64,000 nt of DNA from Halobacteriovoraceae bacterium. Lineage in GTDB: Bacteria > Bdellovibrionota > Bacteriovoracia > Bacteriovoracales > Bacteriovoracaceae. Shown here piece by piece: positions 1 to 64,000 of this stretch (positions are counted from its first letter, which is position 1; each line of letters starts with the position of its first letter). The DNA is taken from the NCBI GenBank assembly GCA_002711995.1, contig PASN01000006.1, forward strand, positions 2,017 through 66,016. Direction: 5' to 3'. The position numbers and the translations under genes are program-made. The notes below the pieces were generated by a model, which saw only the letters and a list, made by a program, of their open reading frames with translations, was not told the origin of the DNA and searched no databases.

Positions 1-17
1 AAAATAGGAGATTTTTT

Positions 18-350
18 ATGAAAAAGATTACATTAGTTTCAATTTTACTTGCGGCAATGTCAGTATCAGCAACCGAAATTGTAAATGAACTAGATAGTAC
101 AAAGACGATCACATTCCACTCTTCAGAAGGAACAAATTTTTCTGTTGGTTGTGGAAGCCCACGTCATACTTATAAGCCTTACGTGGTTGTGGAAAGAACT
201 GTGGACCGACCCTCTCAACAATACAAAATTAAAGGTAATTGCCATGAAGTGAGAAATCATTTGAATAGCTTTGAGCAAGAACCTAACGCAAGCTTAGATT
301 TTACGTATGATAAGCATACCCTAGTCTTGAAGAGAATTAGAATCTACTAG
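18..350 (+). CDS. small exported protein of unknown function
   Basis: 110 residues. The ATG is preceded by an AGGAG ribosome binding site seven bases upstream. Residues 1-18 form a signal peptide (Lys-Lys, hydrophobic core, small residues before the cut), so the mature protein should be periplasmic or outer-membrane associated. Two cysteines (about residues 45 and 75) could form a disulfide. I recognise no family. It is followed by a clear intrinsic terminator, so it ends a transcription unit whose start lies outside the window or just before it. Confidence 0.7.
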   Translation: MKKITLVSILLAAMSVSATEIVNELDSTKTITFHSSEGTNFSVGCGSPRHTYKPYVVVERTVDRPSQQYKIKGNCHEVRNHLNSFEQEPNASLDFTYDKHTLVLKRIRIY

Positions 351-396
351 TTTGATAAACGACAATTTTTTCGAAATACATTGAAATTCAATACAA

Positions 397-430
397 GGGC
401 CAGTTTTTATACTGGCCCCTGCTTTTTTTT
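397..430 (+). terminator. intrinsic terminator after the first gene
   Basis: Perfect 8-bp stem GGGCCAGT / ACTGGCCC with a six-base loop, followed after a few bases by a run of eight T on the + strand. Confidence 0.85.
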
Positions 431-715
431 AAAGCCTGCATTTTAATGCGAAGTTTGTTGAACACCAGAACCTTACAATCTCAAAAGGTCTTGCTTGGGG
501 GACTTGATTTGTAAGGGACCTTTCGGCAGCTTTGACTGGTAAAGGTGGGATATCTTCTTCTAAATTTTGGGCTATGCCTTTTTCCTTTTCCTTTTTCCAG
601 GTCCGAACTTCGGCAGATACTGCTCCAGGTGAGCATTTTGGCTTTCATCCTGAAAAAACACTGTTTCTTGGATGCCCATTCTTTTGCAATATTCTCTTAG
701 GCAACAGACTTAGAC
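429..715 (-). pseudogene. possible decayed coding remnant
   Basis: No intact gene is visible between 431 and 927. On the minus strand two frames carry protein-like sequence one after the other. The first runs from about 715 to 572 and contains VFFQDESQ. The second, in another frame, is open from about 640 to 429 and contains EVRTWKKEKEK and FEIVRFWCSTNF before a TAA. Overlapping frames of coding character, each closed by stops, suggest a frameshifted transposase-like or other mobile gene, but I cannot name the family and chance is possible. The + strand frame at 532-765 looks like its shadow. Confidence 0.25.
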
Positions 716-846
716 CTCAAGTCCTTTCTGTTGCATGCCACTGCTTACGCTACAATTATGGGTAGCTCAATATAACTCAAACATAGAAATGTCCTTTTAG
801 GCATTTATACTCCTTGGTGAAAAATTAAAATTTATTTTTAAATGGG

Positions 847-889
847 TAAAAAAGAAAAAACACCAACAGATTAAAGCTCTATTGGTGTT
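847..889 (-). terminator. intrinsic terminator of the toxin-antitoxin operon
   Basis: Read on the minus strand, AACACCAA and TTGGTGTT form a perfect 8-bp stem with a 15-base loop, followed by an almost uninterrupted T run. It lies about 40 bp after the antitoxin stop. Confidence 0.75.
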
Positions 890-927
890 GAATAAATAAG
901 ATAATTACAATGGAAGAGTTGGCTTTA

Positions 928-1227
928 CTACGCCGCTTTTTTGTAACTGAGCTTCACTTTTTGGCCGGTAGCCCCGAGAACTCTAAAAAGGACGTCCAAA
1001 GAAATTCCCTGTGTGTCTTCTTTAAGAATCCTTGTTATCCTTGCTCTTGAAGTACCGGAGTCCTTGGCCAGTTGTGAAACAGTCAAAGATTTTTTCTTAA
1101 CGGTTTCCAGGATGTTTTTGGTAACGCTATGCCTCACCTCCCATTCAATTGCGTCGGACGCTGAAAGTCCAAGGGACTCTGCTAGATCATTGGCGGTTTT
1201 ATTTTTTATGCTTTTGGTATTGCTCAT
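928..1227 (-). CDS. XRE/HigA-type antitoxin
   Basis: 99 residues. The second half contains a helix-turn-helix of the Cro/C1 (XRE) type: SLTVSQLAKDSGTSRARIT, followed by the second DNA-contacting helix and a short dimerisation tail. The ATG overlaps the toxin stop by four bases (ATGA-type coupling), giving the toxin-first order typical of HigBA and related type II modules. Such antitoxins bind and block the toxin and repress their own operon. A perfect palindrome lies in the promoter spacer upstream of the toxin gene and is the likely operator. Confidence 0.85.
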   Translation of the reverse strand: MSNTKSIKNKTANDLAESLGLSASDAIEWEVRHSVTKNILETVKKKSLTVSQLAKDSGTSRARITRILKEDTQGISLDVLFRVLGATGQKVKLSYKKAA

Positions 1228-1550
1228 TTTAACATCTCCTTTAGATAACTTTTTCCAAGCTCAATTTCCTTTTTAGGCGTTTTTTGCGTTTTCTTTTGAA
1301 AAGCGTGAAAGATTAAAACTTTGCCTTCCACCTTTAAAAAGTAAAACGCTCTAAAAATTCCATCAGCTCCTTTTACTCTCAGCTCATGGCTTCCTTTTGA
1401 AACAGATGGCATAGAGCGAGAGAAAGGCATGTTTAATTTTTCACCCAACTGCAATCTATAAATTAAATAACCAAGCTCTCTTTTAACTTCTATTGGAAAT
1501 TCTTGGACAGCTTGTAGAGCTTTTGGGTTCCATTCCACTTCATTTTTCAA
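1224..1550 (-). CDS. RelE/HigB (Gp49-like) toxin
   Basis: 108 residues. The pattern EVEWNPKALQAVQEFP, the segment SHELRVKGADGIFRAFYF and the ending KVLIFHAFQKKTQKTP are typical of phage-derived Gp49-like/HigB toxins of the RelE fold, which cleave mRNA on the ribosome. The basic residues and His in the last third fit the usual active surface. The start is TTG, chosen because GGAG lies six bases upstream and an in-frame TGA excludes a longer reading. It is the first gene of a two-gene operon with the antitoxin. A cellular target cannot be read from the sequence. Confidence 0.85.
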   Translation of the reverse strand: MKNEVEWNPKALQAVQEFPIEVKRELGYLIYRLQLGEKLNMPFSRSMPSVSKGSHELRVKGADGIFRAFYFLKVEGKVLIFHAFQKKTQKTPKKEIELGKSYLKEMLK

Positions 1551-1567
1551 TCATTTCTCCTTTTTGT

Positions 1568-1596
1568 ACTGTACCGTATTCGGTACTTTTTTTCAA
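1568..1596 (-). promoter_or_regulatory. toxin-antitoxin promoter with internal operator
   Basis: On the minus strand TTGAAA (1596-1591) and TACAGT (1573-1568) are separated by exactly 17 bp. A perfect inverted repeat, GTACCG-4 bp-CGGTAC (1571-1586), fills most of the spacer and touches the -10. A dimer bound there would block RNA polymerase, which fits antitoxin autorepression. Confidence 0.7.
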
Positions 1597-1945
1597 GTTT
1601 GTTAATTTAGATTTTCATTTGCACAGTTTTGCACAGGAAAAAACAAGGAAAACATGGAAGTAAAGGCATACATCGAGAAGACAAGTAGCTAGAATCATTG
1701 CTAACGTGTTGTTAATAAAAGGGCTAAGTTAATCCCTCACGCCCCGCCATTTTCACATTCTCTACATTTTGTTTTGGCCTTCAATCACTTAAAAAGTTGG
1801 AAGATGTCTATTCTACAAATTTTTTATTTCTAGAACTTAAGTAGACAACTTAACCGTAGTGATTGAACATTCCTGTGAGAATTTAAAAACTTTTCTTAAG
1901 ATCTTCTTAATTTTTGTCGATACTTAAAAATATCAGGAGTTTGCG
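1597..1945. other. intergenic region, with a tRNA 3'-end-like segment
   Basis: About 350 bp without a convincing gene. Near 1721-1749 the + strand resembles the last bases of a tRNA gene: a T-loop-like TTAATCC followed by CTCACGCCCCGCCA. No matching acceptor strand is visible, so it could only be a fragment such as an attachment-site relic. The 3' part holds CTTAAG-type direct repeats, listed separately, and the kinase ribosome binding site (CAGGAG near 1933). Confidence 0.3.
1895..1911 (+). promoter_or_regulatory. PmrA-box-like site upstream of the histidine kinase
   Basis: CTTAAG-N5-CTTAAT, two half-sites 11 bp apart, matches the YTTAAK-N5-YTTAAK consensus known for PmrA-type OmpR-family regulators. 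A looser copy, CTTAAG-N7-CTTAAC, lies at about 1836-1854. The site is 35-51 bp before the kinase start, in a position to control it. Binding by any regulator here is inference. Confidence 0.45.
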
Positions 1946-3358
1946 TTGGGAGATTTACTTAAGACCACATTCATTATCATTATAGGCTTTTCCCTTTTAA
2001 ACTTAGGGTTGAGTTTGTGGTTTTTGATCCGTACCAGACTAAAGATTCATGGCCTTCAAGCTGGATTCTGGCTTTCATTGGTTTTAAATTTCTTTATTCA
2101 GGGAAGCGCGGTCCAAGCTAGTGTTGGACAAATTTTGTTGTGTTATGCCTTTTCTTTGGTCCCCGTAAATCTTTTGAGTATGACTTCCTTTGAAATTGCT
2201 GGAGTGAGGTATCCTGCCAAGATTTACATCATTGTCACGTCTGTTCTTTGTTTCATAAACTTTTTCTTGCTTGATCTCTCTATACCGTTTACTTGGAAAG
2301 CAATGCCTATAGCTATTGGGGTGGCCATTCCTGTTTTCCATGCCAGTGGAGTAATGTTTAAGAAAGGGGGGCTTACTAAAAGTCCTTTCCATAGAATTAT
2401 GGCACTTGTGCTTTTTGTTCAAGGAGTTCATTCCATAAACTTTGCCCTTTTTCGAATGGAGCCTGATGCACAACTTTGGGGCTGGATTACAGCTTATGCA
2501 TTGTACCAACTGATCGCTGTGTTCTTGCCAGTTTTATCTTTAGACTTTCACAACAGGACAGAAAAAAACCGACTAAGGAGAATGGTGGAAGAGAAAACCG
2601 ATCACCTTCAACAAGCAAATAAAGAATTAGACTCTCTTAACAGGCAGAACTCTCTACTTCTTAAGGTATTGCTGCATGACATATCAAACTCTCTGGTTGT
2701 GGCCTCCTTTCAGGTAAAGAAAATAGGAAACATACTTTTGGCCTTAGATGATGACTCTGGTAATAATGGAAAAATCATGTCCAAACTTGAGGGTAGGATG
2801 GAAGTACTGTCAGACCTCATTTCCCAGGTTAGGGACTATGAAAGTGTAAAATCCGGAAAAAGTGAGCTTTCTAAAGAGTGGATCGGGGCAGAGGAGTTAA
2901 AAGAGGAAATGCATACGCGCTATGAGGATCAGCTAAAGGAAAAATCGCTTAGTTTAGCTGTTGTGTGTGATAAAGACGCGGGAGTTTACGCTGATAGAAC
3001 ATCATTTTTTAACTCGATACTATCTAATCTAGTGTCCAACGCTATAAAGTTTTCTCCCAAGGGGTCAGAAATTTCTATTGAAATTGATACCCAAAGTGAT
3101 GCTCAAAAATTAAAAGTAACCAACGCTGGGGAGCCTATCCCAAATCAGCTGATACCAAAGCTTTTTTCATTTGAGCATAAGACCACCAAGGTGGGAACTT
3201 CTGGTGAGAAGGGGACAGGTTTTGGGCTGCCAATTCTTCGCGAATTTATGAATCTACACCAAGGCCAAGTAGAAGTTGTAAGCAATTCGGTAGAGGACTC
3301 TCGAAAAGGTGTTACTTCGTTTATTCTTCTATTTCCTAGCTCAAATTCATATGCCTAA
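1946..3358 (+). CDS. membrane sensor histidine kinase
   Basis: 470 residues, TTG start with CAGGAG just upstream. Residues 1-205 are mostly hydrophobic and can make about seven transmembrane helices, an integral-membrane sensing module. A coiled-coil linker (about 208-235) leads to the phosphoacceptor region LLHDISNSL with His near residue 244. The catalytic ATPase follows, with N box LVSNAIKFSPKG and G box GTGFGLP. This is a complete transmitter able to autophosphorylate. A receiver gene lies about 100 bp downstream and is the natural partner. The signal sensed is unknown. Confidence 0.85.
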   Translation: MGDLLKTTFIIIIGFSLLNLGLSLWFLIRTRLKIHGLQAGFWLSLVLNFFIQGSAVQASVGQILLCYAFSLVPVNLLSMTSFEIAGVRYPAKIYIIVTSVLCFINFFLLDLSIPFTWKAMPIAIGVAIPVFHASGVMFKKGGLTKSPFHRIMALVLFVQGVHSINFALFRMEPDAQLWGWITAYALYQLIAVFLPVLSLDFHNRTEKNRLRRMVEEKTDHLQQANKELDSLNRQNSLLLKVLLHDISNSLVVASFQVKKIGNILLALDDDSGNNGKIMSKLEGRMEVLSDLISQVRDYESVKSGKSELSKEWIGAEELKEEMHTRYEDQLKEKSLSLAVVCDKDAGVYADRTSFFNSILSNLVSNAIKFSPKGSEISIEIDTQSDAQKLKVTNAGEPIPNQLIPKLFSFEHKTTKVGTSGEKGTGFGLPILREFMNLHQGQVEVVSNSVEDSRKGVTSFILLFPSSNSYA

Positions 3359-3406
3359 AACTCAGTTCGCTTCTAGCTAATATTCCAAATGTATTCCTTT
3401 TTGAAG

Positions 3407-3430
3407 TTTTCTTAAGTTGCCTTAAGAAAG
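3407..3430 (+). promoter_or_regulatory. inverted repeat with CTTAAG half-sites before the receiver gene
   Basis: TTTCTTAAG-TTGC-CTTAAGAAA is a perfect 9-bp inverted repeat. Because CTTAAG is itself a palindrome, the site also reads as a direct repeat, CTTAAG-N4-CTTAAG. It has no T run, so it is not a standard terminator. It repeats the motif found upstream of the kinase gene and is a candidate operator. Confidence 0.4.
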
Positions 3431-3466
3431 CAAGATTTAGAGCCGATAACTTTAGGTCTAGATAAA

Positions 3467-3871
3467 ATGGTTTTAGGAGCGTATGCATGGCAGATCACTG
3501 CGATAAAAGAAAACAACATAAGAGAGTCCATCAAGGCCGAGGTCTCCAAGTTTTTGGGAGATGACCTGTCGGTAGTTGAGGCCAATGATGGAGTTGAGGG
3601 ATTGCTTCACAGTAGTCTTGAGAAGTTTGATGTTATCTTTACCGACTTTAATATGCCAGGACTTAATGGGTTAGAGCTTTTAGAGGAAGTTAAAGAAGAG
3701 GCCTGTGTAAATAGGCTAACCCCTATTATATTTCTTTCTTCAATGAAGCCTGAGCTTAAAGGATCACCTGGTGTTTTTAATAATGTCTATTTTATGGAAA
3801 AGCCTTGGAAGGCCAGGCGTTTAAAGTTCATATTAAATTGTTGTTTAAAGACTGGAAACGAAGCAGCCTAG
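3467..3871 (+). CDS. single-domain response regulator receiver, degenerate N terminus
   Basis: 134 residues, no output domain. The phosphoacceptor is clear in VIFTDFNMPGLNG (Asp about 60), as are a Ser at the Thr/Ser position (IIFLSSMKP) and the conserved Lys in MEKPWK. The first strand, where receivers carry an Asp-Asp or Glu-Asp metal site, instead reads ITAIKENN, so the acidic pocket is partly lost. The start is uncertain: a GGAG at 3475-3478 would serve ATG codons in other frames that stop at once, hinting at an N-terminal frameshift. It probably takes phosphate from the upstream kinase if still active. Confidence 0.7.
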   Translation: MVLGAYAWQITAIKENNIRESIKAEVSKFLGDDLSVVEANDGVEGLLHSSLEKFDVIFTDFNMPGLNGLELLEEVKEEACVNRLTPIIFLSSMKPELKGSPGVFNNVYFMEKPWKARRLKFILNCCLKTGNEAA

Positions 3872-3877
3872 AAAAAA

Positions 3878-5005
3878 TTATTTCGTGCAATGATTACTAT
3901 TTAGATATTCAACACCTCTAAAAACTTTATCTTTTAAGAAATCATACTTTTCTGGGTTGGCTTTTAAAAGTGCCAGCGGATTATAGCGATAGGCCGCCAT
4001 ACTTTCAGCAAAATCCTCTGCTGGATTAACCTGTCCATACTCGGATACAATCTTGTTTGGACTTTCTGTATCCATCGCCGTGTAGTGAATCTGCATTTCC
4101 ATAAGTTGCTTGTCTATTTTTTGCATGAGGCTTTCTTCCTCTAGAAACTCTACTTTTTGAAACCCAAAAGTATTGTTCAGACCTCTAGAAAGGTCGATGG
4201 AAAAGTCTGGCATAGAAAAAGCCTCCTCTTCCTTATTCATTGCTTGTTTAATCTCACGCTCTCTAACCGAGTTTACTTTCCAGTCACTTAAATCTAACCA
4301 ATCTTTCGATCTATCGATATTCAGTTCTCCTGAGATGTAGTGGCCTAATTCGTGGAAGGCAGTATATTCCTTTGATTCATCTGAAAGATCATCCGCTGCT
4401 CCAAAAATACGCAAGTAAGAGTTCGCAAGGGTGTCGCCTTCTGAGCTAGAATCGTGAATGAAGGCCTTGTTTCTATTTAATTTTCTTAGGTGCGTAGGAT
4501 AAGCAAGAACCGCTTTTAAGTATGGATCCACCTCATTGGGTTTCCATGGCCGTGCATCCTTATAAACATGATGAGATGGGTTTAGACCATACTTTACTTT
4601 CATGTATAAAAACTTGATTCCTCTCTTTTCTCCAAACACATTAGTTGAGAGACAAATAACATCTTTGCAATGTGCGTGTCGTGTTAGATCAAGAGCGTTG
4701 TGTTTTGAAACAACCATCTCTTTAAAATGCTCTATTAAATTTTTATCTTCTTCAGGCAAGTGTAACTTGCTGATTGTACCTCCTGAATTGTCCTCTCTTA
4801 TAGACTTTAGGTATTCGGCCATTGTGCTAAGAGAGGGGATTTCTCGTTTACAATGTGAATGGACAACCATCTTGTCAGATGCTGCTCGCCAGGTCTTTTT
4901 TTTAAGAGCATGTTCAATATATGGGTGGAGAGTGTCGGGTGCACCAACTTTTACATTATCTGCATATATGCTCATTGAAATAAGAATAAAGAAAAAAAAT
5001 TTCAT
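3878..5005 (-). CDS. exported HExxH metallopeptidase-like protein
   Basis: 375 residues with a signal peptide (about 1-15). The zinc-binding motif HELGH is at about residues 217-221, preceded by EYTAF, and further acidic residues lie downstream in NPAEDFAESMAAY, so Glu in that segment could be the third zinc ligand. This pattern is that of zincin metallopeptidases, but no named family is recognised. The long N-terminal part has several cysteines and may be a prodomain. The protein should act in the periplasm or outside the cell. It converges on the receiver gene with only six bases between. Confidence 0.6.
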   Translation of the reverse strand: MKFFFFILISMSIYADNVKVGAPDTLHPYIEHALKKKTWRAASDKMVVHSHCKREIPSLSTMAEYLKSIREDNSGGTISKLHLPEEDKNLIEHFKEMVVSKHNALDLTRHAHCKDVICLSTNVFGEKRGIKFLYMKVKYGLNPSHHVYKDARPWKPNEVDPYLKAVLAYPTHLRKLNRNKAFIHDSSSEGDTLANSYLRIFGAADDLSDESKEYTAFHELGHYISGELNIDRSKDWLDLSDWKVNSVREREIKQAMNKEEEAFSMPDFSIDLSRGLNNTFGFQKVEFLEEESLMQKIDKQLMEMQIHYTAMDTESPNKIVSEYGQVNPAEDFAESMAAYRYNPLALLKANPEKYDFLKDKVFRGVEYLNSNHCTK

Positions 5006-5030
5006 GCTCTTATTATCGGATATTTAGGCC

Positions 5031-5909
5031 TTATTCTTTATCTTTATGTTCCTCGCCTACATCAAATGAGGACTTAATGAATTCCGAAATTCTTCCCGCT
5101 TTGGTGAGTCCCACAAGAGTAATGGCAAAGGCGTGTCCAAACCACCGAATTTTCTCAGTTTCGGCCTGATATGCTCTAGCGAGATTAAATTGAGTTCTAG
5201 CTGGCACCCCAGTATCTTGAGTGCTTATGAATAAGAGAACATCGTCACTTGGCGAGGCATATTCCAAGGGATCAATGTCGATAGCTGCTTTAAGACTTTC
5301 TTGGTAGGCTTGAATGTTCTTGTATGTTCCTGTTTTAAATCTTAACTTTCTTTGTTTCTTTACATCAGATGTTGTTGAGTGGGTGAGAACCTCATGAAGA
5401 GGTCCACCAGTTACTGTGCCTATAAACGCTTCTACCTTTGAAAAAGTAGGGTACTCTTCAGAGCGATTCATTCCATAGCTGAAAATTGCGCTGCCATAAA
5501 TGCCCCCTAAACTTGATCCATAAATTGCTGTCGGATGTGGGTGAGTTTCTAAAAAGCTGTTTACACTCTCAAAAACTTTTCGTGAAAGTTTGTCATGGAT
5601 TCCAAGATCTTTAACCACAGAGTTTGGCTGATTGTAATTAAGAACAAAAACCTTATGACCTCTTCGGCATAGTCCCCGAGCTAACTTTTTATCAATAAAA
5701 TTTGCTCCACCAGTAGGAGGAAGTATTAGGGTCTGACCTCTAACTGTCTGCTGTTCAGGTGTGTACTCCAACACTGTATCTTCCTCGGACAATTTAAAGC
5801 TCCTTTTATTGCAGGACAACAGGTCAGTGGTGTTAAATAAGAATAAAGCTAATAACGCATAGGCCATGCTAAATAATAGGGCAGTTAAGAGTTTAGGAAA
5901 GTTATCCAT
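5031..5909 (-). CDS. membrane-anchored alpha/beta hydrolase
   Basis: 292 residues from the ATG chosen here. The N terminus (MDNFPKLLTALLFSMAYALL) is a membrane anchor or uncleaved signal. The hydrolase core follows: a strand TLILPPTGGANFIDKK, the nucleophile elbow AIYGSSLGGIYGS with Ser in GxSxG, an acidic candidate in FISTQDTGVP and a late His in WFGHAFAI. This is a serine hydrolase fold, substrate unknown. The frame stays open to an upstream ATG at 6047, but the extra 46 residues look non-coding and would leave only 40 bp for divergent promoters. Neither start has a strong ribosome binding site. Confidence 0.65.
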   Translation of the reverse strand: MDNFPKLLTALLFSMAYALLALFLFNTTDLLSCNKRSFKLSEEDTVLEYTPEQQTVRGQTLILPPTGGANFIDKKLARGLCRRGHKVFVLNYNQPNSVVKDLGIHDKLSRKVFESVNSFLETHPHPTAIYGSSLGGIYGSAIFSYGMNRSEEYPTFSKVEAFIGTVTGGPLHEVLTHSTTSDVKKQRKLRFKTGTYKNIQAYQESLKAAIDIDPLEYASPSDDVLLFISTQDTGVPARTQFNLARAYQAETEKIRWFGHAFAITLVGLTKAGRISEFIKSSFDVGEEHKDKE

Positions 5910-6086
5910 CTTGGATATTTCTTTGATTTTCGTCTCTACTATCTTGCGAATAAGAAATAAATAACCATATTTAATATATGAATAGGAGTAAGTCATGAAA
6001 GCTTTATTTCGAAACTGTGCAACACTACTTTTCTTTATAAGCATCATCCAGACGGCCTTTCTTGAATTAAACGCATAGGAGGATAA

Positions 6087-6518
6087 GTGAAGTATAAATT
6101 TTGCTATCAGTGTGGGTCTTTAAACAGAATTAGCGATCGAAAACTAGAAGAAAGGACACCTATTTGCGGAAAATGCTCGGCGGAGATTGATCATCTTGAG
6201 GCAGCTGACCATATAAGCGAATCTCAAGTCGAAAAACTTATACGAAACTCAGATAGATTGGTTGTTGTTGATATTTATGCTGACTGGTGTGGCCCATGCA
6301 AAGTCTATTCCCCAATTTTCTCAAAAGTAGGAGAAGAAGAATACTTGAAAGCTGAATTCGTTAAACTGAATATAGACCAGGCACAAAGCTTCGCTCAGAA
6401 ATATGGAATTAGGGGAGTTCCGGCAACTCTTTTCTTTAAAGGCGGAAGACTTGTGAACCAACTAGGTGGTCTAATAAATGAATCGCAATTATCACAGGAA
6501 GTTCAGGCCTGGAATTAA
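6087..6518 (+). CDS. trxC: thioredoxin 2
   Basis: 143 residues, GTG start with AGGAGGA upstream. An N-terminal zinc ribbon has Cys pairs at about 6/9 and 27/30, followed by a thioredoxin domain with the WCGPC active site at about 67-71 and the cis-proline loop GIRGVPATLFF. Zinc ribbon plus thioredoxin is the hallmark of TrxC, a cytoplasmic disulfide reductase linked in other bacteria to oxidative stress. Length matches the family. It appears to be a single-gene unit, divergent from the hydrolase gene. Confidence 0.9.
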   Translation: MKYKFCYQCGSLNRISDRKLEERTPICGKCSAEIDHLEAADHISESQVEKLIRNSDRLVVVDIYADWCGPCKVYSPIFSKVGEEEYLKAEFVKLNIDQAQSFAQKYGIRGVPATLFFKGGRLVNQLGGLINESQLSQEVQAWN

Positions 6519-6629
6519 ACCGAGTGTTTTTGTCGGAAAGTAAGTCAGGTAATGTTTGATTAATAATCTTGAAGAACCGTCTCCCTCCCGAAAGAATTAA
6601 CCCTACAGTTAATTTCTAAGGAGGGAATT

Positions 6630-7502
6630 GTGATTAAGAAAACCTGCATTCTTATGTTGACACTTGCGACCGCAATCAGTGGATATGCTTGTGATGAAGA
6701 CGGTAAAACCGGATTTTTACCAGAAAATGATCTAAAGATCGGCGTATTTGATAAATCAAGAAATAATATGACTGAGGCTCGTTTCAATGAGATCATCGAC
6801 AAGGTTGACTCTGTTTACGCTTCAGTTGTTAGAAGCGAAGGTGGAAGGCTTAAATGGGCCAGAAATTGGGATGACGGCACTGTTAACGCGTCAGCTCAGA
6901 GAACTTTCTGGGGAACTTGGAAAGTAAACATGTATGGTGGTCTCGCCAGACATCCACTAGTTACTGATGATGGCTTTGCTCTAGTTGTGTGTCACGAGCT
7001 TGGACACCACCTTGGTGGAGCTCCTCAAACTGGTGGTCTTTTTATGAAGTGGGCCTCTAATGAAGGTCAGTCCGACTACTTCGCAACTTTAAAGTGTTTT
7101 AGAAGAGTTTTTGGAAACGATGACAACCAAGAGATTGTTTCAAAAATGAATGTTCCTAGCACTGTTCAAACGAAGTGTGAGGAAAAGTTCACTCAAGCTG
7201 ATGAAGTGGCGCTTTGTGTAAGAAGTTCAATGGTAGGAAAAAGCCTAGCCGAACTACTTGGTTCTTTGCGTGGAAGCAAAAACGTGAAGTTTGACACTCC
7301 AGACACTAAGAAAGTAAGCAAAACATTTAACGCTCACCCAGAAGCTCAGTGTAGACTTGATACTTACTTCCAAGGAGCTCTATGCGATAAAAGAGTTAAC
7401 GAGGATGTTAGCAGTGACGACGCGACTATTGGAACTTGCAATAGAAGCGAAGGTTACAACGAAGGCGTAAGACCACTTTGCTGGTACGCTCCACAATCTT
7501 AA
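6630..7502 (+). CDS. exported HExxH metallopeptidase-like protein
   Basis: 290 residues, GTG start with AAGGAGGG upstream. Signal peptide 1-20 ends in SGYA before CDEDG. The zinc motif HELGHHLGGAP starts at about residue 122 and is followed by SNEGQSDYFA, which could supply the third ligand. Multiple cysteines in the C-terminal half fit a disulfide-stabilised secreted enzyme. No named family is recognised. A strong terminator follows. It is unrelated in overall sequence to the peptidase-like protein at 3878-5005. Confidence 0.65.
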   Translation: MIKKTCILMLTLATAISGYACDEDGKTGFLPENDLKIGVFDKSRNNMTEARFNEIIDKVDSVYASVVRSEGGRLKWARNWDDGTVNASAQRTFWGTWKVNMYGGLARHPLVTDDGFALVVCHELGHHLGGAPQTGGLFMKWASNEGQSDYFATLKCFRRVFGNDDNQEIVSKMNVPSTVQTKCEEKFTQADEVALCVRSSMVGKSLAELLGSLRGSKNVKFDTPDTKKVSKTFNAHPEAQCRLDTYFQGALCDKRVNEDVSSDDATIGTCNRSEGYNEGVRPLCWYAPQS

Positions 7503-7514
7503 TTTTTACTCTAT

Positions 7515-7541
7515 AAGGGCCTTTATTGGCCCTTTTTTTTT
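7515..7541 (+). terminator. intrinsic terminator after the peptidase gene
   Basis: AAGGGCC-TTTATT-GGCCCTT, a perfect 7-bp stem with a six-base loop, followed by a run of T. The next gene starts only 12 bp later, so its promoter must overlap this structure or it depends on read-through. Confidence 0.85.
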
Positions 7542-7552
7542 GGGAAGAAAAT

Positions 7553-7897
7553 ATGAAAAATTTAACATTGATTCTAACCTTTACTTTTAGCAGCGCACTG
7601 ATGGCCTTTGATGGTTTTGAATGTAAGCGAAACGATGGGAAAGCAGTTCTTACTGCTGAATTTCTTGAGAATGATAAAGCTAAAATTACTGAGATATCGG
7701 AAGAAGAAGCGTGGAGCTACGAAGCTAGTTTTAAAAGAAGCACACTTCCTCATAACGACAGTATTGCGAAAACTAGATTCATATTCGATGAGTATGCTGT
7801 TTTGATGGTCTATGAGACAGGCATTCAAATTTTAGGCCTATTGCAGTTTCCACAAGGCTTTCCATCAATCTATAATTGCCAGTACCTAGAACAATAG
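7553..7897 (+). CDS. small exported protein, copy 1 of a tandem pair
   Basis: 114 residues from the ATG at 7553, chosen because a signal peptide begins there (MKNLTLILTFTFSSALMA) and GGAAG lies just upstream. The mature part begins FDGFECKRNDGKAVL and ends with a second Cys in IYNCQYLEQ, so one disulfide joining the two ends is likely. It aligns along its length with the next gene product (ECKRNDGKAVL against NCERSDGNALL). Function is not recognised. Confidence 0.65.
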   Translation: MKNLTLILTFTFSSALMAFDGFECKRNDGKAVLTAEFLENDKAKITEISEEEAWSYEASFKRSTLPHNDSIAKTRFIFDEYAVLMVYETGIQILGLLQFPQGFPSIYNCQYLEQ

Positions 7898-7911
7898 TTC
7901 GTAGAAAGAAT

Positions 7912-7940
7912 GGGGAGAGCCTAAGGCCCTCCCTTTTTTT
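7912..7940 (+). terminator. intrinsic terminator between the tandem paralogues
   Basis: GGGAGAGCC-TAA-GGCCCTCCC can pair apart from one mismatch, and seven T follow. Confidence 0.75.
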
Positions 7941-8032
7941 CATCAATTTGACTTACCTTAATTCAATAATTGTTCAACTTTTTAAATTACATTTTTATCG
8001 CTAAGGTTCCCTTCTTTTTTGAAGGAGGAGAT

Positions 8033-8368
8033 ATGAGATTCAGTTTATTGGGGGCCCTATTTTTATTTTCGGTGAATACCTATGCGATTGGTGACATCAA
8101 TTGTGAACGCTCAGATGGAAATGCCTTGCTGGAGGTGGAGTACATTAACGACACACAAGCCGGAGTATCGGAGGTGAGTGGGGATGTTGGCTGGGCGGTT
8201 ACCGCCACTTATGAAAAACTTGTTCTTCCCACCAAACCGAATACGATCCTAACTCGTTTAAACTTGGACAATGGAGCAACCCTGAAGATTTTTGAATTAA
8301 ATCTACATAGCTTTGGGATCTTAGTTTATCCAAGTGGTTCAATACATTTTTATCACTGCGGGAATTAG
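8033..8368 (+). CDS. small exported protein, copy 2 of a tandem pair
   Basis: 111 residues from the ATG at 8033, which has AAGGAGGAG immediately upstream and opens a signal peptide (MRFSLLGALFLFSVNTYA). The mature protein shares with its upstream neighbour the first Cys motif, a central acidic stretch, the LP turn near the middle and a last Cys (FYHCGN). The two copies have diverged strongly, so the duplication is not recent. The family is not recognised. Confidence 0.65.
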   Translation: MRFSLLGALFLFSVNTYAIGDINCERSDGNALLEVEYINDTQAGVSEVSGDVGWAVTATYEKLVLPTKPNTILTRLNLDNGATLKIFELNLHSFGILVYPSGSIHFYHCGN

Positions 8369-8421
8369 AACTTATAACTTAATAGGTAGAACATTCCATG
8401 CTGATTAAGAAAAACTTAACA

Positions 8422-8430
8422 TGGTATAAT
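8422..8430 (+). promoter_or_regulatory. extended -10 promoter of the chemoreceptor gene
   Basis: TGG-TATAAT is a consensus extended -10 (TGnTATAAT), 33 bp before the ATG. No good -35 is present, as is usual for extended -10 promoters. The bases just upstream (ATTAAG-N5-CTTAAC) weakly resemble the CTTAAG repeats found near the kinase at 1946. Confidence 0.6.
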
Positions 8431-8462
8431 ACTATGCATTCTATGCTTAGGAGAGCTACCCA

Positions 8463-10718
8463 ATGTTTAAATTCAGTTTTAGAACTAAATTAGTCATTTC
8501 TTTTTTATTGGCAGGACTTATACCTTTAGGATCTGTGGGCTATTTCGTCTATGAAAAGAGTTCAGCCTCTTTAGAAAGGGAGGCCGTGAGTAAGCTTGTT
8601 GCCGTTAAGAACATTAAAAAAGAGGTGATTCATCGCTATTTTGAAGGCGTTGCCGATCAAGTCGTAACCTACGCAGACAATATAATGATTCAAGATGCAA
8701 TGAATGAGTTCACAACCTCATTTAACTCTTTGGAAGAAGAGTTAGAAGTAGACTCCACAGAACTTAGTAGCTATAGAAACGAGTTGATCGCATTTTACAG
8801 AGATCAATTCGGAGAAAAGTATCGTAAAGAAAATAAGAAATCAGTCGACTTTACGTCTCTTATATCTACCTTGTCTCCTCCTGAAATTATTCTTCAATAT
8901 AAATACCTTGCAGACAATACTTATGAATTGGGTAATAAGCATCAACTACTGACTTACTCCGACAAGTCTTCTTATTCTAAGGTTCATAAAAAATATCATC
9001 CAAGCATAAAGAAGTTCCAAGAAAAGTTTGGGTACTACAATATTTTCCTCGTCGATATTGAAACTGGCAACATCGTGTACTCAGTCTTTAAGGAGTTGGA
9101 TTTTGCAACTTCTCTTAAAAGAGGGCCGTATAGCAACACCAATTTTGCTGAGGTTTTTAACAAAGCAAGCAATATGACTGACAGTGGATCTTTCGTCTTG
9201 GTTGATTTCGAGTTGTACACCCCAAGTTATGAGTCTCCGGCCTCATTTATCGGTACACCTATTTTTAAGGATGGCAAAAAAGTTGGCGTTCTAATTTTTC
9301 AAATGCCTATTGATAGAATAAACGCTGTGATGAGTGAGCGCTCAGGGATGGGGAAAACTGGGGAAACCTATATTGTGGGGAGTGACCACCTGTTACGATC
9401 TGATACCTTTTTGGATAAGGAACACAGGTCTGTGGTATCGAGCTTCAAGCATCCAGATAAAGGTAGAGTTGACAGTGAACAAGTTCGACTTGCCCTGAAG
9501 GGACTCACGGGAGATATGTTATCAAGCAACTACTTGGGTGAAGAGGTTATTTCCGCTTACACACCCTTCAATGTTTTAGGTCTCAAATGGGGATTAATAG
9601 CTGAAATTTCAAAATCTGAAGCATTCGCTGCTGTGACTGAGATTAAAAATACCATTCTTATGGCCGCTGGAATTTGTTTCGTGTGTTTAATCCTTATTGC
9701 AATTTTAATGTCCACGAGACTTTCAAAGGACTTGGCACGCAGAGTTTCTGCTGTGGCGGGAAAGCTCTCAAAAACCGCAGATGGGGTGGGAGTTGTAAGC
9801 TCCAGCATTTTAGGCAGCAGTGTTAAACTGAGCGAGGCGGCTACCCAACAGGCAAGCTCCCTTCAGGAGACAGTTTCTTCAATTGATGAGATCAGTAGCA
9901 TGGTTCAAAGAAATGCCGAAGCTGCGGAAAGTTCTACTTCAGTCTCTCAAAGGTCCAATGAAGCCGCGATGAAAGGAAAAGAAACAGTGGAAACAATGAT
10001 GTCTTCAATAAGCAGTATCGCCAAAGACAATGAAGAAATAGGCAAAGAGGTGCTTCGAAATAATGATGAGCTTTCAAAGGTTGTGACGCTAATAGGGGAA
10101 ATTGGTGAAAAAACAAATGTTATCAATGACATTGTTTTTCAAACAAAGCTTCTTTCATTCAATGCAAGTGTGGAAGCTGCCAGAGCAGGTGAGCATGGCA
10201 AGGGGTTCGCCGTGGTTGCTGAAGAGGTGGGGAACTTGGCGACCATGTCTGGAAAAGCCGCTTTGGAGATTTCAGAAATGCTTGGAAACTCTATTCAACA
10301 GGTTGAAGACATCGTTAAGGCCGCCACCGAGAAAGTGGAAAACCTGATGGCGCAAAGTCAAAAAAATATTGAAGAGGGAACCCATACTGCTGAGGAGTGT
10401 GAAAGAGTGCTTAGTGAGATTTTAAACAATGTTAGCTCCGTTAATGAAATGGTTAGAGAAATTGCGACAGCTTCTTCTGAACAGTCTTCCGGGGTAAATG
10501 AGGTAACAAAGGCCATGCAGGAGCTTGATCAAACCACCCATCAAAACACCGCCATTGCTCAAGAATCAGCTACCACTGCTAGACAACTTAAATCTCAGGC
10601 AGATGAGTTGAACCAAGGGGTAAAAGAGCTGTTGGCGATTGTTAACTCTGAAAAGCAAAATACTAATAACCAAAAGGGCGAAGTATTAGACCTTCAAGAT
10701 AGAAAAGAGGTGGGCTAG
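8463..10718 (+). CDS. methyl-accepting chemotaxis protein with periplasmic Cache-like sensor
   Basis: 751 residues, AGGAG upstream. A transmembrane helix at about 10-30, a large extracytoplasmic domain of about 350 residues (Cache-like by size and the motif YTPFNVLGLKWGLIAEI at its end) and a second helix at about 393-414 give classic chemoreceptor topology. The signalling hairpin tip is near 555-592, with SVEAARAGEHGKGFAVVAEE. No clear HAMP domain lies between membrane and hairpin. It should pass ligand binding to CheA/CheW, which are not encoded in this window. The ligand is unknown. Confidence 0.9.
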   Translation: MFKFSFRTKLVISFLLAGLIPLGSVGYFVYEKSSASLEREAVSKLVAVKNIKKEVIHRYFEGVADQVVTYADNIMIQDAMNEFTTSFNSLEEELEVDSTELSSYRNELIAFYRDQFGEKYRKENKKSVDFTSLISTLSPPEIILQYKYLADNTYELGNKHQLLTYSDKSSYSKVHKKYHPSIKKFQEKFGYYNIFLVDIETGNIVYSVFKELDFATSLKRGPYSNTNFAEVFNKASNMTDSGSFVLVDFELYTPSYESPASFIGTPIFKDGKKVGVLIFQMPIDRINAVMSERSGMGKTGETYIVGSDHLLRSDTFLDKEHRSVVSSFKHPDKGRVDSEQVRLALKGLTGDMLSSNYLGEEVISAYTPFNVLGLKWGLIAEISKSEAFAAVTEIKNTILMAAGICFVCLILIAILMSTRLSKDLARRVSAVAGKLSKTADGVGVVSSSILGSSVKLSEAATQQASSLQETVSSIDEISSMVQRNAEAAESSTSVSQRSNEAAMKGKETVETMMSSISSIAKDNEEIGKEVLRNNDELSKVVTLIGEIGEKTNVINDIVFQTKLLSFNASVEAARAGEHGKGFAVVAEEVGNLATMSGKAALEISEMLGNSIQQVEDIVKAATEKVENLMAQSQKNIEEGTHTAEECERVLSEILNNVSSVNEMVREIATASSEQSSGVNEVTKAMQELDQTTHQNTAIAQESATTARQLKSQADELNQGVKELLAIVNSEKQNTNNQKGEVLDLQDRKEVG

Positions 10719-10722
10719 AGGC

Positions 10723-11424
10723 TCACCTATAATCGGGGTTCTCGAAGTCAAACCTACAACCGGCCTCCCACTCCGATCTTTGATTTCCATGTGCAGGAAC
10801 TCCACCGGACTCCTTCAAAATCCTTGCAAGATGAATTAAATTCCAAGTCATAAATGTTGTGTTTCTATTGGTGAAGTCGTTCTCTGGTCCACCTGAATCT
10901 TCATCCAAATAAGAAGGGCCTGGGCCAACCTCTCCGAGCCAGGCGGCGTCAACTTGAGGGGGAACTGTGTAACCAAAGTGTTGAAGAGAGTAGAGAATCT
11001 TCATCGCACAATGCTTTGCTCCATCTTCATTCCCAGTTACAATACAACCTCCAACTTTTCCGTAATATGCGTATTGGCCTTTGTCGTTTAACTTCGCTGA
11101 GTTGGCGTAAAGCCTCTCTATAAGATGAGTGCACACTGAAGATTTATCTCCAAGCCAAATAGGTGTGCCGATGACTAGTATGTCAGCTTTTTGGACCCGC
11201 TTATATAATTCAGGCCACTCATCCGACTCCCAGCCATGCTCAGTCATATCACCATAAACACCTATAGCAACATCGTGGTCAATAAATCTAATCTCATCCA
11301 CGTTGACATTGTTCTTCTCCATTATCTTTTTAGAGATTTTCCAAAGTCCTTCGGTATTGGAAGTGGCAGGAGACTTTTTCAAAGTGCAATTTATGAATAA
11401 GGCGTGTAATTGTGTGTCAGGCAT
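10723..11424 (-). CDS. flavodoxin-like NAD(P)H reductase family protein
   Basis: 233 residues, AAAGGA upstream of the ATG. The N terminus carries the FMN phosphate-binding pattern of the flavodoxin-like NADPH-dependent FMN reductase family (INCTLKKSPATSNTEGL). It is followed by VIGTPIWLGDKSS, the loop around the isoalloxazine ring, and the GGCIVTGNEDGAK segment. Such soluble enzymes transfer electrons to quinones, FMN or similar acceptors. The substrate cannot be told from sequence. It converges with the chemoreceptor gene, separated by four bases. Confidence 0.8.
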   Translation of the reverse strand: MPDTQLHALFINCTLKKSPATSNTEGLWKISKKIMEKNNVNVDEIRFIDHDVAIGVYGDMTEHGWESDEWPELYKRVQKADILVIGTPIWLGDKSSVCTHLIERLYANSAKLNDKGQYAYYGKVGGCIVTGNEDGAKHCAMKILYSLQHFGYTVPPQVDAAWLGEVGPGPSYLDEDSGGPENDFTNRNTTFMTWNLIHLARILKESGGVPAHGNQRSEWEAGCRFDFENPDYR

Positions 11425-11599
11425 ACAAAAATCCTTTTTTATCCAATAATGACAAAATGTTTATATTGAGCAAGGTTTATGGCCAAGAATAAGGTTTATT
11501 CTTGTAAGGTTTTATAATGTGTCTAAACATTTTCTAAGCACACTCCTTAGTTTAAAAATCTCAGCAATGTAAAGTGGTACTTGAAACAAAAGGAGAGTC

Positions 11600-12523
11600 A
11601 TGGACTGGAGTAAGCTAGATATCACAAATGCTTCCAAGATACTGTTAAATAAAATAGAAGGTTGGATTGAAGGGTTCATAGCTGGCCTTCCAAACTTTAT
11701 AGTCGCAGTATGTGTCATTTTCATATCCTTTTTACTGGCAAAAGGTGTGAAAGCGCTTTCCTCCAAACTTGTGGGGAAGGTTACTCATAATAAGGCCGTT
11801 GCTCGTCTTCTCCAAACAATCATCTATCTGATAGTTGTTACCACTGGGATTTTCGTCGCTCTTGGCATCTTGAATTTAGACAAGACTGTTACCTCTCTTC
11901 TTGCAGGAGCTGGTGTTATTGGTTTGGCACTTGGATTTGCTTTCCAAGAAATAGCAGCAAACTTCATTGCTGGTATCCTAATAGCTTTTAGAAAGCCGTT
12001 CTCAATAGGTGATCTCGTTGAAATGGGTGACTACTATGGCAAAGTTACAAATATGAATATGAGAACCACAACCATCACAACACTACAAGGGTTGGATGCG
12101 ATCATACCCAATAAGAAAATGTTTACTGAACCTTTCATGAACTACACTTCAAATGATGGACGAAGGATGGATCTCAGCGTAGGTGTGAGTTATGGCGATG
12201 ACTTGGAGAAAGTTGAAGAAATCACCTTAAATTGTATTCAAAACTTGGAAGAAAGAGATAAATCTAAAGATGTTGAGTTTTTTTACAAAGAATTTGGAAG
12301 TAGCTCTATAAACTTTGATATTAGAGTTTGGCTAAAATTTAAAGAAGAAAAAGACTTTCTTACCGTCAGGCACAAGGCCGTTAAGTTAATTAAGAAAGCC
12401 TTTGATGAAAACGATATTGATATCCCATTCCCAATCCGAACTTTGAACTTTGGAATACGAGGAGGCAAGGATTTGGCGCATTCCTTAGAGGAAGCAAATA
12501 AAGCTAGTGACGTGGCCCATTAA
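11600..12523 (+). CDS. mscS: small-conductance mechanosensitive channel (MscS family)
   Basis: 307 residues, AAAGGAGAG upstream. Two N-terminal transmembrane helices precede the pore helix TM3, rich in Gly and Ala (LLAGAGVIGLALGFAFQEIA). The MscS beta domain follows, with RKPFSIGDLVEMGDYYGKV and TTTITTLQGLDAIIPN, then the C-terminal alpha/beta domain ending in PFPIRTLNFG. Length and order match MscS of E. coli (286 residues). It opens on osmotic downshock in the inner membrane. The 3' end overlaps the convergent permease gene by 20 bp. Confidence 0.93.
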   Translation: MDWSKLDITNASKILLNKIEGWIEGFIAGLPNFIVAVCVIFISFLLAKGVKALSSKLVGKVTHNKAVARLLQTIIYLIVVTTGIFVALGILNLDKTVTSLLAGAGVIGLALGFAFQEIAANFIAGILIAFRKPFSIGDLVEMGDYYGKVTNMNMRTTTITTLQGLDAIIPNKKMFTEPFMNYTSNDGRRMDLSVGVSYGDDLEKVEEITLNCIQNLEERDKSKDVEFFYKEFGSSSINFDIRVWLKFKEEKDFLTVRHKAVKLIKKAFDENDIDIPFPIRTLNFGIRGGKDLAHSLEEANKASDVAH

Positions 12524-13568
12524 GGTTGGGTGCGGACAACCTTGTCCTGAAGTTTAGAGGGTACTTCTTTAACGAGTTTCCTCTAGACTTTTTTGATCTG
12601 TTTATCCAAAAGATGTCTACAGTTGTCATCAAGGCCACTAACAAAGGGGTGGCCAAAAATAGACCCGGGAAGCCATATAGTATGGCCATAATAAATTGAA
12701 ATGAAATTAAGGCCGCAGGTAGCACTCTCACTTTTCTTTTTTGAATTAATGGGGTGAGAAAGAAGCCCTCCAGGGCCTGTACCAGCATATATAATCCCGC
12801 TACATAGATCATAGTTTCCCAGCCTTGGGCGAAAGCAATAAATAGTGCTGGAACCACTGATAGAATTGGCCCGACATTTGGAATGAAGCTTAAAAAACCT
12901 GCTATGAATGCAAGCGGCAGAGCGGCTTTAATCCCAAAGACCAAAAGTCCTATATAGGTCAGTATAAAAACGCCAATCATGCTAAAGAGCTTTCCAAGCA
13001 GCCAGTTTTGCAAATTGGCCTCAAGCCCTTTGAATAAACTTTGGTATTGGGATTCATTTTCTTCTGGGACCAACTTTAATAAAAGTTTTCCATAGCGTTT
13101 GGAGTCAACAGCAAAGTAAATGCCTAAAAAGAGTGCTATGCCAAATGCTGTAAGGCCATTGAGGATAACTGTGGCCATTTTAGCTGTTTGTGGGAGAACT
13201 TTTGGAGCTATGAAATTTTCCATCCAATTGCCCTGGCTTGCCTCAAACTGTAGCTTGTTAAACCATTTAAAGCCTTGTAAATAGGCCATGAACTCATCTA
13301 TTGCTTTTGGAAGTTCTTCTGAGAATGTCCCCAGCTCAATCGCGATTCTTGAGGACACCAGCCACCCAACTCCTATAGTCGCTATTATAGTAAATATAAT
13401 AGTTGAAATTAAGAGCATATTTTTCTTAGCCGGTATCTTAGACTTCACTAATCTTACAATTCCCAAAAGGATAAGGGCGACCAAGATCCCTGCAAATATA
13501 ATGAACATTGCTTCCGGAACTGCGACAAAGAAAAATGCTAAAATACCTAAAACAACAATTCCAAACAT
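12504..13568 (-). CDS. AI-2E family transporter (PerM/TqsA-like permease)
   Basis: 354 residues with about eight hydrophobic segments. The conserved core of the family is visible in IALFLGIYFAVDSKRYG and AGFLSFIPNVGPILSVVPAL, and the C-terminal pair in GFFLTPLIQKRKV. The family includes autoinducer-2 exporters and Na+/H+ antiporter-like proteins, so the substrate is not fixed by homology. No strong ribosome binding site precedes the ATG. The C-terminal 40 residues are basic and cytoplasmic. Confidence 0.85.
   Translation of the reverse strand: MFGIVVLGILAFFFVAVPEAMFIIFAGILVALILLGIVRLVKSKIPAKKNMLLISTIIFTIIATIGVGWLVSSRIAIELGTFSEELPKAIDEFMAYLQGFKWFNKLQFEASQGNWMENFIAPKVLPQTAKMATVILNGLTAFGIALFLGIYFAVDSKRYGKLLLKLVPEENESQYQSLFKGLEANLQNWLLGKLFSMIGVFILTYIGLLVFGIKAALPLAFIAGFLSFIPNVGPILSVVPALFIAFAQGWETMIYVAGLYMLVQALEGFFLTPLIQKRKVRVLPAALISFQFIMAILYGFPGLFLATPLLVALMTTVDIFWINRSKKSRGNSLKKYPLNFRTRLSAPNLNGPRH
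12522..12543. terminator. possible bidirectional hairpin at a convergent gene end
   Basis: AAGGTTG-8 bp-CAACCTT, a perfect 7-bp inverted repeat lying where the mscS and permease genes overlap. No T run follows on either strand, so a terminator role is uncertain. Confidence 0.35.
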
Positions 13569-13696
13569 GGTTATTAGTGTAAGTGGAGATTAGAGAATTA
13601 AAAGAGCTCTTAGCCTTGTACGGGCCTCGCCTAAATTAGAATCAAGCAAAGTAGAGTCCGATTAAGATTTTATAAAGGAAAGCCGACATATATCAA

Positions 13697-15607
13697 ATGA
13701 AACTTCTTTTAATACTGACTCTTTTTGTAGCCTTTTCATGCTCTAGTGATCCTAAAATTGTGATTATTAAACAGTGGCATCTTGCTCCCGGCAAAGACAC
13801 TTCCAATATTAAAGCGGGGAAGGCGCTTGCGCAGTATGAAAACCAGGTTGCAATTTATAAATACCTGGAAAAGAAAATTGAAAATAATCCTGTGATTATT
13901 GCAGAGGGATGCGAAGGAGAGATTGACCACGGGGCAAACTTTAACGGTTGGACCATTGAGACCTTAAGAAAGCACACCACCAGTTCTGAGTTTGAGAGTA
14001 TTATGGCACCCGTATTTATGAAACTAAAGGCGAAGTATCCGAACTCAAATATTGTTTGTGGCGATAACCTTAAGGACATAGAACTAAACAATTTGGCCTT
14101 CAGTGATCTTAGAGGTTATGCGGGATATTATGAAAGACTGGTGCAGAATAAAAAGGACCCCGAAATCTTCGATAAGTACAAACAGTCACTCAACGAGCTT
14201 GCTGGCAGGAAGGTGTCTAACCCAATCGAATACACCAGAACAGAGTCGCTAAAGGCCTTAAAGAAAAGCAAAGAATTAATTGAATCTAGAAATCACTCCT
14301 TCTATGAAGTAGCTAAGAAATATAAAGGCCAAGAGGTCTATATTGTTATCGGGGGAATCCATGCGCAACACTTGGGAGAACTATTTAAAAAAGACGAAAT
14401 CTCCTATGAAACATTCACTCCGAAAGGCTATGCTGAGATAGATCAACAACTGTATGAGGCCCTTGAAAAGAGCTTGATGAAAAAGGATGAAGGCCGCACT
14501 GTTTACTGGATGGAAGTGCCAAGAGGCTTTGATCCCAATAGTATTCCTATAGATAACCTTTTGGAAGTTAATGAGGTCTCAAGTCCAAGTGAATGGGAGG
14601 AGTTAAAGGCACTGCTAGAGCATGCTAATTTAAATCCCCAAATTCTTTTATCTGACTTCGATAAGGACGGAATAAGAGATTTTACAGTGTCCACCAGCGG
14701 AGCAATGATAATAATTAGCGCTGAGGATGAGGACTGGGACAATGATGGAGTGCTCAACCTTGTTGATTCTAGCTGGTCTTCATTCAATTACCCTGTAAAG
14801 ATTATCGATGAAGGGGACATTTCAAATCGCTTTAATGTTCAAGGAGTATCCGCGAATCAGCTTATAAAGGACTTAGGAAAAAGTGGGATATCTTTATTGG
14901 CACATGACGACCTAAAACATGATCTGCTTATCTTAAAAGTATTTGGAGACATTTTAGGCTATTTAAAGGATGGAGAGGCGAACGTGAAGTTTCTAAGAAC
15001 GTCTAAACCGTTGTTTAAATATGGAAAGGAAGTCTATTTCTCTTACAGGCCTAGCTCCAGAACAATTGATATTTATGTTGAAGATTTAATAGCTAAATTT
15101 AAAGAGATGCATCAAAAACATTATTCAAACAAAAGCCAGGCCGAGCTTGTAAAGGGTTACCTCTTGCCCCTTCTATACCACAGCCTTTCTCATGAGATCG
15201 TTCACTCTATGCAACTTCCTGTTGAGGAGATGGCGCAAGAGGGAGGTTGGACGTTTACGCGAGAGCCGCTTCAAAGCAGATACCTTAATCAGAAAAGACT
15301 AAAGCGAAAAATGATTCACCATACTCTAAAGGAACAGAAATTTAAAAATAAAACTGGGAGAGAGTGGCTTCAGGAGTTTAGAAAAGAGGAGAGTGACTTT
15401 TTAATAAAAAAGGGAATTCCGTCTTTATATTCATTAGAGAAGCCATCTGAATGGTTGGCGGAGGCAATATCCATGTGCTTCATGCGAAAAGCTTTTCCAC
15501 ATTCCAAAAACAAACAGGGCTCAAGGGGATTTGAAAAGTTATTGGGGATAAATCCCTCGTCCGTAGGTCAAAAATTCTGTAAAGAGTACTTTTCAGCGAA
15601 AGACTGA
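13697..15607 (+). CDS. multidomain lipoprotein: TraB/ChaN-like domain, calcium repeats and HExxH domain
   Basis: 636 residues. The N terminus is a lipoprotein-like signal (hydrophobic core then AFSCSS). Residues about 22-235 recall the TraB/TIKI/ChaN/EreA group: KQWHLAPG at the start, an Ile-Ile-Ala-Glu-Gly strand, and GGIHAQHL near 218. Two Asp-rich calcium repeats of thrombospondin type-3 style follow (DFDKDGIRD near 320, DWDNDGVLNLVD near 345). The C-terminal part has SHEIVHSMQL (HExxH near 498) with a nearby EEMAQEGGW. The combination suggests a surface or periplasmic enzyme. None of the domain calls is certain and I know no protein with this architecture. Confidence 0.55.
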   Translation: MKLLLILTLFVAFSCSSDPKIVIIKQWHLAPGKDTSNIKAGKALAQYENQVAIYKYLEKKIENNPVIIAEGCEGEIDHGANFNGWTIETLRKHTTSSEFESIMAPVFMKLKAKYPNSNIVCGDNLKDIELNNLAFSDLRGYAGYYERLVQNKKDPEIFDKYKQSLNELAGRKVSNPIEYTRTESLKALKKSKELIESRNHSFYEVAKKYKGQEVYIVIGGIHAQHLGELFKKDEISYETFTPKGYAEIDQQLYEALEKSLMKKDEGRTVYWMEVPRGFDPNSIPIDNLLEVNEVSSPSEWEELKALLEHANLNPQILLSDFDKDGIRDFTVSTSGAMIIISAEDEDWDNDGVLNLVDSSWSSFNYPVKIIDEGDISNRFNVQGVSANQLIKDLGKSGISLLAHDDLKHDLLILKVFGDILGYLKDGEANVKFLRTSKPLFKYGKEVYFSYRPSSRTIDIYVEDLIAKFKEMHQKHYSNKSQAELVKGYLLPLLYHSLSHEIVHSMQLPVEEMAQEGGWTFTREPLQSRYLNQKRLKRKMIHHTLKEQKFKNKTGREWLQEFRKEESDFLIKKGIPSLYSLEKPSEWLAEAISMCFMRKAFPHSKNKQGSRGFEKLLGINPSSVGQKFCKEYFSAKD

Positions 15608-15651
15608 CACTCAAAATTGGCGCTGGCGAAAGTATTTCTTTTTATTAATTT

Positions 15652-15692
15652 AGCTAAGTAGCTGAAATTGCGGCGGCTTGACCAAGTCGCCG
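15652..15692 (+). other. tandem hairpins in the leader of the FecR-domain gene
   Basis: A short hairpin AGCTA-AG-TAGCT (15652-15663) is followed by a strong GC-rich one, CGGCGGCTT-GACC-AAGTCGCCG (15671-15692, nine pairs including one G-U). No T run follows, so this is not a standard terminator. It lies 64 bp before the start of the next gene and may be a structured 5' leader. It matches no riboswitch consensus I know. Confidence 0.35.
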
Positions 15693-15755
15693 GATACTCA
15701 GAGATAATATAAAGAAGTACTCAGAATTGGATTTGTTTTTCCGATAAGGTTGGTA

Positions 15756-17015
15756 ATGAAAACTGTCTTAACTTTTACATTCGCTTTTCTATTTATGCAC
15801 GGCCATAGCGCTCTGGCTAAAAATGTCGCTATTGTAAAGATGGTTCGAGGCAGCGCTCACTCAATACTCAACGGTGCTAAGTTAGAACTTAAAAAGGGGA
15901 CTTGGATCGAAGAGGGATCCACTGTTAAAACGGCCTCTAAAAGTTTTGTGCGTTTGAGCTTTGTGGACAAATCCACTATGAATGTAGGTCCTTCTTCTCA
16001 AATGAAAATAGAAAAGTTTTCAAAGCAAGAGGCCGGAGTTATTAATGTTCTTTCAGGAAAAATAAGATCCCAAGTTTCAAAAGACTATCTTAATATGGAC
16101 AAGGATAAATCAAAGTTGTTCGTCAAAAGCAAATCTGCTGTAATGGGAATACGGGGAACTGATTTCATATTCAGCACCAATGCTCAAACCGGCGCAACCA
16201 CTGCGGTTTTATTTGAAGGATCTGTCGTTTTCAATAAATTAGATCCTCTTGAAAACGTGAATGACCTCGAATCTATTGTAGATAGGGGACACCGAATTAA
16301 TCCTGGCCGGTTTTCTGTGGCAAACAGCGCTCTTGCAAGACCAACTGTTCCTGCCAAATTGGCATCCACTCAGTTTAGGGCCTTGAAGAAAAATACAGAA
16401 TTTGTTGATGTCTCCATTAAAGAAGGGCTTAAGCAGAAAAGAGCTCTGGTACCTCCAGGCCTCTCTGGCAGGGCCGTGGCCTCTACTGAAGAAGGTCTAA
16501 AAGAAGTTATGGATGTTAAGGGTAAAAGACAAGAAATAAATATTGATGAAACAAAAGGCTTCGTCAGAGGTGATGATGTAAAACCTGTTGATGGCTCTCT
16601 TGTTCATATTGATTCAGGTACGATTATACCTTTAGGCAAGGATTCCAAGTTTGATCCTAATGCCAAAGAATGGGTCTCTCCATCATTTGATGTGGATGCA
16701 GACGGTGAGGTTGTTCCACCTCAAGGCTATATGTTAAATGATGATGGCACTCTTTTGAAGATGGAGAAAGAAGAGTTTAAAGAAGTGAAGCTGGAAGTTA
16801 GACCGCTTGACGAGGTGCCTAGTCTGGAAGATATTCCAGTAAGTGACACAGTTAAGAAAAGGGGACCAGCTCCTGCGGGAATCAATGACTTTATTGATGG
16901 CCTAGAGAGACCGCCTATAATAGACGGCTATACGATTCCTAGAGATAATCTACCTGATTATAGAAATACTTTGCCCAAGACACCTACAAGGTTTGAGGTG
17001 AGAAAGGGCCAATAA
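15756..17015 (+). CDS. exported FecR-domain protein
   Basis: 419 residues from the ATG at 15756, which has AAGG six bases upstream (a TTG two codons earlier is less likely). After a signal peptide (about 1-21) the FecR domain spans about 25-155: RGSAHSILNGAKLELKKG, then GSTVKTASKSFVRLSFVD and the end segment SAVMGIRGTDFIF. The rest is proline-rich and acidic with no known fold. Exported FecR-domain proteins of this kind, without a sigma factor partner, often occur beside TPR/beta-barrel genes, as here. A structural or peptidoglycan-associated role is inference. Confidence 0.75.
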   Translation: MKTVLTFTFAFLFMHGHSALAKNVAIVKMVRGSAHSILNGAKLELKKGTWIEEGSTVKTASKSFVRLSFVDKSTMNVGPSSQMKIEKFSKQEAGVINVLSGKIRSQVSKDYLNMDKDKSKLFVKSKSAVMGIRGTDFIFSTNAQTGATTAVLFEGSVVFNKLDPLENVNDLESIVDRGHRINPGRFSVANSALARPTVPAKLASTQFRALKKNTEFVDVSIKEGLKQKRALVPPGLSGRAVASTEEGLKEVMDVKGKRQEINIDETKGFVRGDDVKPVDGSLVHIDSGTIIPLGKDSKFDPNAKEWVSPSFDVDADGEVVPPQGYMLNDDGTLLKMEKEEFKEVKLEVRPLDEVPSLEDIPVSDTVKKRGPAPAGINDFIDGLERPPIIDGYTIPRDNLPDYRNTLPKTPTRFEVRKGQ

Positions 17016-17070
17016 GCGGAAACTAATTCCTCAATGCTATGATTCAAAGAATTAGATCTATAATAATAGG

Positions 17071-18675
17071 GTGAAAAGCTTTTTATTTATCACCCTATTT
17101 ATATTCTCCAATCTTGTTTTCTCCCAAAGCAATGACACTAAAGAGATTCTGCAGGAGATCTATTCATCTTATGAAAAAGGTGAGTATGAAGAGGCCATAT
17201 CTCTTTTAGCCAATGTGTCTAAAAACTTTGAGAATCATTCTAAAAACCATGAAAATTTAAAAGGCCTGATCAACTATTGGCAGGGACTTTGCTATGTCAG
17301 ACTCAATGAATTTGAAAAAGGCATAGATAAACTTAGACTTGCAATTAAAGAGAACTACGCCGCAAGCGATGTTTATTATGAATATGGCCAGGCACTATAC
17401 GCTTCTCTAGAGCTTAAGAAAGCGCGAATCGCTTTCAAAAAGTCGGTTGAGGCCAAGTACAAAATGGCCGTCTCAATGTATTATATAGGTTTCATTTCAC
17501 AAGAGATTGGCGACTTAAAAACAGCCGCGAGTTTCTACAACGCTATTGAAAAACTTCCCCTCGATGAAAAGAAAGATGTGGTACAGGCCGCTAGAATGCA
17601 GCTTGCTCAAATCTATCTTGATCAGGTTAGAGAAAAGGGGATGGGAGCAGTCGCAATTGAAGAATATGTGCTGCCAATGTATCGCAAGGCCTTGAAATGG
17701 GACGAAGAGAGCTCTCTAGCAGTTGAAATTAAGGCCAAGATTGAAAGCATTCAAAGAAGATATAATCTTGTACTCTTTCAACTTAGAAATGGAAGACCAA
17801 CAGCTAGGCCTGCTTACTTTTTAAAAACCAACATTAAATATTCAATAGATGACAACGTGAATGCTTATGACAAGGACACCCTTGAAACATTGAAGGAGGA
17901 AGAGTATTCCTCAAGTCTTTATGAAGTAGGGGCATTTGGCAGATACACATTTTATCCAAATTCATCTTTTAGCCTAAGTCCCCAATTTAACTTTGGCTAT
18001 ACTAAATACTTATCGGAAGAGAGTGCTATCACAAGAAATGACAACTACTTCTTTACTGGAACACTTCAGACAACTTATGAGCACTTTTTCAATGAAGCTC
18101 CCGCCACTACTTATTTAGATATTGGCTACACCTATAATGCCGATGATATTGATGAAGATGAGAGTCTGGAGAAGTCCGACACTGTAGCTTCTGTGACTTT
18201 AAGTGAGCAGTTGCAAATATGGAAAAATAACCCGTCCACTTTTAGATTGCGCTACGCCCAGACCAACGCCGAAGACGCAAACAACGAACTATCTAGTTAT
18301 GGAGTGGTGTACGAGCAGGCAATTGCGGCATTGAACTCACTCTTTTATCTCTACACAGCTTACGATAAAAACACATATGCAGAGAGGACCAGCGAGGACA
18401 ACGTTTCCACAACTATTAGATTGGACGCGTTGATGCCTGATGTTTATAACTTATTCAACCCGAACCTCTACGCTTCCACTTTTTCAGTTGACTATGAAAA
18501 CGATGCTGAAAGAGGCACAACAACCTTGAATACTATTGGATTAAACCTTAACAGGCCTGTGGGTAAAAATTGGTTTTTATATGTGGACTACGCTGTTTCA
18601 AGCCAGACAGGAAATAATGACACTGACAACTACGAGAAGCAGGTCGTTACTGTAAATCTGGATTACATTTTTTGA
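17071..18675 (+). CDS. TPR plus outer-membrane beta-barrel protein
   Basis: 534 residues, GTG start, signal peptide about 1-18 (LVFSQS at the cut). Residues about 20-230 are helical TPR-like repeats (YEKGEYEEAISLLANV, YYEYGQALYASLELKKA). From about 245 to the end, alternating aromatic and polar strands predict a beta-barrel, closing with QVVTVNLDYIF, whose last residue Phe is the usual outer-membrane barrel signal. It lies 55 bp after the FecR-domain gene and is probably co-transcribed. The pair may form a surface assembly or secretion unit, but this is inference. The 3' end overlaps the convergent plsC-like gene by 13 bp. Confidence 0.7.
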   Translation: MKSFLFITLFIFSNLVFSQSNDTKEILQEIYSSYEKGEYEEAISLLANVSKNFENHSKNHENLKGLINYWQGLCYVRLNEFEKGIDKLRLAIKENYAASDVYYEYGQALYASLELKKARIAFKKSVEAKYKMAVSMYYIGFISQEIGDLKTAASFYNAIEKLPLDEKKDVVQAARMQLAQIYLDQVREKGMGAVAIEEYVLPMYRKALKWDEESSLAVEIKAKIESIQRRYNLVLFQLRNGRPTARPAYFLKTNIKYSIDDNVNAYDKDTLETLKEEEYSSSLYEVGAFGRYTFYPNSSFSLSPQFNFGYTKYLSEESAITRNDNYFFTGTLQTTYEHFFNEAPATTYLDIGYTYNADDIDEDESLEKSDTVASVTLSEQLQIWKNNPSTFRLRYAQTNAEDANNELSSYGVVYEQAIAALNSLFYLYTAYDKNTYAERTSEDNVSTTIRLDALMPDVYNLFNPNLYASTFSVDYENDAERGTTTLNTIGLNLNRPVGKNWFLYVDYAVSSQTGNNDTDNYEKQVVTVNLDYIF

Positions 18676-19298
18676 TCTAATTCGCTTACACCTGACTCCA
18701 CAGCAGCTCTCGTTTTTTCCATTAATTCTGTCATGTTCGCAAGAGTCAATCCTTCAGTGGGGATGGGTTCAAGGTATTTTACTTTGACGTGCACTGAGTT
18801 CCATTTATTGAGATCCATGTCTTGAACATATTCTGAAATTGCAAAAGGAACAATTGGAAGTTGAGTTTGAATGGCAGTGTGAAATGCGCCCTTTTTGAAC
18901 GGCAACAAACCTTTTTCTGGATTTCTCGTGCCTTCAGGGAAAATCACAACAGATAGGCTTTTTTCAATCAGTTTTCTTCTAACGTGCTCCAAACTCTTGC
19001 GAGAGCGCTTTTTACTCTTTCGATCAACGAACACATTGCCCCCAAAGTAAAAGCATAGTCCAAGGAAGGGAACATATAGAATTTCTTTTTTCCCTAAAAA
19101 AACCACGTGTTCCGCAAAGGCCTTCGAGGCAACCAAAACATCAAGGTTGTGTTGGTGATTGCCAACGAGAATTGATGGCCTTGAGTCGGTCATGTTGTGC
19201 CTGTTGAATTCTGTGTACTTAAACCCCATAGGTTTTAGAGTCAAAAAGCCAAAGACTTTAAAAAATAAAGACGTGTTCTTGGGATTGTAAGGCCTCAA
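18663..19298 (-). CDS. plsC: 1-acyl-sn-glycerol-3-phosphate acyltransferase
   Basis: 211 residues. The acyltransferase motifs are in order: NHQHNLD (HxxxxD catalytic dyad), the glycerophosphate-binding segment GGNVFVDRKSKKRSRK, FPEGTRN and the fourth block LPIVPFAI. The enzyme makes phosphatidic acid from lysophosphatidic acid at the inner membrane. The start used is the only usable in-frame start codon near the expected N terminus (TTG) and has no ribosome binding site; ATGs at codons 24 and 36 are alternatives. It lies downstream of the two-component pair on the same strand. Confidence 0.85.
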   Translation of the reverse strand: MRPYNPKNTSLFFKVFGFLTLKPMGFKYTEFNRHNMTDSRPSILVGNHQHNLDVLVASKAFAEHVVFLGKKEILYVPFLGLCFYFGGNVFVDRKSKKRSRKSLEHVRRKLIEKSLSVVIFPEGTRNPEKGLLPFKKGAFHTAIQTQLPIVPFAISEYVQDMDLNKWNSVHVKVKYLEPIPTEGLTLANMTELMEKTRAAVESGVSELDQKM

Positions 19299-19368
19299 AA
19301 AAAGATAGGCAACGTAACTATGGCGGAGATTAATATAGAAAGTGGAAAATATATGAGACGAGCAATTT

Positions 19369-20757
19369 TTAACATTTTTCTAGATTAGGCAGAGATATGG
19401 TAAAAGTCGAGCCTATACCTCTTGCAGAAGTGGCTTTAATTGAGCCTTGATGCTTTTGAACAATGTGCTTAACAATTGATAGGCCAAGCCCAGCTCCTTC
19501 GATGGCCTTATCAGCATTCCCCTGAACACGATAAAACCTTTCAAAAATTCTATTTTGCTCCATCGCCGCAAATCCAGGACCATTATCTTTAACAACGATA
19601 TTAATCTCCGTAGGAGACTCTTCCTTTTCGATAGAGATTAGAACTTCCTCTTTGTCCGAATACTTAATGGCATTGTCGACCAAGTTGGAGAAAACCTGTT
19701 GAAAGAGTTGTCCGTCGCCATAAAGTTGTATTTCTTGGTTTAATTGAATCTTAAAATCCTTATGCAAATATTTGCCTTTCATGTCCGCGGCTATATTTTT
19801 TATCATCGAGTTGAGGTCGAACGATTCTTTAATAAGCTCTTGTTTTGACTCAATAACAGAAAGCTTTAAAAGGTTGTCAAAAAGATCTTTAAGCCTTTCT
19901 GTGTTGCTGTCTATCTTGTCTAAAACAGGGGAGAGCTGAGCTGGTATTTGAGATTTTTGGGCCTTTAACAACTGACTATACCCTTTAATGGATGTTAATG
20001 GCGTCCTAACCTCATGACTTACATTGGCGACAAAGTCGACTCTCATTTTCTCATTAAGCTTCGCCTGGGTGACTTCGTGAAAAATGCCCAATGCTCCTCG
20101 GGTTTCGCCTTGCACATTCTCAACAGGCGTCACGGCGAAGTCAAAGTATTGATTGGAGCTCTCAAAGTACATGGCCTTTATCTTTACTTCTTTACCCTCT
20201 GTAGCACTATGGAAGGCCTGATAGATTTTTTCCTGGTCAAAAATTTTCCAAAGCTTTTCAGAGTTTACAATTTGAACGTCTCTATCCTTTATAAAAGTCT
20301 CAGAAAAGCTCTTATTGTACTGTTTTAAATTTTCATACTTATCAATAATGACAATAGGGCTTGGGATTGAATTTAATAGCGTATTTGATTGTATAATCCG
20401 ATTTTCAAAATTTTCTTTTTGCTCTTTTAAGTGTTTTTCAGTTAGTCCCAGCATTTCTTCTATCAGTTGGAATTCATCTTTTTGATATATTAAATCCAAT
20501 TTTTTCTCATGGGGAAGCTGGTCTTGAATAGTGTCAATCCTTCCAAGAGATCTTTTGATAGGACCGATCTTAAAGTATTCTTGCAAAAATACAAAAAGGG
20601 ACATGCCCAACACAACAAAAATGATTCTTGTTAGGCTAGAGTCTGGCGCCAATCGGTCAGAAATGTAAGTAAGTATGCATGCCACAATTATGATTGTGAC
20701 CTTCGCCCTTACAGCGCCGATATAGAAATGCCATGGAAATGGTTCTTTATTGTTCAT
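19369..20757 (-). CDS. PhoR-like sensor histidine kinase
   Basis: 462 residues from the ATG at 20757, which overlaps the end of the regulator gene by 11 bp. Hydrophobic segments near residues 15-60 anchor it in the membrane. A PAS-like domain follows (IPSPIVIIDKYENLKQYN). Dimerisation and phosphoacceptor region: NVSHEVRTPLTSIKGYS, His near 245. ATPase: LVDNAIKYSDKE, DNGPGFAA and GAGLGLSIVKHIV. This layout (membrane anchor, PAS, HisKA, HATPase) is that of PhoR/WalK kinases. The cognate regulator is the adjacent upstream gene. The signal is not known. Confidence 0.9.
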   Translation of the reverse strand: MNNKEPFPWHFYIGAVRAKVTIIIVACILTYISDRLAPDSSLTRIIFVVLGMSLFVFLQEYFKIGPIKRSLGRIDTIQDQLPHEKKLDLIYQKDEFQLIEEMLGLTEKHLKEQKENFENRIIQSNTLLNSIPSPIVIIDKYENLKQYNKSFSETFIKDRDVQIVNSEKLWKIFDQEKIYQAFHSATEGKEVKIKAMYFESSNQYFDFAVTPVENVQGETRGALGIFHEVTQAKLNEKMRVDFVANVSHEVRTPLTSIKGYSQLLKAQKSQIPAQLSPVLDKIDSNTERLKDLFDNLLKLSVIESKQELIKESFDLNSMIKNIAADMKGKYLHKDFKIQLNQEIQLYGDGQLFQQVFSNLVDNAIKYSDKEEVLISIEKEESPTEINIVVKDNGPGFAAMEQNRIFERFYRVQGNADKAIEGAGLGLSIVKHIVQKHQGSIKATSARGIGSTFTISLPNLEKC

Positions 20758-21439
20758 TATCTTGAAAACGATACCCAATACCGCGTATGGTTTCAATAAG
20801 ATAAGACTCTGAGCCAAGCTTTTTTCTTAGGCCTGCAATATGGGTGTCAATGGTTCTGCTGGTAACATGAACGTCATCTCCAAGGATGGAGTCGATTAAA
20901 TCTCTTCTTTTATGAACGGTGCCAGGCCTTGAGGAAAGGAGAATCAAGATCTGAAACTCGGTGTGCGTGAGTTTTATCTCTTCGCCGTTTACCTTTACTC
21001 TCGCTTTTGGCTCGTCAATAACAAGCTCTCCAAATCTAACCTCTCCTTTTGGGGCAGTGTCTGAAGACAGTCTTCTTAACTGTGCCCTAACGCGCGCTTG
21101 GAGAACCTCAAGGTCAAATGGCTTCGTTATGTAGTCGTCTGCACCAGCGTCAAGGCCTTCCACGATATTGTCCGTTTCGGCTAAGGCCGTGAGCAAGATA
21201 ATAGGTGTGTTTTGGTGTTTTTCGGAGTCTCTTAGTGACTTGCAGATATCAATGCCATTGGTATCTGGGAGCATTCGATCAATGATAAAAAGATCGAATT
21301 CTTTGTTATCAATGAGTTCACTGGCCTCTTTTCCATTTTGGGCGGTGAATACAGAGTAGTTTTTTAACTGTAGCTGAAGAAAGATTAGGTCTCTGATGTC
21401 TTCTTCATCTTCAATGACCAATATTTTGATGTCTTGCAT
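20747..21439 (-). CDS. OmpR/PhoB-family response regulator
   Basis: 230 residues from the ATG at 21439, chosen for GGAAGG upstream; an ATG ten codons earlier lacks one. The receiver (about 1-120) has the acidic pair in VIEDEEDIRD, the phosphoacceptor in FIIDRMLPDTNG, Thr in ILLTALAE and Lys in DDYITKPFD. The C-terminal winged helix has TSRTIDTHIAGLRKKL, the recognition helix, and the final hairpin ETIRGIGYRF. It should act as a dimer on direct repeats about 11 bp apart, the geometry of the CTTAAG sites at 1895 and 3411, although no link is proven. It forms an operon with the kinase. Confidence 0.92.
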   Translation of the reverse strand: MQDIKILVIEDEEDIRDLIFLQLQLKNYSVFTAQNGKEASELIDNKEFDLFIIDRMLPDTNGIDICKSLRDSEKHQNTPIILLTALAETDNIVEGLDAGADDYITKPFDLEVLQARVRAQLRRLSSDTAPKGEVRFGELVIDEPKARVKVNGEEIKLTHTEFQILILLSSRPGTVHKRRDLIDSILGDDVHVTSRTIDTHIAGLRKKLGSESYLIETIRGIGYRFQDNEQ

Positions 21440-21507
21440 GATCGCACCTTCCAGGAATGTGCGTATCATATCCTATCTGAAAAAAATTTAAAAGCTGGTT
21501 TTAGGCT

Positions 21508-21533
21508 TAAGAAAGAGGGGCCTGAGCCCCTCT
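21508..21533 (-). terminator. intrinsic terminator of the superoxide dismutase gene
   Basis: AGAGGGGC-4 bp-GCCCCTCT, perfect 8-bp stem located six bases after the sodB stop. On the minus strand it is followed by a short T-rich stretch (TTTCTTAA). Confidence 0.65.
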
Positions 21534-21538
21534 AATGA

Positions 21539-22111
21539 TTATAAATTGGAATTTACAAAGTCCCAGTTTACAAGGTTCCAGAAGTTCTCAATGAACTTTG
21601 GACGAGCGTTTCTATAATCGATGTAGTAAGCGTGCTCCCATACATCAATTGTTAAAAGCGCTTTTTTTCCATGATTCATCGGAGTGTCAGCGTTGCTTGT
21701 GTTCATGATATCAAGCTTTCCACCGTCTTCGATCAACCAAGTCCAACCTGAACCAAAGTTTCCGGCCGCTTTAGTAGAGAATTCTTCCTTAAACTTGTCG
21801 AAAGATCCCCATTTCTCATTGATCATATCAGCTACTTTGCCGCTAGCAGCTCCCCCTTTACCTGGTCCCATACAGTTCCAGAAAAAAGTGTGGTTCCAAA
21901 CTTGCGCTGCGTTGTTAAAGATTCCACCTTCAGACTTCTTGATAATGTCTTCAAGAGGCATGTCAGCAAATTCTGTATCCTTAATTCCAGCGTTTAGTTT
22001 AGTCACGTATGCGTTGTGGTGCTTTCCATAGTGATATTCAATAGTTTCTTTGGAAATGTGTGGCTCTAGAGCATCTTGTGCCCAAGGAAGCTCAGGTAAT
22101 TTGTGTTCCAT
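21539..22111 (-). CDS. sodB: superoxide dismutase, Fe type
   Basis: 190 residues, GGAGG upstream. All metal ligands are visible: His in [10 protein letters not shown], His in WNHTFFW, and Asp and His in [29 protein letters not shown] places the active-site Gln (AAQ) where iron enzymes carry it, and [10 protein letters not shown] is the family core. No signal peptide, so cytoplasmic. It dismutates superoxide to peroxide and oxygen. It is a single-gene unit ended by the hairpin at 21508-21533. Confidence 0.95.
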
Positions 22112-22236
22112 AGTATTCCTCCGTTTTGTAAGTTTATGATATTTGTAACATAAAATTCAATATTTGCCTTAACCACTCGCATAACGATAGAAGTTATTTC
22201 CAACTTGACGTGTATTGTCGTGAAAAAAACAATGAT

Positions 22237-22264
22237 TTGACTTTGATTATACACAGGATAAAGT
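22237..22264 (+). promoter_or_regulatory. candidate promoter of the three-lipoprotein operon
   Basis: TTGACT (22237-22242) and TAAAGT (22259-22264) with 16 bp between them lie upstream of the first lipoprotein gene, which has GGAGG before its GTG. The -35 is good and the -10 moderate. Confidence 0.4.
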
Positions 22265-22295
22265 TACAAAAAGGCTTTAGCATGGAGGCCAGATC

Positions 22296-23276
22296 GTGAA
22301 GTTTATTTGGATAGCAACCTCTCTCATTATAATGGGGTGCGCAAGCAACCCCAATAACAGAACACAAGTAGATATGGACGGCCCTATACCCTCTGAAACC
22401 CCGGAGTGGGTCTATGCGCCTGATGAGGCCTGTAAAGATGATATTGAAATCTGTGCCGCAGGAGAAGGGGAGACCTTAGAGCAAGCGGATTTAAGAGCTC
22501 GAAAGGCACTGGCCGCTGTTTTTGAAACGCAGATAAATTCGAAGCTTGATATCTATAAGACCAGTTTTTCTGATGACGAAGTATCAGAGCTTCAAGAAAG
22601 CGTTGAGATGCAAGTTGGAGAGACTGTGGACGCTTTACTAAAATCAACCACCATCGAAAAAAGATTTGGAAAGAACAATCTTTACTTCTCCCTGGCCATA
22701 CTTAAAAAAGAACACGCCTCGGAGATGCTAAGGGCCGAAATTGATTCAATCGACAATGAACTGACTCATCTTTATTCACAAAAAAGAAAAAGCTCTATTA
22801 AGCGAATGATTGAGTTGCTTGAAAAAAGGGCACACATTGCCGATAAGCTCCTTGTCGTGAAGGGAAGTCTTAGCAAAGCTCCTATTAGCTTTACTCAGAT
22901 ACAAAATATTAAGTTCGCCTCTTCTGGATTTAACAAGGTGTTCTTAAACTTTGAAAAAGACGTGCCTAAAACTGTGGCAAAACAATTTCAAGAACTCATG
23001 ACAAGCTCTGGCTACATGATTCGTCCTGATCGAGCGGTGGACTATGTGGTTGATGTAAAATATGAGTCCAAAGAAACCTACTTAAATGTAAAGGGGTTTA
23101 AAAAATTTGTTTTTACCATTCAATTCGAAGGAAAGAACAATGTTGGAGAAAAGGTAGGAAGCTTTACAGTGACTCAAGTTCAAACTGGAAGGTCTGAGAG
23201 AGACGCTTTTTTAAAGGCAAGACCAAAACTCCAAGCGGATATTAAAAAGAAACTAAACCTATTAAACCTTAAATAA
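22296..23276 (+). CDS. LPP20-family-like lipoprotein
   Basis: 326 residues, GTG start with GGAGG eight bases upstream. Lipobox IIMGC then ASNPNN. The part around CAAGEGETLEQADLRARKAL is typical of LPP20-type lipoproteins (a short sequence about aging of Ala/Arg-rich helices after a Gly turn). The rest is mixed helical and strand-rich with a C-terminal ADIKKKLN. It is the first of three consecutive lipoprotein genes, 11 bp before an LpoB-like gene. Export to the inner leaflet of the outer membrane is likely. Function is unproven; context suggests peptidoglycan synthesis support. Confidence 0.65.
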   Translation: MKFIWIATSLIIMGCASNPNNRTQVDMDGPIPSETPEWVYAPDEACKDDIEICAAGEGETLEQADLRARKALAAVFETQINSKLDIYKTSFSDDEVSELQESVEMQVGETVDALLKSTTIEKRFGKNNLYFSLAILKKEHASEMLRAEIDSIDNELTHLYSQKRKSSIKRMIELLEKRAHIADKLLVVKGSLSKAPISFTQIQNIKFASSGFNKVFLNFEKDVPKTVAKQFQELMTSSGYMIRPDRAVDYVVDVKYESKETYLNVKGFKKFVFTIQFEGKNNVGEKVGSFTVTQVQTGRSERDAFLKARPKLQADIKKKLNLLNLK

Positions 23277-23287
23277 AGGAAAATATT

Positions 23288-23893
23288 ATGAAAAATTTGA
23301 TGTTGTGTGTGTTTGCAATAACTTTAGCGAGCTGTTCTTCTTTCAAAGCTGAAAGAGTGGGCGCAAAAGAGTCCGATGAAAAGGCAATGGGCATTACTGA
23401 CAACTGGATGTCGGAGGACACTAGGAGAGCTGTTAAAGAAGTGATTAAGCAGATGGAGACTCATCCAAGATTCCAGAAACAACTTAGAAGGTATAGAGGC
23501 GAGCCAAAAGTATTTGTTGCCGAAGTTCAAAACAACACGAGCGAAGCATATTTTCCAATTGGCGATATGAACGATGAATTGTTGTTTGAGCTTTCCAAGT
23601 CAGGCGACTTTGTTCTTGTTGACGCCGCCGCCAGAGAGAAGATTTTAGACGAAATCACATATCAAAATGACGGAATGGTGGACCCATCAACTTCAAAGCA
23701 GATCGGTAATCAACTTGGCGCCGATTTAATGATTTTTGGAAACGTTTATATGAAGCCTGAGAAAAGAGATGGCAAAACGATTAAGGAGTATTCTGTAAAC
23801 CTTAGAATGACTGATATTGAAAAAGGGATTGAAGTTCTGAGAACGAGAACCAAAATTTATAAGTACTCTGACAAGGCCTCTTTTGGTTGGTAA
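23288..23893 (+). CDS. LpoB-like penicillin-binding protein activator
   Basis: 201 residues. Lipobox ITLASC then SSFK. The LpoB fold is recognisable from KVFVAEVQNNTSEAYFP, then LLFELSKSGDFVLVDAAAR and GNQLGADLMIFGNVYMK, the usual three blocks of the family. LpoB lipoproteins sit in the outer membrane and activate the synthase PBP1B. Here the partner is not in the window. The gene is in the middle of the lipoprotein operon, with spacings of 11 and 22 bp. Confidence 0.8.
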   Translation: MKNLMLCVFAITLASCSSFKAERVGAKESDEKAMGITDNWMSEDTRRAVKEVIKQMETHPRFQKQLRRYRGEPKVFVAEVQNNTSEAYFPIGDMNDELLFELSKSGDFVLVDAAAREKILDEITYQNDGMVDPSTSKQIGNQLGADLMIFGNVYMKPEKRDGKTIKEYSVNLRMTDIEKGIEVLRTRTKIYKYSDKASFGW

Positions 23894-23915
23894 TTGCGCG
23901 GGTCACTAGGCTGAG

Positions 23916-25589
23916 ATGTCAAAACTCCTACCTTTAGCTTTAATTTTCATCCTTACGGCCTGTTCTTTGCAATCAAGAAAAGATCAGGCCCAAATTCGAG
24001 AATTTTTTAAATTGAATGAAACAGACAAAGCGCTTGCCTTGCTCGACAAGTCTGAATTTAAAACCGATGAAAAAAACAAGCTTTTGTACCTTCTGACCAA
24101 GGGAAAAATTCTTTTCGCCAAAGGTGAGTACAATAACGCTGCTAAAATTTTTGTTGAGGCCAGTGAGCTTATGGACAAGCTCTACACTAAAAGTGTGAAA
24201 GAGGCCCTACTCACATCTATTGCTTCTAATAATAATGAAACCTTTTATGGGGCTCCCTATGAGAGGTCTCTTCTTTTCTACTACCAGGCAATTAGCTTCC
24301 TAAAGATTTATCAGAATGGATATATTCATACTTTAAGTGAAAGTAATAAAGTTGTTCGAGTGGAATTGTCGACGCAAGAAAGAAGGAGATACCTCTTTAG
24401 GGCACGTGCGTCTGCTGTGGCCTGGGACACCTTTTATAAAGAGCTTCAAAGAAGCTCCAGAGAGAAAACAAAATTTGACCACGACCTTTTTGCAAAAATT
24501 ATGGGGGCCAAGATTCATGAGATGGTGGGGGAGAGACAAGACCAGCAAATAGCTCTTCAACTTTATCAAGACGCTTATGACATTTTGGAGAAGTCCACTC
24601 CAGTGTTTTTTTCATTCAACACACAGGCAATGGAATTTCTGACTGGTGATGATGAAAAGGAAAGACCAATCACTAAAAGTGAACAGTACGAAAAAACTAA
24701 AAACTTTCTTGTCTATAAGATTCTTTCCTTAGCGAAAAAGCGACAAAGGTGGAAGTATAACAAGCTTAAAAAGAAGCTTCGTCCATCTGAGCAAGTACTG
24801 GCAAGGTTGGACAAAAAAATTAATACGACAATAGTTATTGATACAGGGTTAGTATCTCCATTAAAAGGAGAGAATCTCTCGTTCAATCTGAAATCAGCAA
24901 TCGAGAATGTTGAGAACCCAGCTGCTGCAGCTTTTATTGCAGGGATTGGCGTTCCTGTTCTTACTTATTTTGCAATGGGACCTTTGGGACTTGGGGCCGT
25001 GAAAACCAGAGGCGAGAAAAAAATCTACTACCGCCACTCCCTGGGAGAGGCCATGACTGCCGAGGCGGGCATTGAGTTTGAAATACCTGTTATTGCCAAA
25101 CCTGAACCATTGAGTCCAAAAGAATTGGTGGTTTATGCAAAAGATGGGGAGAAAGAACAAGTTGTGAAAACTATTGATTTGTCAGTTGTTGGACCTATCA
25201 GTGACACGGCCTTTAATATGAATAGAGAAAGAGTTAAGGCCTCAGTTGCCGAAAGAGGAACCAGGATTGCTGTTAAGCATGTGTTGGCAATCATTTCCGC
25301 ATACAAGACCTATCAGTCTATGAAAGAAAAACATGGAGAGGCATTCGCAAGGCCTGCGGCCTTCGCTCAATATCTAGTGCTAGCAAAAGCAATAAGAGAG
25401 ACAGAAAGAGCGGACACAAGGCAGTGGGGGATCCTGCCTTCTGAAGTCTTAATGGCCGAGGCACAAATTAAGCCTGGAACATACAATTTGCGCTTGGCAG
25501 ACAAAAAGAATCCCAAATCAAAGAGAGAGCTTGGTGAAATAACTGTTCATGCCGACAAAGAGGCATTTTTTACCTACTCCGCTCCATAA
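23916..25589 (+). CDS. COG3014-like lipoprotein
   Basis: 557 residues. Lipobox LILTAC then SLQS. The N-terminal half is helical and TPR-like (DKALALLDKSEF, AKGEYNNAAKIFVEASEL). The C-terminal half is a globular domain with a hydrophobic stretch AAAFIAGIGVPVLTYFAMG and the block GTRIAVKHVLAIISAYKTYQ. Order and neighbours (LPP20-like, LpoB-like, then this) match a conserved set known in several Gram-negative groups, which supports the COG3014 assignment. It should be a periplasmic lipoprotein; its biochemical role is not established. Confidence 0.7.
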   Translation: MSKLLPLALIFILTACSLQSRKDQAQIREFFKLNETDKALALLDKSEFKTDEKNKLLYLLTKGKILFAKGEYNNAAKIFVEASELMDKLYTKSVKEALLTSIASNNNETFYGAPYERSLLFYYQAISFLKIYQNGYIHTLSESNKVVRVELSTQERRRYLFRARASAVAWDTFYKELQRSSREKTKFDHDLFAKIMGAKIHEMVGERQDQQIALQLYQDAYDILEKSTPVFFSFNTQAMEFLTGDDEKERPITKSEQYEKTKNFLVYKILSLAKKRQRWKYNKLKKKLRPSEQVLARLDKKINTTIVIDTGLVSPLKGENLSFNLKSAIENVENPAAAAFIAGIGVPVLTYFAMGPLGLGAVKTRGEKKIYYRHSLGEAMTAEAGIEFEIPVIAKPEPLSPKELVVYAKDGEKEQVVKTIDLSVVGPISDTAFNMNRERVKASVAERGTRIAVKHVLAIISAYKTYQSMKEKHGEAFARPAAFAQYLVLAKAIRETERADTRQWGILPSEVLMAEAQIKPGTYNLRLADKKNPKSKRELGEITVHADKEAFFTYSAP

Positions 25590-25626
25590 TGCTAACCTAA
25601 AAACTTGAAAACCCGATAGGACTTGT

Positions 25627-26529
25627 ATGAAAGTCCTGCTGTCGGTATTTTTGTTTGCTCAATTCTGTCTTGCTAAAGGCGGGTATCTCTTTGTGGAGTC
25701 GCACTTCAATCCAAACCAGCGTTGGACCAAGTTTTCAAAAGATGATGAACTCAACGTTAAAAACTTGATACAGCACTTGGTAAAATCAACCTCAGGAAAA
25801 AAACTTTTGCTCAAGGCCAAAAGAAAGGCGGCCAAGCAAGGATTAACCCTTTTAGATGTTATAAAACCAGGCGAGGGCTCATTGACTGACACAACGTTGA
25901 TCAGAAGATTTTCACCAAGAAGCCCTGAACATATAGCTTACGAAACAAAGTCCGTAGTTTATGTTAATAGAAGCCTGAATCAATATGATGCTATTTTGGA
26001 CCTAGCACATGAGCTAACTCACTTTGTTTACAGAAGAGACTTCAATCCATACAGAAGTGATTTCTCATTAAGTGAATTTATTAAAAACACAATTGAAGGT
26101 ACTGGGGGAGAGGTGCAAGCATTCGTTAGGGAGTGCCAAGTACTTAAGGAGCTTTTCCCTGTAAAATACAATGATCGCTATAACTGTGGCAAAATCCTCG
26201 ATCCCAAAACTGGAAAAATTTCTTATGAATTGGCCGTAAAGCGTTTCTACCAAGTGGGAACCTTTGAGGATCCATTTAAGAGACTGCTGTTAAAAGAGGG
26301 GATCTTGTCAGACTTTCCAGAGCTTAATGCTGAAGAGGTGTCATTTGTTTCCAGCGCTTACGGTGTACCTTACCCTGTGGCGGCCTATAAAGAATACAAG
26401 TCTGTGATGAGCAAGGTTTGTTCAAATGACAAAAAGAGAATTGCCTACTTGGATCAAACCAAAAAGGGAAGAAACCCCGCTTCGAGCTTTATCAAAAGCT
26501 ACCATGAAAAGTGCAAACACTTTGAATGA
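25627..26529 (+). CDS. exported HExxH (gluzincin-like) peptidase
   Basis: 300 residues with a signal peptide (about 1-16, FAQFCLA at the cut). The zinc motif HELTH is at 128-132 in LDLAHELTHFVYRRD, and TGGEVQAF places a Glu about 30 residues later (162), the spacing of gluzincin third ligands. Three to four cysteines lie after it. No named family is recognised. It follows the lipoprotein operon by 37 bp and may be its last gene. The stop is directly next to the end of the convergent gene. Confidence 0.65.
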   Translation: MKVLLSVFLFAQFCLAKGGYLFVESHFNPNQRWTKFSKDDELNVKNLIQHLVKSTSGKKLLLKAKRKAAKQGLTLLDVIKPGEGSLTDTTLIRRFSPRSPEHIAYETKSVVYVNRSLNQYDAILDLAHELTHFVYRRDFNPYRSDFSLSEFIKNTIEGTGGEVQAFVRECQVLKELFPVKYNDRYNCGKILDPKTGKISYELAVKRFYQVGTFEDPFKRLLLKEGILSDFPELNAEEVSFVSSAYGVPYPVAAYKEYKSVMSKVCSNDKKRIAYLDQTKKGRNPASSFIKSYHEKCKHFE

Positions 26530-26892
26530 TTAATCCAAGTGAAGAATTTCTTGAACCTTGTATTCACCTTGCTTATTTTTCACAAGTTTTAAAGATTGAG
26601 TTTCGCCTTTCTCATCAGTGAGCCTAACAAGTACAAAACCTTTGACCAGCTTCGAGTCGGTTATCTTTACTTTGTATTTTCTTTTCTTTTTTGATCTTTT
26701 TTTAAAGTAACGATCAATTAGGTCGTTCTTGTTTAGCTTTATGTAAAGGTCTTTTGAAACGTACTTTCTCAATTCCTCTTTGTTGTGTGAGTCAAGAGAG
26801 TTCATGTAGCCTAGAGCAACATCTTGAATATTGCTTTTGGCAAATGCCTGAAAGGAAATGAACAATATTATAATTTTCGTAAAAAAGGACAT
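26530..26892 (-). CDS. small exported NTF2-like protein
   Basis: 120 residues from the ATG at 26892, which opens a signal peptide (MSFFTKIIILFISFQAFA) and has AAAGGA upstream; 16 earlier in-frame codons look like overlap with the previous gene. The mature part (VALGYMNSLDSHNKEELRKY, then a very basic RSKKKRKYKVK and the strands LVRLTDEKGE, SLKLVKNKQGEYK) resembles NTF2-like/DUF4878-type folds. It overlaps the 3' end of the amidase gene by 25 bp, so the two are probably translationally coupled. Confidence 0.6.
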   Translation of the reverse strand: MSFFTKIIILFISFQAFAKSNIQDVALGYMNSLDSHNKEELRKYVSKDLYIKLNKNDLIDRYFKKRSKKKRKYKVKITDSKLVKGFVLVRLTDEKGETQSLKLVKNKQGEYKVQEILHLD

Positions 26893-28565
26893 ACCGTTTC
26901 CTTTGGAGAGATATCCAAGGTGAAGTCGAATTCTGGACATTCCTCTTTTGTAAGCTCATAAAGCTTTTGCATTTTAAGATACACCGTTCCTGGACAGTAG
27001 GTGCCAGCATATCTTTTACCCTTCTCATAATTTCGCTTTATCTTGATATAGTTGTGGTCTGTTATTTTTGTAAGGTTAGGGTGTTCATCTCGTCTTAGCT
27101 GACAAATTAGCTTTGCGCTAGATCTCAATGCATCAGTTGAGGGGAACCTTGGAGGGCCGTCAGATGGATAGCCTGTAGGGTTTAGCGCGTTGTTAACTAT
27201 GTCCGGGGCGTAGTTGCCTATAACCAGAACTCCGACACTGGTGAGGTTCGCGCTGGCAATCCCTTTGTTTAAGTTTTTCTGGTAGGTTCTTTGCGCTCTA
27301 TAGTCTTGCACGTCAATTATGTGCGAAGGGTCTTTGTCGGTGTTGAGCCCGCAACTTGGAGATGAATTAAATAGGGCCTTTTTTGCCTCGGGATTCATTT
27401 TATCAATATCAACATAGCCGCCTGCATGGGCCCCTTTCATATCTTTTGGGCGTCCTCTGTACACTTTGGGGAGTTCTTTTCCTTCACCTTCATATTCTGC
27501 GCTTACCACATAGTTGTAAGCAATCATGTACCAAGGAGAGGCCTTTCCGTTTTTATCAACAGAATCCTCATGGGCGACAACCTGAATATTATGAATTAAT
27601 TGGGGAGAGGCCGTGTTTTGTGTTTCTGAGTGATGTATTACTACAGTGTCGACCACGTTAGGGTTTCTTTTGCAATAGCTAGCAGCGTGGTTGATATTTT
27701 TATAGTCATAGTCGCGAATTTTTATTCTTCCCCCGCTAGACGGTGGGTTTGCATGGCTATACAAATAGTCATGATCCAATATGTCCGAAATGTCTTTTAA
27801 AGTGGCATCCAGCACCGGCCTAAGATTCTCTTGAGTTCCGCAAGCAAGTTGGTGGAACTTAGGCCCTAGGTCTTTGGAAGAACAAACATACTTATAATCA
27901 TCTAGGGACTGGAGCAGAAGGTCCTTTGCGGACTTTTCCACTTCTTTGTGAAGCTCTTCTATGTTTTTCTTTAAGTGGATGATTAATTGTTTAGAGTCGG
28001 TCAATGAATCGTCCACAAGCTCTTGATGAGCATTTTTGAATAGTCTCGCCGTTTTGTCGGCGCTTTCTCCAAGTGAGCTATCTGTAGGGTAGGAGTCAAG
28101 AAGCTGAGCGGTTTTTGTGTCCCATTCATCAAGCGCGTGTTTGTCTTCAAGGTTTTTAAATAAGTAAGGACGTTTAACTTGTAAGTCTTTCCATTTGTGA
28201 ACAACTTCTTGATAAGATACTCTGTGTGGCTCTTTTATAAAGGGAAGCCACTTCCAAAAGTTGTAACTCCTGAAGTTCTGATTCTCTAAAAGAAATGACT
28301 CCAGGTTAGGATCAATATGCTTCATACTCTCAAGAAGCGAAAGAAGTTCAGGATCCTTTGAAAGCTTTACGCCTAGTTTATCTGACTCATTTGCCGCCGA
28401 GATTAGAGCAAGAACCATCTTTTTGTTCATGCGATCCACAGACTTTTCAAAATTGTCTACAGTTAATTCTTTGTGAATAAAGCCTAAGAGAGACTTACAG
28501 GTATCCGAAGCATTCATGGAAAATGCGCCAAGTGATATGAATATAGTGATCATTAAAGCTTTCAC
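26868..28565 (-). CDS. exported N-acetylmuramoyl-L-alanine amidase (Amidase_2/PGRP type)
   Basis: 565 residues, GTG start, signal peptide about 1-19. Residues about 20-290 are helical with no known domain. The Amidase_2 domain spans about 300-540: VVIHHSETQN carries the first zinc His, YNYVVSAEY and AHAGGYVDID the substrate cleft, and SVGVLVIGNYAP and DHNYIK the later conserved blocks, where the other zinc ligands should lie. It should cleave the amide between muramic acid and the stem peptide in the periplasm or in another cell's wall. The long N-terminal extension is unusual and may target or inhibit the enzyme. Confidence 0.8.
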   Translation of the reverse strand: MKALMITIFISLGAFSMNASDTCKSLLGFIHKELTVDNFEKSVDRMNKKMVLALISAANESDKLGVKLSKDPELLSLLESMKHIDPNLESFLLENQNFRSYNFWKWLPFIKEPHRVSYQEVVHKWKDLQVKRPYLFKNLEDKHALDEWDTKTAQLLDSYPTDSSLGESADKTARLFKNAHQELVDDSLTDSKQLIIHLKKNIEELHKEVEKSAKDLLLQSLDDYKYVCSSKDLGPKFHQLACGTQENLRPVLDATLKDISDILDHDYLYSHANPPSSGGRIKIRDYDYKNINHAASYCKRNPNVVDTVVIHHSETQNTASPQLIHNIQVVAHEDSVDKNGKASPWYMIAYNYVVSAEYEGEGKELPKVYRGRPKDMKGAHAGGYVDIDKMNPEAKKALFNSSPSCGLNTDKDPSHIIDVQDYRAQRTYQKNLNKGIASANLTSVGVLVIGNYAPDIVNNALNPTGYPSDGPPRFPSTDALRSSAKLICQLRRDEHPNLTKITDHNYIKIKRNYEKGKRYAGTYCPGTVYLKMQKLYELTKEECPEFDFTLDISPKETVCPFLRKL

Positions 28566-28704
28566 AGTTAACCAATCGGAATAAACATTAAAAAAGTTGA
28601 GTGATTTTGACCGATAATTTTATTGTAATTTTAGTTACTTAGTACTCTCGTAGGCCACAGTTTATTAAACTATAAATCTAGGCCAAGCTAAGACAACCAG
28701 ACCA

Positions 28705-28896
28705 TCAGGGGTTAATCCTGCTGTACACATTCCGGCCATGCAGGAGCATTTGTTCATGCTCCGGAATCATGACTATTTTATTTTTATCAATATCAGAGTC
28801 CTGTAGAGAAGTGGAGTTTATATCAACGGAACTCTTTCCACAGCCGAGCAGACTTATAAGCAAAATTATTAACTTTGTAGACTTTATTATGCTCAT
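28705..28896 (-). CDS. small lipoprotein of unknown function
   Basis: 63 residues. A strong AGGAG lies eight bases before the ATG, and the N terminus is a lipoprotein signal with lipobox SLLGC followed by GKSSVD. The remaining 40 residues are polar and acidic, with no recognised domain. It begins 64 bp after the BspA-like gene on the same strand and may share its transcript. The GCGKSS sequence after the lipobox resembles the start of that neighbour (SCGKSSG), so it could be a remnant of a duplicated copy. Confidence 0.5.
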   Translation of the reverse strand: MSIIKSTKLIILLISLLGCGKSSVDINSTSLQDSDIDKNKIVMIPEHEQMLLHGRNVYSRINP

Positions 28897-28959
28897 TTAG
28901 ATATTCTCCTAGTGGCCCTTCTATATAATTTGGGCACTTCGTTATAGAGTAAGTAAAAA

Positions 28960-30336
28960 TTAGGGCATTCCGTCTGAAATTGTCCAACTTCTGGTCTCAA
29001 GTGCGGCCTTCGCATTATCCCCGTCGACAGTCGCAGTTGTCGCATCACCAGCATCAATTGTGAGACTGTCTGGTGCAGTTGCATTGAGTGCAATTAGAAG
29101 GTTGTCGTAATTTGAGGAGGACAAGTTATTAGCTCCTTGAAAAAAACCTGAGATGTTAGTTAAGCTGGAAAAATCCCAAAGTGACATGTCTGGATCTGCC
29201 GAGGTGGCACCAGAAAACATGAAGCTCATATTTTGCATGTTAGAGGTGTCCCAATTGGAAACATCTGGGTTGGCAGATGTTGCATTTAAGAACATCCCCG
29301 AAGGGTTGGTGATATTGGACGTATTCCAATTGCTAATGTCGGGGTTTGCTAATGGCGCGTATCCAAACATTTGATACGTGTTGGTAAGCTTATCTGTTTT
29401 CCAACTTGAGGTATTAGGGTTTGCTATGTCTGCGTTATAAAACATGCGATACATTGTCCTTACGTTTGATACATCCCAGTTTGTAGTATTTGGACTGGCA
29501 GCATCTGATTGATAAAACATGTTGTCCATATTAGTTACACGATGTGTATTCCAATTAGTGGTGTTAGGAACAGCGCTGGAGGAGTTATAAAACATATATG
29601 ACATATTTTTTACATTTGAAGTGTCTCCGCCATCGACCGTGACTAGGTTTGAACAGCCTCTGAAAGCATCTTGAAAGTCCCTCCAGCCAACAGTTCCGAG
29701 CTCAGGCACTGCTATAATCTTGCTTGTTTCTCCTGATATATCAAATTCAACTGATTCCACTAGGCCTGTTAGAGTGATGTTGTAATCCCCAGGAGCAAGA
29801 TATGTGTGGTTTTTATCAGTGTCTCCATATGAGGTTACTTCTGCTGTGGTACCATCTCCCCAGTCTACCGTGAAATCATACCTGTAGAGGTTGTTCAAAG
29901 GCAAAGTTACATCCAAGTCTCCTCCTGGAATTGTCCATGTCATTACAAATGGAACCACATCACGAATATTGGTTCTAACTCTTAGTGGCTCCGAAGTGTA
30001 AGCACCATCTGTAATTGTGTAGTGGAAATCACCGGTACTAAATGTCTCTATTGGAGTCAGACCAACCACGCACTCAAACAAGGGGCATGAGCAAGGAGTT
30101 GTGATTATTACATTTGAAAGTTCGCTGACTTCGCATGAGTCGGGAAAAACTCCCAACTCGTGGGGGAGTGAAATAAATTGTTCATATCCTTTTATTAAAG
30201 TCACCTCTGAATTAATCTCCAGTTGGGAGACTGAATTCGGTGAGAGGGAGGGGCTGCTGGAAGTGCCAGAAGACTTTCCACAACTTATAAGTAGTACATT
30301 TAAAATGGAGATTGAAATCGTTTTCAATTTTTTCAT
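28960..30336 (-). CDS. BspA-like surface lipoprotein with PKD-like domain
   Basis: 458 residues from the ATG at 30336, where a lipoprotein signal begins (LLISC then GKSSG). Residues about 130-190 contain a PKD-like domain with the tell-tale YDFTVDWGDGTTAEV. From about 205 to 400 there are repeats of about 23 residues of the DUF285/BspA type, for example NTTNWDVSNVRTMYRMF and NPDVSNWDTSNMQNMSFMF. It ends in DGMP. Such proteins lie on the cell surface and mediate adhesion in other bacteria. It is a tandem paralogue of the broken gene upstream. Confidence 0.85.
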   Translation of the reverse strand: MKKLKTISISILNVLLISCGKSSGTSSSPSLSPNSVSQLEINSEVTLIKGYEQFISLPHELGVFPDSCEVSELSNVIITTPCSCPLFECVVGLTPIETFSTGDFHYTITDGAYTSEPLRVRTNIRDVVPFVMTWTIPGGDLDVTLPLNNLYRYDFTVDWGDGTTAEVTSYGDTDKNHTYLAPGDYNITLTGLVESVEFDISGETSKIIAVPELGTVGWRDFQDAFRGCSNLVTVDGGDTSNVKNMSYMFYNSSSAVPNTTNWNTHRVTNMDNMFYQSDAASPNTTNWDVSNVRTMYRMFYNADIANPNTSSWKTDKLTNTYQMFGYAPLANPDISNWNTSNITNPSGMFLNATSANPDVSNWDTSNMQNMSFMFSGATSADPDMSLWDFSSLTNISGFFQGANNLSSSNYDNLLIALNATAPDSLTIDAGDATTATVDGDNAKAALETRSWTISDGMP

Positions 30337-30337
30337 A

Positions 30338-31642
30338 TTAAGGCATCCCATCTGTTATTGTCCATCCTCTGGCCTCTAATGCAGCCTTCGCATTATCTCC
30401 ATCAGCAGTCGTGGTAGTCGCATCACCCACATCAATTGTAAGGTTGTCTCTTGCTGTGGCGTTGAGACTAACTAGGAGGGCATCATAGTTTTCAGAGGAT
30501 AAATTATTTGCATTAAGCATAAAGTCTTCAATATTAGTTACAAGGCTAAAGTCCCAGTTACTTGTGTCTGGATTCGCTTGGGCGGCATACCCAAACATTC
30601 CTTCTGCTTCAAATAGGCTTTGTGTGTTCCACCCACTGACATCAGGGTTAGCTACTAGAGCACCATAAAACATGAAATTAGATCTAAGTAGACTTTCTGT
30701 ATTCCAGTTTTGAGTATCTGGGGTGGCGACTGTAGCGTCATTAAACATTTGACTCATGTCCACCACATGTGAAACATCCCAATTGCTTGTATCTGGGTTT
30801 GCTACATCGGTATCACGAAACATGGAAACCATTCTGGTGACTCTTGAGGTATTCCATGAGCTCGTGTTGGGGTCAGCATTTAAAGCTCCGTAAAACATGT
30901 AATTCATATCTTCAACGTTTGACGTATCGCCTCCTTCTAATGTCGTAAGGTTCGTGCAACTCCTAAAGGCATCCCGTAAAATTCTCCAGCCGACTGTTCC
31001 AAGTTCTGAGACAGAAATTAATTTGTCACTAACTAGTGTTGCACTAAGTTTTATTGCCTCAATATGACCTGACATTGTAATGACGTAGTCTCCGGCGGAA
31101 GCGTATGTATGATCAATGTCGGGGTCGTTAAAGGCCGTAATCTCTGAACTAGAGCCGTCACCCCAATCTACAGTAAAGTCATATCTGCCACCTATTACAA
31201 GTGGTAATGAAAAATCCAAGTCTCCACCGGGTATTCTCCAAGTTTAAACAAATGGAACAACATCACTAATCTTAACTGATGTTCTATGAGTTTCTGTTAA
31301 TGTGTTATTTGATAGAGTGTAGGTGAAGTTTCCACTGGTTTTTGAGTTCATTGGTGTCACTCCAACCTTGCAGGATCCCGAGCTACAGTCGCAAGGAGTT
31401 GTGACTTCCACGTTCCAGATTTCCGAGATTTCACATGAATCGGGTGGAGAAAATACATTAAAACCACCTGCATTATAAGGCAGAGATACGGTCTGCTCAT
31501 ATCCCTTTATTAGTGTCACTTCGGATGAAATTGGATGCTGGCTAGTAAAGGTGTTTGAGTTGAGTTTTGGACTGGATGAACCACTAGATCCGCCACAGCT
31601 GGCGAAAATAGTCACACTCAATAAAATAAAAAATACGTTCAA
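30338..31642 (-). pseudogene. BspA-like surface lipoprotein gene interrupted by an in-frame stop
   Basis: Two open stretches (31642-31244 and 31219-30338) are in the same frame and separated by one TAA at 31244-31246. The first has a lipoprotein signal (IFASCGGSSG) and the N-terminal domain, and the second the PKD-like domain (YDFTVDWGDGSSSEI) and DUF285 repeats. The intact paralogue reads VVPFVMTWTIPGGDLD where this reads VVPFV, stop, TWRIPGGDLD, so the stop replaces a Met codon and nothing else is lost. The start is TTG with GGTGG nearby. This is a recent nonsense mutation, a sequencing error, or a phase-variable or read-through case. Confidence 0.85.
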
Positions 31643-31745
31643 CTTCCACCACCTAATAAGAAAAACTTAATTAATATTCGGTGAAAGAGTAATAAAACTT
31701 GAGAGTTATACTTACTTTAAGTTGTAAGTTTATGATTTTACGAGG

Positions 31746-32102
31746 CTACTCACCAAGGTCGATGGTTACATTCTCGTAATGCATTTTTTCAAGATAATCG
31801 ATCTCAATAATTGCATCTTTGTGGTGGCGGCCGGATCTGTCTTCCCAGCTGTCATAAACCAATTGGCCTTTAAGAAATACTTTGTCGCCTTTTTTAAGCA
31901 TTGATTTGTAGGTCTCAGCGAGCTTTCCAAACTTTCTGCACTTGTGCCAGTAGGTCTTTGGCTTTTTATCTTTTGGATCGGTAGGGCGCAATCTCTCGTG
32001 ACTTCCTACTGAGAGGTTGATCACGGGAGTTTGAGATTTAGTGTATTTAAGATCTGGGTCTGCACCTAAATGTCCCACAATAATAATCTGAGAAAAGCTC
32101 AT
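31746..32102 (-). CDS. ssb: single-stranded DNA-binding protein, short form
   Basis: 118 residues. The OB-fold blocks of SSB are present: QIIIVGHLGADPDLKYTKSQ, YWHKCRKFGKLAE, KGDKVFLKGQLVYDSWEDR and KDAIIEIDYLEKM. The protein stops at the end of the OB fold and lacks the flexible tail and the acidic C-terminal tip of E. coli SSB. It may therefore be a special-purpose paralogue. It is the last gene of the methyltransferase/ABC exporter run, nine bases after the permease. Confidence 0.85.
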   Translation of the reverse strand: MSFSQIIIVGHLGADPDLKYTKSQTPVINLSVGSHERLRPTDPKDKKPKTYWHKCRKFGKLAETYKSMLKKGDKVFLKGQLVYDSWEDRSGRHHKDAIIEIDYLEKMHYENVTIDLGE

Positions 32103-32110
32103 AATATTTC

Positions 32111-32899
32111 CTAGCTTGAAGCGCTTGAGTAGTTTCTAAGTCCTAGACGCCATATAACTTGAACCAATAGAAAAAAACAAGTGGTTACCCCAAAAATTAC
32201 TCCCAGAAGGTGCCATTGATTGTCCTCCATGAGAAACCTGGCCGGGAATGAGGCCATAACCGCAAAAGGCAGCAAGAATATAAAAACCTTTCTCACAACT
32301 CCTTTGTAAATCCTATCAGGCCTCTCCATAACATGGGATACAGAGAAAAAGAGATCGCCGTAACCTCTTGGAGATTGGGTCCAAAATACGGCAAGAAGAA
32401 AAATAAGGTTTAAAAGGAAGTATAGAAAAGTTCCATTTATTAATAAGAGTAAGTAAATCACCACTTTTATTGGTTCAAGCGGGGCGGGATAGTTTGTTAA
32501 TGCCCAAACAACAAGAGAGCCCGCTATAAGAAGGTTCAGAAACGAATTTGCGGCAAAGTCCTTCAGGCTTAAAAAGAAAAGCGTGGACACTGGTTTAACT
32601 AAGTAATAATCAAGATCACCGCGATTAATATAAATTGGAAGCCACCAGCAGTTGGTGGAGAATACTGTCATATGAAGCGCATCAATGAATATATAAGAAA
32701 CAATAAAGACCCGCATCTGTTCCAAGTCCCAGCCAGCAAGGATAGGTGTGTGAAGATAGATGATGTGGAAAAAAGCAAACTGGACAGCGTAAAAGAATAT
32801 GTCCATGACGACTCTAAAGAAGAAATCTACCCTAAACTCCATGGCCTTGGAGAAAGAAAATCTTAGAAAATGAGCGTAGAGTCTAAGATATCTGCTCAT
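32111..32899 (-). CDS. ABC-2 type permease subunit (COG3694-like)
   Basis: 262 residues with about six transmembrane segments and the soluble ends expected of ABC-2 permeases. Blocks such as INRGDLDYYLVKPVSTLFF and ATLFLPFAVMASFPARFL recall the conserved RGDLDxxLxxP and late PAxFL motifs of the COG3694/COG4587 pair. The start overlaps the preceding permease by four bases. With the second permease and the ATPase upstream it forms a heterodimeric exporter whose substrate is unknown. Confidence 0.75.
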   Translation of the reverse strand: MSRYLRLYAHFLRFSFSKAMEFRVDFFFRVVMDIFFYAVQFAFFHIIYLHTPILAGWDLEQMRVFIVSYIFIDALHMTVFSTNCWWLPIYINRGDLDYYLVKPVSTLFFLSLKDFAANSFLNLLIAGSLVVWALTNYPAPLEPIKVVIYLLLLINGTFLYFLLNLIFLLAVFWTQSPRGYGDLFFSVSHVMERPDRIYKGVVRKVFIFLLPFAVMASFPARFLMEDNQWHLLGVIFGVTTCFFLLVQVIWRLGLRNYSSASS

Positions 32900-33699
32900 A
32901 TTCCAACACCTGTGTATCTATAGCGGCCTTTGTTCCATAAAAGTCTCGAGAAGAATAAAAAGATAAGAGTCCAAACAGTGAGCACGGCCATGTTAAAAAG
33001 AAACTCTTTTAACAAAACCTCTCCCAATAAAATCTTCATAGGGAAAGAGATCATATAAGGGAATGGTGTCAGGTTTAATATTTCCATGGACCACTCTGGG
33101 AAAAAACTAAGGGGAATAAGTGCTCCTCCTAGAAAGGAGACGGCAAACCTAATAATGACCCCAAGGCTCCAAATGTAATCGGCCCAAAAGGCGACAAGCT
33201 CTGACAATGAATTCAGGCAAAAATAGGCGATGCTGATACCAAACATCGCGATTGAAAAGTACACAAACTTTAAAAATGTCATTTCAAAAATTACATTGTC
33301 TGCAAAAGATTGGTATAGGCCTATAATCACAAAAATTTGGGCGAAGTAAAAGGCCGCTCCCGCAAAGTGGGTGATGATTTTAAAAACATAGAAATTGATA
33401 GGGTAGAGCAGGAACTTGTTTAAACTTCCTTCGTATATTTCTCTACTGATTGATCCAATTGTCTGGCCTTGCTGAATTCTAAAAACCAAAGGCACAAGAA
33501 GGTAGTAAACAATCATTCTCTCCATGGTGAAGCCATTCAGCACTTCCACATTGAGAGTTTCGAATATTGAGCTCCATAGAAAATAAGCGATGATGATAGA
33601 AAAAAGAGTTTGACCTATGAAGTTTACCCAGAAGTCCGCTCTGTAGGTCAGAGTCCTTCTAAGCTCCATGTTAAAAACATGAATTGGCCAATAACTCAC
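32896..33699 (-). CDS. ABC-2 type permease subunit (COG4587-like)
   Basis: 267 residues, about six transmembrane segments. Near the N terminus, MERMIVYYLLVPLVFRIQ is followed by SISREIYEGSLNKFLLYPIN, the family's EI.EGSL.KFLL.P motif. It overlaps the ATPase gene by four bases (ATGA coupling) and the next permease by four. Together these make the second half of the transmembrane channel. Confidence 0.8.
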   Translation of the reverse strand: MSYWPIHVFNMELRRTLTYRADFWVNFIGQTLFSIIIAYFLWSSIFETLNVEVLNGFTMERMIVYYLLVPLVFRIQQGQTIGSISREIYEGSLNKFLLYPINFYVFKIITHFAGAAFYFAQIFVIIGLYQSFADNVIFEMTFLKFVYFSIAMFGISIAYFCLNSLSELVAFWADYIWSLGVIIRFAVSFLGGALIPLSFFPEWSMEILNLTPFPYMISFPMKILLGEVLLKEFLFNMAVLTVWTLIFLFFSRLLWNKGRYRYTGVGI

Positions 33700-34688
33700 G
33701 CCTCTTTCCCTTTGCTCATAATATGTTCGATGACGTCGCCAATCTCTTCTTCAGAGATATTCAAGTCTTCTATTTTTAAGTAATGAATCAGATAGCTTGC
33801 CGCCTCCATAACCTTCTCTCTAGGGGAGCGCACAATTATTTTTCCATTGTCGTTTATTTCAATCTCTCCAAGAGATTTTGGAAACTTTCTCGCTTCTTCG
33901 GAGGCATCTATAGTTGGAGCTGCCTGCGCGGTAACTAATTTGCTTTGAGCGTATTTTTGATGAACTTGTTTAATTCCACCATCATAAACAAACTCGCCCT
34001 CTTTCATGATTATAATTCGATCACAAAGATCTTCAATGTCATCCATATAGTGGGAGGTGAGAATCATTATTGGATTAAACTCTTTTCGATATTCTTTTAT
34101 AAATCGTCTAACTGCCTTCTGGGCAGACAAGTCCAAACCGATAGTGGGTTCATCCAAAAATACAACCTTTGGTTGATGAAGAAGAGCTGCGATAAGTTCA
34201 ACCTTCATTCTTTCGCCGAGGCTCAGTTTTCTCACTTGAACGTTAAGCTCTTTTTCAATCCCAAGACTTTCAGATAAATAAGCGAGACGCTTTTTAAATT
34301 CTGCTTCTGGAATCTGGTAAATTTCTTTTAAAAGCAAAAATCCGTCAGCTGCGGGAAGATCCCACCAAAGCTGGGCTTTTTGTCCCATAATTAAAGACAT
34401 TTGTTGGCGGTAGCGATTGTCCCTCTCCCATGGATCAAAGCCAAGCACGCTCACCTTGCCCGAAGTGGGGTGGATGATGCCAGAGAGAATTTTGGTAAGG
34501 GTTGTTTTCCCCGCGCCATTTGAGCCTATAAGCCCCAGGATCTCACCTTGTTTGATTTCAAGGTCAATGTTTTTTATAGCGTCTTTGATTATGTATTCTC
34601 TGTTAAATAGAGAGCTGATAGAGCCTCTAAGGCCCGGCCTTTTCTTGTGAACTTTAAACTGCTTTGACAGGCCTTCAACTTTAATCAT
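33696..34688 (-). CDS. ABC exporter ATPase (COG4586-like)
   Basis: 330 residues. Walker A GLIGSNGAGKTTLTKIL, Q loop in MSLIMGQKAQLWWDLP, signature VRKLSLGERMKVELIAAL, Walker B VVFLDEPTIGLDLSAQ and H loop LTSHYMDD are all intact. After the ATPase core comes a C-terminal domain of about 90 residues that is typical of this exporter branch. The gene starts inside the end of the methyltransferase gene (8-bp overlap) and feeds the two permeases. Confidence 0.9.
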   Translation of the reverse strand: MIKVEGLSKQFKVHKKRPGLRGSISSLFNREYIIKDAIKNIDLEIKQGEILGLIGSNGAGKTTLTKILSGIIHPTSGKVSVLGFDPWERDNRYRQQMSLIMGQKAQLWWDLPAADGFLLLKEIYQIPEAEFKKRLAYLSESLGIEKELNVQVRKLSLGERMKVELIAALLHQPKVVFLDEPTIGLDLSAQKAVRRFIKEYRKEFNPIMILTSHYMDDIEDLCDRIIIMKEGEFVYDGGIKQVHQKYAQSKLVTAQAAPTIDASEEARKFPKSLGEIEINDNGKIIVRSPREKVMEAASYLIHYLKIEDLNISEEEIGDVIEHIMSKGKEA

Positions 34689-35907
34689 GGGTAAGAACTA
34701 GTCCTTTAAGGTAGGCACCTTCTGGAAAACCTTTGAGGTATGGGCAATCATCAGAAAGTCCAAGTTTTTTACCGACCTTCAAACCAAGATTGTTCTTCTT
34801 GATGATGTCGTTGATCTTGGATTCGAATTTATTTCGAGTTACTCTTCGAGTGTTTAGAAAAATAAGAAGCTTTCCCCCTTCGGCTAGAAGGTCTTTCATT
34901 TTAGGAAGCTCTTTTTCATAGTTTTGCAAAGCGTTCGTTCTCTTATTTCCATCACTTGAGCTGGATGGAGGGTCAGAAACAATGAGGTCAAATTTTTTCT
35001 TTTCTTCTTTGAGTTTTTGAAGGGCATCCTGAGTGCTCATCGCCATTGATTTGTGATGAGATGGATCGAGCTCTTCATTTAGAGCAATGTTTTGCTCTAG
35101 CTGCTCAAGATATTTCTCACTGAGATCAACGGATACAACATCTTGAACCCCATGTTTTAAGGCAAAAAGACTAAAAGCTCCTGTGTAGGAGTAGAGGTTA
35201 AGAAATGAGTTTGAATTTTCGAAGTCTTTGGCAAGAACTCGTCTTATGGCCGCCATGTCTGTGTATAGGCCACAGTCGTAATGTTTACCAAGCTCCACAT
35301 TGTAATTAACCCCAAACTCTTGGACTTCAACCTTTCTGAAACTTATGTTTGGATCAAGGCTCTTTGCCTTTTGTTGTTTTGAATCTCCGTCTGCCCGGTG
35401 TTGAATCCAGACGTTGCCTTTGAAAATCTCCAGCCCAAGCACCTTGTTTGTTGTCTTGAGAAGGTTGTCTATGAAGTAGTCTGTGTACGCGTCCCAAAAG
35501 TAACTGTAGAATTGAACTAAGAGTTCACCATTTAAATATTGTACATGAACTCCAGGAAGCTGATCGGCCTCTCCAAATACCAGATAAAAGTTTTGTCTTT
35601 CAGAGAGTATATTCTTTTGTTTACGCTTGGTGATGGCCTTTTGAATTCTTTGAACCATGTCTTTGCGAAAGTTTTTAATCTTGGATCCAAAATCACCTTG
35701 GGTGGCCCAAAGTCTCGCTTTTACATGTTTATGCCTTGGATCGTGGATCAATAGGGCAAAAGGACGTCTTCGGTCTTTGGCAACTATGAATCGATCGCGC
35801 GGGTGGAACTTTTCTGTGAACTTGTCCTTGATTATCCAAGGATGTCCTTTTCGGAGCATCTTTACGGTGATTGGGTGCACATCATATGCGGGTAAAATTT
35901 TGTTCAT
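34681..35907 (-). CDS. RlmI-like class I SAM-dependent rRNA methyltransferase
   Basis: 408 residues. The N-terminal PUA-like part begins MLRKGHPWIIKDKF. The methyltransferase domain has VELGKHYDCGLYTDM, the SAM-binding FLNLYSYTGAFSLFALKHG, VVSVDLSEKYLEQLE, motif IV FDLIVSDPPSSSSDG and the C-terminal GFPEGAYLKGLVL. The layout follows RlmI, which makes m5C1962 in 23S rRNA. Where RlmI has Ser-Cys-Ser, this protein reads FLNTRRV, without Cys, so the same reaction is uncertain. It heads the ABC exporter operon. Confidence 0.8.
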   Translation of the reverse strand: MNKILPAYDVHPITVKMLRKGHPWIIKDKFTEKFHPRDRFIVAKDRRRPFALLIHDPRHKHVKARLWATQGDFGSKIKNFRKDMVQRIQKAITKRKQKNILSERQNFYLVFGEADQLPGVHVQYLNGELLVQFYSYFWDAYTDYFIDNLLKTTNKVLGLEIFKGNVWIQHRADGDSKQQKAKSLDPNISFRKVEVQEFGVNYNVELGKHYDCGLYTDMAAIRRVLAKDFENSNSFLNLYSYTGAFSLFALKHGVQDVVSVDLSEKYLEQLEQNIALNEELDPSHHKSMAMSTQDALQKLKEEKKKFDLIVSDPPSSSSDGNKRTNALQNYEKELPKMKDLLAEGGKLLIFLNTRRVTRNKFESKINDIIKKNNLGLKVGKKLGLSDDCPYLKGFPEGAYLKGLVLTHD

Positions 35908-35922
35908 TTAAAGGCCTGAAAT

Positions 35923-36240
35923 TCAGTGTGATCTTGATTTTATCTCTGTTTCCAAAGCGTCCAGCATCTGAAGAACTATGTTGGTGAACTCAAATGGGTT
36001 GCTTAGGCTATTTTCCAACTCATACTCGTTGATGATGTTTTCCTCTTCATTGGAAAGATCATCGCTTTGGTAAGGATCAAATTCTAAACATAGATATTGA
36101 AGCTTTTTTTGAGTCAGCTCCAACTCTTTCTTTCCAAGACCAGAAACATGCTTCTTGAACTTCTGTACGAGCTCAGCACTGTCCTTGGTTGAATCTGCAT
36201 TGTTTGAAAGGGTCCTTTTTTCCATAACTACTTTTTTCAC
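35923..36240 (-). CDS. hypothetical cytoplasmic protein
   Basis: 105 residues, no signal peptide or membrane segment, rich in Glu, Lys and Leu with predicted helices (VQKFKKHVSGLGKKELELTQ). I recognise no family. The start used is GTG at 36240; an ATG five codons later (36225) is possible, and neither has a clear ribosome binding site. It sits 15 bp before the methyltransferase start on the same strand and may be the first gene of that operon. Confidence 0.45.
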   Translation of the reverse strand: MKKVVMEKRTLSNNADSTKDSAELVQKFKKHVSGLGKKELELTQKKLQYLCLEFDPYQSDDLSNEEENIINEYELENSLSNPFEFTNIVLQMLDALETEIKSRSH

Positions 36241-36261
36241 AAGCTTATATGTAGTGTCAAG

Positions 36262-37173
36262 GTGATTGGCAGCGGTATTGCTTATTTACAAGTGATGTTC
36301 TTACCATATTTAGTGTCCACATTTACAATCTGCTTACTGGCCTTCTTTTTTCTAGAAAAGCTCCCTCTTTTTGACCTAAATTCAAAGGCTTGGCCCCTCA
36401 AGGAGAAGGGGCATGGACAAAAGCTTTATAGAGAACTTCTGAGTCTAAACAGGGCAAAGCTTGCAAGCGGTAAATCTATTGAACTCACTCGGTACAAGTT
36501 CTTTACCGAACTTCTGGATGAACTTCTAGTGAGCTATAAACAGACTGGAGCAAACATCTTTGGACATATTGGAGAACTCCGGAAAAACCTTCTTAAAGAC
36601 ATTAAGTATGAAAAGAGACTTTCTGGAGCACGAGGCTCCTCGCTGGCGGAGATGGGAATGATTTTTGGTATGAGCGCTTTATTCACAATTTTTGCCACTT
36701 CATACGCTGAAATACAGATAGAGGGAGTCGCTTTAATCTTTGCTTTTGGCTGGCAGGCCTTGGGAGTGGGGCTGTTTCTTTTTGCATTGGGAAAACTTCG
36801 GCAAAAGCACTTTAGACCATTTCAAGGATATCTTAAGGCAGCAAGCTTCTTAGACATTTTTATCAAAACAGGACAACCCGTGAATATCATCGCTAAGAAG
36901 CTGGCACTTTCCTCCCTAATTAAAGATAAATCCCTAGACCACCTTGAAGACAGGATGGAGATGATATTGGAACAAATAAAGTCCCAGGGAATCTATGACT
37001 CGGCACAAGGAGCTGAGCTTGGAGCGGAGTGTTGGTACTGTTACGAGGAGAAACTTGACCGCTTTTTTCAGGAGATAAAAAGACTCAAACTGCTTGTGAT
37101 TACTCTCTTCTTTCTAGGAAGCTATCTTTTCATCTTTTTCTCTCTAGTTGGGGCCCTACAGCAAGGGCACTAG
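36262..37173 (+). CDS. inner-membrane protein, TadB/TadC-like topology
   Basis: 303 residues, GTG start. Transmembrane helices are predicted near 12-32, 128-146, 152-175 and 278-299, with two cytoplasmic helical stretches between. This alternation of a soluble helix bundle and a membrane pair resembles the T2SSF domain of TadB/TadC and GspF. The locus for the Flp pilus lies 1.7 kb downstream on the other strand, past ettA. It may be the inner-membrane platform of that system, but no unmistakable T2SSF motif is seen. Confidence 0.45.
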   Translation: MIGSGIAYLQVMFLPYLVSTFTICLLAFFFLEKLPLFDLNSKAWPLKEKGHGQKLYRELLSLNRAKLASGKSIELTRYKFFTELLDELLVSYKQTGANIFGHIGELRKNLLKDIKYEKRLSGARGSSLAEMGMIFGMSALFTIFATSYAEIQIEGVALIFAFGWQALGVGLFLFALGKLRQKHFRPFQGYLKAASFLDIFIKTGQPVNIIAKKLALSSLIKDKSLDHLEDRMEMILEQIKSQGIYDSAQGAELGAECWYCYEEKLDRFFQEIKRLKLLVITLFFLGSYLFIFFSLVGALQQGH

Positions 37174-37229
37174 ACGGTTTATCCCTAATTTGCTTAAATA
37201 GGCCAAACCAATAATTAAGAGGAAAATCT

Positions 37230-38912
37230 ATGAGTGAAAAAATAATTTTTTCAATGTCTCGAGTGAGCAAGACTTATCCAGGCAGAAAAACAGTAATAAA
37301 AAACGTCTCCCTATCTTTCTATTACGGGGCAAAAATCGGCGTTCTTGGACTTAACGGTGCCGGTAAGTCGACTCTTTTAAGAATTATAGCTGGAGTGGAC
37401 AAGGAGTTTGACGGAGACGTAAACCTTTCAAAGGGTGTCAGTGTTGGATACTTAGAGCAAGAGCCTAAACTTGACCCTGAGAAAACAGTAAAAGAGGTTG
37501 TTGAAGAAGGGGGTGCAGAGCTGGTTAAAATTAGAGATGACTATGAGGCAATCAATGCAAAGTTTGCTGATCCGGATCTTGACCCAGATGAAATGAATAA
37601 GCTTCTTGAAGATCAGGCTAAACTGCAAGACCAAATGGATGCGCACAATATTTGGGACCTTGACTCTAAACTAGACCTTGCTATGGATGCTTTGAGATGT
37701 CCGGCTCCTGAACAAAAATGTGGTGTATTGTCTGGTGGTGAGAAAAGAAGGGTTGCTCTTTGTAGACTACTTCTTCAAGAGCCAGACGTGCTGCTTTTGG
37801 ATGAGCCTACCAACCACTTGGATGCAGAAACTGTGTACTGGCTGGAGAGACACCTTCAGGCATATAAGGGAACTGTTATTGCCATTACCCACGACCGTTA
37901 CTTTTTGGACAATGTTGCTGGGTGGATTCTTGAACTGGATAGGGGACATGGTATTCCGTGGGAAGGAAACTACACTTCTTGGCTTGAGCAAAAAACAAAA
38001 AGACTTGAACAAGAAGAGAAGGCCGAGTCTAAAAGACAGAAGGCCCTTAAGCGAGAGCTTGATTTCATTAAGTCTTCTCAAAAGGCAAGACAGGCAAAGG
38101 GTAAGGCCCGTATCAACAATTACAATAAAATGCTTGAAGACAACAATGCAGAGAAGAGAAATGAAACAAATGATCTCTTCATTCCAAGTGGCGACAGGCT
38201 GGGTGATGTGGTTATTGAAGCACACCATGTCGCCAAGGCGTTTGGGGACAAGCTCCTATATGATGATATGAACTTCAAGCTTCCTCCTGGTGGCATTGTT
38301 GGTATCATTGGTCCAAACGGCGCTGGTAAGACAACATTGTTTAAAATGATTACAGGACAGGAAAAGCCAGACAGTGGTGATTTTATTGTCGGAGATACTG
38401 TCCAGCTTGCTTATGTTGACCAAAGCAGAGAGATGGATAGCAATAAAACAATCATTCAAGAGGTTGTTGGAGATTTAGACCTTATTAATGTGGGCGGAAG
38501 AGAAGTTAACGCAAGGGCCTATATTTCAAAATTCAACTTTTCCGGAGAGGACCAGAAGAAGAAGGTAAGCGAGCTTTCTGGTGGGGAGAGAAATAGAGTT
38601 CACCTTGCCAAAATGCTTAAAGAGGGCGGTAACGTATTGCTTCTGGATGAGCCTACAAACGACTTGGATGTAAACACATTAAGAGCTCTTGAGTCAGCTC
38701 TTGAAGAGTATGCTGGTTGTGCGGTGGTTATTTCCCACGATAGATACTTTATGGATAGAATCGCCACTCACATACTTGCATTTGAGGGCGACTCTAAAGT
38801 TGTTTGGTTTGAAGGAAACTTTTCTGACTATATGGAAGATAAAAAGAGAAGGCTTGGTGATGCTGCCGAGATACCTTCCAGAATTAGTTATAAAAAACTT
38901 AAAAGAGATTAA
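37230..38912 (+). CDS. ettA: energy-dependent translational throttle protein (ABC-F)
   Basis: 560 residues, the usual EttA length. Two ABC ATPase domains: Walker A GLNGAGKSTLLRII and GPNGAGKTTLFKMI, signatures LSGGEKRRVALC and LSGGERNRVHLA, Walker B LLLDEPTNHLDAET and LLLDEPTNDLDVNT. The arm domain is between the first Walker A and signature, and a linker with RQAKGKARINNYNK lies between the domains. No transmembrane segment, as expected of ABC-F proteins. EttA binds the ribosome E site and couples elongation to the ATP/ADP ratio. The stop overlaps that of the convergent cpaF. Confidence 0.95.
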   Translation: MSEKIIFSMSRVSKTYPGRKTVIKNVSLSFYYGAKIGVLGLNGAGKSTLLRIIAGVDKEFDGDVNLSKGVSVGYLEQEPKLDPEKTVKEVVEEGGAELVKIRDDYEAINAKFADPDLDPDEMNKLLEDQAKLQDQMDAHNIWDLDSKLDLAMDALRCPAPEQKCGVLSGGEKRRVALCRLLLQEPDVLLLDEPTNHLDAETVYWLERHLQAYKGTVIAITHDRYFLDNVAGWILELDRGHGIPWEGNYTSWLEQKTKRLEQEEKAESKRQKALKRELDFIKSSQKARQAKGKARINNYNKMLEDNNAEKRNETNDLFIPSGDRLGDVVIEAHHVAKAFGDKLLYDDMNFKLPPGGIVGIIGPNGAGKTTLFKMITGQEKPDSGDFIVGDTVQLAYVDQSREMDSNKTIIQEVVGDLDLINVGGREVNARAYISKFNFSGEDQKKKVSELSGGERNRVHLAKMLKEGGNVLLLDEPTNDLDVNTLRALESALEEYAGCAVVISHDRYFMDRIATHILAFEGDSKVVWFEGNFSDYMEDKKRRLGDAAEIPSRISYKKLKRD

Positions 38913-39958
38913 AATCCAATGGCCGCTTTCTGAGCGGCCATTTTTTTATCCAATCGTTCGTAAAAAAGCTGATCCGCCTCACTTCCAAAAAGCTCGATCA
39001 CTTCCACAACCTTTTTGTTCTCCATATAGAGGACGTAGTCTATATTCTGCGCCACAAGCTTTAAAACCAATGAGTAGTCCAGAGCATTTTGACTGTAAAG
39101 CCTCGTTAAAAGGGCCACTCTTGATACCGCGTCTGCAGCGCTATTGGCGTGAACTGTGCTCATTAACCCTCTATGTCCAGAGTTCATAGCAAGAAGAAAT
39201 GACTCAACCTCCTTTGATCTTAGTTCTCCAAGTACGATTCGGTCCGGACTCATTCTCATGGCGTATGACATGAAATCTTTTAAATCATTTTCCTCTTTCG
39301 CTAAAAGTCTCGTGGTGTTCTCGTGAGGAGAAAGAATTTCATAAGTGTCTTCAAGAACCAGAAGATGATCTTCTGATGAAGTGGAGTTGAGCATGGAGTT
39401 TAAAAGCGATGTCTTGCCTGAACCTGTTGGGCCACAGATCAACACATTTTTGCGTGAGGCTACCATGTTTTTGAGAAAATTTTGGTCGTAGAAACCTTTC
39501 AAAGGAAAAACATCATTAGATTGAGAGCGTAGAAAGAGTTTAGATCCATGCTCTTTGCAGAGACTATGATGTAAAAGGGTCGCTCTGTATTGGCGAGACT
39601 TTATTTTTATATCGAAGCTTACAAAGGGGGATGAGGTGTTCCACTTTATAGATTTTTTTAGACACATTAATTCTAACGCTAGCTGGAAGTCTTCTTGAGT
39701 GGAGTCAACCCCGTCAAAGAGCCTTTTGTCAGAGGCATTTATTTGTATGTGGTCTGGGGAGTGAAATATTTGCTCTTCAAAGCTTTCAACATCGATAAAG
39801 TCAAAATCATACACCCTTTGATACCAGGCCTTAATGTATGACTTAAGCTCCTGTGAGAGTTCGTCTTCAAAAGGGATTTCTCTTGGAGAAAGTAAAACCC
39901 CTTTGGCAATCTTGTTTTTAATTAAGGTTTTCTGTTTTTCAATTTGATCGAAATTCAT
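38909..39958 (-). CDS. cpaF: CpaF/TadA-type pilus secretion ATPase
   Basis: 349 residues from the ATG at 39958, which overlaps the secretin stop (GAGGC just upstream). Walker A is LICGPTGSGKTSLLNSM. The Asp box has LVLEDTYEIL, Walker B MRMSPDRIVLGELRSKE, and the His box GHRGLMSTVHANSAADA. This is the CpaF branch of type II/IV secretion ATPases, which drives Tad/Flp pilus assembly at the inner membrane. The N terminus is short. TadB/TadC partners do not follow it directly, since the next gene is ettA on the other strand. Confidence 0.88.
   Translation of the reverse strand: MNFDQIEKQKTLIKNKIAKGVLLSPREIPFEDELSQELKSYIKAWYQRVYDFDFIDVESFEEQIFHSPDHIQINASDKRLFDGVDSTQEDFQLALELMCLKKSIKWNTSSPFVSFDIKIKSRQYRATLLHHSLCKEHGSKLFLRSQSNDVFPLKGFYDQNFLKNMVASRKNVLICGPTGSGKTSLLNSMLNSTSSEDHLLVLEDTYEILSPHENTTRLLAKEENDLKDFMSYAMRMSPDRIVLGELRSKEVESFLLAMNSGHRGLMSTVHANSAADAVSRVALLTRLYSQNALDYSLVLKLVAQNIDYVLYMENKKVVEVIELFGSEADQLFYERLDKKMAAQKAAIGF
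38919..38947 (+). terminator. intrinsic terminator of ettA, inside the cpaF 3' end
   Basis: ATGGCCGCT-TTCTG-AGCGGCCAT is a perfect 9-bp stem followed by seven T on the + strand, seven bases after the ettA stop. It lies antisense to the last codons of cpaF. Confidence 0.9.
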
Positions 39959-41406
39959 TTTAGCCTCGTAACTTTTATATAGCCTACAAGCCATTGAATA
40001 GAGTTTTGATTGTCGCTTGAAGAAAATAAATGCTTGATAATTGGAATTTTAGATAAACCTGGTACTGCCTGAGTCGTTTGTGAAGTAGCGTTATAGCTAA
40101 TTTGAAAGGCCTTGGCGTATTTACCGAGTTTTGGGAAAAAATCACTTTCGCTTTTACTGCCCCTGACTAGTTGTCCTACGGGGTAGGTAAGCTCTGTTGA
40201 AAGGTGAATCCTTAGTTTCTTCTGATTCAGCATTAAACTCGATATAATTTGAAGACCTGCGAATTTAAAAGTTGTGCTCGTTTGCCCACTCCTGTGTCTT
40301 GTAGTTATAGGTATCTCTGCTCCAAGCTGAACCTTGGATGCTTTTCCTATTGTCGTTAGAATGGATGGACTGGAAACTACTTTTGAAAATAGTTTTTGGT
40401 TGGAAAGAGAAACCTCGTTCTCTGCGACTATGGCCTTTGGGCCAGAGTTTAAAAGTTCTGAAAAGGTGGAGCTGAATCTGTTCAGTCCAAATCCCATGGT
40501 TGAAAGGTCTGTGTTGTCGATTTTGACTATCTTCATTTCAACCAGGAAGTTATCTTTTACAAAACTTTGAGACTTTGGAATGAATTTAATATTGTATGCC
40601 TGAGCGAGCTTTTTTACACGGGTTGATTCGATATCAAGCTTTTCATACAAACATTCAATCGATGTGGCGTTGGAGTTGCAAATCAGACCCCTGCTTGTGT
40701 TGCGAAGTTTTAAGTAGATCTCCTTGATTATTTGCTTTCTTAGCTTTTTAGAAATAGAAACAGTGCTTATGACCCGCTCTTTACTTCTCTCCATATATAG
40801 CGTGAACATTCTCAAGTCCCTTGGTGAATCCAGCTCTCCACTTATTAAAAGTTCAAATGCCAAGGCCTTAACCTTAAGGCCAAGTGATTTAAAGTCATTG
40901 GCCAGTTGGAAGGTTTTAAGTTGCTCCCTTTTTGAAACCACATAGAAATGAATGTTGCGCTTTTTGCCTGAGTGAGACCAAATTACCAAATCACTAAATC
41001 CCAAGCTTTTACCTTTGACCAAGAGTTTACTCTTAGCAGCATAGAATTTGCTTGTTATGACCTCTTTGTTTCCAATGGAGAAGGAGTTTAAATTTTTTAT
41101 ATTTATTTCCACCTGTTCACCTTTAGACAAAAAGAATTCATCTGATTTCAATGTGTTGGCATGAGAGATGGCCATAATCCCTAGATTTGTGAACAAAAAT
41201 ACTTTGACAATAAGCGCTGATGAGGTTAAAAATCTTGTTTCTAAATATAATAATTTAGCAAAGGGATATATCATGGCCTCAAATACACAACAGACTAGAA
41301 CTAGAAGAGCTCTTAAACTTAAGAAAATGGGTAAGAAGAGAAAGAACAAGAATGAAAACCAGGGAACAACTCCAAAATTCCCAATCCACAAAGATAAGTA
41401 ATTCAT
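39955..41406 (-). CDS. cpaC: CpaC/RcpA-type outer-membrane secretin
   Basis: 483 residues from the ATG at 41406. The periplasmic part has the pilus-assembly N domain (FLSKGEQVEINIKN, SKLLVKGKSLGFSDLVIWS), then the secretin homology region with LLNSGPKAIVAENEVSLSNQ and the C-terminal block FKFAGLQIISSLMLNQKKLRIHLSTE (quoted in part), ending in VPGLSKIPIIKHLF. The ATG at 41406 has AAGGTGAG upstream and overlaps the previous stop (ATGA). The N-terminal 44 residues lie antisense to a small + strand gene and look non-coding, so the ATG at 41274 is an alternative. Confidence 0.78.
   Translation of the reverse strand: MNYLSLWIGNFGVVPWFSFLFFLFLPIFLSLRALLVLVCCVFEAMIYPFAKLLYLETRFLTSSALIVKVFLFTNLGIMAISHANTLKSDEFFLSKGEQVEINIKNLNSFSIGNKEVITSKFYAAKSKLLVKGKSLGFSDLVIWSHSGKKRNIHFYVVSKREQLKTFQLANDFKSLGLKVKALAFELLISGELDSPRDLRMFTLYMERSKERVISTVSISKKLRKQIIKEIYLKLRNTSRGLICNSNATSIECLYEKLDIESTRVKKLAQAYNIKFIPKSQSFVKDNFLVEMKIVKIDNTDLSTMGFGLNRFSSTFSELLNSGPKAIVAENEVSLSNQKLFSKVVSSPSILTTIGKASKVQLGAEIPITTRHRSGQTSTTFKFAGLQIISSLMLNQKKLRIHLSTELTYPVGQLVRGSKSESDFFPKLGKYAKAFQISYNATSQTTQAVPGLSKIPIIKHLFSSSDNQNSIQWLVGYIKVTRLK
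41246..41251 (+). promoter_or_regulatory. -10 element of the small basic protein gene
   Basis: A perfect TATAAT, 21 bp before the ATG at 41273. It would start transcription near 41258, leaving a leader of about 15 bases that contains an AAGGG ribosome binding site. No good -35 is visible. It lies within the antisense strand of the secretin N terminus. Confidence 0.55.
41273..41401 (+). CDS. small K/R-rich basic protein
   Basis: 42 residues: MASNTQQTRTRRALKLKK followed by more Lys/Arg, then GTTPKFPIH near the end. A ribosome binding site AAGGG lies eight bases upstream, a perfect TATAAT 21 bp upstream and an intrinsic terminator 47 bp downstream, so it has a complete transcription unit of its own. 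The shape (short, highly basic, ending GTTPxFP) recalls small basic proteins of unknown function that I associate with deltaproteobacteria-like genomes, but I cannot verify that. It is antisense to the Tad genes. The longer + strand frame from 41168 is not preferred because it ignores these signals. Confidence 0.65.
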   Translation: MASNTQQTRTRRALKLKKMGKKRKNKNENQGTTPKFPIHKDK

Positions 41407-41693
41407 TCGTTCTCACCTTTAAAAACTAATAAAGATTGAACAATAGAAGAGCTGGAGTTTAAAACCTTCAGCTCTTTTTTATTTATACAGAGCTCAAGTG
41501 CGTTTGTTGTTCTGTAAAACTCTTCACAATAATCCACACTTCGTACTTCTATTAATTCTTCCGGTACACCATATTTCGACATAAACCTATTCTTGATGTG
41601 CTTTGCATAGTTGCTTGCATCTACCTGATAGATAATTATGGCGTTGCCGTAACTGAGTAAACTCAGCATCATTAAGCTAATAAGTAATTTCAT
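41403..41693 (-). CDS. small exported Tad-locus protein
   Basis: 96 residues with a signal peptide (about 1-18, LLSYGNA at the cut). The mature part has two cysteines (DYCEEFY and LELCINKK) that may form a disulfide. No family is recognised. It overlaps the preceding CpaB-like gene by 17 bp and the secretin start by four. Its position between a CpaB-like and a CpaC gene suggests a periplasmic pilus assembly factor, as inference. Its last third is antisense to the terminator of the small + strand gene. Confidence 0.55.
   Translation of the reverse strand: MKLLISLMMLSLLSYGNAIIIYQVDASNYAKHIKNRFMSKYGVPEELIEVRSVDYCEEFYRTTNALELCINKKELKVLNSSSSIVQSLLVFKGENE
41448..41480 (+). terminator. intrinsic terminator of the small basic protein gene
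   Basis: AGAGCTG and CAGCTCT form a perfect 7-bp stem with a 14-base loop, and six T follow on the + strand. It lies antisense to the C-terminal codons of the gene at 41403-41693. Confidence 0.75.
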
Positions 41694-42111
41694 AATTAGT
41701 TTTCCTTTTGTTTACTTTCAAATCAAGGCCATGTGGATAAATTGAAAAGCTTTCTTTGTTGAATAGTTTTTGGGCCTGTTTTATTGGTAGAGACACTAAG
41801 AAGCTTTCTTTAAGTTCTTTTTTTATGAAGTCCTCAGGCCCTGGTTCTTTTTTAATTCTCTTAACAATGAAAACATCCTTAATAATATTTTTGGATGTGT
41901 TTCCTAAGAGGGTAACGGGTACATTTGGCGCCAGTTCTGCTCGAATCTCTGCCATGATTCTCATGCGAACATAGCCGGGGCGATCAATAACCTGTTTAGG
42001 AGTCGGGCGTGGGGGCTCTTCAGAAAAGGTGAGAATGGCCATAATTGCATTGCCAAGAACTAGAAGAAAAATGAAAAGCAATTTTTGTCTAATTGTGTAA
42101 TTAGTTTTCAT
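41677..42111 (-). CDS. CpaB/RcpC-like pilus assembly protein
   Basis: 144 residues with an N-terminal membrane anchor (KLLFIFLLVLGNAIMAIL). The C-terminal part, LVSLPIKQAQKLFNKESFSI followed by YPHGLD, matches the end of the RcpC/CpaB domain, where a helix after a turn precedes a final strand. The usual SAF domain of CpaB is missing or reduced to about 50 residues. CpaB normally lies next to the secretin in the periplasm. Overlaps with both neighbours point to translational coupling. Confidence 0.6.
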   Translation of the reverse strand: MKTNYTIRQKLLFIFLLVLGNAIMAILTFSEEPPRPTPKQVIDRPGYVRMRIMAEIRAELAPNVPVTLLGNTSKNIIKDVFIVKRIKKEPGPEDFIKKELKESFLVSLPIKQAQKLFNKESFSIYPHGLDLKVNKRKTNYEITY

Positions 42112-42274
42112 ATTTTCTATCCATTTCGATCCAGTCTCTTTTCAGCTTGCTTAACATCAGCTTTTTTTTACTTTCTATTAAGAGGCTCGAAGCAAAGAAC
42201 ATGCTAAATATAGAAAAGAAAAAAAAGAGGGTTAGAGATGCCTCAGCTATAGCAAATCCTCTGGAAGTTCCCAT
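42101..42274 (-). CDS. TadE-like pseudopilin
   Basis: 57 residues from the ATG at 42274: MGTSRGFAIAEASLTLFFFF, where a short leader precedes a Glu in AEASL and a hydrophobic helix, the pattern of TadE-like pseudopilins cut by a TadV-type peptidase. This start has no clear ribosome binding site. A start at 42361 (86 residues) has AAGGAG before it, but would overlap the previous gene by 115 bp and that AAGGAG is also its Arg-Arg-Lys codons. The previous gene's stop is at 42247, so either way the frames overlap. Confidence 0.55.
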   Translation of the reverse strand: MGTSRGFAIAEASLTLFFFFSIFSMFFASSLLIESKKKLMLSKLKRDWIEMDRKYEN

Positions 42275-42801
42275 GACTGGGTTTCTATCTTGACATCGCC
42301 TCCTGTGTTTTTGAATTTCGATTTGATCACTACTTTTGTGTTTATCAGTGTTGAGTTCCATTTTTTTCTCCTTAAAATTGCTCTTCCTAATTTGTCCCGG
42401 GTTAAAACGCCTTTGTTTTTATAAGGTGTTTTATAAGTGCTGGGATTGAAGAGACAGCCTTGAGAGGCAAGGTCGAACAATTTTTTCAAAAATGAAGCAT
42501 GCCTGTACTCCATAGCTACTTTGAGGCCTTTAGCTGCCAAAAGCGCGGCCTTGGAGAGTGCTGGATTGGGCAGCAGAACCGCGGCCTTTGCGATTACAAG
42601 CTTTTTGTTCAATCCTTCCATCTTGTGGACATGACTTTTAGAGCTGCCGTTTAAATCCTTTACGCATTTGTATGCAATTATCTTCTTCTTAAGTGATTTG
42701 AAAGAGCTGGCCTGGCGCTGAAGATAAACCAAGGACCAGCAGCTCATCATTAGAATAAATAGACAGGAAAACATGGTGATGTTTCCTCGCTGGTTATTCA
42801 T
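42247..42801 (-). CDS. TadG-like Tad-locus protein
   Basis: 184 residues from the ATG at 42801 (an earlier in-frame ATG is at 42825). The N terminus NNQRGNITMFSCLFILMM resembles the TadE/TadG start, with basic residues, RGN and a single hydrophobic helix. The rest is basic, with repeated Lys and Ala helices (AALLAAKGLKVAMEYRHA) and a Cys. The von Willebrand domain of full TadG proteins is absent. It overlaps both neighbours, so the whole locus is read as one polycistron. Confidence 0.5.
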   Translation of the reverse strand: MNNQRGNITMFSCLFILMMSCWSLVYLQRQASSFKSLKKKIIAYKCVKDLNGSSKSHVHKMEGLNKKLVIAKAAVLLPNPALSKAALLAAKGLKVAMEYRHASFLKKLFDLASQGCLFNPSTYKTPYKNKGVLTRDKLGRAILRRKKWNSTLINTKVVIKSKFKNTGGDVKIETQSWELPEDLL

Positions 42802-43087
42802 AATCAAGCCCTGATGGGAGTTCAAAGTTCATTTTCATAACTTTTGGATTACTGAAGGACCAGCCTTCATACTGTCCATTTTTGTAGCGAAGAAACATTC
42901 TGCAGCCTAGATTGGCCCTCACGCCAAGAGTGAGGTGAGGCCTGTTCACTGTTTTCTCCAGCGCCATTTCTGCAGATTTTTTTATAAACACAGATTTGCA
43001 GTAAGCTCTTCTCATCAAATCTGCGCCTTGAAGAAAAACCCCTACAATTATTGAGGCGGCAAGACAAAATTGAAGGACCACCATCAA
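42794..43087 (-). CDS. small membrane-anchored Tad-locus protein
   Basis: 97 residues. A hydrophobic N terminus (VLQFCLAASIIVGVFLQGA) anchors it, and a basic, cysteine-containing domain follows (YCKSVFIKKSAEMALEKT, CRMFLRYKNGQY). The start overlaps the Flp pilin stop by four bases (ATGA). The family is not recognised; position and shape fit a minor pseudopilin or TadE-type subunit. Confidence 0.5.
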   Translation of the reverse strand: MMVVLQFCLAASIIVGVFLQGADLMRRAYCKSVFIKKSAEMALEKTVNRPHLTLGVRANLGCRMFLRYKNGQYEGWSFSNPKVMKMNFELPSGLDYE

Positions 43088-43254
43088 TCGATCTTTATCT
43101 CATCAACAATCTTCTCATTCATGTGGTTTACGCGGGTTTTGATATGCTTTCCCATGCTCTTGAAGGCCGCCAGGCAAAATATGCCTACAAGGCCTGTTAA
43201 AATAACATACTCCAGCATTCCCTGACCTCTCTGATTCTTAGCAACTTTTTTCAT
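43084..43254 (-). CDS. flp: Flp-type major pilin
   Basis: 56 residues from the ATG at 43254, which has AAGGAGAT upstream. A basic leader MKKVAKNQRGQG is followed by MLEYVILTGLVGIFCLAAFK: the Gly before the cleavage site, the Glu-Tyr pair five residues on and the hydrophobic helix are the Flp pilin signature. The C-terminal tail is polar and acidic. It would be cut by a TadV/CpaA prepilin peptidase, not present here, and polymerised by the CpaF machinery. It is the first gene of the Tad polycistron, with a likely promoter in the 120 bp before it. Confidence 0.85.
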   Translation of the reverse strand: MKKVAKNQRGQGMLEYVILTGLVGIFCLAAFKSMGKHIKTRVNHMNEKIVDEIKID

Positions 43255-43377
43255 CTCTATCTCCTTTATAAAAGCGGTTCTAAGTGACAAGAGGACTATT
43301 TAGCGCAAAAAGTTAGGGGAGTGTCCGGATAAGAAATGATTGTTTTTTAATTTTCCGTATATGAAAAAGGAAAACGA

Positions 43378-44127
43378 TTGCGTGAAATTACAAGCAGTTA
43401 TAAAATATCTTACATGATAGAAGATAACAGCAAACTGTTCGTTTTTGAGAAGAAAGAAGTCGTACTGATTTTTGTCTTTATAGTTGTAATAGCGGTGACT
43501 GCTTTCACTCTAGGAGTGAGAATAGGCAAGCGCTTGTCGCTTAAAGAGGATGGGTACACAAAGACTGATGTTCAAAACATCGACCTAAAAAGCGTTGATG
43601 AAGAATATGTTGAGGCCGTTGTTGAAGGTCCTGCAGAACCAAGTAACTTCGAGGACGCAATCAGCAATGAAGAATCTCCTGCTGAAGAGTCTGCCGCTGA
43701 AGTAGAGGCCAGACTAAGAGAAGAGATGGAGAAGTTGGCAGCGGGTAAAGTTGAAACACCGGTCACTGAACCTGCAGAAGCTCCGGAGGTTGAGTCACCT
43801 GTAGTAGAGGAAGAGCCACAAGCATCCGCTGGTGAAGAAAAAAGAATTGAAAGCACTGATGACCTTTACGCTCCTCAAGACGACGTTAAGGGCAAGTTCA
43901 CAATTCAGTTGTACGCTAATCAATCAAAGTCTGCCGCGCAGGATTTTGCCGATGCTTTTATTGTTAAAGGCTATGATGTGATCATTAATGAGGCCACTAT
44001 CCCTGGAAAAGGAACGTGGTACAGAGTAAGTATAGGAATCTTCGACACAATTGAAGATGCTAAAAAATACCTTCAAAAAGAATCCGGCCTATTCCAAGGC
44101 GAGGATTATATTATCCAACAACTTTAA
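43378..44127 (+). CDS. inner-membrane SPOR-domain protein
   Basis: 249 residues, TTG start with AAGG upstream. A short cytoplasmic N terminus, a transmembrane helix (about 31-51) and an acidic, Ala/Glu/Pro-rich linker (about 80-160) precede a C-terminal SPOR domain (about 170-249): KFTIQLYANQSKSAAQDFAD, then GTWYRVSIGIFDTIEDAKKY. SPOR domains bind denuded glycan strands and often localise to the division site. Cell-division or peptidoglycan role is inferred from the domain. It converges with purB with a 4-bp overlap. Confidence 0.85.
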   Translation: MREITSSYKISYMIEDNSKLFVFEKKEVVLIFVFIVVIAVTAFTLGVRIGKRLSLKEDGYTKTDVQNIDLKSVDEEYVEAVVEGPAEPSNFEDAISNEESPAEESAAEVEARLREEMEKLAAGKVETPVTEPAEAPEVESPVVEEEPQASAGEEKRIESTDDLYAPQDDVKGKFTIQLYANQSKSAAQDFADAFIVKGYDVIINEATIPGKGTWYRVSIGIFDTIEDAKKYLQKESGLFQGEDYIIQQL

Positions 44128-45440
44128 TTATCAGTAAGAGGGTAGGTCTCAAAGACTCTATCAAATACCTTGTCTGTTTGGGATAGGTAAAGTTTCTTTA
44201 TCGTGGATGCGTCAAAACTATTCATCACTGACAGGTCTAAGTCTTTTAATTTAGTGTGTGAAGAGATTTTTTGAATGAATTGAGTGGCGCTTTCACTCTC
44301 GAATGCCGCCTGCTGAACTATTGGGTATATTTCTTCCCTAGAAATATCCATTTTCTCAATGATTAGGTGAAGCACATAACTGGAGAGATAGGTGAAGTTC
44401 TCTAGAACCTTTGCCTCAACTAAGTTTTCGTGTATGACAAGATTTTCAACTGTGGAGCTCATGCGCTTTAAGGCGTAATACATGAGTCCCAAGTTGTCTG
44501 GCAGCATCATCCTTTCAGCACTTGAATGAGAAATGTCTCTTTCGTGCCATAGGGGAATGTTTTCGTGCGCCACACTCAGGTGGGACCTTATAACTCTTGC
44601 TATTCCTGTTAGGTTTTCACCTGAAACTGGGTTCTTTTTATGTGGCATGATCGAAGAGCCTTTTTGCCCTTTGCTAAACCCTTCATTCACCTCGCCAATG
44701 TCACTGTGGTGGAGGTGGCGTATTTCAACAGATAGTCTCTCGATGGCGGAAGCAACCAAAGCGTTTATCGAAATGAGCTTTCCTATTCTGTCTCTTGGAA
44801 TAACCTGAGTGCTGAGTGGCTCTACAGCTAGGCCAAGCTCTGCAACTGCGTCCCTCTCTATTTCTGGGTCAAGAATAGTGTAGTTGCCGACAGCTCCAGA
44901 GAACTGCCCAGTGATGTCATTTTCATAAAATGACTTTAAATCCAAGTAGTGTCTATAAAGTTCAGCGTAATGGCCTAAAAGTTTTTGTCCAAAGCTCATT
45001 GGTTCCGCATTCATTCCATGAGATCGACCCATGCAAACAAGGCCTTTAGTTTCTTGGGCCCTCTTCGCTAGAGAGGAAAGAAGCTCTTCGTATTTTGAAA
45101 GGATTAGCTTTAACGATCGTTTTATTTGCAGGTTTGTGGCGGTGTCAATAATGTCACTTGAAGTGCAACCAAAGTGAAAATACTTAGATATGTCTTCCGG
45201 AAGGTTTTCTGTAATTGATGTGCAAAAGGCAATTACATCATGCTTCGTGGTTTTCTCTATTTCTTTTATTCTTTCGGGGTCGACTTTTGAGTTTTCTTTA
45301 ACTGTCTTGGCCACACCCTCTGGAATCTTCTTTCCTTCCAAAGCGTTTGTAAGAGCAAGCTCCACTTCCAAGTAGGTTTGGAATTTGCACTTCTCGGACC
45401 AAATTTCAGAAATCTCAGGACAGTCGTATCTATTGATCAT
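44124..45440 (-). CDS. purB: adenylosuccinate lyase
   Basis: 438 residues. The fumarase/aspartase superfamily signature is complete: SSDIIDTATNLQIKRSL, GRSHGMNAEPMSFGQK, and the loop GSSIMPHKKNPVSGENL. It catalyses two steps of purine synthesis, SAICAR to AICAR and adenylosuccinate to AMP. Length is that of the Bacillus/Thermotoga type. It lies seven bases after the beta-barrel gene and may be read from the TolC promoter, an unusual combination for a purine gene. Confidence 0.95.
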   Translation of the reverse strand: MINRYDCPEISEIWSEKCKFQTYLEVELALTNALEGKKIPEGVAKTVKENSKVDPERIKEIEKTTKHDVIAFCTSITENLPEDISKYFHFGCTSSDIIDTATNLQIKRSLKLILSKYEELLSSLAKRAQETKGLVCMGRSHGMNAEPMSFGQKLLGHYAELYRHYLDLKSFYENDITGQFSGAVGNYTILDPEIERDAVAELGLAVEPLSTQVIPRDRIGKLISINALVASAIERLSVEIRHLHHSDIGEVNEGFSKGQKGSSIMPHKKNPVSGENLTGIARVIRSHLSVAHENIPLWHERDISHSSAERMMLPDNLGLMYYALKRMSSTVENLVIHENLVEAKVLENFTYLSSYVLHLIIEKMDISREEIYPIVQQAAFESESATQFIQKISSHTKLKDLDLSVMNSFDASTIKKLYLSQTDKVFDRVFETYPLTDN

Positions 45441-45446
45441 AAAACC

Positions 45447-46202
45447 TCAGTAGTAATAACCCATTTCAAAACCCATGCTCAGCCAGCCAAAAACAAGTGA
45501 GCGATCTTCAAGCTTTTCATCACCCTTTTTTGAACGCGCCAGTGAAGCAATGTTGTAGGAGAGTTTCCCTCCATAGTAAAAGCTTCTTCCGGATCTTCTA
45601 TGAAGACCGTAGTCTGTTTGAATTCCAAAGCCTTGATACGACTCTGAGTCAAGGCCGTCAACATGTGTATTGTATGTCAAAAAGGCGTCTACTGTTTCAA
45701 AGACTCTGGAGGATTCAAAGACCGCTGTTAAGGCCTTAAAACGATAACCCGCTCCGGCTCCAAACGTTGTAAAGGTTTGGTCGGTTCCCTTTCTTGAATT
45801 TGCTCCATTTGATGTGTCGATGTCATCGGCAAATGCCTCGTACTTTCCAGTTGTTCTCTTTGCCATGACTGAAATCCAAGTGTTGGCATAATCTTGAAGT
45901 TCTCTTGAAAGAATTAGCTCAATGGAGTTTAGCTCCACAAAATCTCTGACATTGGCGGAGAATTGATAGGAGAGTGATAGTCTGTTTTTGTCTTCACCAG
46001 TAAAAAACTCTTCTGAGTAGCCATCCATGTCTTGTTCTAGAACACTTTCTTTATAAAGATAAAGTTGTTTGTTCCTTTCGATGGCGCCCGTGGTTAGATT
46101 TTTAGGACTGACGGGCCCAAGTAAAATTTCTTCTTCTAAAGCGGTAATCTCTGCAAACGAAGAGAAAGACACGGCCATTGTAATTAAAATTAGATTAATC
46201 AT
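45447..46202 (-). CDS. outer-membrane beta-barrel-like protein
   Basis: 251 residues with a signal peptide (about 1-17). Alternating strands dominate the middle and end (SLSYQFSANVRDFVELNSIE, FTTFGAGAGYRFKAL, SFYYGGKLSYNIASLA), closing in GFEMGYYY, whose terminal Tyr fits the barrel signal. The closest-looking family is not recognised. The start overlaps the TolC-like gene stop by four bases, so the two are coupled and may work together. Confidence 0.55.
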   Translation of the reverse strand: MINLILITMAVSFSSFAEITALEEEILLGPVSPKNLTTGAIERNKQLYLYKESVLEQDMDGYSEEFFTGEDKNRLSLSYQFSANVRDFVELNSIELILSRELQDYANTWISVMAKRTTGKYEAFADDIDTSNGANSRKGTDQTFTTFGAGAGYRFKALTAVFESSRVFETVDAFLTYNTHVDGLDSESYQGFGIQTDYGLHRRSGRSFYYGGKLSYNIASLARSKKGDEKLEDRSLVFGWLSMGFEMGYYY

Positions 46203-47623
46203 TTCATCACCAAGTTATCAAACTTCTCACCTGGGAAATCATCGACTCCCGCAAGGTTTGCCAGGTTTAGCTTTTGCGCCAAGTGCTCGTACTTGGCCTC
46301 TTCATAGGCCTCTTGAGTGTTAATCAGCGAGTCCAATGCCAGTGAAACATCAGGAAATGAAGTCTGGCCCGAGATATATCTATCCAATGTTGCATCAAAC
46401 AAAACTCTGGCATTTTTAAGTCTAGCTTCCGCGGCTTCCACCTTTTTTTCAAGGTGCGAGATCTGTTTATGGAAAGTTAAAATAGCCACTTTTACGTCTC
46501 TTTTTGCTTCAGTAAATTCAATCTCGGCAATTCTTTTATTAAAATATTCCCTCTCTCTTTCTCTAGAGTTTAAAAAACCACCAGAGCCAAAGATTCTCCA
46601 CTTCATATTGATGCTTGCTGCTACTTCAACGTCATTTTCGTTTCCATAAGTTGTGAAGCTGTCCTGAGAGCCTTGATTGCTAAAAGAGTGTCTGTAAGCG
46701 CCCAGGCGAACAGTGAATTTTGGAAGGGGAAGATTGTCCTTTAAGTTTTTTTCAAACGATCTGTTCGCATTTGCCAACTCAACGTTTGCCTGTCTTAGTT
46801 GAGGACTTCTTTGTTGAGCGAGGGTGATCGTTTCATCTTTTTGTATATTCAAAGGTGAAAACTTCAGCTGATTAGTTAGAGTGTAGGTCGTGGAGAGGTC
46901 GTCTCCAAGAAGTGTGGCGAGATCCTGCTCTGTCGTGGCAACTTGAGCATTAATATCTTGGAACTCTTGGTGAGCGCGCAAGAACTCTTCTTTGCCTTGA
47001 AGAAGTGCTTGCTTGTTGATTCTGCCTAGACTCAGTTTTTCTTTTGATAATTTATAAATAAAAGATGTGTGGCGCAGCTGGGACTTCTTAATAAGCCGTA
47101 TTTGTTTAAGAAGCGAAAGATTGAAGTATTTGTCTATGATTTTGAATCTTAGATCTCTTCTCTGTTCTTTGAGAATTTGATTCTCTCGTATGTAAGTCGC
47201 CTTTTGGTTTAAATATTCCAGGTAGTCTCTGCCCCAGTTAAAAACTGTGTAGTCTTCAAACTCAAGACCCACAAAACCCGCTGGGGTTTCGGATAGGACT
47301 GTTTCATTTTCGTTGCTGTAGATGCTCTGAACGTGATGGCCGGAAGTGTTAACTGTTAGGTTTAGCTGAGGAAACCAAAAGCCCTCAAACGCGTCCTTCC
47401 AGTTTAACTCTATCAGGCCTTTTCGGTAGCTTCTTATTTTCTCTTGATTATTAAGCCGAAGCCCTTGAGATATAGCATCGTGAAGTGAAAGAACCTTTGC
47501 CTCCGGAGCGTGGGCGAACATTTTAGGCTTTATCTTTTTTTCAACCTCGTCCAGGTCAATGTCTTGAGCGTTCCCGAGTGTCCCAAAAAGAATAAATGGA
47601 ATTGTAAATAAAATCCGTTTCAT
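46199..47623 (-). CDS. TolC-family outer-membrane efflux protein
   Basis: 474 residues with a signal peptide (about 1-19). The two-repeat TolC layout is seen: coiled-coil helices AQQRSPQLRQANVELANANR and KQISHLEKKVEAAEARLKNA, beta segments between them, and ALDSLINTQEAYEEAKYEHL near the end. It should be a trimeric channel through the outer membrane and periplasm. No inner-membrane pump or adaptor is encoded beside it; the adjacent beta-barrel protein is its only obvious partner. It is the first gene of the run to purB. Confidence 0.85.
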   Translation of the reverse strand: MKRILFTIPFILFGTLGNAQDIDLDEVEKKIKPKMFAHAPEAKVLSLHDAISQGLRLNNQEKIRSYRKGLIELNWKDAFEGFWFPQLNLTVNTSGHHVQSIYSNENETVLSETPAGFVGLEFEDYTVFNWGRDYLEYLNQKATYIRENQILKEQRRDLRFKIIDKYFNLSLLKQIRLIKKSQLRHTSFIYKLSKEKLSLGRINKQALLQGKEEFLRAHQEFQDINAQVATTEQDLATLLGDDLSTTYTLTNQLKFSPLNIQKDETITLAQQRSPQLRQANVELANANRSFEKNLKDNLPLPKFTVRLGAYRHSFSNQGSQDSFTTYGNENDVEVAASINMKWRIFGSGGFLNSREREREYFNKRIAEIEFTEAKRDVKVAILTFHKQISHLEKKVEAAEARLKNARVLFDATLDRYISGQTSFPDVSLALDSLINTQEAYEEAKYEHLAQKLNLANLAGVDDFPGEKFDNLVMK

Positions 47624-47732
47624 GAGTCGTTGAAAATCCTTCTCTCAACAGTGTGTTTGTCTCTATTGAATAGTTGAATTCTAACATCAGAAAATGTGAA
47701 GTGTATAGTCTTGGTCAGGCAATTAGAAAAGG

Positions 47733-48071
47733 TTAAAGGGCCACGCCTGGGCAGCCTCTTCTTACTATGGTTTCTTCCAAGGTTTGGGTGCCCAAATTGG
47801 AAAGTCTGATCTGGTTTTTAAGTCTTGTTTTTGTAAATTCCAGTTTCTCGCGGACCATTTCTCTATTTTTAGGAAGTGATTCTAATAGCTTCATATTTCG
47901 CTTGAGCAGTGCGTTCAGACGTTGTTGCATCTCAATCTTGGTGCTTCTCTTTTCTAGTAGGTTCTTGCAACGCATACTTATCGCAGGATCCTTAATAAGA
48001 TCCAAGTTCTCCAAGTTTTGAGCACTGGCCATAAGGACCATTCCAATAAAGATTATAAAGAAGCGTTTCAT
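47733..48071 (-). CDS. small exported protein of unknown function
   Basis: 112 residues from the ATG at 48071, which opens a signal peptide (MKRFFIIFIGMVLMASA). The frame stays open upstream but that part has no coding character. The mature part is helical and basic, with two cysteines (MRCKNLLEKRS and RRGCPGVAL near the end) and a likely coiled coil between (IEMQQRLNALLKRNMKLLES). The family is not recognised. An intrinsic terminator-like hairpin lies in its own leader, 41-71 bp upstream. Confidence 0.55.
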   Translation of the reverse strand: MKRFFIIFIGMVLMASAQNLENLDLIKDPAISMRCKNLLEKRSTKIEMQQRLNALLKRNMKLLESLPKNREMVREKLEFTKTRLKNQIRLSNLGTQTLEETIVRRGCPGVAL

Positions 48072-48111
48072 ACTCTTATTATAGGTATTTCCCGAGAATA
48101 AGCACAGGGAA

Positions 48112-48142
48112 TAAAAAAAATTGCCGCTTCGTGGCGCGCAAT
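48112..48142 (-). terminator. terminator-like hairpin in the leader of the 48071 gene
   Basis: On the minus strand ATTGC(G)CGC-CACGAA-GCGGCAAT pairs with one bulged base and is followed by eight T. Nothing on the minus strand ends here, so it lies between a promoter and the small exported gene and may act as an attenuator. Confidence 0.55.
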
Positions 48143-48196
48143 AATTCATGGCCTTTAGGGCCGCTTTTGGGTAGTATTTGAGCTTAATTGCGCCAC
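48131..48196 (+). promoter_or_regulatory. long-range inverted repeat ahead of kdsB
   Basis: GTGGCG(CG)CAAT (48131-48142) and ATTGCGCCAC (48187-48196) can pair, with a two-base bulge, across a 44-bp stretch containing GGCC-TTTAG-GGCC. The right arm ends just before the kdsB ribosome binding site (AGAGG). The left arm also forms one side of the terminator-like hairpin on the minus strand, so the two structures exclude each other. Confidence 0.4.
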
Positions 48197-48211
48197 CACT
48201 ACAGAGGAAAC

Positions 48212-48952
48212 ATGTCAAAAACCCTTATTTTGATTCCAGCTAGGTATGGATCTTCAAGATTTCCGGGCAAACCTCTCGCTAAAATCAATAATAAACCAAT
48301 GATTCAGCATGTTGTTGAAAATTGTCAGGCCAGCGGATTCGATTATGCAGTTGTTACTGACAACGATGAAATTGAAGCTGCGCTTAAAGACAATTACCAA
48401 GTTGTAAGGGTGGATGATGATGTGACCACTGGTTCTGAGAGAATAGCCTTAGCCCTGAGTAGACACTTCTCTGAGAAAAACTACGAATACGTTATAAACG
48501 TTCAAGGTGATGAGCCTCTTTTGAAAGCAGAGCTTCTGAAAGAGCTGAATGACTTTCATACTAAAAATGAATTCGATATTTGCACGGCAGTTAAAAGAAG
48601 AAGCTCTTCTGATGAAGAATACAGTAATCCTAATGTTGTTAAATGCCTTTTATCTGAAAAAGATGGGAAATGTTTATACTTTTCCCGGGCATCTATTCCT
48701 TTTTTTAGAGATGGCCAAGTAGGGGATTGGCATCAACACATCGGACTTTATTCATATAAGACCAAAGCGCTTGAAAGCTTTGTATCTCTTGAAGAGAGCA
48801 GACTGGAGAAGGCTGAGAAGCTAGAGCAGCTCAGGGCCCTTGAAAACGGGATGAGCATCGGGGCGATTGAGACTAACGCCCAATTAATTGGAGTGGACAC
48901 ACCTGAGGACATACACAAAATTGAAGGAGTATTGAGTGGGAAAAAGAGATAA
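48212..48952 (+). CDS. kdsB: 3-deoxy-manno-octulosonate cytidylyltransferase (CMP-KDO synthetase)
   Basis: 246 residues from the ATG at 48212, with AGAGG upstream. The nucleotide-binding motif [17 protein letters not shown], then [13 protein letters not shown], and [11 protein letters not shown] and [12 protein letters not shown] are the successive blocks of KdsB. It activates KDO with CTP for lipopolysaccharide core synthesis in the cytoplasm. It is the first gene of the KDO/CTP operon. The stop lies inside pyrG (17-bp overlap), and supply of CTP by the next gene is a natural pairing. Confidence 0.95.
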
Positions 48953-50543
48953 GAAGTATATCTTTATTACCGGAGGAGTTTCTAGCTCTTTAGGAAAGGG
49001 ACTTGCAGCTGCGGGACTTGCGTCTTTGATTGAAAGAAGAGGCATTAAAATTAACATGCTAAAAATGGATCCCTACATTAATGTTGATCCTGGCACAATG
49101 AGCCCCACTCAACATGGTGAAGTTTTCGTAACAGATGATGGCGCTGAAACAGATTTGGACCTCAGCCATTATGAAAGATTCACCAGTCTTACTTTGAAAA
49201 AGAAAAATAATTTCACGACTGGACAGGTTTATCTTCAGGTAATTGAAAATGAAAGAGAAGGTAAATATTTAGGAAAGACTGTTCAGGTTGTTCCTCATAT
49301 CACAGAAGAGATTAAAAGAAGAATTCATTTAGCTGCGGAAGACAGTGACCTGTTAATTGGTGAGATTGGCGGAACAGTTGGTGACATTGAGTCCCAACCT
49401 TTTATGGAAGCCATTCGTCAGTTCTCTCACGATGTTGGCCCAGAAAACGTATTGTTTGTACATTTGGTTCTAATTCCTTATCTTAACGCTGCAGGCGAGC
49501 TTAAGTCCAAGCCAGCTCAACACTCTGTTAAAGAACTAAGATCAATTGGTCTCTTTCCTAATATTATTATTTGTAGAGCTGATAGAGATATCGATCAAGA
49601 TATATTGGATAAGATCTCCTTATTCTGCAACGTTCCCAAAGCGAATGTCTTCAAGTCAATTGACTTGGATTCCATATATAAAGTGCCCCTAAGCTTTCAT
49701 GAGCAAGGCCTGGATTCAAAAGTTACTGAACTACTTGGAATTTGGGCCAGCAGGCCTGATATCAAAGACCTTGAGAAGGTTGTCTACAACGTAGAGAATC
49801 CAAAAGGCGAAGTAAAAATAGGCGTTGTTGGAAAGTATACCGACCTAATTGAATCCTATAAATCACTTGATGAAGCTCTTAGACATGGTGCCATCGCAAA
49901 TCAGGCACAGCTAAAAATGGTCTATATCGACTCTGAGGAAATTGAGTCAGGCAAGGATACCAAGCTTCAAGAAGTTGACGGCATTCTAGTTCCTGGAGGC
50001 TTTGGAGAAAGAGGCACTGAAGGCAAGATCGCCGCAATTAAGTATGCTCGTGAGAACAATGTTCCTTTCTTTGGAATTTGTCTTGGAATGCAATTAGCGA
50101 TGATTGAATTTGCTAGAAATATTGCAGGTCTTAAAAATGCAACCAGCATGGAGTTTGAAGGCAAAGGCGACTTTGTTGTTCACTATATGGAAGGCCAATC
50201 CAAAGACATTCAAAAGGGCGGCTCTATGAGACTGGGCGCTTATGACTGTCACCTTGAAAAAGGATCTTTGGCCGAGAAAATTTATGGCAAGTCTGATATT
50301 TCTGAACGTCACAGACACCGTCTAGAAGTAAACAATGAGCATGTAAATAAGCTTAAAGAGGCCGGAATGACAATTTCCGGAATAAATAAAGATTTAAACC
50401 TAGTGGAAGTGATAGAGCTAAAAGAGCATCCTTACTTCATAGCATGTCAGTACCACCCTGAGTTTAAGTCTAGACCGTTCAATCCGCATCCACTATTTAA
50501 AACCTTCGTGGAAGCGTCATGGAACAAGCAAAAAGGAAAGTAA
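48936..50543 (+). CDS. pyrG: CTP synthase
   Basis: 535 residues, GTG start with AAGGAG upstream. The synthetase domain begins [20 protein letters not shown] and includes [20 protein letters not shown] and [12 protein letters not shown]. The class I glutamine amidotransferase domain has [19 protein letters not shown], with the catalytic Cys, and the His/Glu pair in [11 protein letters not shown]. It makes CTP from UTP, ATP and glutamine. The overlaps with kdsB upstream and kdsA downstream place it in the KDO operon. Confidence 0.97.
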
Positions 50544-51346
50544 TGGAAAAGATGGAACTATTCATAGGCCCATGTGTTTTGGAGTCGGAAGAGCTTGCGA
50601 TGAATGTCGCTGAGAGATTGGTAAAAGACTTGGAGCCTTATTCAGACAAAATTAAAATGAGCTTTAAAGGAAGTTTTGACAAGGCCAATAGAAGCTCAAT
50701 TGATTCGTACCGCGGTCCTGGACTTGATGAGGGATTGAGAATCTTGGAAAAAGTTTCTAAGACTTTTAATGTTCCAACCATCACAGATTTTCACAGCCCT
50801 GAACAAGCAGAAGTTGTTGCAAGCGTTGTGGACACTCTTCAAGTGCCAGCATTCTTGTGTCGCCAAACAGATATGATCGTTGCAGGCGCCAAGGCATGTA
50901 AACAGTATGGTGGACAATTGAAGGTTAAAAAAGGTCAATTCCTTGCTCCTTGGGACTGCAAGAATATTGTTGAAAAGGCGTCCAATTTTCTTTCTCTGGA
51001 TAAAATCCTATTAACTGAAAGAGGAACCAGCTTTGGCTACAACAATCTTGTTGTTGATATGGCAAGCTTTGAAATTATGAAGTCATTTGGCGTGAGAACT
51101 GTCCATGACGCCACTCACTGCGTTCAAAAACCAGGCGGACTAGGAAAGAGCACTGGCGGAAAGAGAGAGCAGATATTTACATTGGCAAAGGCCGCAATCG
51201 CAGCTGGCGCTGACGCTTTGTTTATGGAGGCCCATCCAAATCCAGAAAAAGCTCTATCAGATGCAACAAGCCAACTACCAATTGATCAAGTGGCTGGCAT
51301 GATTGGAAAACTTTTGGAAATAAAGGAAGTGGTGGACAATGTTTAG
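50543..51346 (+). CDS. kdsA: 3-deoxy-8-phosphooctulonate synthase
   Basis: 267 residues from the ATG at 50543, which shares one base with the pyrG stop (TAATG) and has AAAGGAAAG just before it; a further ATG three codons later is possible. Blocks of KdsA: IGPCVLESEELAMNVAERL, FKGSFDKANRSSIDSYRG, DFHSPEQAEVV, FLCRQTDMIVAGAK and VHDATHCVQKPGG, where the Cys suggests a metal-dependent class. It condenses arabinose 5-phosphate and PEP. The pathway's isomerase (kdsD) is not in the window. Confidence 0.95.
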   Translation: MEKMELFIGPCVLESEELAMNVAERLVKDLEPYSDKIKMSFKGSFDKANRSSIDSYRGPGLDEGLRILEKVSKTFNVPTITDFHSPEQAEVVASVVDTLQVPAFLCRQTDMIVAGAKACKQYGGQLKVKKGQFLAPWDCKNIVEKASNFLSLDKILLTERGTSFGYNNLVVDMASFEIMKSFGVRTVHDATHCVQKPGGLGKSTGGKREQIFTLAKAAIAAGADALFMEAHPNPEKALSDATSQLPIDQVAGMIGKLLEIKEVVDNV

Positions 51347-51899
51347 TGGAGATAGAAATTTAGATTTAAGAGAAGTTGCAAAGCCTTTTCACGAAAAGCT
51401 TAAAAAAATCAAAGTGGCGATATTCGACGTCGACGGCATCCTGACAAATGGCAAAGTTTACTGGTCTGGAGAGGAAGTTGGCTTTAATCGTTTTTTCCAT
51501 GTCAGAGATGGGTATGGATTAAAGGTTCTAAGAAACGCTGGCCTTCATGTTGGAATCATCACAGGTGGAGACAGCGTTGGTGTATCAAAAAGGATGAGAG
51601 GACTTGGCCTTGCTGACGACATGATCCATATGGGTGATGAAGATAAGAGAAGTGCATTTGAGAAAGTTTTGAAGTCCACAGGAGCTTCTGACGAGGAAGT
51701 TCTTTATATGGGTGATGAGTTCTTTGATCTTCCAATTCTTAAAAGAGTGGGATTTTCAGCTACAGTTCCCAACGCCAGCATGGAAATAAGAGAGGCCGTG
51801 GACTACGTCACACATTTCTCCGCCGGAGAGGGATGTGCAAGAGAGGTCATCGACATGCTTCGCTTTGCGCAAGGAATCGTTCCAAAGGTTGAACACTAG
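51339..51899 (+). CDS. kdsC: KDO 8-phosphate phosphatase (HAD family)
   Basis: 186 residues, overlapping kdsA by eight bp. HAD motif I is VAIFDVDGILTNGKVY, followed by the KdsC-specific FHVRDGYGLKVLRNAGL, motif II IITGGDS, and motif IV MGDEFFDLPILK. The short insert-free size is that of tetrameric KdsC. It dephosphorylates KDO 8-phosphate, the step before KdsB. Confidence 0.93.
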   Translation: MFSGDRNLDLREVAKPFHEKLKKIKVAIFDVDGILTNGKVYWSGEEVGFNRFFHVRDGYGLKVLRNAGLHVGIITGGDSVGVSKRMRGLGLADDMIHMGDEDKRSAFEKVLKSTGASDEEVLYMGDEFFDLPILKRVGFSATVPNASMEIREAVDYVTHFSAGEGCAREVIDMLRFAQGIVPKVEH

Positions 51900-51901
51900 A
51901 G

Positions 51902-52489
51902 ATGGAGAGCTTGGGAAAACGCCTTTATAAATCCACAGCTCTTAAAGAGTTTAAAGTCCTGTATATGGGGATTGCAGGCATATTGTTGACTAACCTTGTG
52001 CTTCAGACTTATAGCAATCCGCTTTTTACAGAAAAGTTCCAAAAGACCTTTTCTGGAGTCGTGGACTTTCATATTAAATACCCTGAAGACTTTCTAGTAT
52101 ATTGTTTTACAATATTGTTTCCAGCAATTTACTACTCGTTCATTAGAGGGATTGTTTTTTATGAAAAAGGAATGACCATAAATAGGGGATTTCCTTTTTT
52201 TAATAGAAGCTTTTTGTATTCGAATATCTCAAAATATAAAATAATTCATCCTAAATATCTTATGGGTGTTAAAAGAAGCGACATTGATGAAGAATTTGTT
52301 TTTACGATTCGAAACATTGACCGGGTTGTCGCAATTCTAGATCAACAAAACATTCCTGGAAATCTTGGGAAAGAAAAGCTTGAGAAGGCCATGACTGTTA
52401 ACAAGAAACTGGTTGTTTTCTTTGTGCTGTTTGGAACTGTTTTGTTTGTTGTTCAGCACTTTGGCGGCTTTGCCAAACTCTTAAGATAA
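51902..52489 (+). CDS. membrane protein of unknown function in the KDO operon
   Basis: 195 residues, two bases after kdsC. Predicted transmembrane segments are near 18-38, 62-82 and 170-192. The middle part (FYEKGMTINRGFPFFNRSF to FTIRNIDRVVAIL) resembles a small PH-like domain of bacterial membrane proteins. I cannot name a family. Its tight spacing makes co-transcription with kdsC likely, so a role in lipopolysaccharide export or modification is possible but unproven. The end overlaps the convergent phosphoesterase gene by nine bp. Confidence 0.6.
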   Translation: MESLGKRLYKSTALKEFKVLYMGIAGILLTNLVLQTYSNPLFTEKFQKTFSGVVDFHIKYPEDFLVYCFTILFPAIYYSFIRGIVFYEKGMTINRGFPFFNRSFLYSNISKYKIIHPKYLMGVKRSDIDEEFVFTIRNIDRVVAILDQQNIPGNLGKEKLEKAMTVNKKLVVFFVLFGTVLFVVQHFGGFAKLLR

Positions 52490-53206
52490 AGAATCTTTGT
52501 CCAATGTATAGATGTTGAAGGCGTGGCGGATTACAGGCTGCGCCACGTTTCTGACCGGCACTCCGCCTAAAGTTTCACCCTTTTCAACACCTTTGTGAGC
52601 ATGTCCGTGAAAGGCCACATCCGCTCCTCCATGGTCAAGCGCTTCCGCAAGATAATAAGAACCTAGAAATGGATATATTTCTTTTTTCTCTCCCATTAGA
52701 GTCTGAGTTGTAGGGGAGTAGTGAAGGAGCCCTATTTTGTAAGTTGTGTTTAATGACTTTAACTGGTCTTCAAATGTCCTTGCCGAATCTTTGGAATGCT
52801 TCATAAAGTCCTTCATCTCTCGCTCTCCAAAGTCAGATCCACATGCGCCAACAAAGCCTCCACCGAAGCCTTTAGCTCCGGCAATGCCAACACTTTGATC
52901 ATTGATATGAAGAGTTGTTGCGCTGTTTTCTAGGACAGTGACTCCAACATCTTCAAGAATCTTTCTAACTTCCTCGACCATGTTTAAGTGGTAGTCATGG
53001 TTTCCTAGAACCGCCACTACTGGTATTGGACATTTTTTTAAATCGTGCGCCAGAGCTTTTATTTCCTCCGGATGGCCTGTCTGGGTAAGGTCTCCCGCTA
53101 GAAGCAGAAAGTCCGCTTTTGTCTCGAGGCCATTAAAATGCTCGCAGAGTCTATTCTGAGAATGTCTGTCAAAGTGAACATCTCCACCCGCCGCAATTCT
53201 TATCAT
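52481..53206 (-). CDS. calcineurin-like metallophosphoesterase
   Basis: 241 residues. All metal-binding blocks are there in order: GGDVHFDRH, LLLAGDLTQTGHPEE, VLGNHDYHLNMVEEV, LLHYSPTTQTL and HGHAHKG. This is the class of cytoplasmic dinuclear-metal phosphodiesterases or phosphatases; the substrate cannot be read. It overlaps the nucleotidyltransferase-BON gene by four bases, which suggests a joint pathway involving a nucleotide or phosphate ester. Confidence 0.85.
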   Translation of the reverse strand: MIRIAAGGDVHFDRHSQNRLCEHFNGLETKADFLLLAGDLTQTGHPEEIKALAHDLKKCPIPVVAVLGNHDYHLNMVEEVRKILEDVGVTVLENSATTLHINDQSVGIAGAKGFGGGFVGACGSDFGEREMKDFMKHSKDSARTFEDQLKSLNTTYKIGLLHYSPTTQTLMGEKKEIYPFLGSYYLAEALDHGGADVAFHGHAHKGVEKGETLGGVPVRNVAQPVIRHAFNIYTLDKDSLS

Positions 53207-54186
53207 TGTATAACCTCGCTCTCCTCAGGCCCTGGCAGAGTTCTAACAAAGACATGGTTTCTAAATTCCTTATCAGGAGATATTCCCCTCACAACCTCAT
53301 GCACGGCCTTTTGTTGATCTTTAGTGAAGACTTCGCCTCGCACGTCCACAGAATTTTCTGTAACCACGACTTTGATATCATGATCGGCCGTCCTCTCATC
53401 TGTGTTCAAGGCCTCCATAATTCTTGCTTTGATGTAAATTATTGAGTCCTTTGGCCTTGAGCTCTCTTTGGATTCATGAATCTCTCTGTAAGGGTAGATG
53501 ACCTTTTTTGGAACTTGGGATCTCATTTCAAAAAGCTTTCTGTAAAGGGTTTGAATTGCCTCCAATGGAACTGCTATGTCATTGGATTGTGCGTACACTA
53601 AAAGTGATAAAACCCTTCTTGGTGAAAAGCGTGCTCTCTTAACGAGGTACTCCCAGTCCAAGTTGCCCTCGGTTAAAACTGCCAATGCGTCATGCCAGTG
53701 ATGAGGAATGTGTTCTTGATGAACCGCGGCTTTGATAACCACAAAGTCCTCAGGACTGATTAGGTTTATAAAATGATCATTGAACGGCACTCGTTGCACA
53801 TGCTTTTGCATTTCTTCATCAAAGTATATATCTCCACTCGACTTAAAAATTAGATCTACAAGAGTGTTGTTTTTCCAGGCCTTAAATAGCCAGGCGGGGT
53901 CGCGCTCTTCTGTGGTGAATCCTCGCTCGCTCAGTGCTTTAAGAGCGCATTTTGCGTCTTCTGGAGCTATAAAAAGGTCAATGTCATGAGTAACTCTAGG
54001 TCTTCCTAGTCCTCTTCCAGCTATTCCGCCAATGAGAGCGTAAGGAAGATTGTTTTCTTCAAAGGTGGTGATCGCTTCAAGCAAAGTGGCGCTTTGGGTT
54101 TCAGGATCACTCCAGTTATGGTCTGAATAGTCTCTTTGCATTTGCTCCACTTCTTGTCCGTGACTTAAGGGCCTTTTGTTTTGCAT
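53203..54186 (-). CDS. nucleotidyltransferase-like protein with C-terminal BON domain
   Basis: 327 residues. Residues about 40-200 resemble the nucleotidyltransferase fold of AbiEii/COG1708-like type: YALIGGIAGRGLGRPRVTHD then DLFIAP, where Gly-Gly and the Asp pair are the usual catalytic features. The end (about 240-320) looks like a BON domain: RIMEALNTDERTADHDIKVV, then SVDVRGEVFTKDQQKAVHEV. BON domains usually bind membranes or phospholipid and are mostly periplasmic, yet no signal peptide is present here. The combination is unusual. The gene is coupled to the phosphoesterase by a 4-bp overlap. Confidence 0.65.
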   Translation of the reverse strand: MQNKRPLSHGQEVEQMQRDYSDHNWSDPETQSATLLEAITTFEENNLPYALIGGIAGRGLGRPRVTHDIDLFIAPEDAKCALKALSERGFTTEERDPAWLFKAWKNNTLVDLIFKSSGDIYFDEEMQKHVQRVPFNDHFINLISPEDFVVIKAAVHQEHIPHHWHDALAVLTEGNLDWEYLVKRARFSPRRVLSLLVYAQSNDIAVPLEAIQTLYRKLFEMRSQVPKKVIYPYREIHESKESSRPKDSIIYIKARIMEALNTDERTADHDIKVVVTENSVDVRGEVFTKDQQKAVHEVVRGISPDKEFRNHVFVRTLPGPEESEVIQ

Positions 54187-54286
54187 GGTTCATCCTTGAT
54201 GCAACAGTGCAGTTCAAGAAACAGGCCAAATAAGAGTGGGCTAAATGTGGGGTTATAAATTAAGAAATGTAATTAAAGATAAATTA

Positions 54287-55216
54287 TTAACTGTGTATTT
54301 CAAAACTTTTGGCCTTTTCAAGGCGGTTCAGTATTCCGGCCCATTGTGGGCTTTCTTTCATGGATGACTTTAGACTTATAAGAATTGCGGTTTTACCTTC
54401 TTGTTCAGACTCTCGAAAAAAGTTGTACAATTTTCTTGCCGCTTGAGTAGGTTCACTAGTTAGGTGCCACTGTGCTAGATCTGAAGTATCGATATTTAAG
54501 GAGTCTAACTTTGGTGACTGATTGTCCCAAGATAACACTATGGGAATTTTTGGCATGTAATGATGCTTCAGCTGGCCTGGCGCCACAGGGCTTTGAACCA
54601 CATTAACTGGTAGAGATATGCCATGCTGGTTAAGAGCTTTTGTGATGTCCTCAGAAGTAATCATGCCTGGCCTGTAAATCTCCACCTTGTCTGAAAACAC
54701 TCCAACAACGGTGGATTCAATTCCAACTCTTGATTCGCCTCCCTCTACGACAAATACCTCTTCCCCAAACTCTTTGAGAACATGCTCTTTTTTAGTGGGG
54801 GAGGTTCTCTTGAATTTATTCGCGCTGGGTGCGGCAACAGGAGAGCCCAATCTTTCAATTATATCTAGGGTGGCAGGATGGTCCGGACAGCGAAGGCCTA
54901 CACTGTCAAGGCCTGCAGTGATGACATCTTTTACTGTTTCGTTTTTCTTTACAACCATAGTCAATGGTCCTGGCCAGAACTCCTTTGCAAGGACATCGCA
55001 GGTTTGATCCCATGACACTGCCAAGTTTTTAGCTGTTTGTGTGTTGCTGACGTGGACGATCAGAGGATCAAAAAATGGCCTTTCTTTAACTGCAAAGATT
55101 TTTCTGAGCGCTTTTTCTGAATCTATTGAACCAGCAAGACCGTATACCGTCTCAGTAGGTAGAGCAACGACGTCGCCGTCTTTTAATAGCTTAATGGCCT
55201 TATCAAGTTCGTTCAT
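54287..55216 (-). CDS. tsaC: threonylcarbamoyl-AMP synthase (TsaC/Sua5 type)
   Basis: 309 residues. The YrdC-fold core has VALPTETVYGLAGSIDSEKA, KERPFFDPLIVHVSN, FWPGPLTMVVKKNE, GLRCPDHPATLDII and APSANKFKRTSPT. The C-terminal Sua5 domain (about 205-309) follows, with APGQLKHHYMPKIPI as its linker. The enzyme makes the threonylcarbamoyl-adenylate for t6A37 of ANN-decoding tRNAs. Length matches the longer Sua5 form. The gene lies eight bases after the large exported protein gene. Confidence 0.93.
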   Translation of the reverse strand: MNELDKAIKLLKDGDVVALPTETVYGLAGSIDSEKALRKIFAVKERPFFDPLIVHVSNTQTAKNLAVSWDQTCDVLAKEFWPGPLTMVVKKNETVKDVITAGLDSVGLRCPDHPATLDIIERLGSPVAAPSANKFKRTSPTKKEHVLKEFGEEVFVVEGGESRVGIESTVVGVFSDKVEIYRPGMITSEDITKALNQHGISLPVNVVQSPVAPGQLKHHYMPKIPIVLSWDNQSPKLDSLNIDTSDLAQWHLTSEPTQAARKLYNFFRESEQEGKTAILISLKSSMKESPQWAGILNRLEKAKSFEIHS

Positions 55217-55224
55217 TTTAGTTT

Positions 55225-57243
55225 TTACTTTGAAACAATGTTTGCAGGGGCTCTACTTACACCCTCACGAATAAAGCTGTCAATGACACCGATGCCTTGA
55301 AACTCACCCTCTTTAAAATAGGTGGTAAAGGGAAGTCCTTTATTGGTTTGAGCGCTAAATTCTCCACTTAGGAATATATTTTGAGCGCCAAAGAGCGTGT
55401 GGAGGTCTTTGTAATCTTTTATTCTTTTAAAATATGATCCTATGAATGATTTAAACCTCATAAGGTCCGAAATCCCGTACTTATGAAAATAGGCCATGTA
55501 TGAGAGATACTTCCTTTTTAAAAGTCTGAAACATCTTCTTTGCCTATTCTCGTTTCTGTTTTCACACATGTACTCGAACTGCTCGAAAGCATCGTTTTCA
55601 TCCATAAAGTTGAAATGATCAAGGCCCATGGCAAGAACAGTGATTTTTGTAGAGATCTCCAATGGGCCACGGAGAGTTCTGTTGTTCACCATCCTCTCAT
55701 ATTTTGGATCAAGATTCGTCATATCCTTTAGATGATTTCTGGCCTTTCTTCTGTAGTGTCCATGCCACCATCTATGTGTTTTGCTTGCCTGGTAACTGGA
55801 AGTTAAAGTTACTGAGAACTTGTCACTAGAATCTACCTTTGCCTCGCCAAGATCCTTCATGTATTCAAATTCAATTGCAAGCTTCTTCTTTGACTCTGAA
55901 GCGTTTGCGACTGCAGGGTTCCAGTCAAAAAGTTTGTTTAAAACAATGCCAGTGAGTCTGCTCCATAGACTTTGAACGTATTTTACAGACTCGGCATAGT
56001 GCTTAAAAAAGATCTTTTCAACACCATCTTTAACTATTTTAACTTGCTCAGTCTCTTTCTTCTTCAAGCTTCCAAAAAGAAGAGCTGAAAATCTCGAGTT
56101 CAAGTTTTCGTTTATTCTTTCTTCTGCGCTGACAATGTTCTTCTTAAAGTTGTTTACTTCCTCGGCCTTGCCTTTTAGCAGAGATGCAAACTCTTCTCTG
56201 TGCTTGTGTGAGCGACTTATCAACTTCTTGTCAGACTCATAAAAGCTCATGTTCGTTTTGTTGGACATGCCGTAGGTGTATTCAAGCTCAGTGGATAATA
56301 GTGTTATCTTTAAGAGGTTGTAAAAATCCACCTGAAGGGAGAGGTGTGCCTGTGCGCTTTTTTCCACTGTCTTTTGAATGCCAAGTCTTAAAAATTCACC
56401 CTCTCTTGGAGATTCATTTTCTCCTATCATATGAATAGTCGTTTCAGTTTCATAGGCGGTGTTCACCAATACTCCGGCCCTGCCAGACAATACTCCGCCG
56501 GTTGGAACGTTTACAACCCCTCCGGCGTTGAAGCTGAACTTGTCAGTTTGTCTAAGGAGTTGGTTCGGTCCAAGGCCTATAACGCTTTGTGGGTTAAACT
56601 TTGTGAAGGCCATAAAGAGCTTTGAGTAGTCCGATTGAAGTCCCTCTAGAAAGGTGCTTGCAACATGGCTGTACTTATACTCTCTAAGAAAGCTTACTCC
56701 GGCAAATGCGGCGATGCCGTCTTCGCCAATTTCAATTAGGTCTGCCTCTTTCAAATTTGTGAGAAGAGTGGTTGCATCAATTGAGATAATAAAAGTGTCG
56801 TGCACGAGCCACGAATCATTTAAATCTGGGCTCAATTGTCTATTTACGTAAAGGCGAAAGTTTGCAAAAGGCTTATTCCAAGTAAAGCCTGAGAAATTTA
56901 GAACCCCACCGCCCATATTGTGATTTAAAACTAAAGGAGCTGTTTGCTCTTTCCCAATGTCCTCATAATGACCGGCCAAGGCCTGCGCGATTTTCTCATA
57001 TAGGGGAGCGCTTGGATCCGAGGATTTGTTATCTAAGTTTAAAAGCTTCTTTTCGACTGCTCGTTGTAGTTCACTCTTTTTGGAAACTGTGTTGGCCGCC
57101 ATGAAACCTCTTGTGCCTCTTTCAGGGGCGGGATCTTTGGCCATTTCAGCTAATTCGTTTTTCAGTGAAAAGTGATGAAAGTTTGCAGCACTTGCAAAGC
57201 TCAAGAGTGAGAAAAGAAGAGTAAATAGTGTTAATTTAGTCAT
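55225..57243 (-). CDS. large exported protein of unknown function
   Basis: 672 residues from the ATG at 57243, with AAGGATG upstream and a signal peptide (about 1-19, SFASA at the cut). No known domain is recognised. The middle contains strand-rich stretches (LVLNHNMGGGVLNFSGFTWN, SFNAGGVVNVPTGGVL) and the C-terminal part an amphipathic, charged region with several conserved-looking Arg/Tyr (CFRLLKRKYLSYMAYFHKYG). It may be an outer-membrane or periplasmic structural protein. It precedes tsaC on the same strand without a visible terminator. Confidence 0.6.
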   Translation of the reverse strand: MTKLTLFTLLFSLLSFASAANFHHFSLKNELAEMAKDPAPERGTRGFMAANTVSKKSELQRAVEKKLLNLDNKSSDPSAPLYEKIAQALAGHYEDIGKEQTAPLVLNHNMGGGVLNFSGFTWNKPFANFRLYVNRQLSPDLNDSWLVHDTFIISIDATTLLTNLKEADLIEIGEDGIAAFAGVSFLREYKYSHVASTFLEGLQSDYSKLFMAFTKFNPQSVIGLGPNQLLRQTDKFSFNAGGVVNVPTGGVLSGRAGVLVNTAYETETTIHMIGENESPREGEFLRLGIQKTVEKSAQAHLSLQVDFYNLLKITLLSTELEYTYGMSNKTNMSFYESDKKLISRSHKHREEFASLLKGKAEEVNNFKKNIVSAEERINENLNSRFSALLFGSLKKKETEQVKIVKDGVEKIFFKHYAESVKYVQSLWSRLTGIVLNKLFDWNPAVANASESKKKLAIEFEYMKDLGEAKVDSSDKFSVTLTSSYQASKTHRWWHGHYRRKARNHLKDMTNLDPKYERMVNNRTLRGPLEISTKITVLAMGLDHFNFMDENDAFEQFEYMCENRNENRQRRCFRLLKRKYLSYMAYFHKYGISDLMRFKSFIGSYFKRIKDYKDLHTLFGAQNIFLSGEFSAQTNKGLPFTTYFKEGEFQGIGVIDSFIREGVSRAPANIVSK

Positions 57244-57356
57244 ATCATCCTTGACTTTGCGCACTGCGCTAAGTATCTTCCCTAATTAAATCGGCAAATA
57301 TTGCCTTCAACTTGAAGGTATTTAATTACTATTTGAATTTTTTTGGAGGAAAAGAA

Positions 57357-57611
57357 GTGGATTTCACTAAATTCAAGATCTTACTAGATGAACAAATGGA
57401 TTGGCCTGGGCACTACACATTCAAGTTTGTGGTCAAGACGGAGAGAAAAACCGAGCTTCTTGATCTGCTTTCTGATCACTCCATAAATGAAAAAGAATCT
57501 AAAAATGGCGCCTACACAAGCATAACTAGCCGCAAACTTGTAAGTAGTTCTGACGATGTGGTTGCTGTTTATCAAGAGGTGAGTAAAATTGAAGGGATCA
57601 TGTCTCTATAA
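57357..57611 (+). CDS. DUF493/YbeD-like protein
   Basis: 84 residues from a GTG at 57357, chosen because GGAGG is eight bases upstream and the family start (about VDFTKFKILLDEQMDWPG) fits; an ATG 15 codons earlier would add non-coding-like residues. The pattern WPGHYTFKFVVKTERKTELLDL, then TSRKLVSSSDDVVAVYQEVSKI matches the DUF493 (YbeD-like) ACT-like fold. It is 16 bp before gpsA and probably shares its transcript. The molecular role of the family is not established. Confidence 0.65.
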   Translation: MDFTKFKILLDEQMDWPGHYTFKFVVKTERKTELLDLLSDHSINEKESKNGAYTSITSRKLVSSSDDVVAVYQEVSKIEGIMSL

Positions 57612-57627
57612 ATAAATAGGAGATCCC

Positions 57628-58656
57628 ATGGGATTCGATACCGCCGTAGTTTTCGGTGCCGGAGCATTCGGCACCTCAATCGCTTCAGTTCTGAGCGAAA
57701 ATTTTAAACAAGTCATTCTTAAAGTCAGAGAAGAGGAAGTCTATAACTCGATCAAAAACGGAGAAAATTCCGTTTATCTCCCCGGCCGCGAGCTTCCTAA
57801 AAATATTTACCCGGCCCTAACTTGGGAAGAATTGGATGAGTGCGTTTCTGACTCAACTATTAACCTTTTAGTTAATGGACTTCCTACAAGAGCAATCCAT
57901 CCTTTTTACTCTGAAAATAAAGAAAAGGTTCTCGACTGGCTCAAACAAGGGATACCAATGGCGTCTTTAACCAAAGGTATTGACCCCGACACGTGTGAGC
58001 TGCCGGATGACCTATTCATGCATTACTTTTCTGATTACAGCGATAAGCTCTGTTATCTTTCAGGGCCTTCATTTGCACAGGAGATTTTAGATCGACAGGT
58101 AACTATTGTATCCCTTGCGGGTAAAACTCCTGATACGCTTCTTCCTGTTTCTGAAATGCTTCAAACTGACTACTTCAAGGCCATTCCAACTTATGATGTT
58201 AAGGGAGTTTTGCTTGGTGGATCTCTAAAAAACGTTTTGGCAATTGCCGGCGGTATTTTAGAAGGCCTTGGCTACAACCATAATACTCGCGCGGCCATGA
58301 TCACTCGTGGGATTACTGAGATGCTAAGGTTTGGAAAAGTTTTCAACGCTAGACCTGAGACATTTTATAGCTTTGCTGGAATGGGGGACTTGATCCTAAC
58401 CACTACAAGTGACCTCTCTAGAAACAAAACATTCGGAAAAGAGATTGCTAAGGGAAGAACTCCCAAGGAAATTATTTCTTCACAACGTTCAACAGTAGAG
58501 GGCTATAAGACTGCTCTTGCCGCTCATAGAGTCGCCAAAAAATATCATATAAAAACAAGACTCTTTGATGGGATTTACCAAATTCTTTATAATGACGTTA
58601 GACCTGAGAAAGTTCTAAAGCAGCTAATGGAGTTGCCCATCTCTACTATTGAGTAG
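57628..58656 (+). CDS. gpsA: glycerol-3-phosphate dehydrogenase [NAD(P)+]
   Basis: 342 residues, AGGAG upstream. Rossmann motif VFGAGAFGTSIASVLSE, then the substrate-binding segment SLTKGIDPDTCELP, LSGPSFAQEIL, and the catalytic Lys region GVLLGGSLKNVLAIAGGIL. The C-terminal block is TYGLAGMGD-like, here FYSFAGMGDLILTTTSDLSR. It reduces dihydroxyacetone phosphate to sn-glycerol 3-phosphate for phospholipid synthesis. Its 3' end overlaps the convergent dsbD by 11 bp, inside a strong hairpin. Confidence 0.95.
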   Translation: MGFDTAVVFGAGAFGTSIASVLSENFKQVILKVREEEVYNSIKNGENSVYLPGRELPKNIYPALTWEELDECVSDSTINLLVNGLPTRAIHPFYSENKEKVLDWLKQGIPMASLTKGIDPDTCELPDDLFMHYFSDYSDKLCYLSGPSFAQEILDRQVTIVSLAGKTPDTLLPVSEMLQTDYFKAIPTYDVKGVLLGGSLKNVLAIAGGILEGLGYNHNTRAAMITRGITEMLRFGKVFNARPETFYSFAGMGDLILTTTSDLSRNKTFGKEIAKGRTPKEIISSQRSTVEGYKTALAAHRVAKKYHIKTRLFDGIYQILYNDVRPEKVLKQLMELPISTIE

Positions 58657-58662
58657 AGATGG
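58637..58662. terminator. bidirectional hairpin over two convergent stop codons
   Basis: CCATCTCTACT-ATTG-AGTAGAGATGG is a perfect 11-bp inverted repeat covering the ends of gpsA and dsbD. No T run follows on either strand, so it may act as a weak bidirectional terminator or stabilise the two 3' ends. Confidence 0.45.
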
Positions 58663-60790
58663 CATTCTCAATTGCGCTAATGCTCAAAACTTCTCCAAGC
58701 TTGACTAGTTCGCCATTTGGCTTTTGCACGAAGTAGGCAGGAACACCCACAATGTCATGCTCTCTTAAAAAGCTTGCGATGTTTTCATCTCTTTTTGTCC
58801 AGTCACCTAGAAGAAGCTCAATATTGTTTTCTTTAACCAGAGATCTAAACTCGTCTGTGTTTAGCACAAGCTTTTCATTAACTTTGCATGTTAAACACCA
58901 GTCGGCAGTGAAGTCTATAAACACCAATTCTCCTTTCAGATCTTTCATGGCTTGCCTAGACCACGGTTGCCAGTCAAGACTTGAGTTCTTGACCACCTCT
59001 GGTTGATCTTCCAGCTCCGCAAGGCCCTGGGTCTGCACCAAGCTGGCCGTAAGTGCTATAGGTATAAAAAAGAAGATTATGTTTAAGAATATGTTTTTGG
59101 ATATCGCGCTTCTAAAAAAGAAGGCAAAGAAGGTCATAACAAAGATTGTATTAATATAGATACCTGCATAACCAAAATCAATCTGAGAGCTTAAAATGTC
59201 ATAGAGCCAAACAAAAGTTAAAAGGAGTGTTAGTCCCAAAAACTTTTTAAGCTTTTCCATCCATGCGCCAGGCCTTGGAAGAAAAGATACAAGCTTTGGA
59301 AAGATTGCGGTAATTATAAATGGAAGCGCCAGTCCCAACCCAACAAAGGTTAGTGTAAGGAAGATATTAAAGTTTGATGTGGTAAAAGCAAACGTTAAAG
59401 CGGTTCCAAGAAAAGGAGCCGAACATGGCGTTGATAAAATTGTCGCCAAAACACCGTTGATGAAATCAGCTAAAAAGCCTTTCTTCATCTGAACATTTCC
59501 AAGCTTTGAGCCACCTGGAGTGACAAACTCAAATAGTCCCATCATATTGAGCGCTAATATGAAAATTACCGCCATCATGATGAAGACAAAAATAGGGGAC
59601 TGTAGCTGAAAGCCCCAGCCAATTTGTTCCCCACTACTTTTTAACAGAAGCACGACACCCGCCAGTACCCAGAAAGTGGAAATTATTCCAGCAGTGTAGG
59701 CCAGATTGTGTTTTAGGATTGCGCTCTTTTTCTCATCTGAATGAACTATTAATCCAAATAGCTTTAGCGATATCACAGGAAGCACACAAGGCATAAGGTT
59801 AAGGATTAGGCCTCCAATTAGAGCGAATAATAGAATTAGAAGAATGCCCTGTTCTTCTTTTGGGGAAGCTTTGCCAAGCTCTTTAACTGGCGTTAGTCCC
59901 TTTATGAAGGATTTGTACCCTTTTATGCCTCCCACTGCGAACTGCTTAAAATCTTTGCTTAAGATTTGTCCTTTCTCATTTTCGTATTGGGTAAATAAGA
60001 ATTTTGCCTCAATTGGAGAAGGGAATTGACCATCTTTAGGAAGGGCTATCTCTGGTTCTTCATAAATGCCATCCCAGTCGATCTCCATGTGTCCATAAAG
60101 GGTCTTGTTCTTTTCATCGTAGAATAATTTTTCATGTTGATAATCTAAAAGGTTGGCCAAATAAGGAGTAATAACATTTAAATCTTTTTTTAGTCGGGAA
60201 ACATCAAAGTTCTTTACACTGTATTGAAGCAGCAGCTTGTTCTCTTCATCAAGCTTTGAAAGAAATATTTCCACATCTTTATTTGTGGTCACCTCTGGCA
60301 GTGCCTCGAGCGCTTTTACGAGCTCTTCTTTGGCCACATTTGGTTCAGAAGACGTCTTGCCTTTTCCATCTTTGTTCACCTTTAGAGTGGTGGAAGCTTC
60401 CCCAGGTATGCATATATCTTTACAAACCAACCAGCGGCCTTTGATTAAAAGCTCAGAGTCTTTTAATCGTGGTGCTTTGTAAAAGAAGTGGTAAAGCCCT
60501 TCGTAGCCAAAAGTTAAAATATTGCCCGGCTCAACAAATCTTTTTGGAACAGGCCATGGCAGTTCCTTAAGTTCTAATTCCTCACCGTTTTTTAAAAAGT
60601 CTATGTTTACAGCAAGGCCTGCATCTCCAGGATTTTTCCAGTAGGTATGCCATTTGGGAGCGTTTTCAAGGGACACTGCCAAATAGTTTTGTCCTTGATG
60701 TTCAAAAGTCTGCGCGCTTATTTGTACGTTCTGGTTTTGAGCAAAGCTGTTTAGACAGAATAGAGCAAGTATAAGTAGTTGTTTCAACAT
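58646..60790 (-). CDS. dsbD: thiol:disulfide interchange protein DsbD
   Basis: 714 residues. Signal peptide, then a periplasmic N-terminal domain (about 20-290) with Cys in VCKDICIPGEA. Eight or so transmembrane helices follow, with PCVLPVISLKLFG and TPCSAPFLG carrying the two membrane cysteines. The C-terminal thioredoxin-like domain has FTADWCLTCKVNEK with CxxC near 631-634 and VGVPAYFV. The three-domain layout is that of DsbD/ScsB, which carries electrons from cytoplasmic thioredoxin to periplasmic proteins. Many exported Cys-containing proteins in this window could be its clients. Confidence 0.93.
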   Translation of the reverse strand: MLKQLLILALFCLNSFAQNQNVQISAQTFEHQGQNYLAVSLENAPKWHTYWKNPGDAGLAVNIDFLKNGEELELKELPWPVPKRFVEPGNILTFGYEGLYHFFYKAPRLKDSELLIKGRWLVCKDICIPGEASTTLKVNKDGKGKTSSEPNVAKEELVKALEALPEVTTNKDVEIFLSKLDEENKLLLQYSVKNFDVSRLKKDLNVITPYLANLLDYQHEKLFYDEKNKTLYGHMEIDWDGIYEEPEIALPKDGQFPSPIEAKFLFTQYENEKGQILSKDFKQFAVGGIKGYKSFIKGLTPVKELGKASPKEEQGILLILLFALIGGLILNLMPCVLPVISLKLFGLIVHSDEKKSAILKHNLAYTAGIISTFWVLAGVVLLLKSSGEQIGWGFQLQSPIFVFIMMAVIFILALNMMGLFEFVTPGGSKLGNVQMKKGFLADFINGVLATILSTPCSAPFLGTALTFAFTTSNFNIFLTLTFVGLGLALPFIITAIFPKLVSFLPRPGAWMEKLKKFLGLTLLLTFVWLYDILSSQIDFGYAGIYINTIFVMTFFAFFFRSAISKNIFLNIIFFFIPIALTASLVQTQGLAELEDQPEVVKNSSLDWQPWSRQAMKDLKGELVFIDFTADWCLTCKVNEKLVLNTDEFRSLVKENNIELLLGDWTKRDENIASFLREHDIVGVPAYFVQKPNGELVKLGEVLSISAIENAISTQ

Positions 60791-60797
60791 AGGGCCT

Positions 60798-60826
60798 TTG
60801 TTATTTGTATTTTTTAACTTTATAAT
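60798..60826 (+). promoter_or_regulatory. promoter giving a leaderless mRNA
   Basis: TTGTTA (60798-60803) and a perfect TATAAT (60821-60826) are separated by exactly 17 bp. Transcription would begin about 7 bp downstream, at or one base before the ATG at 60834, and no ribosome binding site is present. The arrangement predicts a leaderless message. Confidence 0.6.
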
Positions 60827-60833
60827 TCATTTA

Positions 60834-61640
60834 ATGAAAAATTTTAAATCCAATTATCCTAGTAGAATTATATGTCTAACCGAAGAGTCCGTCGAGACTC
60901 TGTACCTCCTTGGAAAGGAAGAGCTTGTTAAAGGCGTTTCGGCTTTTGTGAAAAGACCTGAAGCCGCGCAAAAATTGCCTAAAGTCTCCTTCTTTACCAG
61001 CTCGAATCTGAATAAAATCAAAGATAAGGATCCAGACCTTGTACTAGGTTTTTCAGATATTCAAAAGGATATTGCCAAAGACCTTATAGGCGATGGGATG
61101 AATGTTTATATTGCCAATCATCGATCTATTGAGGGGATACTTGAGTATATCGCGATGTTGTCTAGAATGGTCGACGCGAAGGAGGAGGGAGAGAGGCTCA
61201 TCGAGAACCTTCTTCAAAAAATAAACAAAGCAAAAGACTTTGCGGGAAAACTTAAAAAGAGGCCAAAGGTTTACTTTGAGGAGTGGGATGATCCTATGAT
61301 TTCGGCAATTCAATGGGTTAGCGAACTTATTGAGCTTTGTGGAGGAGAAGAGATTAATAAAGATCTCTCCCGAGGAAGCCTTGCGAAAGAGAGGTTTGTC
61401 GATCCCTTGACAATAATCGAAAAGAACCCAGATTTAATATTAGGATGTTGGTGTGGGAAAAAAGTCAAAATAGACTCAATTAAAAACAGAGATGGTTTTG
61501 ATCAGATTTCCGCTGTCAAAAACGACTATGTTTTAGAGCTTGAGCCTGAGATCTTTTTACAGCCAGGGCCAGCTCCAATACTGGATGGAATTGATATTTT
61601 AATAGATTTGTTTTCTAAATGGAGTAAGGAGAATTCATGA
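60834..61640 (+). CDS. BtuF-like periplasmic-binding-fold protein without signal peptide
   Basis: 268 residues from the ATG at 60834. The fold of class III solute-binding proteins is seen: SRIICLTEESVETLYLLGKE, then DPDLVLGFSDIQKDIAKDL, YIANHRSIEGILEYIAMLSR and NPDLILGCWCGKKVKIDSI, as in BtuF/FepB-type cobalamin or siderophore receptors. There is no signal peptide or lipobox, so the protein should stay in the cytoplasm. No ABC transporter is beside it. It resembles signal-less cobalamin-binding family proteins. It overlaps the next gene by four bases. Confidence 0.7.
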   Translation: MKNFKSNYPSRIICLTEESVETLYLLGKEELVKGVSAFVKRPEAAQKLPKVSFFTSSNLNKIKDKDPDLVLGFSDIQKDIAKDLIGDGMNVYIANHRSIEGILEYIAMLSRMVDAKEEGERLIENLLQKINKAKDFAGKLKKRPKVYFEEWDDPMISAIQWVSELIELCGGEEINKDLSRGSLAKERFVDPLTIIEKNPDLILGCWCGKKVKIDSIKNRDGFDQISAVKNDYVLELEPEIFLQPGPAPILDGIDILIDLFSKWSKENS

Positions 61641-62221
61641 AGTTTATTCTTTTTATATTTATAGCTCTTACACCTATTACATACGCTCAAAACTCTCACG
61701 ATGAGATTATCCAACGCTTTTTAGATCAGCATAAAAAAATGATGAAAGACATCATGAAAGCTTTTGATGACGATGAGTTCTTCAATGATGACTTCTTTAA
61801 AGACGACATGTTTGAATCTCTCAAACGTCATGGTCTAGGAGCTTATAAAGGTTTCACTGGTGCTGGTGACAATATTAAAGTTGAGGAGAGGATGGAAAAA
61901 GATGGAACTATCTCGGTAGTCATCACCCCTCAAAACAAGAACACGAATTTAGATATAGAGTCCACTGACAACATGATCACCATTAAAAGCAAAGTGAAGG
62001 TGGAGGAAGAAAACACCCAGGGACAATCAAAGTCCAAGTCCATTTCAATGCAAAGCTTTTCTCGCTCTGTTGGTATCCCTCAAGGCTACAAAGCAAGCGC
62101 ACCTAAAAAAGATGGCAAGAGTATTGTTATATCTCTGGTTCCTGAATCAAAAAATGTATTGAGTCCAAGAAAAGACGGCAGGGTGCCTATTAAAAAAGCG
62201 CCAGGAGAGCAGACGATTTAG
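61637..62221 (+). CDS. exported Hsp20/alpha-crystallin-like protein
   Basis: 194 residues with a signal peptide (about 1-17, LTPITYA at the cut). Residues about 85-180 look like an alpha-crystallin domain: NIKVEERMEKDGTISVVITP, then DIESTDNMITIKSKVKVEEE and FSRSVGIPQGYKASAPKKDG then SIVISLVPE, with the strand order of small heat-shock proteins. A highly acidic Asp/Phe-rich segment (DDDEFFNDDFFKDDMFESL) precedes it. Periplasmic Hsp20-like proteins are unusual. It overlaps the BtuF-like gene by four bases. Confidence 0.6.
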   Translation: MKFILFIFIALTPITYAQNSHDEIIQRFLDQHKKMMKDIMKAFDDDEFFNDDFFKDDMFESLKRHGLGAYKGFTGAGDNIKVEERMEKDGTISVVITPQNKNTNLDIESTDNMITIKSKVKVEEENTQGQSKSKSISMQSFSRSVGIPQGYKASAPKKDGKSIVISLVPESKNVLSPRKDGRVPIKKAPGEQTI

Positions 62222-63174
62222 GAGTTCTTTTTCCACTCTGGAATAGACTCGACTTCATCCCTCATTTTCTTGAATGACTCCAACCTGTCGAGTACTGCCA
62301 GGTCGTGTATTTCATTTTCATCTAGTTCATGAAACGCACAACCTTTGCTTTTCTCTTCATGTCTGCAGTCTTTAAACTTGCACTGAATGAAGTAGGGCTC
62401 TAAGTCAGGAAAAAAACTTGGAAGCTCTTCTTTAGGCACATCCAGAACTGATAGGGATCTTACACCTGGAGAATCTACTAAAAGAAAGTTTTCACAGTCT
62501 ATGATCTCTGCCCATGTCGTAGTGTGGGATCCTTTTAGAACACCCTTAGCAAGCCTTCTACTTATGAGCTCTACCTTGCCATCACTAAGAGTTGATATCA
62601 GCTTTGATTTTCCTACACCAGACTGTCCAAGACAGATGGCCGTTTTATTTTGAAGTTTCTCGCGAAGTATATTGAGTTCTTCTTCTGATTGCTCAGGGCA
62701 CTCGGAAGAGACGCTAAAGGTTTGTGCTCCTAGAAGTTTTTCGTATTTGTATTTTTCGAACTCTAGATCAAACTGATCTTCAAACTGATCCATCTTGTTA
62801 AATATAATGACTGCTGGAATGTCCCACTCTATTGCACGAAGAAGATAGCGATCAATAAGTCCTGACTTGTAGTCTGGCTTGGAGACTGCGGTGACAATGA
62901 AGAGAACATCAAGATTGCTTGCGATAACTTTCTTTTTGTTTTCACGAACAATTCTTCTGTAGATCTCGTTCTCGCGCTCTACAATCTCCGTGATCTCATA
63001 AGCGTCTCCACTTACCGCTTTTTGAAGTATGACGTTATCGCCAACAACGGGGTGGGAGCCTCTGATAACTTCACGAAGCGCGATTGCTTCTACGAATTCA
63101 TCACTTCCTGGTATGCGACACTCAAAGCGACGCTTCCCAGACCTAAATATTTTTCCTTGAACTTTGTCCTGCAT
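62218..63174 (-). CDS. rsgA: ribosome small subunit-dependent GTPase A
   Basis: 318 residues. The circularly permuted GTPase order is clear: an N-terminal OB fold, then G4 IIFNKMDQFED, G1 GQSGVGKSKLISTL, G2/G3 HTTTWAEIIDC and LLVDSPGVRSL, and a C-terminal zinc finger CKFKDCRHEEKSKGCAFHE. RsgA (YjeQ) assists late 30S subunit assembly in the cytoplasm. The gene diverges from the tRNA-Arg gene. Confidence 0.95.
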   Translation of the reverse strand: MQDKVQGKIFRSGKRRFECRIPGSDEFVEAIALREVIRGSHPVVGDNVILQKAVSGDAYEITEIVERENEIYRRIVRENKKKVIASNLDVLFIVTAVSKPDYKSGLIDRYLLRAIEWDIPAVIIFNKMDQFEDQFDLEFEKYKYEKLLGAQTFSVSSECPEQSEEELNILREKLQNKTAICLGQSGVGKSKLISTLSDGKVELISRRLAKGVLKGSHTTTWAEIIDCENFLLVDSPGVRSLSVLDVPKEELPSFFPDLEPYFIQCKFKDCRHEEKSKGCAFHELDENEIHDLAVLDRLESFKKMRDEVESIPEWKKNS

Positions 63175-63242
63175 GTATTACTTATATCGTGAAATTCTTT
63201 CAGTGCGAAGCGCAAACTCCTGATAATTATTAAAAAACCTTG

Positions 63243-63270
63243 TTGACAACTCCACCATATCGCTATAAAT
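63243..63270 (+). promoter_or_regulatory. promoter of the tRNA-Arg gene
   Basis: Consensus -35 TTGACA (63243-63248) and a -10 TATAAAT (63264-63270), with 15-16 bp between. The predicted start near 63277 is about 12 bp before the tRNA. Confidence 0.6.
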
Positions 63271-63288
63271 TCTTTGCTCATCCGATAC

Positions 63289-63365
63289 GCAGTCGTAGCT
63301 CAGCTGGATAGAGCATCCGCCTTCTAAGCGGACGGTCGCAGGTTCGAATCCTGCCGACTGCGCCA
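63289..63365 (+). tRNA. tRNA-Arg (anticodon TCT)
   Basis: 77 bases with CCA encoded. Acceptor stem GCAGTCG / CGACTGC, discriminator G. D stem GCTC / GAGC. Anticodon stem TCCGC / GCGGA with loop CTTCTAA. T stem GCAGG / CCTGC with loop TTCGAAT. It decodes AGA, the Arg codon favoured in AT-rich genomes. All four stems pair without mismatch. Confidence 0.97.
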
Positions 63366-63540
63366 TAAATTCTATAGATTCATAAATCACAATTTTCACC
63401 TTAAAGACCCGTTTCACAATAGAGAAGCCTAACAAAGAAATAATCAACAAGGTTTGGATATAAACCATTTGGTTCTTGATATCTTGTACCTTTAGACATA
63501 GTTTCAGAAAACATTTTCACTTTGATTGTAGAGAGGGGAT

Positions 63541-64000
63541 ATGAAGGAAATATTTTATATTTTACTAGTTTTTTTTTCCACCATAAAGTTTGCTGGAGCT
63601 ACTTCTGAGCAAGAAATGGCTGATCTCTTAGTCTGCGACGAGGGTAGAACTTATAGTTCACTGGACCTTTTTGAACTAACAGAAGTAAAAGGCCTACCAT
63701 TACAAGTAACCAACCACAGTTCTTTAAAATATCGTATGGCTTTTCGTTCTCCACGTTTTTCCCAGAAGCTTGAATCTATGTTTGAGGAGTTTCCAAAAAA
63801 GCTTAGATTTGTAAATGTAATGCCGTTACCAAGTGATGATCCGGTTTCGAGTCTGCCTTCGGGTTGTAAAGTCGGTATAGGACTTAAGATCGCGAATATT
63901 GATGGTGTCAAAGTATATGTGACAGAGGAAAAAATTTGGAACTCCCTATCCAAGACGGATAGATTCGTAATTACCCTTCGAGAATTGCTGAAAGAGCTGA
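63541..64000 (+). CDS. exported protein of unknown function, cut off by the window end
   Basis: 153 codons are visible and the frame is still open at the last base, so the C terminus is missing. The ATG has GAGGGG just upstream. Signal peptide about 1-20 (STIKFAGA at the cut). The mature part has two cysteines (LLVCDEGRTY and PSGCKVGIGLKI) and mixed strand and helix; no family is recognised. A long minus-strand frame over 63651-63953 looks like its shadow. Confidence 0.65.
   Translation, partial: MKEIFYILLVFFSTIKFAGATSEQEMADLLVCDEGRTYSSLDLFELTEVKGLPLQVTNHSSLKYRMAFRSPRFSQKLESMFEEFPKKLRFVNVMPLPSDDPVSSLPSGCKVGIGLKIANIDGVKVYVTEEKIWNSLSKTDRFVITLRELLKEL

Follow-up and report, generated by a model that had tools for sequence, protein, structure and literature searches.

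A lineage-specific lipoprotein that joins a TIKI/TraB-like domain to a gluzincin-type metallopeptidase domain in a Halobacteriovoraceae bacterium

What kind of protein is encoded at positions 13697 to 15607 of a 64,000-nucleotide stretch of DNA from a Halobacteriovoraceae bacterium (hereafter the window), and has its combination of domains been described before? A preliminary description had proposed that a lipoprotein signal, a TraB/ChaN-like domain, two Asp repeats and a C-terminal HExxH segment are carried by one polypeptide, and this layout was confirmed. The features of the gene, its product and its two conserved neighbours were as follows.

13697 to 15607, (+): fused lipoprotein gene, 636 aa, ATG start, without internal stop
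13697 to 13741, (+): predicted lipoprotein signal, residues 1-15, with lipobox-like Cys15 (by eye, and from the S/G-C context in 9/9 fused proteins)
13754 to 14491, (+): TIKI/TraB-like domain, approximately residues 20-265 (relatives' Pfam matches, fold comparison, order of motifs)
13778 to 13780, (+): His28 of QWH, putative active-site His 1 (invariant in 29/29)
13904 to 13906, (+): Glu70 of EGC, putative catalytic Glu (invariant in 29/29)
14288 to 14290, (+): Arg198 of the RN motif, putative conserved basic residue (invariant in 29/29)
14351 to 14362, (+): GGIH, residues 219-222, putative active-site His 2 (G219 and H222 invariant in 29/29)
14654 to 14680, (+): Asp repeat 1, residues 320-328, DxDxDGxxD (sequence motif)
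14726 to 14767, (+): Asp repeat 2, residues 344-357, DxDxDxDGxxNxxD, thrombospondin-3-like (sequence motif)
14768 to 15604, (+): gluzincin-type metallopeptidase domain, residues 358-636 (profile searches, motif conservation)
15191 to 15205, (+): HEIVH, residues 499-503, putative zinc-binding and catalytic motif (9/9 fused proteins, 31/31 proteins counted)
15428 to 15463, (+): Tyr578-x6-Glu585-x3-Glu589, putative transition-state Tyr and third zinc ligand (Tyr-Glu step shared with Pro-Pro endopeptidases)
15750 to 17015, (+): FecR-domain protein, conserved downstream neighbour (PF04773, E 3e-12)
17071 to 18675, (+): TPR and outer-membrane beta-barrel protein, conserved second neighbour (Pfam matches, locus comparison)

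Predicted anchor, Asp repeats and module boundary

The signal of the window protein was judged by eye to be hydrophobic and to end in AFS before Cys15, with Ser at +2; its lipobox is looser than the classic L-x-[AGS]-C, being atypical at -2 and -3. A Cys preceded by S or G closed the signal in 9/9 N-termini of the fused family, and Asp was found at +2 in none of them. According to the E. coli sorting rule, the absence of Asp at +2 favours the outer membrane, so the lipid anchor predicted at Cys15 is probably located there. No Pfam or NCBIfam model matched the window protein above its cut-off, and the whole fused protein had one match in the window's own genome.

Both Asp repeats of the preliminary description were present, as D320-F-D-K-D-G-I-R-D328 and D344-E-D-W-D-N-D-G-V-L-N-L-V-D357. 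When the protein was shuffled 100,000 times, two DxDx[DN]Gxx[DN] motifs arose in 0 cases and at least one in 0.1%. The TSP_3 model (PF02412) scored 15.1 bits on the middle third, below the cut-off of 25, with the loop pattern present, and weak TSP_3 matches were obtained in 14/20 relatives of the C-terminal domain. The loops DxDxDGxxD and DxDxDGxxNxxD are thus like those of thrombospondin type 3 repeats, whereas the window protein has few of them, placed as a spacer ahead of the protease. What changed from the preliminary description was the division of the protein: because at least one Asp repeat was carried by 21 of the 22 non-fused C-domain proteins (none in L088), the fusion junction was placed before the repeats, at about residues 265-315, and the repeats were grouped with the protease module.

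The N-terminal domain and its TIKI/TraB affiliation

Among 29 aligned N-domains, stand-alone ones included, the residues Q26-W27-H28, N49, E70-G71-C72, W85, L90, K109, C121, R198, G219 and H222 were all invariant. The active site of the TIKI superfamily comprises two His, two Glu and one basic residue (PMC6254334, in the part available). Its order of His, Glu, basic residue and GxxH was recovered at the level of sequence as H28, E70, R198 and G219xxH222, so that of these five residues only the second Glu was missing, its position being occupied by Gln26. The 2His/2Glu endopeptidases of RRSP type have this Glu at position -2 from the first His; in the N-domain it was replaced by Gln26 in 29/29. 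Two GxxH motifs are characteristic of the TraB family; the second was found in the N-domain, and the first read KQWH in the window protein and GQWH in a relative (L013). The RN...GxxH layout was shared with 2/3 TraB proteins of the phylum (L096 and L097). Compared with the superfamily as a whole (TraB/PrgY/GumN PF01963, erythromycin esterase PF05139, ChaN PF04187 and RRSP), the N-domain therefore resembles it in motif order, in RN...GxxH and in its top fold matches, and differs in KQWH at the first motif, in Gln at the second Glu of RRSP, and in C72, C121, W85 and K109 as invariant residues of its own.

The codons of Cys72 and Cys121 lie at 13910-13912 and 14057-14059. Both residues were invariant in 29/29 N-domains, Cys72 stands two residues after the putative catalytic Glu70, and the two may form a disulphide or an extra ligand pair. 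To our knowledge, such a pair does not occur in TraB or ChaN.

The family assignment was examined by profile, fold and alignment comparisons. The window protein itself was not matched by TraB_PrgY_gumN (PF01963). This model was matched by 3/13 N-domain members in a first set (best E 0.0093) and by 4/18 in a second (best E 5.2e-5), the two sets sharing five members, and was the Pfam family matched by most N-domain members; single members of the second set matched unrelated families about equally well (dynamin-like helical domain, 7.9e-5; DUF5682, 1.4e-4). An AlphaFold2 model of the N-domain, built from two sequences, was usable but middling (pLDDT 67, pTM 0.62). In the PDB, Foldseek placed erythromycin esterase EreC at ranks 1 and 2 of 375 (E 0.0068 and 0.014, TM 0.28-0.29), and in the BFVD a viral TraB family protein ranked 1 of 497 (E 0.017, TM 0.33); no match reached E < 0.001, and the top matches had rmsd > 12. 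Single matches of this strength carry little weight, and the naming of the same superfamily first by two fold libraries was taken as support. VIA-align with the same model gave a best Z of 7.5, none at or above 8, and its top rows were not TIKI proteins; 2qgm, 2rad and 3b55 were matched at Z 5.1-5.7, and EreC was absent among the best 50 matches listed. The entry 3b55 is the Ere-family protein Bcr135 (PMC6254334, in the part available). Profile searches of the PDB with two N-domain alignments, A1 and A7 (A7 holding 18 proteins, all among the 29), returned unrelated weak matches and no superfamily member.

In profile comparison, the 29 N-domains reached 24.9% against a three-row TraB alignment and 9.3% against ChaN (23 rows), compared with 0.9% and 0.3% for the best of 20 shuffles and 0.1% and 0.5% for the reversed alignment. 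The score with EreA was 1.6%, within shuffle noise (best shuffle 1.7%). For the narrower alignment A1, the scores with TraB and with ChaN were both only 2.1%. For scale, accepted pairs of the superfamily scored 64% (ChaN-EreA), 1.2% (ChaN-TraB) and 0.1% (EreA-TraB) in the same test. The stretch aligned with TraB was the RN...GxxH region. For these comparisons 23/30 ChaN rows were kept (L109, L117, L120, L122, L125, L127 and L130 were left out) and 18/22 EreA rows, from which ORFs of at least 500 aa had been removed; an interrupted N-domain ORF (L011) was left out of A1 and the later N-domain sets, and L050 was dropped because the ORF chosen there held no domain that could be scored. Half-length PF04187 (ChaN) matches, covering about positions 1-107 of 213, were also seen in G000:C13:252284-252589 and in many other genomes; across the phylum they lay mostly within open frames of about 500-680 codons.

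Taken singly, every one of these scores is weak. Read together, the Pfam matches of the relatives, the fold searches and the motif order supported the earlier proposal of a TraB/ChaN-type N-terminal third, and the N-domain is best read as a member of the TIKI/TraB superfamily.

A domain of this superfamily need not be an enzyme. PrgY, which is thought to sequester pheromone, offers a model for a regulatory TIKI/TraB-like domain, and the N-domain may likewise bind a peptide or restrain the protease, the zincin being the only enzyme of the protein. Its first motif, without the GxxH glycine and with Gln26 in place of the Glu two before the His, is what such a reading would expect, and superfamily members without the catalytic set are known, such as PMT (PMC6254334, in the part available). 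The invariance of H28, E70, R198 and H222 in 29/29 sequences, however, is more than binding would need, and this arrangement is considered possible but rather unlikely. The reading of the N-domain as a second hydrolase-type domain was preferred.

The gluzincin-type C-terminal domain

At a threshold of 1e-5, the C-domain profile was matched by 31 distinct proteins, 9 fused (that of the window included) and 22 not. This set was obtained from 37 matches by dropping repeats of one protein; it covers the loci retrieved rather than the full 55 genomes mentioned below, and was found with a profile containing the motifs counted. HExxH was present in 31/31. Y-x6-E-x3-E followed in 28/31 and Y-x6-E-x3-D in the other three, so that Tyr-x6-Glu was kept in 31/31; in shuffled tails, Tyr-x6-Glu-x3-Glu arose at a rate of 3.1% per protein. 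Across A6, an alignment of C-domains, 13/13 rows kept HExxH, the Tyr and the two Glu unchanged. The counts were taken from the sequences themselves because the MAFFT alignment A8 shifted the window HExxH by four residues. Among fused proteins, C-domain identity to the window was 26-47%.

In PPEP-3, the HEXXH motif is made up of His153, Glu154 and His157, the oxyanion residue is Tyr190, and Glu197 serves as third ligand (PMC12828418, in the part available). The seven-residue step from Tyr578 to Glu585 equals that from Tyr190 to Glu197, whereas the Tyr lies 33 residues past the last His of HExxH in PPEP-3 and 75 in the window protein. Based on HExxH and the distal Tyr578-x6-Glu585, the C-domain is assigned by its motifs to the gluzincins, the HExxH being accompanied by this further conserved Glu and Tyr.

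The nearest named families were approached only through relatives. In a Pfam scan of 20 C-domain relatives, ATLF (PF07737) was matched weakly by 7/20 (best E 5e-4), Peptidase_Mx1 by 5/20 (2.7e-4) and Peptidase_Mx by 4/20 (4.4e-5), the two Peptidase models staying below the cut-off where scores were given, and none of the three matched the window protein. The C-domain thus shares HExxH and these weak matches with ATLF, differing from ATLF and the Pro-Pro endopeptidases in the Asp repeats in front, and its link to the putative zinc-binding metallo-peptidases Peptidase_Mx and Mx1 (PF15887, PF15890) runs through relatives, not through the window protein. DUF4344 was rejected as the family: it scored 17.7-19.4 bits on the window protein against a cut-off of 29.6, was matched by 2/9 fused members and 1/20 of the broader set, and exceeded the cut-off in 0/97 genomes. 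The structure model of the C-domain was too poor for fold search (pLDDT 30.6). A profile search of the PDB with C-domain alignment A2 gave only unrelated weak matches, and one with A8 gave weak, mixed matches that included several metallopeptidases.

Three further ORFs with motifs of this kind were observed in the window. At 3881-5005 (-) lies a second gluzincin-type protein of 375 aa with HELGH and Y-x6-E-x3-E and without Asp repeats, which matches the A6 profile (E 1.6e-4) and, weakly, Peptidase_Mx (E 0.004). At 6630-7502 (+) a secreted-looking, zincin-like 290-aa protein carries HELGHHLGG, with no Pfam match at E 0.1. The protein at 25627-26529 (+) carries HELTH, with a sub-threshold M78 match (E 0.0021), and is located beside lipoprotein-like genes.

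Distribution, neighbourhood and proposed role

In the class search, 14/129 genomes matched the whole protein at E 1e-5 or better. Both domains were present in nine of these (the window's genome, G018, G019, G025-G029 and G124), in G124 as two pieces, each cut short by a contig end, with neighbouring genes on the two contigs that match the window's two flanks. The search for full-length homologues that the preliminary description had proposed thus recovered the same order in eight other genomes, which belong to the same family as the window's; a named full-length relative (L002) came from a Bacteriovoracaceae genome. The N-domain alone was found in the remaining five (G045, G071, G074, G075 and G094). 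In G094 the stand-alone gene (L011 / L177) is interrupted by TGA, which may reflect a pseudogene, a sequencing error or recoding.

Across the phylum, the N-domain profile matched 35/368 genomes, one of them by a weak 99-aa fragment, and the stand-alone open frames listed ranged from 275 to 493 codons, mostly near 300. The first C-domain profile gave five weak extra matches, four of which (L061, L062, L064 and L065) proved to be true relatives that share the Asp repeats and HExxH; L063, sensor-kinase-like, was rejected as a chance match. Extended by these four, the profile matched 55/368 genomes at a loose cut-off, many of the matches being weak or partial and some spanning the HExxH region only. 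The 22 non-fused C-domain proteins counted had open frames of 286-530 codons. Since both modules are also found by themselves in other members of the phylum, the window protein is a lineage-specific fusion. It is a new combination of known parts and not a categorically new protein. A tree of the 29 N-domains placed the nine fused rows on one side of a branch with support 84/90, below the program's 95/80 mark; this branch was found in 85% of 200 bootstrap trees, with the root not fixed. This grouping is compatible with one fusion event, its direction being a reading of an unrooted tree. The unfused modules were not found as neighbours of each other: no zincin occurred among the neighbours read at 11/11 N-only loci, and no N-domain at 9/9 zincin-only loci. 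No relative was found in viral contigs with alignment A1, or of the whole protein in plasmid and phage collections.

The order of fused gene, FecR-domain gene and TPR/beta-barrel gene, all codirectional, was kept in 8/8 fused loci with readable downstream sequence (the window, L160-L165 and L168; the contig of G027 ends too early), with identities to the window's neighbours of 44-64% for the FecR-domain protein and 36-72% for the TPR-barrel protein. The same pair stood without the fused gene at 5/5 inspected loci (L199-L203; the L202 contig begins shortly upstream, and the absence there was taken from the class search), and TPR-barrel matches occurred in 108/125 genomes, mostly without the fused gene. 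These distributions indicated that the locus already existed when the fused gene entered it or was lost from it, and the pair as a dedicated partner of the fused protein was weakened by its standing alone. Upstream, a gene for Endonuclease I abuts or overlaps the fused gene in 5/9 genomes (L160-L163 and L166) and is absent as a neighbour in the window and the other three; the adjacency hints at macromolecule digestion. The locus present beyond the fused gene spans 15750-22111 and comprises, besides the FecR and TPR-barrel genes, genes that we take from their sequences to be (PlsC,) PhoR, PhoB and superoxide-dismutase-like. At 28960-31219 (-), two adjacent ORFs carry repeated MFxxA...SxWxT-type units like those of surface repeat proteins, presumably resembling DUF285/BspA-like repeats.

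The conserved neighbours raise the alternative that the TPR-barrel protein, acting like Slam, places the lipoprotein on the surface, where its protease trims surface proteins in the manner of PPEP-1, as a switch for adhesin shedding. The codirectional order at all readable loci, the TPR and barrel architecture of the neighbour, TPR_Slam matches in 6/12 members (best E 0.0016) and the PPEP-like Tyr/Glu spacing are in line with this, and lipobox genes adjoin 185/353 Slam homologues (PMC5449769, in the part available). General TPR models, however, scored far above TPR_Slam on the TPR-barrel protein, the Slam barrel model was absent among the best 25 of 29 families, and the TPR-barrel mostly occurs where the fused gene does not. 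Such a role is regarded as unlikely.

The explanation judged probable is instead that two hydrolase-type domains were fused in this lineage into an envelope-anchored protein that acts on envelope or extracellular protein. This explanation builds on the observed domain order and conservation, the grouping of the fused forms, the occurrence of the modules alone and the motifs; metal and calcium binding, catalysis, location and substrate are proposed from them as follows. The lipid anchor at Cys15 would hold the protein in the envelope. H28, E70, R198 and H222 of the N-domain would activate water and cut a peptide (or ester) bond, and the linker, with two calcium loops of thrombospondin-3/EF type, would stiffen and support the C-terminal gluzincin. 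There, H499, H503 and Glu585 would bind zinc, Glu500 would be the general base and Tyr578 would stabilise the transition state. The two sites would most likely work in series or on one substrate, whether exported, envelope, or prey and environmental proteins, perhaps together with a secreted nuclease in some of the relatives.

The C-terminal part of this scheme would fail if the HExxH domain were a pseudoprotease or structural and the Asp repeats only bound cell wall or a partner. A precedent is CD1597: this PPEP-like protein has an N-terminal domain and an intact HEXXH, and it was inactive in the tests tried (PMC11460543, in the part available). HExxH and Tyr-x6-Glu, however, were kept in all fused proteins, at the C-domain identities of 26-47% given above, and in all 31 counted, and a non-catalytic domain appears improbable. 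A broader version of the fusion, a surface machine in which TIKI-type and zinc-type protease centres on a calcium-stiffened lipoprotein, exported by a Slam-like TPR-barrel and in some genomes co-transcribed with a nuclease, dismantle prey or neighbouring cells, is as a whole equally improbable. The weakest reading, a ChaN-type N-domain that frees and holds haem from cut haemoproteins, has in its favour that ChaN belongs to the same superfamily (PMC6254334, in the part available) and the weak ChaN profile score, but Cofac_haem_bdg was not among the Pfam families listed for the N-domain, PF04187 occurs elsewhere in 71/97 genomes and TraB matches better, so that it is very improbable, and haem is the least supported of the haem, ester and signal roles suggested earlier for the partner domain.

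As the preliminary description had supposed, no described protein with this domain order was met in the open-licence literature: among the matches listed, seen as titles and the starts of abstracts, for TIKI/TraB/erythromycin esterase, Bdellovibrio metalloproteases, Pro-Pro endopeptidases, Slam and Bacteriovorax, the combination was undescribed. A Bdellovibrio proteome study reports an uncharacterised zinc-metalloprotease-like predator protein, and its available part does not contain this architecture (PMC12546842).

The combination identified here is new, real and conserved, it is limited to one lineage, and its two domain types are recognisable but divergent. If the favoured reading is right, two unrelated peptidase-type folds would have been fused in nature, and it predicts that stand-alone proteins of both kinds in the phylum share substrates or a pathway. 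It also points to a group of gluzincins, many of them with Asp repeats, of which the 20 members scanned were only weakly matched by Pfam. The phylum is known for predatory bacteria, and its proteolytic machinery is of practical interest. The fusion is of interest to specialists in both predatory bacteria and metallopeptidases.
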